The notes under the pieces were generated by a model. It was not told where the DNA came from. It saw only the letters and a list, made by a program, of their open reading frames with translations, and made no database searches. Shown piece after piece: positions 1-34,219 of a stretch of DNA of 34,219 bases. The translations under genes and the position numbers were made by a program. Each line of letters opens with the position of its first letter. The first letter of the stretch is position 1. The stretch is from Eubacterium sp. (GTDB taxonomy: Bacteria; Bacillota; Clostridia; Lachnospirales; Lachnospiraceae): contig JAILMQ010000107.1 in assembly GCA_024692605.1 (NCBI GenBank), positions 1 to 34,219 of the forward strand, in the 5' to 3' direction.

Positions 1-635
1 AGTCATATATCAACTTGAATCATCTGGTCAGCAATACATAAAAGCTAATTAATCATTCCAATATCATATCTTCTTGTCAGAGCACCATATCTGATGCTCT
101 ATTTGTCATGCAATTTTCAATGTACTGATTGCGATGATATGATCATCGCCAATATATTTAAAAACATTAATGTTTTCAAAACTTTTTATTGACTATTTTT
201 AATAGTTAGTCTTTTATGTAAATATAATACCTGACTTTGGGGCAGCCATACCTTTTTAGCAATATACCGTTTCGAACTGCCTTCTTCATCTGTGGGTCTC
301 AAACGCCACTGCTACGATCTCATTCAAATAATATATCACATTTGGTATCTTGTCTATCCTTCTCATTGATCCTCACATGCTTCTTTCACGCCTCATCTTA
401 TACATCCTGAAATCTGCTTCAAGGATCATATTTCGTAGGGAAACGCTGATTAATACCATTTTTCACCTTTAAAAACCTTCGACTCAGCGTTTTCCGATAA
501 GATCTTCAATCGTCTTGTACACTTGAAACCGCGTGCTGCGCGGTTTCCGAAGGTGATTTGCACTGTGCCCGGCTCAATATCTCCGGAAATCTTCCCGCCA
601 GAGCTTTGAAGCCCGGGCAGGAAGTCCCGTTATCA
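1..635. other. Non-coding, relic-rich stretch beside the surface protein gene
   Basis: No convincing intact gene is seen in these 635 bases. Three things stand out. An inverted repeat, AAACGCTGA at 441-449 and TCAGCGTTT at 484-492, encloses 34 bases. A 9-bp hairpin, GAAACCGCG at 525-533 with CGCGGTTTC at 539-547, has a 5-base loop. Short open stretches on the minus strand (for example 286-366, a 26-residue peptide MRRIDKIPNVIYYLNE... preceded by a GAGGA-like site) read like pieces of decayed genes. A 7-bp hairpin lies at 131-149. I infer degraded mobile or accessory DNA, or a structured RNA. Neither is shown directly. Confidence 0.4.
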
Positions 636-3059
636 TTATTTCACTTTCACTTTGAACGTCACCGTCTTAGTTCCGGATGCTTTATAATTGCTGTTTCCTA
701 AAGCCTTGACTTTGACCTTTACCTTGTAGGTACCCTTCTTCAGTCCTTTCTTCACCGTGACCTTGCCGGTGGACTTGTTGATCTTGAAGTACTTCTTGAA
801 AGACTTCTTTCCCTTCTTGGCGGATGAGAGCGTATAGGTCTTCTTATCCTTCGCGTCCTTCGTGAACTTGATCACCTTGGTAACGGCAAGCGTCTGCGCC
901 TTTTTCTTCAGCTTGGCATACTTGACCGTTCCGGTCTTCGGCTTCATGGTCAGCGGGTTTGCGGCTTTGTTGATCTTGAAAGTCAGGCTCTTGCTTCCCT
1001 CGTAGTAATCGCCTTTAAGCGTGACCTTCGCGGTCGCTGTCCCAGCATTCGTGTTGCCGGAATATGTGACCGTGTAGTTATCTGCTGAAAGCGTCTCGCT
1101 GGCATTTGCCACAGTGACCTTTGGCGTTATCGCTTTGCCTGTGTAGGTATAGGATGTACCCGCAAGGCTGATCTTGCTGACCTTGAGCAGCGGAGCAACG
1201 ATTTCCTCAGTGCCGCAGATACTGCACTTCTGATAGATCCGTCCGTCGGCTGTCGGAGTGGCTTTCTGTATTTTCTCCTCCCATTGATGTCCGGCGCATT
1301 CGAACACAGCACATACAGCTAACTCTGTTGCGCCGCAGGTATATTCGTCTTCATCAGATAGTAGATCTTCCGAAGGTGTCTGGACATAACCGCTGTCTCC
1401 GAATACTCCCTTGTAGAAACCTTTGAACTTATAACCCTCAGCAGGTTTCGCCGTGAACTTGACGGTACCCTCCGGTGAATTGAAGTTCATTGCCGTCACA
1501 TCCTGCTGACTGACGTTTACATTCGGTGTCTCGACATCAACAGTGCCGCATTCCTTATTCTTCGGATTGGAATCATTGTAGATCCCGATCGCCATTTGCG
1601 CATACCATTCTGCATATACCGTGGTATCTGCATTGACCGAGGAAGAGAAGTTATATTCAGTCGTAAGTTCTTCGTCTGAGCACCATCGCTTGAAGACCAG
1701 ACCATCCTTTGTCGGGTCGTCAGGCTTACTGGCCCTTTCTCCCGGGATGACATACTGCGGATCGACGCTGCTGCCGCCGCGGGTATCGAAGGTGACCTTG
1801 TTCTTCTTGATCACATTGAATTCTACAGGACCGACAGTGCCGGTATATCCCTCAGATTCCTTCCCGATTGCAGAGACACGGTATGTGGCAGTCTTGCCAT
1901 CATCTAATCCGAAGGTATTGGATGTGTAATCCTCCCAGCTGTTATCGCCTGTCTTCTTCTCGTATTTTAGGGTATACTTGCGTGCCGCGAGAGTTGTCCA
2001 GCCGATTTCATCTTCAAACCGCACTTTCGTATCAGGAACTACGGTGCCATCCGTTGTTACGACATAATAGTTTCCGCCGAACGTAGTGGTCGCTCCGGCA
2101 CCGTCCATCATCATGCTGTAGCCATCTTCCGAGAGATCAGATGTAGGTGTAGGTTGGTAAACAGTAAAATCCCATTGCGACATATCCCACTTGTAAATTT
2201 GCGTTGGATAAATGTTCGAGTCGTAATAGAATCTGTATCTGCCCGAAACATCTATTACATCGACTTCACTCAGCTTCCAGGTGTCGTTCTCCCATTGATC
2301 ACCTACTGTCACCTCGGCAGTCCATCTGCCGGTCTTTCTGTCTTCATCATTCCCGACATATGTTGCTTTGAAATACTTGCTCCCATCCTGTTCCGGATTT
2401 TTGATAAAGAAAATAACTTCATTAACTCCCCAGTTGTCCGAGGCGTCAATGGAAAAAGTCACTTTGTCTCCAACGGTCGCCTTCCTCTCATTGCTTTCGT
2501 TCCCTGTGATTGTCACATTCAGAGTACTGGAATCTACGACCGGATCTTCAAAGTCTTTTTCCAGGCTGGATCCGTGCACAGTAAAATCCCATTGCGACAT
2601 ATCCCACTTGTAAATTTGCGTTGGATAATTGTTTGAGTCGTAATAGTATCTGTATCTGCCCGAAACATCTGTCACATCGATCTCGTCCAGTTTCCAGGTA
2701 CCATTCTCCCACTGGTTGTCAACTGTCACCTCGGCAGTCCATCTGCCGGTCTTTCTGTCTTCATCATTCCCGACATATGTTGCTTTGAAATACTTGCTCC
2801 CATCCTGTTCCGGATTTTTGATAAAGAAAATAACTTCATTAACTCCGCGGTTGTCCGAGGCGTCAATGGAAAACGTTATTGTATCTCCGATGGTCGCCTT
2901 CCTCTCATTGCTTTCGCTCCCTGTGATTGTTACATTCAGAGTACTGGAATCTACGACCGGATCTTCAAGATCCTTGTCTGATTCAGCAAACACCGTCATC
3001 GGCATCATCGCAAACACCATCAGTATGGCCATCAGTATCGGGAATAATCTCTTCTTCAT
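636..3059 (-). CDS. Secreted multi-domain surface protein with duplicated N-terminal domain and InlB B-type repeat
   Basis: The protein has 807 residues from the ATG at 3059, chosen because AGGAGG lies 7 bases upstream; an in-frame ATG 8 codons earlier lacks this support. Residues 1-25 are a signal peptide (basic MKKR, hydrophobic core, VFA cleavage site). Two nearly identical domains of about 130 residues begin near residues 31 and 170. A Listeria-Bacteroides (InlB B-type) repeat lies around 424-490, with the FDTRGG opening and a closing VYAEWY. A small CxxC segment (KCSICG) and an Ig-like/MBG-type module follow. The last 110 residues are very lysine-rich, typical of Lachnospiraceae exported proteins. 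There is no LPXTG motif, so wall attachment, if any, would rest on the basic tail. A role in surface binding is a family-level inference; the ligand is unknown. Base composition is visibly GC-richer than in the core genes after 3401, which suggests separate acquisition. Confidence 0.85.
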   Translation of the reverse strand: MKKRLFPILMAILMVFAMMPMTVFAESDKDLEDPVVDSSTLNVTITGSESNERKATIGDTITFSIDASDNRGVNEVIFFIKNPEQDGSKYFKATYVGNDEDRKTGRWTAEVTVDNQWENGTWKLDEIDVTDVSGRYRYYYDSNNYPTQIYKWDMSQWDFTVHGSSLEKDFEDPVVDSSTLNVTITGNESNERKATVGDKVTFSIDASDNWGVNEVIFFIKNPEQDGSKYFKATYVGNDEDRKTGRWTAEVTVGDQWENDTWKLSEVDVIDVSGRYRFYYDSNIYPTQIYKWDMSQWDFTVYQPTPTSDLSEDGYSMMMDGAGATTTFGGNYYVVTTDGTVVPDTKVRFEDEIGWTTLAARKYTLKYEKKTGDNSWEDYTSNTFGLDDGKTATYRVSAIGKESEGYTGTVGPVEFNVIKKNKVTFDTRGGSSVDPQYVIPGERASKPDDPTKDGLVFKRWCSDEELTTEYNFSSSVNADTTVYAEWYAQMAIGIYNDSNPKNKECGTVDVETPNVNVSQQDVTAMNFNSPEGTVKFTAKPAEGYKFKGFYKGVFGDSGYVQTPSEDLLSDEDEYTCGATELAVCAVFECAGHQWEEKIQKATPTADGRIYQKCSICGTEEIVAPLLKVSKISLAGTSYTYTGKAITPKVTVANASETLSADNYTVTYSGNTNAGTATAKVTLKGDYYEGSKSLTFKINKAANPLTMKPKTGTVKYAKLKKKAQTLAVTKVIKFTKDAKDKKTYTLSSAKKGKKSFKKYFKINKSTGKVTVKKGLKKGTYKVKVKVKALGNSNYKASGTKTVTFKVKVK
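2161..2551. repeat. 391-bp direct repeat, copy 1, inside the surface protein gene
   Basis: This stretch recurs at 2578-2968 with an offset of exactly 417 bases (139 codons) and only scattered differences. It encodes the second copy of the N-terminal domain, since the gene is on the minus strand. Near identity at DNA level points to a recent duplication or ongoing gene conversion. Confidence 0.9.
2578..2968. repeat. 391-bp direct repeat, copy 2, inside the surface protein gene
   Basis: Partner of the repeat at 2161-2551, encoding the first (N-terminal) copy of the duplicated extracellular domain. The reading frame is kept because the offset is a multiple of three. Confidence 0.9.
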
Positions 3060-3085
3060 GGCAAAACCTCCTAACAAAGGCAATT

Positions 3086-3126
3086 ATTAAAAACCCGCAG
3101 AAACCCATGCGGCAGACTGCTGCATG
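3086..3126 (-). promoter_or_regulatory. Candidate transcription attenuator in the leader of the surface protein gene
   Basis: On the minus strand the leader can form CCGCA/TGCGG (3108-3112 with 3095-3099) followed by GTTTTT, a short Rho-independent terminator 30-50 bases before the start codon. An alternative stem, CATGC-A-GCA with TGC-C-GCATG (3118-3126 with 3106-3114), uses the same 3106-3112 bases, so the two structures exclude each other. That is the arrangement of an attenuator or expression-platform switch. I could not match the upstream part to a known riboswitch class. Confidence 0.4.
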
Positions 3127-3168
3127 AGACTTCTCCGGCTTTATCCTCTGACCGCTATAGTTATTATT

Positions 3169-3197
3169 ATTGTAGCATGGAAACACCGGATTGAACA
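3169..3197 (-). promoter_or_regulatory. Putative promoter of the surface protein gene
   Basis: Minus-strand TACAAT at 3169-3174, preceded by TG at the extended -10 position, with a weak -35 TGTTCA at 3192-3197 and a 17-base spacer. Transcription would start near 3162 and give a leader of about 100 bases containing the attenuator-like hairpins. Confidence 0.4.
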
Positions 3198-3400
3198 TCG
3201 GCATTGTTTGTCATTTTGTACAATTACGTCCTGACATCTAAATGACCGTCTCAACACCCGACATCTAAATAGCCTACTCAACCCTCCGGCAAAATGACCT
3301 TTAGATAAGTTCCCGAGGAGTGTTTTTCAAGCTTCCTGAGTGAGCATCATTGATGGGTCTGAATCGACAAATGGCTTGTTTTCAAGCCTTTCCGCGCCTC
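3198..3400. other. Intergenic stretch with IS-end-like repeats and a small hairpin
   Basis: No gene is seen. Two imperfect direct repeats starting GACATCTAAAT lie at 3233-3258 and 3260-3284. The core recurs inverted as TTTAGAT at 3300-3306. Clustered repeats of this kind occur at the ends of IS21-family elements, but no transposase gene is present, so this would be a remnant only. A hairpin GGCTTG-TTTT-CAAGCC at 3373-3388 lies just after the rlmD stop and may weakly terminate rlmD. Confidence 0.35.
3233..3284. repeat. Two imperfect 25-26 bp direct repeats
   Basis: Copy 1 at 3233-3258 and copy 2 at 3260-3284 both begin GACATCTAAAT and both end CTCAACxCC-like, spaced 27 bases start to start. 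They resemble multiple terminal binding sites of an IS21-type element, but no other part of such an element is visible. Confidence 0.55.
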
Positions 3401-4816
3401 TTACCTGTCGGCACGTGACATCAATACCGCGCACTCCACATGCATGCTTCGACTAAACTGATCAAACACTGAAAACTTTTCCAGATTGAATCCATTTGCC
3501 ATAAGTATCTTCAGATCTCTGGCAAGGGTGGCTGGATCACAGGAAACATATACCATCCGATTAGGTTTTACTTTTATTACTGTATTAAGAAGTTTTTCAT
3601 CGCAGCCTTTTCTGGGCGGATCCACCACGATAACATCCGGTACTTCTTCATATGTATCGTCAGTTCCCTTCCCGCTTAAAAGTTCAGTCGCCACTTCCTC
3701 AGCTTTTCCAACATAAAACTTAGCATTTTTAATAGCATTCAGATCTGCATTCTGCTTTGCATCCTGTATAGCCTGTGGTACTATCTCAACACCTATTACC
3801 TTCTTTGCATTTTTTGCAAGAAAAAGTGATATGGTACCTATTCCACAGTACATATCCCATACGGTTTCATTTCCTGTCAGATTTGCATATTCCAGGGCTC
3901 TGCTATAGAGGCGATAAGTCTGAACCGGGTTCACCTGATAGAAGGACTGCGCTGAAATCCTGAACTGAACATCTCCGATGTAATCAGTGATATATTCCTG
4001 TCCCCATACCGGAACGGTTTCTTCTCCGAGAATCTTGTTTGTCTTTTCTGTATTAATATTCGCAACAACCGATTTGAGAATGATAGCATCCTTAGTTTCC
4101 GCTTTCGAAAGAGCTTCATTAATACACGAAACCAATTCCTCGCTAAACTTCATCTTCTTATTGTTGATGATAACACATACCATCAGTTCACCGGTTTGAA
4201 ATCCAACCCTTGTAAGAACATGTCTAAGAAAGCCTTTACCGGTTTCTTCATCGTAAACGCTTATTTTGTTTTCATCACACCATTTCTTTATGGCAGCGAT
4301 TATATATCTATTTATTTCATGACCGATCATGCAATCTTCAACAGGAATAATCGAATGACTATGCCCGGCATAGAAACCAAGAACAGTCATACCGTCTTTA
4401 TCCTTACCCACCGGAAACTGCATCTTGTTTCTGTAACGCTCCGGAGAGCTTCCAAGTCCTACAACCTCCTCAAGATATTCTTCAGGATTATCAATCCCTC
4501 CTATTCTCTTCAGACAGTTAATTACTCTGTTTTTTTTCAGTTCCAGCTCCGCCTCATAACCGATATGTTGCAAAGTGCAGCCACCACACTGTCTCGATAC
4601 AGGGCAGGCCGACTCTACTCTGTTATGTGACTCCGAAATAATCTCCTCAACTCTTCCAAAGGCATAATGCTTCTTCACTTTTACTATTCTTGCCTTAACC
4701 CTGTCACCCACGGCTGAATCCTTCACAAAAATAGCCATTCCGTCATAATGTCCGATTCCGGAACCATCATCAGTTACATCTTCTATTTCAAGTTCAATAA
4801 AATCATTCTTCTTCAT
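3401..4816 (-). CDS. rlmD: 23S rRNA (uracil-5-)-methyltransferase, RlmD/RumA family
   Basis: This SAM-dependent enzyme forms 5-methyluridine in 23S rRNA (U1939 in E. coli RlmD; Gram-positive RlmCD homologues can modify two sites). The N-terminus is a TRAM-type beta-barrel (about residues 1-60). An iron-sulfur cluster motif CPVSRQCGGC follows near residue 70, with a fourth Cys in VEDCMIG. The C-terminal half is a Rossmann methyltransferase domain with WDMYCGIGTISLFLA, VDPPRKGCD and the catalytic VSCDPATLARDL motif. About 471 residues is normal for the family. I chose the ATG at 4816 (GGGA upstream) over a TTG two codons earlier. It is transcribed alone behind the terminator at 4834-4870. Which uridine is modified cannot be told from sequence. 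Confidence 0.93.
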   Translation of the reverse strand: MKKNDFIELEIEDVTDDGSGIGHYDGMAIFVKDSAVGDRVKARIVKVKKHYAFGRVEEIISESHNRVESACPVSRQCGGCTLQHIGYEAELELKKNRVINCLKRIGGIDNPEEYLEEVVGLGSSPERYRNKMQFPVGKDKDGMTVLGFYAGHSHSIIPVEDCMIGHEINRYIIAAIKKWCDENKISVYDEETGKGFLRHVLTRVGFQTGELMVCVIINNKKMKFSEELVSCINEALSKAETKDAIILKSVVANINTEKTNKILGEETVPVWGQEYITDYIGDVQFRISAQSFYQVNPVQTYRLYSRALEYANLTGNETVWDMYCGIGTISLFLAKNAKKVIGVEIVPQAIQDAKQNADLNAIKNAKFYVGKAEEVATELLSGKGTDDTYEEVPDVIVVDPPRKGCDEKLLNTVIKVKPNRMVYVSCDPATLARDLKILMANGFNLEKFSVFDQFSRSMHVECAVLMSRADR

Positions 4817-4833
4817 AATCAATTCCCAAAAAT

Positions 4834-4870
4834 AAAATAAAGGCTGATGTTTACCATCAACCTTTATTTT
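4834..4870 (-). terminator. Rho-independent terminator after the CarD-like gene
   Basis: A 16-bp stem with one mismatch: AAAATAAAGG(C)TGATG at 4834-4849 and CATCA(A)CCTTTATTTT at 4855-4870, with a 5-base loop. Read on the minus strand it ends in TTTATTTTATTTTT, which fits termination of the gene ending at 4922. It separates that gene from rlmD. Confidence 0.8.
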
Positions 4871-4921
4871 ATCATAATATTTCTGACTAAAACAACTTTT
4901 ACAGCATCTGTGTAGCTCAAA

Positions 4922-5428
4922 TTACGCAGACAAAGCAGTTTTTGTTTTAACGTAATCCTTTACTTCATCCTTGTTCATATCAAGAGATATGGCAAGTTCT
5001 CCAAAAAGACTATCCTCTGCAATGTGAATATACTTCGAATCTGATGCTGTTACCTTTTTGCCCTCAGCTATTCTTTCTTCCATTCTTTCCTGGATTGTTT
5101 TAATCAGTTCAACCAATACTATAGGATCACATGTAAGAACAGCCTGCTTATACTCAAGTTCCCTCTTTTTCTCTTCGATAATTTCCAATTTTTCGATGCT
5201 GTCGAGATTCTCAATAAAATCTTCAGCTTCTTCCCTGGACATAACCTTACGCATTACAACACGCTCGTTATCTACCGGCGTAAATATCTCGCTATCTCTT
5301 ATATAGCATGGGATCATTGTGTAATACAGTTTATCCTTAGGGACACTTGAAAGCTTCATAGGGCCGATGTCTGTAATCTTACAAACACCATTGTTTCCAT
5401 AAACTATGAAATCACCTACGCTAAACAT
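4922..5428 (-). CDS. CarD-like (CdnL/TRCF-domain) transcriptional regulator
   Basis: 168 residues. The N-terminal 60 residues match the CarD/CdnL RNA polymerase-interacting Tudor-like fold, opening FSVGDFIVYGNNGVCKI and followed by YYTMIP and a PVDNE segment. Homologues bind the RNAP beta subunit and stabilise open promoter complexes, for example at rRNA promoters in mycobacteria. The rest is helical, as in the CarD C-terminal DNA-binding domain. I start at the ATG at 5428 because AGGAG lies 8 bases upstream; the GTG at 5437 overlaps that site. The gene stands alone, ending at the strong terminator at 4834-4870. Its targets cannot be read from the sequence. Confidence 0.85.
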   Translation of the reverse strand: MFSVGDFIVYGNNGVCKITDIGPMKLSSVPKDKLYYTMIPCYIRDSEIFTPVDNERVVMRKVMSREEAEDFIENLDSIEKLEIIEEKKRELEYKQAVLTCDPIVLVELIKTIQERMEERIAEGKKVTASDSKYIHIAEDSLFGELAISLDMNKDEVKDYVKTKTALSA

Positions 5429-5618
5429 TTCCGACACTCCTAAAGACTAATATATTCATCATTTACACGCTACATTAATAAATATAACACAGCAATTTTG
5501 CAAAAGTAAGAAGCAAAATTATTTTCGTGAAAATGTCTTAAAAAACCCTTTCTTCATTGGTGATTTTTTTCAAAAAAGTCTATGGAAACAAAGTGCTTAT
5601 AATAACTTTATGTCATTT

Positions 5619-7784
5619 CTATCGACATTCATCAACTTGCTCATATTTGTTTGTATCGAAGGAAACAACCCCCTGTCCACCGACAACTACATAAAGGTAG
5701 TCACCTATGATAATTCCTCTGGTGCCGCTAAAAGTAGTACTGTCATAGGAATAATATTCATCTATTGCAAGTTTATATTCCAGCTTGCAATCAAAGCCAT
5801 CTTCTTCATCATAGTCAAATACATCATAGAAGATTCTTGAGTCGTTATCATCGGTATAATCCCAGGCTCTCTGAGTTGCAAAACCAAATCTTCCTTCTTT
5901 ACTGTCGAACATAAATGCTCTTCTGTCTTCGAAGATATTTGCATTAACATATTCATCCATAATAACCTTGTCTTCTTCTTTGATGTCAGATGGATCAGAT
6001 ATATCAAACATAGAAAGCTTAAGTCCTTCAGCTCTTCCGGTTTCCAAATCAGCATCATGTCCTATGCCAAGCAGCTTTCCATCCCCATAAGGATGAAGAT
6101 ATTCTGAAAATCCCGGTATCTTCAGATAGTCTGTTATTTCAGGATTCTCCGGGTCAGAAAGATCAACCGCAAACAGTGGATCGGTATTTCTAAATGTAAC
6201 GAAGTAGCCCCAGTCACCCATGAATCTTGCTGATTTAATAGTCTCATTTTCCGCAAGTCTCTTTATCGCACTGACTTTCTCAAGATCTTTATTCAGAACA
6301 TAAAGTGCATTATATGTACTATAATCGTCTGTATAATTGGTAACCAGTCTTATATATCCATTATGTTCGTCTATACAGTAATCATCCTTCAGATATCCCG
6401 GGAACTTTCCCTTTGCCTCATAACTTAAGTTTCCGTCTTTGTAGGATATCTTGATTATCTTTGTTTCGTTGGACCAACTGTAATCCTCCCAGCTGAAAAC
6501 TACGTCAGTTAGATAAATGTTTTCCGAGCTGACATATATAAAACCGTTTCCTGCAAGAGCGCCCAGCCTGTCTACCACCTTACCCTTATTCAGATCAACT
6601 GCTGATACAACTACATAGGTATCACAATGAATATCATCCTGAACAAGAATCTTATCATTCTCGATGATGTCACCATCAATTTCCGGAATGTATGTTTTAT
6701 ATTTTTTCTTTCTCATTTTTCCCAGATCAACACTCTTCTTTGAGAATGTGTACAGCTTGTCACCAACCATTCTTGAGCTATAATACATTCCATCCTGAGT
6801 AATACTCTTAACCATCTCAGGATTTTCTCTGTCACTGATATCATAGATAACTATGCCTGTTTTATCCATATATCCGGAGTCTTCTGTTCTACCGATGAAT
6901 ATAAGTCTGTCGCCATTTATATACATCTCTACAGCATCCATATCATCATTCAGAACATTTATTCCGCCACACTTCTCAATCTTTCCGTCCTGAACCCTGT
7001 ATATTATGATATGTAATGTATATCTGTCATAGGCATAGATGTATTTACCGTCAGTCTTAATTATATCCCCTTCGGCTACTCCTTCTGTTCTTACATTTGT
7101 GTCTGTAAAATCAACGGATCCGTCATCCTGGCCCTTATTTACGTCTGAAGAAGCTACTTTATCCTTAGAATTTCTTGGGCTTAATGTCTGAACAGAATCA
7201 TTTTCAGCTACTTCACTTTCAACAGCTTCATCAGCAGCCTCCTCCACTATATCAACACCATATGTATAATCCATAGCATTCTGGCTTTCATCATAATATG
7301 CTTTTAATCTGTCGTAGGCTTTATTATAATTGTCGTCTTTATCTTTCTTTTTAGATGTTTTTTTCTTGGCTGTATCTTTTTCACTTTCAGCCGTTTCGGC
7401 AGCCGCCTCATCTGCTGCTTCATCAATAATTACTTCATCAGATTCATTAAAGGATTCTGCTTCTCCCTTAGCAGTTTCCCCGGACCTTCTTTTTGTTCCA
7501 AGGAAAAGGCCAAGACCCAGACCTACAATAAGAGATGCTGCAATAACAATCGGAAGAACAACCTTTCCCATTGATTTCTTTTTATCCGCTGAAGTTTTTT
7601 CACCTGATCTTTTTGCAAAATCAATTTCCTGATAAGGTACATCGCTGCTTTCACTACGCCTGTTCATTTCCTCTGGAGACATATTGAAAAGCTTCTGTTC
7701 AATATTTTCAGGCTTAAGGCTTTCAGGAATATTAATGTATTCATTTTTTATATTATTTTCAAAATTCTTATCTCTGTTGTCCAT
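5619..7784 (-). CDS. Membrane-anchored beta-propeller protein coupled to an ECF sigma factor (putative anti-sigma partner)
   Basis: 721 residues from the ATG at 7784, which has GGAGGTG 6-7 bases upstream. The start lies inside the sigma gene, giving a 17-base overlap and probable translational coupling. Residues 1-74 are hydrophilic and would be cytoplasmic. One transmembrane helix spans about 75-96, followed by an acidic and lysine-rich spacer. The extracellular part from about residue 200 resembles the Beta_propel family (COG4880-type WD40-like propeller), with repeated blade-like strands such as VVDLNKG, VDLSDPENPEITDYL and the final IIGDYLYVVVGGQGVVSFD. The order sigma factor then single-TM protein with a short cytoplasmic N-terminus is that of sigma/anti-sigma pairs, so the N-terminus may hold the sigma factor and the propeller may sense an external signal. 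That role is inference; the family assignment is firmer. Confidence 0.8.
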   Translation of the reverse strand: MDNRDKNFENNIKNEYINIPESLKPENIEQKLFNMSPEEMNRRSESSDVPYQEIDFAKRSGEKTSADKKKSMGKVVLPIVIAASLIVGLGLGLFLGTKRRSGETAKGEAESFNESDEVIIDEAADEAAAETAESEKDTAKKKTSKKKDKDDNYNKAYDRLKAYYDESQNAMDYTYGVDIVEEAADEAVESEVAENDSVQTLSPRNSKDKVASSDVNKGQDDGSVDFTDTNVRTEGVAEGDIIKTDGKYIYAYDRYTLHIIIYRVQDGKIEKCGGINVLNDDMDAVEMYINGDRLIFIGRTEDSGYMDKTGIVIYDISDRENPEMVKSITQDGMYYSSRMVGDKLYTFSKKSVDLGKMRKKKYKTYIPEIDGDIIENDKILVQDDIHCDTYVVVSAVDLNKGKVVDRLGALAGNGFIYVSSENIYLTDVVFSWEDYSWSNETKIIKISYKDGNLSYEAKGKFPGYLKDDYCIDEHNGYIRLVTNYTDDYSTYNALYVLNKDLEKVSAIKRLAENETIKSARFMGDWGYFVTFRNTDPLFAVDLSDPENPEITDYLKIPGFSEYLHPYGDGKLLGIGHDADLETGRAEGLKLSMFDISDPSDIKEEDKVIMDEYVNANIFEDRRAFMFDSKEGRFGFATQRAWDYTDDNDSRIFYDVFDYDEEDGFDCKLEYKLAIDEYYSYDSTTFSGTRGIIIGDYLYVVVGGQGVVSFDTNKYEQVDECR

Positions 7785-8340
7785 ATATGTCACCTCCACC
7801 GCTTAGATAATTTCTCATTTTCGCGAGAGCTCTGCTGTACTTCGAACGAACGGTATTTCTGTTGAGATTCATAATTCCGGCAATCTCTGAGCTGTCATAC
7901 TCGCCATATATCGACATGGTTACAATCTGTTTTTCCTCTTCAGAAAGTATTTCGAATGCCTGTTTTACTAATGTTTTATCCTCAGCATTCTTAATCGAAT
8001 CATCCCTTGAAGGAGTTCTTGAATCGATATCCTCATAACTGCCTGACATTTCATTATTTCTTCTTGCGACATATTCTTTTATATATCTGCTGATCTTATT
8101 CATAAGAATCTTGAATATCCACGCTCTGAATGCCCCTTCATCCCTTAGTTTGTTAATACAGGAATAAGCATCCAGTACGGTATCACTTACAACATTTTCT
8201 GCATCTTCTCGTGAATTAAGATTATAATATGCCGTCTTGTATAGATCCGGATAAACCATCTCATATAGCGTTGCAAATGCGTGTGCATCCTGCCGCTTCG
8301 CTTGTCTCACAAGCTGAACCACCCTTTCTTTATTTTCCAT
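7768..8340 (-). CDS. ECF-type RNA polymerase sigma-70 family factor
   Basis: 190 residues. Region 2 (about residues 24-90) has ATLYEMVYPDLYKTAYYNL, AENVVSDTVLDAY and FRAWIFKILMNK, the RNAP-binding and -10-reading helices. Region 4 (about 125-180) has the helix-turn-helix EIAGIMNLNRNTVRSKYSRAL that reads the -35 element. There is no region 1 or 3, so it is an extracytoplasmic-function sigma. AGGAG lies 6 bases before the ATG. The gene overlaps the beta-propeller gene downstream, which is its likely regulator. A perfect 16-bp palindrome lies 38 bases upstream of the start. The ECF subgroup and target promoters are not determined. Confidence 0.92.
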   Translation of the reverse strand: MENKERVVQLVRQAKRQDAHAFATLYEMVYPDLYKTAYYNLNSREDAENVVSDTVLDAYSCINKLRDEGAFRAWIFKILMNKISRYIKEYVARRNNEMSGSYEDIDSRTPSRDDSIKNAEDKTLVKQAFEILSEEEKQIVTMSIYGEYDSSEIAGIMNLNRNTVRSKYSRALAKMRNYLSGGGDIYGQQR

Positions 8341-8377
8341 AAAGTTCTCCTTTCAATCCTCACTTTTTCTTTAGCGA

Positions 8378-8393
8378 GTAAAGACGTCTTTAC
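8378..8393. promoter_or_regulatory. Perfect 16-bp palindrome upstream of the sigma factor gene
   Basis: GTAAAGACGTCTTTAC is fully self-complementary and lies between the sigma gene start (8340) and the preceding gene. A TATATAG-like -10 candidate sits directly next to it on the minus strand. It could be an operator or a promoter-proximal stem. No regulator can be assigned. Confidence 0.45.
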
Positions 8394-8439
8394 TATATAG
8401 TGTCTCAATCCACTCAATCTGTTGCATTAAAATAAAAAA

Positions 8440-9369
8440 TTATTTCCAAAGAAAATCTGTTCCTATCATATCCGCTCCGAGACTGCGGATTTTTTCCTCC
8501 TCATCAGGATCATTAATTGTAAAGATATAACTGATAAGCCCTGATTTTGAAAGCTCCTTTGCCGCATCCTCCGAGTATGCTTCTGTAGAAGCACTGAAGC
8601 TTGTTACCCCCTGCTCTTTGCAGTATTTTATAAAATCCTCTGGGCGGTAAATGCTTTCTTCTCTTTCTTCGTCCACATCATAGTAGAGATTAAGCAATGG
8701 AAAATCATAGGCTTCCTTTGCTGCCCTGAGCATTTCCGTAGTCTGCCCCCCGGCAATAAATCTGTCCAGGACGTCCTCTCTTTTTCCGGCTTCCTCCACA
8801 ATCCTTTTATAATAGATACAGGTATCCTCATAGCTTCTTTTTCCTGCATCCAACATTACATACATATCCTCATGCGCTTCCATAAAGTCCAGAAGGTCAG
8901 AAAAAGTTGAAGCTTTATATTTACCCTGGATTTTAAATCCGGTAAAAACAGATGCCGGACATAAATGTTTTTCCACATCATAGCCATCTTCTATTAATCG
9001 GTTTTCCTCTTCCGGAGTAAGTGCATTTCCCTCTGCATCTTCAAAGGGATATTCCTGCCCGAACCTGAGAGTCCAGTCATTCCTGGACCATATATTTTTT
9101 TCTCCACTATGGGCCAGCACCAGAACATCATCACTTGTGAAAGAAACATCCACTTCAAAAATTCTGTATCCCGCCGCATAAACAGTTTCCAGGCAGTCCA
9201 CAGAATTAATGTAAAAATCATCATCCATGCCCCCTAAAGCATGGATGATATATTTTGATTCATGTACAGTTTTCCGGTAGTTTTCCATAGTATCATTTTC
9301 CGCCTTACCACAGCCCGCCGATAGAAGCAGAACTGCCGCAAGGAGAAATGCCAAAAAAGATCTTACCAT
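8440..9369 (-). CDS. Lipoprotein with glycerophosphodiester phosphodiesterase (GDPD-like) domain
   Basis: 309 residues. A lipobox LLLSAGC near residue 20 predicts a lipid-anchored extracellular protein. The remainder is a GDPD/PI-PLC-like TIM barrel: an opening HALGG, FEVDVSFTSDDVLVLAHSGE with the metal-binding E/D and general His, later TFSDLLDF and MYVMLDAG, and a closing LGADMIGTDFLW. These enzymes hydrolyse glycerophosphodiesters to glycerol-3-phosphate and an alcohol. The usual HRG start is HALGG here, so the Arg is missing although both His residues remain; activity is likely but substrate preference may differ. The start ATG overlaps the stop of the preceding small lipoprotein gene by 7 bases, so the two are probably translated together. 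Confidence 0.8.
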   Translation of the reverse strand: MVRSFLAFLLAAVLLLSAGCGKAENDTMENYRKTVHESKYIIHALGGMDDDFYINSVDCLETVYAAGYRIFEVDVSFTSDDVLVLAHSGEKNIWSRNDWTLRFGQEYPFEDAEGNALTPEEENRLIEDGYDVEKHLCPASVFTGFKIQGKYKASTFSDLLDFMEAHEDMYVMLDAGKRSYEDTCIYYKRIVEEAGKREDVLDRFIAGGQTTEMLRAAKEAYDFPLLNLYYDVDEEREESIYRPEDFIKYCKEQGVTSFSASTEAYSEDAAKELSKSGLISYIFTINDPDEEEKIRSLGADMIGTDFLWK

Positions 9370-9572
9370 ATTTTCACTCTATCCTCCGGATCAAAGATAT
9401 AATCTCCCGACGGATTCAGCTCAATAGTTTCCGTCAATATATCACTTTCAGAAACCTCTGAAGTTGCATTTGTTTCAGTTCCGCTGGAATCTGAGGATGG
9501 ACTTTTCCCCTTTGTTCCACATCCGGATAAGGAGCTGAGAATAAATAAAGAACATAGAAAACCACCTATCAT
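9363..9572 (-). CDS. Small lipoprotein with an apparently frameshifted signal peptide start
   Basis: From the ATG at 9572 (GAGGA 5 bases upstream) this encodes 69 residues: FLCSLFILSSLSGC, a clear lipobox, then a Ser/Thr/Glu-rich tail ending in VKIW. This start lacks the basic N-terminal residues a signal peptide needs. An ATG at 9595 with a better Shine-Dalgarno (GGAGG, 9 bases away) opens MNRIRGKE and stops at 9569, its TGA overlapping the ATG at 9572. A shift of one base in the AAAA run at about 9577-9580 would join MNRIRGK to RMIGGFLCSLF, a textbook lipoprotein signal. So the gene is either broken by an indel, shifted during translation, or translated by coupled restart. An in-frame ATG at 9623 also exists but lacks a ribosome site. 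Function unknown. Confidence 0.55.
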   Translation of the reverse strand: MIGGFLCSLFILSSLSGCGTKGKSPSSDSSGTETNATSEVSESDILTETIELNPSGDYIFDPEDRVKIW

Positions 9573-9630
9573 TCTTTTCCTCGAATCCTGTTCATAAATA
9601 TGTTCCTCCAATCCATAATTCATTTGGCAA

Positions 9631-9667
9631 AAAACCATTCAGACCATAACTTGATCTGAATGGTTTT
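9631..9667 (-). terminator. Rho-independent terminator after trpB
   Basis: A 13-bp perfect stem, AAAACCATTCAGA at 9631-9643 and TCTGAATGGTTTT at 9655-9667, with an 11-base loop. Read on the minus strand it ends in a T-run. It lies 30 bases after the trpB stop and should end that transcript before the two lipoprotein genes. Confidence 0.85.
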
Positions 9668-9695
9668 TGAACCTGATTATTATTACAATTATCTC

Positions 9696-11066
9696 TTACA
9701 GGTCAACCTTAGGAAGAGTATCGATAGATTTCTTAAGATCATCATCTGTTGGGATGTAGTCTGTCATCTCTCCGTTGTTGTACTTCTCATAAGCAACCAT
9801 ATCGAAGTAACCTGTACCTGTAAGTCCAAAGACGATATTCTTTGCCTCACCTGTTTCCTTACACTTAAGAGCCTCATCGATTGCAACTCTTATTGCATGA
9901 CTTGATTCAGGAGCAGGAAGAATTCCTTCTACTCTCGCAAACATTTCTGCAGCTTCAAATACATTTGTCTGCTCAACGCTTCTTGCAGAAATTATTCCCT
10001 GATCATAAAGCTCTGAAACCACACTACTCATTCCATGATATCTAAGTCCACCTGCATGGTTAGCAGAAGGAATGAAACCGCTTCCAAGTGTGTACATCTT
10101 GGCAAGAGGACAAACCTTTCCTGTATCACAGAAGTCGTATGCATATACACCTCTTGTAAGACTTGGACATGATGCAGGTTCTACTGCGATAATGTCGTAG
10201 TTTGCTTCGCCTCTTAAGATTTCACCAGCGAATGGTGAGATGAGTCCTCCAAGGTTTGATCCACCACCTGCACAGCCGATGATCATATCCGGTTTGATAC
10301 CATACTTATCAAATGCAGCCTTTGTTTCAAGACCAATAACTGACTGATGCAGAAGTACCTGGGCAAGTACTGAGCCAAGAACATATCTGTAGCCTTCCTG
10401 TGATACAGCTGCTTCAACAGCCTCTGAAATAGCACATCCAAGACTTCCTGTTGTTCCGGGGAACTCAGCGTTAATCTTTCTTCCTACTTCTGTATTCATT
10501 GATGGTGACGGAGTAACCTGTGCTCCGTATGTACGCATTACTTCACGACGGAAAGGCTTCTGCTCATAAGAAACCTTAACCATATATACCTGACAGTCCA
10601 GATCAAAGTATGAACAAGCCATTGAAAGAGCTGTTCCCCACTGACCGGCACCTGTTTCTGTTGTTACACCCTTAAGTCCCTGCTTCTTTGCATAGTAAGC
10701 CTGAGCAATTGCGGAATTAAGCTTGTGACTTCCTGATGTATTATTTCCCTCAAACTTATAATATATATGTGCAGGAGTTCCCAGCTTTTTCTCAAGGCAG
10801 TATGCTCTTACAAGTGGTGATGGACGATACATTTTATAGAAGTTTCTTATCTCTTCAGGGATATCAAAATATGCTGTTGTATCATCCAGTTCCTGCTCAG
10901 CCAGTTCTCTACAGAATATAGCTGAAAGCTCATCAATAGTTACAGGCTGAAGTGTGCCCGGATTAAGTATTGGCGCAGGTTTTTTCTTCATATCTGCACG
11001 CACATTGTACCATTTATCAGGCATTTCATTTTCATTCAGATAAATCTTATAAGGTATTTCGTTCAT
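9696..11066 (-). CDS. trpB: TrpB2-type tryptophan synthase beta chain, stand-alone
   Basis: 456 residues. This PLP enzyme condenses indole with serine to tryptophan. The PLP lysine lies in GSHKLNSA, preceded by YKFEGNNTS; the glycine-rich phosphate-binding loop is GCAGGGSNLGG. Long N- and C-terminal extensions and the RPSPLVRA segment mark the TrpB2 group, which typically works without a TrpA partner. No trpA or other trp gene is nearby, consistent with a salvage role for free indole (inference). AGGAG lies 8-9 bases before the ATG. Transcription ends at the hairpin at 9631-9667. No T-box or trp leader is seen in the 39 bases upstream. Confidence 0.92.
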   Translation of the reverse strand: MNEIPYKIYLNENEMPDKWYNVRADMKKKPAPILNPGTLQPVTIDELSAIFCRELAEQELDDTTAYFDIPEEIRNFYKMYRPSPLVRAYCLEKKLGTPAHIYYKFEGNNTSGSHKLNSAIAQAYYAKKQGLKGVTTETGAGQWGTALSMACSYFDLDCQVYMVKVSYEQKPFRREVMRTYGAQVTPSPSMNTEVGRKINAEFPGTTGSLGCAISEAVEAAVSQEGYRYVLGSVLAQVLLHQSVIGLETKAAFDKYGIKPDMIIGCAGGGSNLGGLISPFAGEILRGEANYDIIAVEPASCPSLTRGVYAYDFCDTGKVCPLAKMYTLGSGFIPSANHAGGLRYHGMSSVVSELYDQGIISARSVEQTNVFEAAEMFARVEGILPAPESSHAIRVAIDEALKCKETGEAKNIVFGLTGTGYFDMVAYEKYNNGEMTDYIPTDDDLKKSIDTLPKVDL

Positions 11067-11100
11067 CTCTTGGTTACTCCTTTTGTATAACTTATTTGTT

Positions 11101-11117
11101 AAAGCTTAATAAGCTTT
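11101..11117 (-). terminator. Weak hairpin at the end of the 11106 gene
   Basis: AAAGCTT-AAT-AAGCTTT forms a 7-bp AT-rich hairpin overlapping the stop codon of the membrane protein gene. With only AA/TT-rich flanks it would at best attenuate transcription into trpB. Confidence 0.3.
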
Positions 11118-11909
11118 AAAATTCCTAAGAATCTGTGTTGCCTTTCCAACAGAATTGGCACCACAGGAAATCTCCATCCAGTAATTACCCTTTACAATAT
11201 ACGCATCAACAACGCATACTCTGACGGACTTTCCTCCTGCTGAATAATCACCCTCAACAACAAATCCATCCACAGCTTTTTCGGCAATATTAAAGGTATC
11301 CTCTTTAATGGAAATATTAGAATATCCACTCTGTTCCAGCTCTGACTTAACTTTTTCCTCGTTCATTGCCAGAAGGTCCTTCATCCTGCCCAGTTCCGCA
11401 TAATTGATGGCGGTCTTCTGAACAATAACATAGACTCCTGAACCGGACATATTATTCTCAGCGGATAATTCATTAACGAACTTTAATGTATCTAATTCGG
11501 ACTGTTCATCACGTCCTTCATAGCCTGTAACATCCCAGCCCTTGAAATCAGCCTTAACTCCAAAATACTCATTGGAATACGTTGTTTCATTCAGGGTTCC
11601 CGGAATATACTTGCTTTGGCCAAAAAATCTTTTATATCCGGAATATACGATCAAACCTATCACCACAACAATCGGAATTATTATAAACAGCGGGTTGATT
11701 CCCTTTTTCTGTTTAGCATAATCTGATGTATTGGGACGATAGATTGAATCCTTATCTTCAGGTGCTCCGTAGGTAGGAATAGGCTGAACCGGAGCCGGTT
11801 GTTCTTCAGCCTGTGTATAATAACTGTTTCCACCACTACCTGAATTATATCCCGTATTATCAGGATTAAAATTATTATTAACCGGATCATCATTAGGTTT
11901 TAACTGCAT
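11106..11909 (-). CDS. Single-pass membrane protein of unknown function
   Basis: 267 residues, not recognised as a named family. Residues 1-70 are Asn/Gly/Pro/Gln-rich and hydrophilic, so likely cytoplasmic and disordered. A transmembrane helix spans about 73-93 (PLFIIIPIVVVIGLIVYSGY). The outer part of about 165 residues is a mixed alpha/beta domain starting at YSNEYFGVKADFKGWDV and ending in ATQILRNFKAY. This layout recalls PsbP-like or DUF4190-neighbour exported proteins of Clostridia, but I see no diagnostic motif. The ribosome site (AGGGAG) is 12 bases from the ATG, longer than usual. The gene lies 34 bases after gpmI on the same strand and may be co-transcribed. Confidence 0.75.
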   Translation of the reverse strand: MQLKPNDDPVNNNFNPDNTGYNSGSGGNSYYTQAEEQPAPVQPIPTYGAPEDKDSIYRPNTSDYAKQKKGINPLFIIIPIVVVIGLIVYSGYKRFFGQSKYIPGTLNETTYSNEYFGVKADFKGWDVTGYEGRDEQSELDTLKFVNELSAENNMSGSGVYVIVQKTAINYAELGRMKDLLAMNEEKVKSELEQSGYSNISIKEDTFNIAEKAVDGFVVEGDYSAGGKSVRVCVVDAYIVKGNYWMEISCGANSVGKATQILRNFKAY

Positions 11910-11943
11910 TACTTTTTAAAACTCCCTATCTTTAAAACAAAAC

Positions 11944-13539
11944 TTACGCCTTCTTTACAAGAAGTGACTCACCTGTCATTTCTGCAGGCTGCTCAAGCCC
12001 CATTACCTCAAGAAGTGTAGGAACTATATCACAAAGCTTTCCACCTTCCTTAAGTGTATAGGAATCATCATAATTATATAAGATAAATGGAACAGGATTT
12101 GTTGTATGAGCTGTGTGAGGCTCCCCTGTTTCATAGTTCTTCATCTGCTCAGCATTACCATGATCTGCACAGATAAACAGTACTCCATCCATTTCCTTAA
12201 CTGCTTCCACTGCGTCTCCAACACATTTATCTACAGTCTCAACAGCCTTAATAGCTGCATCAAGAACTCCTGTATGACCAACCATATCAGGGTTTGCAAA
12301 GTTGATGATGATGACATCATATTCTCCTGAACGAATTGCAGCTGTAAGCTTTTCCCCAACTTCAGGTGCGCTCATTTCAGGCTGAAGATCATAGGTTGCA
12401 ACTGCAGGTGAATTAACAAGGATTCTCTCCTCATCCTTATTAGGCTCCTCAATTCCTCCATTGAAGAAGAATGTAACGTGTGCATACTTCTCTGTCTCAG
12501 CAAGTCTGAGCTGCTTCATTCCGAGGTTAGCAAGATATTCGCCAAATGTATTCTTTATCTCCTGTTTCTTGAAAGCAACGAACTTGTTAGGAATTGTCTC
12601 ATCATAATCCTTAAAGCAGACATATGTAAGCTTCATTAAGCCATTAGCTCTCTTAAGGTATTTAATACATTTTGTATCTGAAGCATCACCAGGCTGTGCT
12701 GCAATATCCTCATCTGTAAAACAGAAAGCCTTTGTTATCTCACGTGCTCTGTCAGGACGGAAGTTAAAGAATATAACTGAATCTCCATCCTTAACAAGTG
12801 ATAAAGGATTTCCTGCTTCATCTGTGATAACAGTAGGAATTACAAACTCATCTGTAACACCCTCATCATAGGATGCCTGCATTGCAGCTACAGGATCAGT
12901 TGCCTTATTTCCTTCTCCGGTTACAAGGCTGTCATATGCCTTCTGGATTCTGTCCCAGTTATTATCTCTGTCCATAGCATAATAACGTCCACTGAGAGAA
13001 GCTACCTTACCAACGCCGATCTCCTTTGTTTTATCAACCAGCTCCTGAAGGTAATCCTTACCTGATGCAGGAGGTGTATCTCTTCCATCGAAGAAAGGAT
13101 GAATAAATACATTTTCAAAACCTTCTTTTTTGCACATCTCAAGGATTGCATAAAGATGAGTGTTATGACTGTGAACACCACCATCTGAAAGGAGACCCCA
13201 GAGATGAAGGTCGCTGTTATTCTCTTTACAATTGTTGATGGCACGAAGAAGCTCTTCATTCTTGAAGAAATCGCCATCCTGTATAAACTTAGTAATAAGT
13301 GTAAGATCCTGATATATGATTCTTCCTGAACCAATATTCATATGACCTACCTCAGAATTACCCATCTGTCCGTCAGGAAGACCAACTGCCATTCCTGATG
13401 CAAGTCCACGCTTATAAGGACACTCAGCCTTAAGCTTATCCATAACAGGTGTTTTAGCCATATATACAGCATTTGAATCCTGAATATCTGACTCACCATA
13501 TCCATCAAGTACCATAAGAACCACTGGTTTCTTACTCAT
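11944..13539 (-). CDS. gpmI: 2,3-bisphosphoglycerate-independent phosphoglycerate mutase
   Basis: 531 residues, close to the family length of about 510-550. It interconverts 3- and 2-phosphoglycerate in glycolysis using two metal ions and a phosphoserine. The N-terminal metal site is LMVLDGYG. The catalytic serine lies in QMGNSEVGHMNIGSGR, the substrate loop in HPFFDGRDTPP, and the C-terminal alkaline-phosphatase-type metal ligands in INFANPDMVGHTG and CADHGNAEQM. AGGAGG lies 12 bases upstream of the ATG. It follows the DUF4250 gene by 16 bases and probably shares its promoter at 13783-13811. Confidence 0.97.
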   Translation of the reverse strand: MSKKPVVLMVLDGYGESDIQDSNAVYMAKTPVMDKLKAECPYKRGLASGMAVGLPDGQMGNSEVGHMNIGSGRIIYQDLTLITKFIQDGDFFKNEELLRAINNCKENNSDLHLWGLLSDGGVHSHNTHLYAILEMCKKEGFENVFIHPFFDGRDTPPASGKDYLQELVDKTKEIGVGKVASLSGRYYAMDRDNNWDRIQKAYDSLVTGEGNKATDPVAAMQASYDEGVTDEFVIPTVITDEAGNPLSLVKDGDSVIFFNFRPDRAREITKAFCFTDEDIAAQPGDASDTKCIKYLKRANGLMKLTYVCFKDYDETIPNKFVAFKKQEIKNTFGEYLANLGMKQLRLAETEKYAHVTFFFNGGIEEPNKDEERILVNSPAVATYDLQPEMSAPEVGEKLTAAIRSGEYDVIIINFANPDMVGHTGVLDAAIKAVETVDKCVGDAVEAVKEMDGVLFICADHGNAEQMKNYETGEPHTAHTTNPVPFILYNYDDSYTLKEGGKLCDIVPTLLEVMGLEQPAEMTGESLLVKKA

Positions 13540-13555
13540 AATTATATATTTCCTC

Positions 13556-13738
13556 CTATTGGTTTATAAATTTATTACTATCTTTATCGTAAATGTAGCC
13601 TACAGAAGCCAGTTTATTTTTAAGTTCCTCTTCATCAACTCCATAGGATTTTGTAAAATCCTCCAGGCTGCTGTAATTATCTCTAAGCTGAGTATTTACA
13701 AAACTCATGAGCATTATAGGATGATTCGGTAAATTCAC
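13556..13738 (-). CDS. DUF4250 small protein
   Basis: 60 residues from the GTG at 13738, which has AGGAG 8 bases upstream. Upstream in-frame starts would add a tail lacking a ribosome site and not shared with the family. The opening NLPNHPIMLMSFVNTQLRDN, the SSLEDF segment and the closing ASVGYIYDKDSNKF match the DUF4250 family of Clostridia as I know it. The protein is predicted helical and cytoplasmic with no known function. It is the first gene of a unit with gpmI. Confidence 0.8.
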   Translation of the reverse strand: MNLPNHPIMLMSFVNTQLRDNYSSLEDFTKSYGVDEEELKNKLASVGYIYDKDSNKFINQ

Positions 13739-13782
13739 TTTCACTACTCCTCTGACAATCTGTATTTTTACAATCACCGCCT

Positions 13783-13811
13783 ATTATCTCATTATTTCGG
13801 TAATAACGCAA
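13783..13811 (-). promoter_or_regulatory. Putative promoter of the DUF4250-gpmI unit
   Basis: Minus-strand TTGCGT (13806-13811), a 17-base spacer and GATAAT (13783-13788). The spacer contains TTATT-TCGGT-AATAA, a small inverted repeat that could be an operator. The divergent polymerase gene has its own -10 14 bases away, so the two promoters nearly face each other. Confidence 0.55.
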
Positions 13812-13821
13812 TGGATTTTTG

Positions 13822-13830
13822 TGTTATAAT
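13822..13830 (+). promoter_or_regulatory. Putative extended -10 promoter of the Y-family polymerase gene
   Basis: TGT-TATAAT with TATAAT at 13825-13830 and TG one base upstream. No good -35 is visible. I looked for a Firmicute LexA box (CGAAC-N4-GTTCG type) around it and found none. Confidence 0.45.
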
Positions 13831-13873
13831 CAAACCAGTGAACCCGAAAAATTGATTCCAATCAGAGGTAACC

Positions 13874-15259
13874 ATGAATAAAAATCGTGATAGAAAATAT
13901 ATCGCCATAGATTTAAAGTCTTTCTACGCTTCCGTTGAATGCTTTGACAGAGGCCTTGATCCGCTTACCACTAATCTTGTAGTGGCTGATGAAACAAGGA
14001 CCGACAAAACCATATGTCTTGCAGTTTCACCCTCGCTGAAAGCCTACGGAATTTCCGGACGCGCCAGACTGTTTGAAGTTAAGAAGACCTTAAATGATAT
14101 AAAACGACGCACAGGGCAAACTATTGAATTTATAGCTGCTCCGCCAAGAATGGCCAGATATATTCAGGTTTCTTCAGACATCTATAATACCTATCTGAAT
14201 TTTGTTTCAGCTGAAGATATTCATGTTTATAGCATAGACGAAGTATTTATTGATGTAACAGGATATCTTTCCACCTATAAAACCACTCCCCATGAATTAT
14301 GCATGAAAATGGTTAAGGAAGTTCTGAACCGAACAGGAATAACCGCCACTGCAGGAATAGGAACAAATCTATATCTTGCCAAAATAGCAATGGATATAGT
14401 TGCAAAGCATATGGAACCGGATGCAGATGGGGTAAGAATTGCGGAACTGGATGAAATGTCCTATAGAAAGCTTCTATGGTCTCACAAACCATTAACCGAT
14501 TTCTGGCGCATCGGAAAAGGAACTGCCAGAAGACTTTCAAAGATAAATGTATTCACTATGGGAGATCTTGCAAGGTTCAGCCTGTATAACGAAGAATATC
14601 TATACAAGATTTTCGGAATCGATGCCGAGCTTCTTATCGATCACGCCTGGGGAATCGAGACAACACTGATGGAGGATATCAAAAACTACCATACCGAGTC
14701 CAAGTCCCTTTCATCAGGACAGGTTCTAAAGGAGCCCTACCCAACGGACAAAGCCAGAATCATCGTCTCTGAAATGACTACATCCCTGGTTCTGGACATG
14801 GTAAGAAAAGGATTCGTGTCAGATTCCTTCACCCTTCTCATCAACTATGACAGGGAAAATGTAGATAACGAAACCTACACCGGTGAGATTCAGTACGATT
14901 ATTACGGAAGGCTGGTTCCTGCTCCATCCCATGGAACCGCCAACTTCGGTAAGCATACCAGCTCCAGCAGTACCATAATAAATGCTGTATTAGGACTTTA
15001 TGACAAAATAATACTTCCCGGAGTAACCGTAAGACGAGTAACAATCTCCGCAAACAACCTAAAGGAAGAAACCGGAAACTTTGTTCAGCTGGATATATTT
15101 ACAGATGTAAAAAAAGAAGAACAGGAACGAAAGCTTCAGAAAGCAATGATAGAGATACAGGATAAATTCGGAAAAAATGCAATGCTTAAGGGGACTGATC
15201 TGATGGAAGGTGCAACTACAATAGAACGTAATTCCCAGATTGGTGGTCATCGTTCGTAA
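13874..15259 (+). CDS. Y-family DNA polymerase (UmuC/DinB-like lesion bypass)
   Basis: 461 residues. The palm carries the first metal aspartate in AIDLKSFYASVEC (residues about 11-23) and the catalytic SIDEVFIDVTGY (about 117-128). GIGTNLYLAKIAMD is the fingers/thumb segment, and a helix-hairpin-helix region follows near KPLTDFWRIGKGTARRLSKI. The C-terminal little-finger domain runs from about residue 270. These enzymes copy past DNA lesions with low fidelity. It belongs to the UmuC-like group common in Firmicutes rather than the short DinB group. AGAGG precedes the ATG. It is followed 21 bases later by a small gene typical of this pair, so the two probably form one unit. Confidence 0.93.
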   Translation: MNKNRDRKYIAIDLKSFYASVECFDRGLDPLTTNLVVADETRTDKTICLAVSPSLKAYGISGRARLFEVKKTLNDIKRRTGQTIEFIAAPPRMARYIQVSSDIYNTYLNFVSAEDIHVYSIDEVFIDVTGYLSTYKTTPHELCMKMVKEVLNRTGITATAGIGTNLYLAKIAMDIVAKHMEPDADGVRIAELDEMSYRKLLWSHKPLTDFWRIGKGTARRLSKINVFTMGDLARFSLYNEEYLYKIFGIDAELLIDHAWGIETTLMEDIKNYHTESKSLSSGQVLKEPYPTDKARIIVSEMTTSLVLDMVRKGFVSDSFTLLINYDRENVDNETYTGEIQYDYYGRLVPAPSHGTANFGKHTSSSSTIINAVLGLYDKIILPGVTVRRVTISANNLKEETGNFVQLDIFTDVKKEEQERKLQKAMIEIQDKFGKNAMLKGTDLMEGATTIERNSQIGGHRS

Positions 15260-15280
15260 TAAACAGAAGGGATATTTGCT

Positions 15281-15481
15281 ATGTTTGAAAATGCAGAAAA
15301 GGAATATAGTGATATATTTGACAAGCAGCGTCCGGTCCACGACGGGGACGCTTTTGAAGCACGCCATCCTAAGATGTCCCGGGAAGCCCGGGCAAAAATA
15401 TTCGCCCCATTCGCAGCCCTGAAGGGCTTCGAAGAGGCGATTGAAGAAACTAATTCTAACTTTGTGCAACACCAGCAATAA
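15281..15481 (+). CDS. Small polymerase-associated protein (YolD-like neighbour type)
   Basis: 66 residues. AAGGG lies 9 bases before the ATG. The core [20 protein letters not shown] resembles the MSxxxRAAQFAPFAALTGY motif of small proteins commonly encoded next to Y-family polymerases in Firmicutes (YolD-like group). The molecular role in such pairs is not established; control of or binding to the polymerase is a reasonable guess. Its last 26 bases overlap the 3' end of the convergent gene at 15456. Confidence 0.75.
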
Positions 15482-16289
15482 CTGAAACTATTATAATGAG
15501 AAGATAGATTATAAGACTTATAAGTCCGATAATAAATCCTGCCTTTGCCTTGCCACTTTCATTACCGGCATTCATAGCTGACTTTGAAAGAATCATTCCT
15601 ATCGGTGCAAGAATAACTCCACAACAGAAAAGTGATATGATTGAACATACCAGGCCGGCTGTTGCTTTTCCATCTTCCGGTTCTGCGTAATTATTGTCAT
15701 ATGGTGTCTGACCATATGCACTTGATGTTCCGGGTGCTGTATTATATCCACCAGGTGCTGCTGTTTGACCATATGGCTGCTGGCCGTATGACTGCTGGCC
15801 TGCCGGCTGACCATAAGCATTTTGTCCTGTTGGCTGGCCGTATGGATCCTGTGCTGGCTGACCATATGTGTTTTGTCCTGCCGGCTGGCCGTATGGATCC
15901 TGTGTTGGCTGTCCATATGCATTTTGTCCTGTTGGCTGGCCGTATGGATCCTGTGTTGGCTGACCATATGCATTCTGTCCTGCCGGCTGGCCGTATGGAT
16001 TCTGTGCCTGCTGGCCATATGGATCTGCTGCCGGCTGGCTATATGGATCCTGACTTCCATAAGTCTGATCCAGTGAACTAACTGGCTCTGTTGCAGTAGG
16101 TTCTGCAGCTGATGGTTCTCCAGCGTATGGATTTACCGGCTCTGCCGGCTCTCCGGCATATGGATTTGCCGGTTCTGCTGGTTCTCCGGCATATGGATTT
16201 ACCGGCTCTGCAGGTTCTCCGGCATATGGATTTACCGGTTCTACCGGATCACCACTATATGGGTTATTGTTCATCTGATTATCATCCAT
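15456..16289 (-). CDS. Repeat-rich membrane protein with C-terminal DUF4190 domain
   Basis: 277 residues. Residues 8-62 are five 11-residue [11 protein letters not shown]-type repeats. Residues 95-162 are four 17-residue [17 protein letters not shown]-type repeats. Both are Pro/Gly/Gln/Tyr-rich and probably disordered. The C-terminal 70 residues hold two membrane helices ([21 protein letters not shown] and [21 protein letters not shown]) of the DUF4190 type. The N-terminus would face the cytoplasm or the outside depending on helix orientation; I cannot decide. Function is unknown. GGAGG lies 8 bases before the ATG. The stop overlaps the end of the convergent small gene. Confidence 0.82.
15804..16007. 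repeat. Four tandem 51-bp repeats in the DUF4190 gene
   Basis: Four 17-codon units, differing at a few bases (GQPA/GQPT, QNAY/QNTY), encode the Tyr-Gly-Gln-Pro repeats. Such arrays can change in copy number by slippage. Confidence 0.85.
16104..16268. repeat. Five tandem 33-bp repeats in the DUF4190 gene
   Basis: Five 11-codon units encode [11 protein letters not shown]-like repeats. The first unit ([11 protein letters not shown]) and last ([11 protein letters not shown]) are the most diverged, as expected at the edges of a tandem array. Confidence 0.85.
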
Positions 16290-16376
16290 TAAATGTTACC
16301 TCCACATAAAAATTCTATTTCATTTTATTCTGAGTAAAAAATTTTGTCAACATATGTATTAGATTGGAAACATACG

Positions 16377-16772
16377 TCAGATTGGAAATATATTTCTGAG
16401 TATTCCATATATCACCAAAAGTCCCAGATATATAAACAGTATTATCTCATTAGTTTTATTGATCTTTTTCGTTGATTCATTCAGATAAAAGAAATAGATT
16501 ACTTCATAAACTATGTATGGAAATGTAATAAAAAGAAATCTGTTATATTCAAAGGCTCTTTTAAAATCAAGCTTAACTGCGGACTGCATCATTCTTGTCA
16601 TTCCACAGGTAGAACATTGCACACCAAAAATCTCGTGGATATAACATTTAAATGAAAAATGTGTATACTTTAATACAAAATAATAGACCACACCGGCAAA
16701 GAATACTATAGCCGTGTCCATTATAGTTCTGTTTCGTATTTCAGCAGGTGTATAGCCCTTGACCTTAGCCAT
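16377..16772 (-). CDS. DUF2752 membrane protein at the end of the ATP synthase operon
   Basis: 131 residues from the ATG at 16772, which overlaps the atpC stop by 8 bases (ATGGCTAA); an upstream in-frame ATG lies within atpC. The core IFGVQCSTCGMTRMMQSAVK matches the DUF2752 signature (C-x2-CGxTR type), flanked by three hydrophobic helices (about residues 18-36, 76-95, 106-126). The family's function is unknown. Overlap with atpC suggests co-translation with the ATP synthase. The last codons are followed by an 18-base tandem copy of the gene end with a second in-frame stop. Confidence 0.8.
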   Translation of the reverse strand: MAKVKGYTPAEIRNRTIMDTAIVFFAGVVYYFVLKYTHFSFKCYIHEIFGVQCSTCGMTRMMQSAVKLDFKRAFEYNRFLFITFPYIVYEVIYFFYLNESTKKINKTNEIILFIYLGLLVIYGILRNIFPI

Positions 16773-17178
16773 TAAAACCACCATCTTTAACCTTGAGTCT
16801 TGCTACTGCTCTCTTAAGACTGGCTTCTGCCAGAGTATATTCCCTGACACTCTTCTTCTGAAGCATTGCCTCTCTTGCTGCAGCTTCCTTGGCCTTTACT
16901 CTTTCTATATCTATTTCATCCGGCCATTCCGCAGAGTCCACAAGAATAAGCACCTCTCCGTCCTCTACTCTCATCATGCCATCTGATACGGCAGCATCAT
17001 GCCACTCACCATCTTCAGTCTGAAACTTAAGCCAACCGGGAATAATGGCCACCACCACGTTCTGATGCATGGCAAGAACACCATAATCCCCGTCAAGAGC
17101 AGGAACTATTAAAGAAACCATTTCTCCTGAATAAAAGGAGTTATCTGCTTCAATTATCCTACAATTAAAAGTTTTCAT
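16765..17178 (-). CDS. atpC: F1 ATP synthase subunit epsilon
   Basis: 137 residues, standard length. The N-terminal beta-sandwich has FYSGEMVSLIVPALDGDYGVLAMHQN, the conserved G-DYGVL-xxH segment that contacts gamma and the c-ring. The C-terminal helical hairpin begins near ERVKAKEAAAREAM and could act as the inhibitory arm. It starts 2 bases after the atpD stop with only a weak AGGT site, consistent with coupling. Confidence 0.96.
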   Translation of the reverse strand: MKTFNCRIIEADNSFYSGEMVSLIVPALDGDYGVLAMHQNVVVAIIPGWLKFQTEDGEWHDAAVSDGMMRVEDGEVLILVDSAEWPDEIDIERVKAKEAAAREAMLQKKSVREYTLAEASLKRAVARLKVKDGGFNG

Positions 17179-17180
17179 AC

Positions 17181-18575
<1,395 letters not shown>

Positions 18576-18601
18576 TCAGCCTCCTTATAAATCAACTTAT
18601 C

Positions 18602-19492
18602 TTACTTTCTCTTTTTCTTCTGAGCCTTAGCTCCGGCTGCAACCTCTGTAATCTCCTGGGTTATAGCTGCCTGTCTGACTCTGTTGTATTCAACCTGGAG
18701 TTCCGCAAGAAGACTTTCCGCATTCTTATTGGCGGAATCCATTGCAGTCATACGGGCATTTTGTTCAGCAGAAAAGCTGTCCACCAGTGCACCATAGATG
18801 TTACCTGCAACATAACCGGGTATAACACGGTTCAGAACCTCATCAACAGAAGGATCAAATTCGTAATGCACATCCTTCACATTTTTCTCTTCCTGCTTCG
18901 TCCAGAACTCACGCCTGTCAAAGGGCAGAAGTCTCATCATCTTAACTTCTGTCAGGAACTCACTGATCATATCACTGTATATGATACGTATCTCATCAAT
19001 CTGCTTATTGTCATACTGTTCCAGAAGTATGGAGCTTATATCACGGGCTCTTGTGAAGGTTGGATTCTGTGCTGTATATAGGAAGGACTGTTCTATGTTA
19101 TAGCCTCTTCTCTGGAAGTATCTTCTTCCGTATTCGCCTACAACATACATTTTAACCTTCTTATGCTTAGCCATCTCCTCTTCTGCAAGCTTTATAACAT
19201 TGTGGTTATATGCTCCTGCAAGTCCCTTATCGGCAGTTATTATAAGATACGCATAGGTCTCTGCCGGTTTTCTTCCGGTTTTGGGATAGAAATAACGACT
19301 TGTTATATCTATCTCCGTCTGGAATATACGACGAATCTCGTGCTCCTGCATATCAAAGAAGGGTCTGGTTTTCTCCAGTTCCTCCTTAGCCTTTCGCATC
19401 TTTGTGGAAGAAATAAGATACATGGCATTTGTAATCTTCTGAGTGTTCTTTACACTGCCTATTCTGTTCTTAATCTCTTTTGTATTAGCCAT
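18602..19492 (-). CDS. atpG: F1 ATP synthase subunit gamma
   Basis: 296 residues. The rotor shaft shows the conserved N-terminal helix NTKEIKNRIGSVKNTQKITNAM, the central ITADKGLAGAYNHN, and the C-terminal coiled-coil segment ARMTAMDSANKNAESLLAEL followed by YNRVRQAAITQEI. Length and order fit the family. The ribosome site before the ATG is weak, and the gene lies 19 bases after the atpA stop, so translation may be coupled. Confidence 0.97.
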   Translation of the reverse strand: MANTKEIKNRIGSVKNTQKITNAMYLISSTKMRKAKEELEKTRPFFDMQEHEIRRIFQTEIDITSRYFYPKTGRKPAETYAYLIITADKGLAGAYNHNVIKLAEEEMAKHKKVKMYVVGEYGRRYFQRRGYNIEQSFLYTAQNPTFTRARDISSILLEQYDNKQIDEIRIIYSDMISEFLTEVKMMRLLPFDRREFWTKQEEKNVKDVHYEFDPSVDEVLNRVIPGYVAGNIYGALVDSFSAEQNARMTAMDSANKNAESLLAELQVEYNRVRQAAITQEITEVAAGAKAQKKKRK

Positions 19493-19511
19493 ATCTATTT
19501 ACCGCATATAT

Positions 19512-21263
19512 TTATACTTCGTAACTCTCTTTGAATTTAAGTGCCGCATCAATGATAGCCTTTTTATCATCATCTGATAACTGTCCGGTAGAATCAATCT
19601 GCTTGCACATAGCATCCTCTTCCTCATGGAAGTACTCCAGAAGTTTATTTCTGAAATCGGAAATGTTATCAACCGGAATATCCTGCATAACATGTGCAGT
19701 TGCCGAAACCAGCATAATAACCTGCTCATGAAGCTTGAACGGATTATTCTGAGGCTGACGCAGAAGCTGCATAAGCCCCTGTCCATAAACAAGCTGTTTC
19801 TTTGTTGCATCATCCAGATCACTGGAGAACTGTGTGAATATCTCCATCTCACGATACTGTGCAAGATCAAGACGAAGACTACCTGCAGCCTTCTTCATTG
19901 CCTTTGTCTGAGCCGCTCCACCAACACGGGATACGGAAAGACCGACGTTAACAGCAGGTCTCTGTCCGGCAAAGAACAGATCACTCTCAAGGAATATCTG
20001 ACCATCTGTTATGGAAATGATATTTGTTGGAATATAAGCAGAAACATCTCCTGCCTGAGTCTCAACTATAGGAAGTGCTGTAATACTTCCACCGCCCTTT
20101 TCATCTGAAAGACGCGCAGATCTCTCAAGAAGTCTTGAGTGCAGATAGAATACATCTCCCGGATAAGCCTCACGTCCCGGTGATCTTTCCAGAAGAAGTG
20201 ACAAGGCTCTATAAGCTATAGCATGCTTTGACAGATCATCATAAACTATAAGTACATCTTTACCCTTCCACATGAAGTATTCTGCCATAGCAGCACCTGC
20301 ATATGGAGCGATGTACTGAATAGGGGCTGTCTCAGATGCATTTGCTGCAACGACTATTGTATAGTCCATAGCCTCTTTCTTTTTAAGAGTTCCCACCAGC
20401 TGGGCAACACTACTTGCCTTCTGTCCAATGGCAACATATATACAGATAACTCCGTTATCCTTTTGATTAAGTATTGTATCAAGTGCAATAGCAGTCTTAC
20501 CGGTCTGTCTGTCACCGATAATAAGCTCACGCTGTCCTCTTCCAATAGGGAACATAGAATCAATGGAAAGAATTCCTGTATTCATTGGTGTGTCTACTGA
20601 CTGTCTCTCGATAATTCCGGGAGCCGCAGTCTCAACAGCTCTGTATCCATCAGACTTAATAGGGCCTTCTCCATCTATTGGATTGCCTAAAGGATTTATT
20701 ACTCTTCCAAGGAAATTATCTCCAACAGGGATACCTGCTGTTTTTCCGGTTCTGAGAACACGACTTCCTTCAGTAACATCAGTATCATCACCAAACAGGA
20801 TTACACCGATATCATCAGGTCTCAGTTCCTGAACCATTCCTCTTACACCTGACTCAAATATAACAATCTCTCCGTACATTACGGATTTGAGACCGTCTAC
20901 GAAGACGATTCCGTCTCCAACTGACTTAACATGACCTTCCTCTTCTGCTAAAACCTGAGGTTCCCACTCATGTACACTTGTTTTCATCAGAGATATCAGT
21001 TCTTCTCCGGATGAAACCTTCTCGGCTTTCATCTCTCTCAGCATTTCTTCCAGCTGATGAAGTCTTCCCTCTTTTGTCCAGTCGTACACTTCTTCTCCGA
21101 CCACAAGTTTAAATCCGTTTATAATGCTTTCGTCTTTTATAAACCGGATTTCTACATCTACCCCGTATTTTTTTGAGATAAATGCGTCTAATCTGGATTT
21201 CTGGGCAGCATCAGGTTCTGATGGAGCATAGAGTTTGGCACATAGTATTTTTTCCTCTGCCAC
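19512..21263 (-). CDS. atpA: F1 ATP synthase subunit alpha with an N-terminal delta-like domain (delta-CTD/alpha fusion)
   Basis: 583 residues, about 80 more than a normal alpha (around 502). Residues from about 83 onward are a complete alpha: N-terminal helix, crown beta-barrel with [14 protein letters not shown], Walker A GDRQTGKT at 250-257 (169-176 in E. coli, giving the offset of 81) and the C-terminal helical domain. Residues 1-80 read like the C-terminal domain of subunit delta: [50 protein letters not shown] and [10 protein letters not shown], compared with the usual LTSAxPLS..., DPSLIGG and VIDGSV...L patterns. No separate atpH lies in the operon. The start is a GTG immediately after the atpF stop with AGGAG 10 bases upstream. 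Fused domains would be present three times per F1, while only one peripheral stalk is needed. Confidence 0.93.
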
Positions 21264-21746
21264 TTAACTTTCGCTCCTTTCAGCATTATCAAGAAACATG
21301 TCATATGCTTCACTTGTACTACCTGCGAGAACAACCTTACGGGTTGCCTCTTCAACCATTTCTGTTATATCCTTCTTAGCTGATTCAACGATTGCCTGTC
21401 TCTGGTTTTCAGCATCCTTTTTAGCATCTTCAATGATCTTGTTTGCAGCTGCCTTTGCTTCAGCCTCTGCATCTGTTCGCATTGCTGCTATATCCATAGA
21501 TGCTTTCTTCTTCTGCTGTGAGATCTCGGCATCAACATTTTTCAGCTTTTCTTCATATTCAACATTCTTCTGCTCAGCTTCAGATAACTTCTGCTTAGCT
21601 GCTTCATCTATCTCTTTATAATGATCTTCTCTTTCCTGCATGATCTTTTTTACCGGCGCATATATGATAATATAAAGACCTGCGAAAAGAAGAACCACAT
21701 TAAACATATGCAGTAGAATCTGTGTAAAATCTATTCCTAATGGCAT
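21264..21746 (-). CDS. atpF: Fo ATP synthase subunit b
   Basis: 160 residues, normal length. One N-terminal membrane helix (about 9-30, LLHMFNVVLLFAGLYIIIYAPV) is followed by a long charged coiled coil (about 36-140) that forms the peripheral stalk. The C-terminus is short and shows no fused delta domain, unlike the mycobacterial b-delta fusion. It is followed directly, with no gap, by the GTG of atpA. GAGG lies 8 bases before the ATG. Confidence 0.95.
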   Translation of the reverse strand: MPLGIDFTQILLHMFNVVLLFAGLYIIIYAPVKKIMQEREDHYKEIDEAAKQKLSEAEQKNVEYEEKLKNVDAEISQQKKKASMDIAAMRTDAEAEAKAAANKIIEDAKKDAENQRQAIVESAKKDITEMVEEATRKVVLAGSTSEAYDMFLDNAERSES

Positions 21747-21795
21747 TTTTCTTACCTCGCTTTTTATATATAAAGGTATTCAATCAAATTCTTCG

Positions 21796-22164
21796 TTATA
21801 GGACAAATATGATCAGAATTGATACAACCAGTGCATAAAGAACAGCTGTCTCGATAAATACGACACCAAGGATCATAGTTGTTCTGATCTTACCCTCTGC
21901 CTCAGGCTGACGGGCAATACCCTCTGCTGACTTACCAACGCAGAGTCCCATACCAATTGTACCAAGACCTGCTGCTACACCGATTGAAATAGCTGCTGCA
22001 ACTGCCTTTCCTGCAGTTGAGCTGTCTGCAGCTTCCTCTGTTTCTTCTGTTGCTGTAGTCTCTTCTGCTGCATAGGATACTGCTGCAGGTACTACTGCTG
22101 AGAAAAATGCAAATGCTGCAAAGAAAAGTGCAGCTGTTATAATTGATTTCTTTAAAAGCTTCAT
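21796..22164 (-). CDS. atpE: Fo ATP synthase subunit c with signal peptide and acidic N-terminal tail
   Basis: 122 residues from the ATG at 22164 (AGAGG 7 bases upstream), against 70-90 for ordinary c subunits. Residues 1-32 are a Sec-like signal peptide (MKLLKK, hydrophobic core, SYA cleavage). Residues 33-48 are acidic (AEETTATEETEEAADS). The two c-ring helices follow: a glycine-rich helix 1 (about 52-80), the polar loop ARQPEAEG, and helix 2 with the ion-carrying glutamate E105 in VFIETAVLY. The N-terminus of c faces outside, so a cleaved signal leaving an acidic outer tail is topologically sensible. The helix-1 Gln of Na+-binding rings is Met72 here, favouring H+ as the coupling ion (inference). 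Confidence 0.93.
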   Translation of the reverse strand: MKLLKKSIITAALFFAAFAFFSAVVPAAVSYAAEETTATEETEEAADSSTAGKAVAAAISIGVAAGLGTIGMGLCVGKSAEGIARQPEAEGKIRTTMILGVVFIETAVLYALVVSILIIFVL

Positions 22165-22215
22165 TTTTTTACCTCTTTCTATTTCATTCAAATTTTATGA
22201 TCACATGGCAGAAGC

Positions 22216-23061
22216 CTAAGCTGCGGCTGCCACGTCGGTTTTCTTCTTTTTCTTTGATTTCTTTTCATGAACTTCTGATACTTCACCATAGTATATGGAG
22301 GTCAGCATCGTAAGGACATAAGCCTGCACAACTGCATGGATCAGTGTAAACAGAACACCTACCAGAACAGGAACTACAAAGCTGAGTTTGATCGTGTAAT
22401 AAACCAGCTCCGTTACAAGCGTACCTGACAGGAGTGCACAGAAAAGACGGAAGCTCATGGATATCGGAAGTGAAAACTCTTTTAGTGTAAGTCCTACTCC
22501 CTTTATTTTATTGTTCCTTATACCACCTGACATGATGAATCCATATGAGAACACACCCATGGCAATAGCTCCGTTTATATCACAAAGCGGTGCCGGAAGT
22601 GACATGGAATGTCCGGCAGTTGTGGGCCATTGCACTCCGAAAAGTTCAAAGATAGTTCCCACGAAGATGTATGATCCTGCTGCGAATACATACGCTCCAA
22701 GGACACCATTAAGATGCGGACTGTTCGTTTTGGCCAGATTGTCAAAATATCCTACCCATGTTTCAATAACTATCTGGAATTTACCGGGTACGGTTTTGAA
22801 ACGTGGTACAGCAAATATTCTTATAAGCAAAGCCAGAATAAGAAGTATGGCTGTTACTAGATATGCTGAAATAAGTGAAGGGTTCACCGTAAGTCCGAAG
22901 AAATTCATCTTATTATCTTCATGAAGAACGGCATCTCTCATCACGACTTTTATACTTTCGTGATTTCCTCCTCCCCTGCTTGTGATAATACTTCCGACCA
23001 GGAGCAGTACCAGAACTATGCTCACTACTACGATAAATCTGGTTCTTTTTCCCTTGTCCAA
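22216..23061 (-). CDS. atpB: Fo ATP synthase subunit a
   Basis: 281 residues with five or six membrane helices. The essential arginine lies in MSFRLFCALLSGTLV and the following helix has IHAVVQAYVLTMLTSIYY, the two half-channel helices facing the c-ring. The DINGAIAMG motif is also typical. The C-terminus is unusually basic (a KKSKKKKK run) before an alanine tail. The start is a TTG at 23061 with AGGAG 7 bases upstream. No atpI precedes it; it is the first gene of the operon. Confidence 0.96.
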   Translation of the reverse strand: MDKGKRTRFIVVVSIVLVLLLVGSIITSRGGGNHESIKVVMRDAVLHEDNKMNFFGLTVNPSLISAYLVTAILLILALLIRIFAVPRFKTVPGKFQIVIETWVGYFDNLAKTNSPHLNGVLGAYVFAAGSYIFVGTIFELFGVQWPTTAGHSMSLPAPLCDINGAIAMGVFSYGFIMSGGIRNNKIKGVGLTLKEFSLPISMSFRLFCALLSGTLVTELVYYTIKLSFVVPVLVGVLFTLIHAVVQAYVLTMLTSIYYGEVSEVHEKKSKKKKKTDVAAAA

Positions 23062-23096
23062 ATCTTTTCTCCTTTCTTCCTCTTTCTACAGATTCG

Positions 23097-23153
23097 GATG
23101 TATCTTTAAATGTGTATTTAAGCCACTTTTACAGGATACATCATCCCTCCGAA
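23097..23153 (-). promoter_or_regulatory. Leader hairpin of the ATP synthase operon
   Basis: GATGTATC (23097-23104) pairs with GATACATC (23135-23142), and the outer TTCG (23093-23096) with CGAA (23150-23153), across an asymmetric internal loop. It occupies much of the roughly 96-base leader between the predicted start of transcription and the atpB ribosome site. Confidence 0.4.
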
Positions 23154-23163
23154 ACATCATTTA

Positions 23164-23192
23164 AGTATAAAACAAAAAAAGAACAGTTACAA
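23164..23192 (-). promoter_or_regulatory. Putative promoter of the ATP synthase operon
   Basis: Minus-strand -35 TTGTAA (23187-23192), a 17-base spacer and -10 TATACT (23164-23169). The -35 box lies inside the terminator hairpin of the upstream rhomboid gene, so terminator and promoter share bases. Transcription would begin near 23157. Confidence 0.65.
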
Positions 23193-23216
23193 GTATATAT
23201 TACTTATAACTGTTCT
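23180..23216 (-). terminator. Rho-independent terminator after the rhomboid gene
   Basis: Stem AGAACAGTTA (23180-23189) with TAACTGTTCT (23207-23216), extended by AAGTA/TACTT, with a TATAT loop. On the minus strand it is followed by TTTTTTTGTTTT. It closes the lon-rhomboid unit just before the ATP synthase operon. Confidence 0.85.
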
Positions 23217-23260
23217 CAGTACCCTTCTCATATAAACTAACATATAATTCTTTTAATTAC

Positions 23261-23833
23261 TTACTTTCTGGAATTCATTATCTGTCCGATTCCCGCTCCA
23301 CAGAGTCCTCCGATAATATGTGTCAGCTGGGATATATTATCATGCCTTGTCACCATACTCCATACCTCAGCCCCAAGGTATATTACCATAACCAGAATCA
23401 TGGATATAGGAATCTCCCCACGTCTCAGATCTGTTGCTGAAACAAGGATTATCATCATAAACACAATTCCGCTGGCTCCAAGAAGTGCAACTCCCGGAAA
23501 GAATATGATATTTACAAGTCCGGATATAACAGCCACTATTCCAAAAGCTTCCAGCAGGGTTGAACCGCCATACTTTTCTTCAAGCACAGGCCCCAGCAGC
23601 AGGAAGAGTGTCATATTGGAAGCATAATGTGCCAGAGACGAATGTCCGAGAACATGGCCAAATAATCTTATAAACCATGCTACACTTATCTTACTTCTAT
23701 AAACCTCAAAAAACAGCCTGGTGCTTTTTCCCTTTGTTATCATTCCAACCACCAGTACTATAAAAGATACCAGTGCAAATGTAAGGGTTACCGGTGCATT
23801 ATATGTAAATGCCAGTTTTCTTCTGTCTGCCAT
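23261..23833 (-). CDS. Rhomboid-family intramembrane serine protease
   Basis: 190 residues with six hydrophobic segments. The catalytic serine lies in LLGASGIVFMM (GxSG motif) and the catalytic histidine in THIIGGLCG. The HSSLAHYASNM segment on helix 2 supplies the H-x4-H-x3-N oxyanion residues. These enzymes cleave transmembrane helices of other proteins; the substrate here is unknown. GGAGG lies before the ATG, 20 bases after the lon stop, so lon and this gene are likely one protease operon. Confidence 0.9.
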   Translation of the reverse strand: MADRRKLAFTYNAPVTLTFALVSFIVLVVGMITKGKSTRLFFEVYRSKISVAWFIRLFGHVLGHSSLAHYASNMTLFLLLGPVLEEKYGGSTLLEAFGIVAVISGLVNIIFFPGVALLGASGIVFMMIILVSATDLRRGEIPISMILVMVIYLGAEVWSMVTRHDNISQLTHIIGGLCGAGIGQIMNSRK

Positions 23834-23853
23834 ACCTTTCCTCCACTTTCAGT

Positions 23854-26121
23854 CTAGAATACCTGATTTATTACATCTTTTATTTTCTTAACAGGAACTA
23901 TCTTCAGTTCCTTCTTAACTTCTTCAGCCACATCTTCCAGATCTTCCACATTCTTTTCCGGAATAAATACTGTCTTCACACATGCCCTGACTGCGGCCAT
24001 AAGTTTTTCAGGAAGACCTCCGATAGGCATTACATTTCCCCTGAGACTTACCTCACCTGTCATTGCAATAGAAGGATCTACCGCTCTATTGGTAAAGAGT
24101 GACACAAGTGCTGTAACAATGGTAATGCCCGCTGAAGGGCCATCCTTTGGAACTGCACCTTCAGGAACATGGATATGAAGATCCTTTTCAGCAAGAATCT
24201 TTGTCTCCTCAGGATACATATCCTTTACCAGACTGATGGCTATTTCCACAGACTCCTTCATAACGTCTCCCAGCTGGCCGGTTATTGTAATCTTGCCGGA
24301 ACCGTTTACAGCCTTTGTTTCTATAAAGAGTATCTCTCCTCCCGCCATTGTCCAGGCAAGTCCTGTAACAACTCCGGGGATGGATTTCTTATCTATAATG
24401 TCGTGGCTGAGAGCTCTGTGTCCCAGATATTCACGAAGGCTTTTCGGCTTAACCGAAATCTTCTTTTCATTACCCTTAACCAGCTGAACTGCAGCATATC
24501 TCATAAGATTATCAATCTGTTTCTTAAGACCTCGTACGCCGGACTCCATTGTATAGTCTGCAACAATCTTTTTAATAGAAGTATCTGTTATTGTAAGATT
24601 CTTTTTCTTGATTCCTGCAGCCTTCATAGATTTTGGAATAAGATGCTGTTTTGCTATGTAGAACTTTTCTGTTGCAGTATAACCCGGGAATTCAATTATC
24701 TCCATACGGTTGAGCAGTGGCTCAGGTATGGTGTCTGTTGAATTTGCGGTACATACAAAGAGCACGTCTGAAAGGTCGTAGGGCACATTCATGTAATGAT
24801 CTGTGAAGCTGTTATTCTGCTCCGGATCCAGCACCTCAAGAAGGGCTGATGAAGGGTCTCCGCCATAATCTCTTACAAGTTTATCCACCTCATCCAGTAC
24901 CATTACCGGATTGGAAACTCCGCTTCTCTTCATACCTTCCATTATCCTGCCGGGCATGGCTCCGATGTAAGTACGCCTATGGCCTCTTATTTCTGCCTCG
25001 TCTCTTACACCGCCAAGACTGATACGTACATATTCTCTGCCAAGAGCCTTGGCTATACTTTGACCGATACTTGTTTTTCCTGTTCCCGGTGCTCCTACAA
25101 AAAGAAGTATGGAACCGGACTGTTTCTTATTAAGTGCCATTACTGCCAGCTGCTGAACGATTCTCTGTTTTACCTTCTTAAGGCCGTAATGATCCTCGTC
25201 CAGAATTTTTTCTGCATGTTCCAGATCAATCTTGTTGAACTTTTCATGTTTCCAGGAAAGACTTGTTACAAAATCAAGGTAGTCATAGAGCATTCCATAC
25301 TCATGACCATCCTGTCCCTCCTGCTTCATACGGTTGAGAACCTTTCTGGCTTCTCTTTCAGCAGTCTCATTCATTCCGGATTCATCGATTTCCTTTTCAA
25401 ATCTTCTGACATCGGATATATTTTCAGGATGCATTTCATCCAGCTCCCGCTGAAGGATTTCAATCTGCTTCTTGATGGCATCCTCTCTATAAATATTTTC
25501 ATTTCTCTGCTGCTGCTCAAGCTCCGCATTTTCTGCCACATCCGCCAGCTCCATAAAGCTGTAGGCAGCATGCTCGATAAGGTCATATCTTTCGGAAGCC
25601 TTATCCACTTCAACGATTTCATACTTCTCCTGCCATGTGATGCTGAAGTAACCTGTCATGGAGCAGGCAAGTTCGTTAATGTTCTTCCACTGAAGAATAA
25701 ACCCTCTGGCCCAAAGTCCCCACTGGTAATTCTGGACGAACTTCAGGAATTTATTCTTTATTCTGTCGAATCTGCTCTTTTTGTCCTCAGGCTTCATATC
25801 ATCTATTTCCGGTCTGATTTCTATCTGAGCATCAATATTTCCCTCAGCATTTCTGCTGAAATCAATAAAATTAATTCTATCCTTGGTTCTGACCTTTACA
25901 TTTCCCTCTGAATCCACAGATTCAATACGAGCAATAACACCGATCGGATAAACATCCTCCAGCATAACATCAGCTGTGTCCAGATCATCTCTGAGCATAG
26001 CAAAAGCAATATCACTACCTATATCAAAAGACTCGACATCCCAGCCTTCGATTACCTCTTTTTTGAAATAAAATGTAACATCCGGAAGAAGGATGGTGTC
26101 GTAAATTGGTATTGTAAGCAT
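23854..26121 (-). CDS. lon: ATP-dependent Lon protease
   Basis: 755 residues, slightly short for Lon (about 770-810), with a reduced, diverged N-terminal substrate-binding domain (about 1-190). The AAA+ module has Walker A GAPGTGKT, Walker B VMVLDEVDK and the sensor segment CTANSTDTIPEPLLNRM. The protease domain has the catalytic Ser in PKDGPSAGIT and Lys in GGLPEKLMAA. It degrades misfolded and regulatory proteins in the cytoplasm. GGGGAG lies upstream of the ATG. It faces the divergent HD-GYP gene across 127 bases. Confidence 0.96.
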   Translation of the reverse strand: MLTIPIYDTILLPDVTFYFKKEVIEGWDVESFDIGSDIAFAMLRDDLDTADVMLEDVYPIGVIARIESVDSEGNVKVRTKDRINFIDFSRNAEGNIDAQIEIRPEIDDMKPEDKKSRFDRIKNKFLKFVQNYQWGLWARGFILQWKNINELACSMTGYFSITWQEKYEIVEVDKASERYDLIEHAAYSFMELADVAENAELEQQQRNENIYREDAIKKQIEILQRELDEMHPENISDVRRFEKEIDESGMNETAEREARKVLNRMKQEGQDGHEYGMLYDYLDFVTSLSWKHEKFNKIDLEHAEKILDEDHYGLKKVKQRIVQQLAVMALNKKQSGSILLFVGAPGTGKTSIGQSIAKALGREYVRISLGGVRDEAEIRGHRRTYIGAMPGRIMEGMKRSGVSNPVMVLDEVDKLVRDYGGDPSSALLEVLDPEQNNSFTDHYMNVPYDLSDVLFVCTANSTDTIPEPLLNRMEIIEFPGYTATEKFYIAKQHLIPKSMKAAGIKKKNLTITDTSIKKIVADYTMESGVRGLKKQIDNLMRYAAVQLVKGNEKKISVKPKSLREYLGHRALSHDIIDKKSIPGVVTGLAWTMAGGEILFIETKAVNGSGKITITGQLGDVMKESVEIAISLVKDMYPEETKILAEKDLHIHVPEGAVPKDGPSAGITIVTALVSLFTNRAVDPSIAMTGEVSLRGNVMPIGGLPEKLMAAVRACVKTVFIPEKNVEDLEDVAEEVKKELKIVPVKKIKDVINQVF

Positions 26122-26189
26122 ACTTTCTCCCCTTTTTTTATATAATATAAGACATTATATGCCATTTTAAAAAAAAATACTATGTCAAC

Positions 26190-26218
26190 TTTACAGTTTA
26201 CCCATTTTGAGTTATTAT
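26190..26218 (+). promoter_or_regulatory. Putative promoter of the HD-GYP gene
   Basis: TTTACA (26190-26195), a 17-base spacer and TATTAT (26213-26218); an overlapping TATAAT lies 3 bases further at 26216-26221. Either would give a leader of about 20-25 bases. Confidence 0.5.
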
Positions 26219-26248
26219 AATGGATTAGAGAGTAAATGAAAATCCATT

Positions 26249-27526
26249 ATGGGGGACTATGATTTGAAGATCGACTTGAACGAAATTCTATATGCGGTTT
26301 CTTATGGTCTTGATGCCGTTGAGAACGAGCTTCTTGGTGTCCGTAAAGGTCATTGCAAAAGAATTGCTGCGCTTTCAATAACCATCGGCAAAAGTCTTGG
26401 ACTCACCCCTGATGAACTAGTAGATCTGGCTGCATTTTCTATCTTGCATGATAACGCGCTTACACAGGTGAATCAGGAAGAAATCGAATTAAAAAAATAT
26501 AATAATGGTGAAGGCTATAACCAGCATGATTTTAATTCAAGAAGATGCATCATTGGCGAGAGTAATACCCGTTACATGCCATTCAGGACTAACAACCGCG
26601 ATGTCATTCTGCTACATCATGAGAATGCTGATGGTTCAGGCCCTCAGGGACGTACATATGACAGAACACCTATCAAGGCTCAGATAATCCATCTGGCAGA
26701 TACTCTGGATAATATGTATGATCTCACTAATCCAAACAGAGAGACTCTGGGTGCCATCATTTATTTTGTTAAGTCCAACGCCGGACGAATGTTTTCCAGA
26801 GAGCTTTCTGAAACCTTCTGTAAATCTTTTAAGATGAAGCATTTACATTCTGTTTCACTTACTCATGTAGATAATTATCTTAGAAAATCGACAAAACATT
26901 TCAATGATGAATATTCTCCTCAGGAAGTTATTAATCTGGCTACACTGATTGCAAAGATCGTTGATTATAAGTCACATTATTCCTGCACTCATTCTATTGG
27001 TGTTGCGAAGAACTGTGATATCATGGCAAGATATTATAATTTCGATGAGGAAAAGAGAACGAAGTATTATCTGGCCGGTTCTCTTCATGATATCGGAAAG
27101 CTGATGATTGAGAATAAGATTCTTCAGAAACCGGGCAAGCTCAACGAATATGAATTCGAATTAATGAAGCAGCATGCTTATTATACATATGATATCCTTA
27201 AACATATCAAGGGTATGGATGATATAATGCTTTGGGCATCACATCATCACGAAAAGCTGAACGGAACAGGTTATCCTTTTGGACTGACTGAAGCTGAGCT
27301 TTCACAGGAAGAACGCCTTATGACCTGTTGTGATATCTATCAGGCACTTACAGAGGAAAGAACCTACAAGGCAGGCTTCCCTCACGAAAAAGCAATCTCC
27401 ATTATGCGTGAGATGGTTGTAAAAGGTGAGATTGATAACAGCATAGTAATGGCTATGGATGCAGAATTCAGTGATGGAACCAAGATATCCTCGGCTCCTA
27501 CAACTTCAATCCTGTCATCATTATAA
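26249..27526 (+). CDS. HD-GYP domain protein (probable cyclic dinucleotide phosphodiesterase)
   Basis: 425 residues. A first HD-like domain (about 30-200) has a partial motif in FSILHDNALT. The second (about 235-400) is an intact HD-GYP domain: AGSLHDIGKLMI, the KQHAYYTYDIL helix and HHEKLNGTGYPFGL. HD-GYP enzymes usually hydrolyse c-di-GMP to pGpG or GMP. The start is uncertain: the ATG at 26249 has no clear ribosome site, while GGGGGA 7 bases before the in-frame TTG at 26264 would give a protein opening MKIDLNEILYAVS. No partner receiver or GGDEF gene is nearby. Confidence 0.88.
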   Translation: MGDYDLKIDLNEILYAVSYGLDAVENELLGVRKGHCKRIAALSITIGKSLGLTPDELVDLAAFSILHDNALTQVNQEEIELKKYNNGEGYNQHDFNSRRCIIGESNTRYMPFRTNNRDVILLHHENADGSGPQGRTYDRTPIKAQIIHLADTLDNMYDLTNPNRETLGAIIYFVKSNAGRMFSRELSETFCKSFKMKHLHSVSLTHVDNYLRKSTKHFNDEYSPQEVINLATLIAKIVDYKSHYSCTHSIGVAKNCDIMARYYNFDEEKRTKYYLAGSLHDIGKLMIENKILQKPGKLNEYEFELMKQHAYYTYDILKHIKGMDDIMLWASHHHEKLNGTGYPFGLTEAELSQEERLMTCCDIYQALTEERTYKAGFPHEKAISIMREMVVKGEIDNSIVMAMDAEFSDGTKISSAPTTSILSSL

Positions 27527-27562
27527 AAACCACCCACAGGGAATTCCCCATCGGGTGGTTTT
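27526..27562. terminator. Bidirectional terminator between the HD-GYP gene and map
   Basis: AAAACCACCC (27526-27535) and GGGTGGTTTT (27553-27562) form a 10-bp stem flanked by A and T runs, so it can stop transcription from both convergent genes. Confidence 0.85.
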
Positions 27563-27591
27563 ATATTGCCATATTACCAGAATATTACTGC

Positions 27592-28467
27592 TTACCAGGA
27601 TATTACTTCGTGGCCATCCTCTGTTACAAGAACCTGAATCTCCCACTGTGCTGACATGGAACCATCTTCTGTGTATACGGTCCAGCCGTTATCCTCATCT
27701 ATAAATACATGATAATCTCCAATGTTGACCATTGGTTCGATGGTAAACATCATACCGGGAACCATAAGCATATCCGTTCCGGCTTTAGTTACATAGCTTA
27801 CCCATGGATCTTCGTGGAATTCTATTCCAACTCCGTGTCCGCCAATATCTCTTACAACCTGATATCCTGCTGCTTTGCAATGATCATTAACAGCCTGTCC
27901 CATATCACCAAGGAAGCCCCATGGTTTTACCTGCTCAAGGCCTTTATACACGCTTTCCTTTACTACTTCAACAAGCTTTCTGTTTTCTTCTGATACATTT
28001 CCCATCATAAACATACGGGAGGAATCTGAGAAATATCCATTCAGTATTGTTGAACAGTCTACGTTGATTATATCCCCGTCCTGAAGGATTTCATTTTCAT
28101 CAGGAATACCGTGACATACTGCATCGTTTATAGATGTACACACACTCTTAGGGAATCCCTCATAATTCAGAGGAGCAGGAATTGCACCGTGCTTTTCACA
28201 TACCTCATTGATTATCCTGTTAATGTCTTCTGTGCTCATTCCGATACATATCTTATCAGCCACTACATCCAGACATTCTACATTTACCTTTGCACTCTCC
28301 TTAATGAGGGCAATCTGCTCCGGTGTTTTGATCATGCTATGATTAGGAACTTTATGTCCCTGATTCTTATACATCTCAATCTTTCTGTCAAAGTCCTCAT
28401 GACACACTTTGTACTTCTTCTGGCTTCCACACCAGCAAGGGTCATTACGTCCAATCTTTTTAGCCAT
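27592..28467 (-). CDS. map: Methionine aminopeptidase with N-terminal SEC-C zinc motif
   Basis: 291 residues. The enzyme removes initiator Met from nascent proteins. The N-terminus (residues 1-25) is a SEC-C type zinc motif, GRNDPCWCGSQKKYKVCH, seen in a subset of Firmicute MAPs and thought to aid ribosome binding. The catalytic domain has the dinuclear metal ligands in NVDCSTILNGYFSDSSR, GGHGVGIEFHE, FTIEP and SAQWEIQVLV. GAGG precedes the ATG. An 18-base-spaced copy of the gene end follows the stop, with a second in-frame stop. Confidence 0.96.
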   Translation of the reverse strand: MAKKIGRNDPCWCGSQKKYKVCHEDFDRKIEMYKNQGHKVPNHSMIKTPEQIALIKESAKVNVECLDVVADKICIGMSTEDINRIINEVCEKHGAIPAPLNYEGFPKSVCTSINDAVCHGIPDENEILQDGDIINVDCSTILNGYFSDSSRMFMMGNVSEENRKLVEVVKESVYKGLEQVKPWGFLGDMGQAVNDHCKAAGYQVVRDIGGHGVGIEFHEDPWVSYVTKAGTDMLMVPGMMFTIEPMVNIGDYHVFIDEDNGWTVYTEDGSMSAQWEIQVLVTEDGHEVISW

Positions 28468-28548
28468 TAATTCTACCTCATTTTCTATTTTATCCAGTAC
28501 TACTTATTATAAACCCCAATAAGTATATCATACTTGCCTTGAATGTCA

Positions 28549-29103
28549 CTAATTATTTTTTATCTCCGTTTTTTTAGTTGGATCCTTGTGAGTAAATGCG
28601 CCATCATGATTTCTAAGGAAATAAAGAAGAGAGATAAAAGAAGTTTTATATAAAACAAATTCCTTCTTCTTAAGCATTTCCAGAATCTCTTCTTCAGTAG
28701 CCCATTTAACCTGTTCAACCTCTGCGTTCTGAAGCTTGAGGCTGTCAATATCCACATCAAGGTTGATTGTATATATATCGTTGAAGCCCTTATTGAAATA
28801 GATTGTCATGGCCGGCTGCTTACCGGTCAGATCGTAATCGATTCCAACCTCCTCAAGAAGTTCTCTTGATGCCGCCTGCTGACTTGTATCTCCTTCCTGA
28901 GCACTTCCTCCGGCAGTGATATCCCACATGCCTGCCCATCCATCCTTGAAGGGCTGTCTTTTCTGAATCAGCATTCTTCCATCACTTCCGAAAACACACA
29001 CGTGTACCACCATCCTGTAATACCCCTCAGGAACTTTAGTGCCACGCTCAATGCTTTTGCCAATCTTACTCCTGTGTATATCATATAAATCAAACTTCTC
29101 CAT
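28549..29103 (-). CDS. Nudix hydrolase
   Basis: 184 residues from the ATG at 29103 (GGGGTG about 10 bases upstream). The Nudix box lies near residues 65-87: GGSAQEGDTSQQAASRELLEE with the following VGI. The first Glu of the GX5E part is Asp here, while the metal-binding REXXEE is intact. The N-terminal EKFDLYDIHR opening and the LIQKRQP and WDITAGG segments recall the isopentenyl-diphosphate-isomerase-like/YfcD group of Nudix enzymes. The substrate is unknown. Confidence 0.88.
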   Translation of the reverse strand: MEKFDLYDIHRSKIGKSIERGTKVPEGYYRMVVHVCVFGSDGRMLIQKRQPFKDGWAGMWDITAGGSAQEGDTSQQAASRELLEEVGIDYDLTGKQPAMTIYFNKGFNDIYTINLDVDIDSLKLQNAEVEQVKWATEEEILEMLKKKEFVLYKTSFISLLYFLRNHDGAFTHKDPTKKTEIKNN

Positions 29104-29212
29104 AAGACATGTCACCCCACATTATTTTTATCTTGTTTTTCTTTACATTCATTCTAACATAATTAAAAATAAAAATGAACCTCACACTAAGGGGATAATA
29201 CAAATATATTCC

Positions 29213-29241
29213 TTGCAAAATCATAGTAGGAATTCTATAAT
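29213..29241 (+). promoter_or_regulatory. Promoter of pta
   Basis: TTGCAA (29213-29218), a 17-base spacer and a consensus TATAAT (29236-29241). Transcription should start near 29248, giving a leader of about 65 bases with a small CTGCA/TGCAG hairpin. Confidence 0.75.
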
Positions 29242-29313
29242 GGTTAGTATTATAAATTACAAAATCTGCATCATATTTTTTGCAGAAATAAATAAAGAAT
29301 GGGGTAAATTAAA

Positions 29314-30324
29314 ATGGCAGTATTTGGTTTTGGCAAACTGATCGGTGACTTAAAAAAACACAATCAGACCATTGTGTTCACAGAAGGAAATGATCCTCGA
29401 ATTCTTGAAGCATCTTCAAGACTTCTTGCAAGCAATTTCTTAAAGCCTATCCTTCTCGGTAACGAGGAAGAAATCCACAAAGTGGCAGAGGATGCAGGCT
29501 TCAATATCCGTGGCGCAAATATCATAGATCCAAATAATTTTGAAGACTTTGACAAGATGGTTGATGAGTTCGTTGAGCTTCGTAAATCAAAGGGTGTCAC
29601 AAGAGAACAGGCTACTGAGATAATGAGACAGTCTAACTACTTCGGTACAATGCTCGTAAAGATGGGCTATGCTGACTGCCTTCTTGGAGGAGCAACATAT
29701 TCAACAGCTGATACAGTTCGTCCTGCTCTTCAGGTTGTAAAGACTAAGCCGGGTAACAAGATTGTTTCATCCTGCTTCATCCTTGTCAGACCTAGAGCTA
29801 CAGGTGAGAACGAAGTAATTGCTATGGGTGACTGTGCAATCAATATAGATCCTTCAGAAGATGATCTTGTAGAAATCGCAGAAGAGACAATCAACTGTGC
29901 TAAGATCTTCGGTGTTGATCCTAAGGTTGCATTCCTCAGCTACTCAACAAATGGTTCAGGAAAAGGTGAAGCAGTTGACAAGATGCGTAACGCATGCCAG
30001 AAGACAAAAGAAAGAAATCCTGAAATTCCTATCGATGGCGAGATGCAGTTCGACGCAGCAGTTTCTCCAAAGGTTGCTGAAAAGAAATGGCCTGATTCAC
30101 CGGTTGCAGGACATGCTAATACATTTATCTTCCCTGACATCAGTTCAGGAAACATCGGATACAAGATTGCTCAGAGAGTTGGTAACTTCGAAGCATATGG
30201 TCCTATCCTTTTAGGACTTAACTCACCTATCAACGATCTGTCACGTGGATGCAACGCTACTGAAGTTTATTCAATGGCAATCATCACAGCTGCATTTGCC
30301 GCTGCAATGAAGAACAACGATTAA
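29314..30324 (+). CDS. pta: Phosphate acetyltransferase
   Basis: 336 residues, the short type without the N-terminal DRTGG/P-loop extension. It converts acetyl-CoA and phosphate to acetyl phosphate in acetate fermentation. Conserved parts are VFTEGNDPRILEA, the ADCLLGGATYSTADTVRPAL segment, ALLSYST-like VAFLSYSTNGSGKGEAVDKM and GEMQFDAA, then ANTFIFPDISSGNIGYKI. GGGG lies 9-10 bases before the ATG. It sits alone between its own promoter and the terminator at 30343; no ackA follows. Confidence 0.95.
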   Translation: MAVFGFGKLIGDLKKHNQTIVFTEGNDPRILEASSRLLASNFLKPILLGNEEEIHKVAEDAGFNIRGANIIDPNNFEDFDKMVDEFVELRKSKGVTREQATEIMRQSNYFGTMLVKMGYADCLLGGATYSTADTVRPALQVVKTKPGNKIVSSCFILVRPRATGENEVIAMGDCAINIDPSEDDLVEIAEETINCAKIFGVDPKVAFLSYSTNGSGKGEAVDKMRNACQKTKERNPEIPIDGEMQFDAAVSPKVAEKKWPDSPVAGHANTFIFPDISSGNIGYKIAQRVGNFEAYGPILLGLNSPINDLSRGCNATEVYSMAIITAAFAAAMKNND

Positions 30325-30342
30325 TTCCAATAAATCCAAAAC

Positions 30343-30378
30343 GATGCCATGGGGAATGTCCCCATGGCATCATTTTTT
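30343..30378. terminator. Strong bidirectional terminator between pta and the ABC operon
   Basis: GATGCCATGGGGA (30343-30355) and TCCCCATGGCATC (30359-30371), a perfect 13-bp stem with a 3-base loop, followed by ATTTTTTTA on the plus strand and flanked by AAAA on the other side. It ends both pta and the minus-strand ABC operon. Confidence 0.92.
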
Positions 30379-31460
30379 TATATCTGTATGAATATTTCCC
30401 ATTCTCCGTCGCCGTTTTTATGGCTGTCCACGTAGAATACATAGCTTTCGAGAAGATTAAGATTCAGTTCGTCCATGTAAGGCTGCTTCAGCGGATCGCT
30501 GTCGAGTCCTATGAAGGATACAAACATCATATGTGACGTACTTGATTCACTGGCCACAAACTTAATTCTTATTTTTTTCAGTTCCTTACAATTGTACATA
30601 GCAGGACATATTATCTCATCTATAAATGACTGAATCGAAAGCTTCTGGCTATTTGTATATTCGTATTTTATCAGCATGGATTTAAGTGCTGTATAAGTAG
30701 AATAGATATCAAAGGTTTTAGGATCTAACTCTAACTCTTTGAGCTTGGTTCTGTAAATAAATCTTCTGGTAAGATTCTTGGTAGGCTGCTCAAATATACT
30801 TGCATCACCTTCCTCATAAATACCCTGCTCTGCCATAAACACAACCTTTGAGGCCATTCTTTTTGCGAAGCTCATTCCGTGAGTTACTATGACACAGGTC
30901 ATTCCTTTATCCGACAGATCTTTAATTACATTTTCTACTTCATCTACCATTTCCGGATCAAGAGCACTGGTGGGCTCATCAAAGAGAATCACATCCGGCT
31001 TCATGGCAAGGGATCTTGCTATAGCCACCCTCTGTTTCTGGCCTCCGGAAAGTTCATCCGGCATATATAACATTCTTTTTTCCAGACCGACTTTTTTTAG
31101 GATTTTTTTCGCATCCTTCATCGCTTCGTCCCTGGTTTTTCCAAGCACCTTCATAGGCGCCAGCATTACATTTTCTATAACATTCAGATGCGAAAAAAGA
31201 TTAAACTGCTGATAAACCATACCAATCTTTTTTCTTATCTCAGTGATATCGTCTCCCAGCTTTGTTATGTCCTTTCCATCATAAAGAATCTCACCGCTGT
31301 CCACATCAATAAGCCCATTGATGCACCTGAGGAGGGTACTTTTACCACAGCCCGAGCCACCGATGATCACAACGCAATCGCCCTTTTCTATCTTTAGATT
31401 GACATCCTTAAATATTAAATTGTTACCAAAGCTTTTGCACAGATTCTTTATTTCAATCAT
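30378..31460 (-). CDS. Amino-acid ABC transporter ATP-binding protein with extra C-terminal domain
   Basis: 360 residues. Residues 1-245 are a complete polar amino-acid ATPase of the GlnQ/HisP type: Walker A GGSGCGKST, the Q-loop VYQQFNLF, signature LSGGQKQR, Walker B VILFDEPTSALDP and the H-loop VTHG. Ordinary members end near residue 245. This protein continues about 115 residues (DPKTFDIYSTYTALKS ... GDGEWEIFIQI) with a predicted alpha/beta domain I do not recognise. A regulatory or sensor role is possible, as with C-terminal domains of other importers, but nothing here shows it. It follows the permease gene by 3 bases with GGAG before the ATG. Confidence 0.93.
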   Translation of the reverse strand: MIEIKNLCKSFGNNLIFKDVNLKIEKGDCVVIIGGSGCGKSTLLRCINGLIDVDSGEILYDGKDITKLGDDITEIRKKIGMVYQQFNLFSHLNVIENVMLAPMKVLGKTRDEAMKDAKKILKKVGLEKRMLYMPDELSGGQKQRVAIARSLAMKPDVILFDEPTSALDPEMVDEVENVIKDLSDKGMTCVIVTHGMSFAKRMASKVVFMAEQGIYEEGDASIFEQPTKNLTRRFIYRTKLKELELDPKTFDIYSTYTALKSMLIKYEYTNSQKLSIQSFIDEIICPAMYNCKELKKIRIKFVASESSTSHMMFVSFIGLDSDPLKQPYMDELNLNLLESYVFYVDSHKNGDGEWEIFIQI

Positions 31461-31463
31461 AGA

Positions 31464-32159
31464 CTATTCTCCAACTCTTTTCAGGTCGTTTTCGTCAATA
31501 TGCTTTTCACGCTTAGCTAAATCCAAAAGCATTCGCAGAACTTTTCCAAGAAGCATATAAAAAATAGTTATTGCAATAAGACTGAAAAATGCATCAAATG
31601 TTCTGGAGGATACTATTTCAGAAGCTCTTGTCAGATCAAGTATTGCAACATATCCAACTACAGAGGTTTCCTGCAGGGTAAGCACAAGCTGATTTTTATA
31701 AACCGGAAGTATTGCCTTTACAGCCTGAGGAAATGTAATATTCCAGAACACCTGTATCTTAGTCATACCCATTGCAAGTCCGGCTTCAGCCTCACCTTTA
31801 TTCAGGGATTCCAGAGCTGTATAGTAAATGTCACAGAGATATGCAGAGGTCTTAAGAGTAAGGCCAATAATCGCCATAACAGTTATCGGAAGCGGAGTTT
31901 TTACAAAAATCAGATAGGCACAAATCATAAGAAGAACAAGTGTAGGTATCTGAATCAGAAAGCCAATAAATAATTCCGTGATCTTTTTTACTATTTTGTT
32001 TTTTGACATTTTAAACCTGCAAAGAAGCACAGCAAGAAGAGACCCCAGAACAAAAGAAGATATCGTTAAAAGTACTGTCATTCCAAAGCCCTTTACAAAC
32101 AGCTTCCATCTGCTGTCATATATAAATGCCAGATAAAAATTAGTTTTTATATAATTCAA
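31464..32159 (-). CDS. Amino-acid ABC transporter permease
   Basis: 231 residues with about five membrane helices. The EAA loop that docks onto the ATPase is EAGLAMGMTKIQVFWNITFP (near residue 138). The family is HisM/GlnP-like (polar amino acid uptake). The start is a TTG whose first bases overlap the stop of the binding-protein gene (TTGA), with AAGGAG 7 bases upstream, so the two are translationally coupled. The N-terminal NFYLAFIYDSRWKLFVKGFG recalls permeases that in some relatives are fused to a binding domain. Confidence 0.93.
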   Translation of the reverse strand: MNYIKTNFYLAFIYDSRWKLFVKGFGMTVLLTISSFVLGSLLAVLLCRFKMSKNKIVKKITELFIGFLIQIPTLVLLMICAYLIFVKTPLPITVMAIIGLTLKTSAYLCDIYYTALESLNKGEAEAGLAMGMTKIQVFWNITFPQAVKAILPVYKNQLVLTLQETSVVGYVAILDLTRASEIVSSRTFDAFFSLIAITIFYMLLGKVLRMLLDLAKREKHIDENDLKRVGE

Positions 32160-32998
32160 TCCACTTCTCCTTCAAGTGACATTTTCTCACTTTTATCTCT
32201 TTCTAAAAGATATATATCATTATCTCCATAGGAATCAGACATTTTGTATACATCATTCATTTTTGCCTCTTCTTTATATATATCCGAAAAACTTCCGGAA
32301 ACTACATCGGCAGTATCGTTAGATAGTCTCAAAAGAAGCAGTGAGTCATTCTCTCCTACGATATTCAGTTTATATCCCTTAGCATTTGCAAAGTGAGACA
32401 TTATCTCAATCTCTACACCTTTATGTTTGTCATCATTAACATCATAATAAGCCCAAGGATAAGTAAAATCACTGGTTGCATAGGTGATGGTTTTGCCGGT
32501 ACCCGTCAGAGGAACTTCCTTTGATTCAAAATCATCCCCACTGAACTCAGTAAATCTTTTCATAATATCCTTGTATTCATCAGTGGTTTTAAACTCCACC
32601 AGAAAATCATTAAACTCATCCACCAGTTTCTGCCTTTTGTTAAAGCAAAAAACAAAGCCCGCTCTGTCGATTGGTTCACCCGTCACCTTTACTCCTTTTA
32701 TAAAACTGCCAAGGTGATTTGCCTCGATTTGATTCAGAGCAATGTAATCTATATAGCCACATTTCATAGCAAGCAGGGCTTCTGAATACGAATTATATCT
32801 CACCACATTCAGATCACTTCTTTTTGAAAGGGAATAGTCAGCATCAAAACCAAGCCTGACTCCAATATTTTTGCCCTTCAGACTATCTTTGCCAGAAACA
32901 GAGCCCGACATATGTGACATCGAACACCCACCGGCTACCAATCCACATATAAGCAGGAGTGTTATTAATTTGAAGATTTTACTCATCTTTTGAATCAT
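32156..32998 (-). CDS. Solute-binding lipoprotein (SBP family 3) with lobes in swapped order
   Basis: 280 residues from the ATG at 32998, preceded by GGGTGG; the in-frame GTG at 33007 overlaps that site. A lipoprotein signal ends at Cys25 (LVAGGC). Residues 39-150 match the second half of SBP_bac_3 proteins: SLKGKNIGVRLG, YNSYSEALLAMKCGYIDYIA, VTGEPIDRAGFVFCFNKRQK and a final helix ending IMKRF. Residues 168-268 match the first half: KTITYATSDFTYPWAYYD, KGVEIEIMSHFANAKGYKL, LLLRLSNDTADVVSG and VYKMSDSYGDNDIYLLERDK. Together they make one complete domain with its halves exchanged at the inter-lobe hinge. It likely binds a polar amino acid and feeds the permease and ATPase downstream. Confidence 0.88.
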   Translation of the reverse strand: MIQKMSKIFKLITLLLICGLVAGGCSMSHMSGSVSGKDSLKGKNIGVRLGFDADYSLSKRSDLNVVRYNSYSEALLAMKCGYIDYIALNQIEANHLGSFIKGVKVTGEPIDRAGFVFCFNKRQKLVDEFNDFLVEFKTTDEYKDIMKRFTEFSGDDFESKEVPLTGTGKTITYATSDFTYPWAYYDVNDDKHKGVEIEIMSHFANAKGYKLNIVGENDSLLLLRLSNDTADVVSGSFSDIYKEEAKMNDVYKMSDSYGDNDIYLLERDKSEKMSLEGEVD

Positions 32999-33036
32999 AT
33001 CATCCACCCCGGACCAAATACTGCCTTCTGATACTT

Positions 33037-33219
33037 TTACATCTGATGTCTTACAACCTTATATTCATCGCCGTCCTTAAAATATGGACATTCCTTAAAA
33101 TGATTGGATACAAGTCTCCCATAATCATCCTCGTCCATATTTACATCGCATACATATTCTTCTGTTTCATCATCATATGTAAAGTAACAGCAATACTCAC
33201 ATGAAGCACTTGTTGCCAT
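33037..33219 (-). CDS. DUF6472 small cysteine-containing protein
   Basis: 60 residues. Four cysteines in CEYCCYF, VCDV and ECPYF suggest a small metal-binding (zinc) fold. The acidic middle (DEDDYGRLV) and the ending GDEYKVVRHQM match the DUF6472 family of Lachnospiraceae as I know it. Function unknown. It lies between murI and the transporter genes on the same strand. Confidence 0.78.
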   Translation of the reverse strand: MATSASCEYCCYFTYDDETEEYVCDVNMDEDDYGRLVSNHFKECPYFKDGDEYKVVRHQM

Positions 33220-33264
33220 AATCTACTCCTTATTAAACGATCATCTGTTTAAGAAAAATATTTT

Positions 33265-34062
33265 CTACTTAATACTATTTAATCTTTCGTGAAGCCTGCC
33301 GAACTTGGAAAGATCTTCTTTCCCTGCCGGACGTCCGGAAACAAGATAATCAATTCTTTCATAATCGAATTTAGTTAATATTTTTTCAGGGTTATACTCA
33401 TATGGAAGCTTTAGTTTGTCAGCCAGGTGCTTTATGGTTCCAACATTTCCGTCTATAAGCTTTATCTCATCAGCAAATGCTTTTCTGATGGCAGGCTTAA
33501 AGTAATTAAAATGTGTGCACCCCAGAACTACTTCCGAATAAGCACTCTTGTCAAACACTGCAAGCTGTTCCTCTATATATTCATCTACTTCCGCCTCATC
33601 AAAGATCTCGTTTTCCGCAAATCTCACAAGTCCCGGCATAGGAAGCAGATCCACCATATGATCTGTATCCACCTTGGAAAGCAGACTATGCAGCTTATTT
33701 TCTCTTATGGTAACAGGTGTGGCCATCACCAGCACTCTTCCATTATCCTTCTTAGCCACTTCAACTGCAGGCTTTACAGCCGGTTCCATTCCTATTATTG
33801 GAATGCTGTATTTCTTACGCACATGTTCCGCTGCCACAGCCGTTGCCGTATTACAGGCAATTACAATGGCGTCAGCCTCAAGGGATACAAGACTATCCAC
33901 TATGTCATCTACAAAACCTTTAATCTCTTCTGAGGTTTTTGTTCCATATGGTACATGATCCGTATCGGCATAGAATATATATTCCGCATCAGGAATTCGA
34001 AGCAGTGCCTCGTGAAGAACTGTAACTCCGCCTATGCCTGAATCAAATATTGCTATCTTCAT
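33265..34062 (-). CDS. murI: Glutamate racemase
   Basis: 265 residues. It makes D-glutamate for peptidoglycan by proton transfer between two cysteines, here in IACNTATAVA (near residue 70) and LGCTHFNYF (near 181). The opening IFDSGIGGVTVLHEALLRIP and YADTDHVPYGTKT hold the substrate-binding Asp and Ser residues. Length is normal. An AGAAAGG sequence precedes the ATG. A terminator-like hairpin lies 29 bases upstream, so murI is expressed either by readthrough or from a promoter I could not identify. Confidence 0.96.
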   Translation of the reverse strand: MKIAIFDSGIGGVTVLHEALLRIPDAEYIFYADTDHVPYGTKTSEEIKGFVDDIVDSLVSLEADAIVIACNTATAVAAEHVRKKYSIPIIGMEPAVKPAVEVAKKDNGRVLVMATPVTIRENKLHSLLSKVDTDHMVDLLPMPGLVRFAENEIFDEAEVDEYIEEQLAVFDKSAYSEVVLGCTHFNYFKPAIRKAFADEIKLIDGNVGTIKHLADKLKLPYEYNPEKILTKFDYERIDYLVSGRPAGKEDLSKFGRLHERLNSIK

Positions 34063-34090
34063 AAAACCAAGCCTTTCTAAGTTTCAACGA

Positions 34091-34131
34091 AAAAGCCCGG
34101 AAGTCATACCCCACTTGACTTCCGGACTTTT
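34091..34131 (-). terminator. Rho-independent terminator upstream of murI
   Basis: AAAAG(C)CCGGAAGTCA (34091-34106) and TGACTTCCGG(A)CTTTT (34116-34131), a 16-bp stem with one mismatch, followed on the minus strand by a T-run. It either ends the transcript of a gene beyond the window edge or attenuates murI. The remaining bases to 34219 contain no gene I can support. Confidence 0.8.
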
Positions 34132-34219
34132 GGAGGAAAAATTATGATAAAACACTAAAATTCTCTATAAATCAAACCTTCTCCGTTCAACTAGGTACAT
34201 TTTAACATACAATTATATA

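Follow-up and report, generated by a model that had tools for sequence, protein, structure and literature searches.

This study addressed why the ATP synthase alpha subunit of a Eubacterium sp. (Lachnospiraceae) is about 80 residues too long, and what its additional N-terminal part means for the stalk of the enzyme. The window, i.e., the whole stretch of 34,219 nucleotides that was analysed, is contig C97 (JAILMQ010000107.1) of an assembly of 2.72 Mb in 271 contigs, 89.5% complete and 5.0% contaminated. The gene in question (atpA, 19512..21263, minus strand) specifies a protein of 583 aa that matches both PF00213 (delta) and TIGR00962 (F1 alpha).

All genes of the operon lie on the minus strand, in the order a-c-b-[deltaCTD-alpha]-gamma-beta-epsilon, with Pfam matches over the cut-off for alpha, beta, gamma, epsilon, a, b, and c. 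Upstream of the fused gene are atpB (a, 22216..23061, 281 aa, PF00119), atpE (c, 21796..22191, 131 aa with a long N-terminal extension, PF00137 at residues 65-127), and atpF (b, 21264..21746, 160 aa, PF00430), and downstream are atpG (gamma, 18602..19492, PF00231), atpD (beta, 17181..18569, PF00006), and atpC (epsilon, 16765..17178, PF02823/PF00401). The GTG start of the fused gene is the next codon after the TAA of b, and ten bases 5' of it an AAAGGAG Shine-Dalgarno (SD) sequence can be read within the 3' end of atpF (21274..21280, minus strand), with an SD energy of -7.9 kcal/mol at the GTG.

A delta domain at the start of alpha

Residues 3-75 of the fused protein (21039..21257, minus strand) match positions 99-172 of the 172 positions of PF00213 with an E value of 1.4e-8 when the whole protein is searched, and residues 1-81 alone give 6.8e-10, above the curated cut-off. 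The match consists of the complete C-terminal (b-binding) domain (CTD) only, and runs straight into a normal alpha. Eleven NCBIfam models also match residues 1-81, all of them for ATP-synthase delta, b-delta, or N-ATPase-type b (best E 2.7e-8); all score below the full-length cut-offs, as is expected when a single domain is compared with full-length models. A profile built from 49 separate and full-length deltas of the same ATPase clade (171 positions, hereafter the clade profile) matched the fused alpha at positions 95-169 with an E value of 7e-19. TIGR00962 matched residues 87-581 with 756 bits against a cut-off of 484, and the alpha subunit proper comprises residues 82-583 (19515..21020, minus strand).

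A fold predicted from the single sequence of residues 1-113 (mean pLDDT 71.5) retrieved 30 PDB chains at E≤1e-3, every one from ATP-synthase entries, and those with an identifiable chain name were delta, OSCP, or b-delta. Two structure models place the end of the last CTD helix at residue 78-80 and, just past it, the alpha N-terminal helix at residues 86-96 (20976..21008, minus strand). The full-length model, built from 12 aligned sequences only (mean pLDDT 64, pTM 0.48), supports the fold of the domains and not their placement. No delta N-terminal domain, the part of delta that binds the N-termini of alpha, was found with the clade profile in the fused protein or in the three forward frames of the 1800 nt upstream. 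The window alpha carries a delta CTD at its N-terminus, and the delta N-terminal domain is absent. An earlier reading of the sequence alone had proposed such a fusion, and it is borne out by the PF00213 search of the N-terminal residues, by the NCBIfam and clade-profile matches, by the fold, and by an alpha-model match that begins at residue 87.

In the mycobacterial and Gordonia b-delta proteins (7JG5_d, 8J0S_d; available text of PMC5709465) the delta CTD is also gene-fused, but to b. The distinction from that arrangement, already drawn from the sequence, holds, as the window b ends at 21264 with TAA and the CTD is on alpha. N-ATPases are described as having no separate delta in the available part of PMC5706428, and the C-terminus of their b (TIGR03321) is weakly delta-CTD-like against the window (E 1e-4), but there too the domain is on b. 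An N-ATPase identity was rejected, as both alpha (TIGR03324, 610 bits, cut-off 750.5) and gamma (TIGR03323, 88 bits, cut-off 282) score below the model cut-offs.

The best PDB sequence match is to an engineered enzyme. According to the available text of Ueno et al. 2025 (PMC12229609), the N-terminal domain of the Bacillus PS3 delta was deleted and the CTD fused to alpha; the resulting deltaDeltaN-alpha FoF1 carried two peripheral stalks on average and three at most, with one a-subunit per stalk, had an ion/ATP ratio of 5.8, synthesised ATP at lower proton-motive force, and shed stalks on cryo-EM grids. The same text states that all ATP synthases so far have a single a-subunit, argues that the delta N-terminal domain, sitting on the three-fold axis, restricts the stalks to one, and cites natural deltaDeltaN-alpha fusions (Acidaminococcus fermentans; UniProt G4Q3K6, A0A1I2C5T3). 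Chain 9JC1_I of the engineered enzyme was matched by the window protein across the junction (phmmer E 3.5e-8) and by the clade profile (E 2.3e-18, 4-122 versus 5-124); a fold search with the full-length model listed it first (574 columns, TM 0.48). Like the window, the engineered PS3 enzyme (PDB 9JC1/9JC2) has the CTD on the alpha N-terminus, no N-terminal domain, and no free delta, and the two proteins (580 and 583 aa) align almost gap-free at the junction. However, the one is laboratory-made, with a short linker, whereas the other is natural and belongs to a different lineage. The natural fusions cited by Ueno et al. share with the window the same domain order and the missing N-terminal domain, and the window has an in-frame CTD before alpha, no N-terminal domain, and no delta in the operon. 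As this kind of protein is already known as a suggestion (PMC12229609), the window is a natural member of it in a different lineage. Abstract-level literature searching found natural delta-alpha fusions in that paper only, and the available part of a report on 62 butyrivibrio genomes (PMC4478896), for which every F0F1 subunit was reported, mentions no fusion.

Distribution and history of the fusions

Among 299 genomes sampled from the family (298 genera), at least 67 carry a delta-alpha fusion. Residues 1-121 of the window protein, used as query, matched 125 of the 299, and the operon region was obtained for 97 of these besides the window; the remaining 27 matches have an internal stop or a frame of no more than 200 aa, i.e., a separate delta. 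Three additional regions proved to be canonical operons and were kept as comparison. The 67 fusions comprise 44 of the CTD-alpha type, with frames of 576-647 codons, 20 of the full delta-alpha type, with 669-758 codons, one b-CTD-alpha, and two that are cut by contig ends. Public records contributed at least 15 fusions among the 80 loci listed; within these, CTD-alpha records include Butyrivibrio sp., uncultured Lachnospiraceae, and Ca. Geddesella, full delta-alpha was seen in Ruminococcus sp. RGIG6295 and a Eubacterium sp., and a separate delta in records of Lachnospira, Hungatella, Blautia, Mediterraneibacter, and Anaerovorax. Two actinobacterial long frames (L218, L240) were rejected as fusions, as their delta lies in a different frame. 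Samples at the class and phylum level gave 31 fusions and 3 separate deltas among 34 regions, nearly all of which had been chosen for their fused appearance. The window comes from a metagenome-assembled genome, in which a lost stop codon or a frameshift could mimic a fusion, but an assembly or annotation artefact of this sort is refuted by the recurrence of one-frame fusions in so many family genomes and public loci.

The clade profile splits the fusions cleanly. Its matches run from positions 1-7 to 168-170 in full fusions and from 79-101 to 155-171 in CTD-only fusions, and no fusion intermediate between the two was found with it. The CTD matches in all 44 CTD-only loci, the weakest with an E value of 4e-5 (L154). 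Upstream of these 44 loci (up to 1800 nt, three forward frames) no N-terminal delta domain was found, the one match (L145, E 0.6) being at chance level.

A PF00213 search at E≤10 over the window's assembly (89.5% complete, 271 contigs) found no place besides the fused gene, and the earlier claim that there is no separate delta stands for both the operon and this assembly. PF00006 detected one F-type alpha/beta pair; the other matches were another A/B-type pair (C246), a relative of 485 codons (C15), and a single weak hit. The pair on C246 (G000, 1234-3416; 465 and 610 codons) is a second ATP-synt_ab pair with the appearance of V/A-type B and A subunits. With an assembly of this completeness, contamination, and fragmentation, a second operon might be missing. 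In a genome of the same genus (G160) a fused operon (L068) is found beside a canonical one that has its own delta (L088), and a canonical delta within a second operon was seen in G004 and G120 as well. By hand count, 24 of the 44 CTD-only genomes (including G160) also carry a canonical delta, 19 (including the window's) have no other delta in the assembly, and in one (G075) fragments of delta lie on other contigs. When 19 genomes were searched directly (18 CTD-only, among them 16 of the 19 counted as delta-less by hand, plus the b-CTD-alpha genome G068), a further delta exceeded the cut-off in two, G044 and G075, and in the remaining 17 none did. The canonical deltas of the 24 genomes, and that of G160 in particular, would suit an arrangement in which the CTD is a leftover and a delta encoded separately in a second operon works in trans. 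We regard this as very improbable, given the 19 assemblies that have none and the preservation of the fused domain, which matches the clade profile at every CTD-only locus and, together with the alpha N-terminus, shows eight invariant and ten nearly invariant columns in an alignment of 22 sequences.

In a tree of 99 alpha rows, 92 formed the window's clade (29 with separate delta, 20 full, 42 CTD-only, and one b-CTD-alpha), and two CTD-only rows (L146, L154) grouped with canonical alphas. The separate-delta rows branched first, and full and CTD-only rows were intermixed within the window's clade. A careful tree of 82 rows was built after removal of L146, L154, and L115 (all long), the truncated L163, the triple fusion L148, three canonical rows, and nine separate rows that were near-duplicates; L108 and L149, cut by contig ends, were excluded from every tree and SD test. 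There the window belongs to a CTD-only clade of 20 rows (support 99/99), and the CTD-only label takes 11 changes at the fewest (bootstrap 10-12), only three of them forced by starred branches. With 26 rows, chosen after viewing the larger trees and including sister pairs, a single CTD-only clade was rejected (AU p 3e-5), as was a single full-fusion clade (AU p 7e-71), and at least six changes were forced for the CTD-only label. Five starred sister pairs in a 38-row set, also chosen afterwards, differ in the N-terminal domain (L121/L109, L134/L152, L129/L101, L103/L116, and L087/L112). The N-terminal domain has been gained or lost several times, loss being by far the likelier, and because a single CTD-only clade is rejected it has apparently been lost repeatedly. 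Together with its absence from the 44 CTD-only loci, this agrees with the sequence-only reading, to which the delta N-terminal domain had looked dispensable.

One fused group is favoured by the 82-row tree (95/99) and the 26-row tree (93/85), and an 83-row quick tree placed the window's subclade outside the group with most full fusions. With the 38 rows, neither the fused core as one clade (AU p 0.28) nor the window's subclade outside it (p 0.24) was rejected. In the broad 83-row quick tree, the fused and unfused states take at least seven changes. This tree also puts the fused alphas of several other families in the phylum in a group of their own, and because they stand apart from the window's, the fusion probably arose more than once.

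Full fusions (L083, L102, and 18 other family members; also L208 and L190) retain the N-terminal domain, and its constraint was measured on the 20 from the family. At an alpha identity of 0.74-0.78 the N-terminal-domain identity is 0.365 in full fusions versus 0.305 in separate deltas, and at 0.70-0.74 it is 0.312 versus 0.317. A decaying N-terminal domain in full fusions is not supported by this comparison.

Internal starts and the number of delta domains per F1

If a bare alpha were also made from the fused genes, the former start site of alpha would be expected to persist at the junction. Unfused alphas in separate-delta operons have a strong start, with a mean SD energy of -13.2 kcal/mol and all 29 at -6 or lower, and five canonical alphas used as a control gave a mean of -6.4, with 3/5 at or below -6. 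At the junctions of the fused genes, where the best in-frame start within 28 codons was scored by SD duplex energy, the means are -1.8 (20 full fusions) and -2.3 (44 CTD-only fusions), no better than the in-gene controls (-2.8 and -3.4), and 30 of these 64 family fusions have no start codon at the junction. Internal re-initiation yielding bare alpha is not supported in the family set by these energies. The strong SD of alpha has not been kept in the fusions, and this favours three CTDs per F1 and argues, from sequence, that every alpha carries a delta part unless it is cleaved after translation.

It is improbable that F1 is instead mixed, with one delta-alpha and two bare alphas, produced by an internal start or by cleavage, and a normal single stalk. 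Two in-frame start codons do occur near the window junction (best SD -3.3 kcal/mol), and junction SD energies of -6 or below are found in 9 of the 64 family fusions (best -10.0) and in 6 of the 31 class and phylum fusions (-7.9 to -10.5), but the strong SD of the separate relatives has been lost across the family fusions, nearly half of which lack a junction start codon altogether. Because of those six class and phylum fusions, the loss of the internal start is a result for the family set only. The sequence-only reading had envisaged three CTDs for one b dimer. Its three CTDs are favoured by the missing internal start; the single stalk was assumed, and the statement as a whole is not supported as it stood, since as many as three b2 stalks, along with three a-subunits, occur in the engineered equivalent.

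Stalk number and its consequences

In a rotary motor, the number of stalks and a-subunits sets the ions used per ATP. We propose, with a probability of roughly 0.55-0.57, that the window specifies a natural multi-stalk ATP synthase, the stalk number being inferred from the architecture. The N-terminal domain switches among the fusions would then be losses, and three CTDs would sit on each F1, one per alpha. The three-fold axis being free of the N-terminal domain, b2 stalks could bind at more than one CTD, and each added stalk would bring an a-subunit, so that more ions would pass per ATP. Such an enzyme could make ATP at low ion-motive force or, reversed, could pump more ions per ATP. No match to RnfC_N (PF13375) or PF00346 was found in the window's assembly, a weak result at 89.5% completeness, and on this account the window enzyme may equally be an ATP-driven pump.

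A single-stalk enzyme, in which one of the three CTDs binds the b dimer, the others idle or cap the alpha N-termini, and the fusion was selected for assembly or stability, appears rather unlikely, at odds well below those of the multi-stalk enzyme. It has precedent in the mycobacterial b-delta enzymes, the natural fused-delta enzymes among the PDB matches, which are single-stalk. It also accords with the full fusions, in which the N-terminal domain is under constraint, and the F1 axis should not have room for three copies of that domain; fusion alone need not, then, mean several stalks. Against it, the engineered equivalent accepts up to three stalks (available text of PMC12229609), and the domain that limits the stalks according to Ueno et al. 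is repeatedly absent from the natural fusions. Moreover, a natural two-stalk F-type enzyme has apparently been solved for Chloroflexus aurantiacus (9ITJ series), where PDB chain counts of 12 delta in 6 entries, 72 b in 18, and 6 gamma in 6 give an average of 2 delta, 4 b, and 1 gamma per entry. The Chloroflexus delta is a separate protein of 157 aa without fusion, unlike that of the window.

Further evidence against a single stalk comes from a relative in which b itself has joined the fusion. At L215 (3476-5734; Ruminococcaceae RUG13294, CADAHL010000024.1), a frame of 753 codons behind a separate b gene specifies b'-deltaCTD-alpha, with a b' that scores 22.6 bits with PF00430, below the 28-bit cut-off. 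At L148 (5629-7989; G068 contig C33), a single frame of 787 codons specifies b-deltaCTD-alpha (PF00430 E 1e-17, PF00213, and the alpha domains). Since no other b in G068 exceeds the PF00430 cut-off, b would be tied 1:1 to alpha there unless an in-frame TTG in the linker (SD -5.9) is used. Each of these forms is known from one assembly. Both would provide one membrane anchor per alpha, and if the b' of L215 is real, its anchoring of each alpha in the membrane is the strongest natural hint of several stalks.

Two other relatives (L176, 2402-4408; L179, 3965-5965) have two tandem CTDs before alpha and, 5' of the fusion, an enlarged b frame of 235 and 232 codons, respectively. They are unexplained by one CTD per stalk. 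At L154 (4468-5439; G071), a b' frame of 324 codons precedes deltaCTD-alpha, and by eye its C-terminus resembles two degenerate delta-CTD repeats, the profile match not being significant.

A large natural group shares the design with which up to three stalks were obtained in the engineered enzyme, and the sister pairs with and without the N-terminal domain make the claim of a stalk limit testable by natural comparison. To the fusions suggested before, the present data add the family-wide spread, the mixture of full and CTD-only forms, the lost alpha start, and the b-CTD-alpha and CTD-CTD-alpha relatives. More tentatively, and at somewhat less than even odds, multi-stalk F-type synthases may be widespread in gut and rumen Clostridia, having arisen by delta-alpha fusion with repeated shedding of the N-terminal domain and having, in some lineages, gone further to b-CTD-alpha and CTD-CTD-alpha forms; these would be 'low-gear' motors with several a-subunits and a variable ion/ATP ratio. 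If true, estimates of ATP yield would change for many gut and rumen fermenters.

The Fo genes of the window have features of their own. The c subunit (21796-22191) is extended at its N-terminus by about 60 residues, which resemble a signal peptide by eye, and the c frames of 14 close CTD-only relatives are 111-150 aa versus about 70-91 aa in the other compared loci. The a subunit (22216-23061, 281 aa) has an additional hydrophobic segment at its N-terminus, and, to judge from BLAST strength, the window's subclade seems to have an Fo type of its own in its a, c, and b subunits. Adjoining the operon, positions 15456-16289 specify a protein with many short P/Y/G/Q-rich repeats followed by a hydrophobic C-terminal part.
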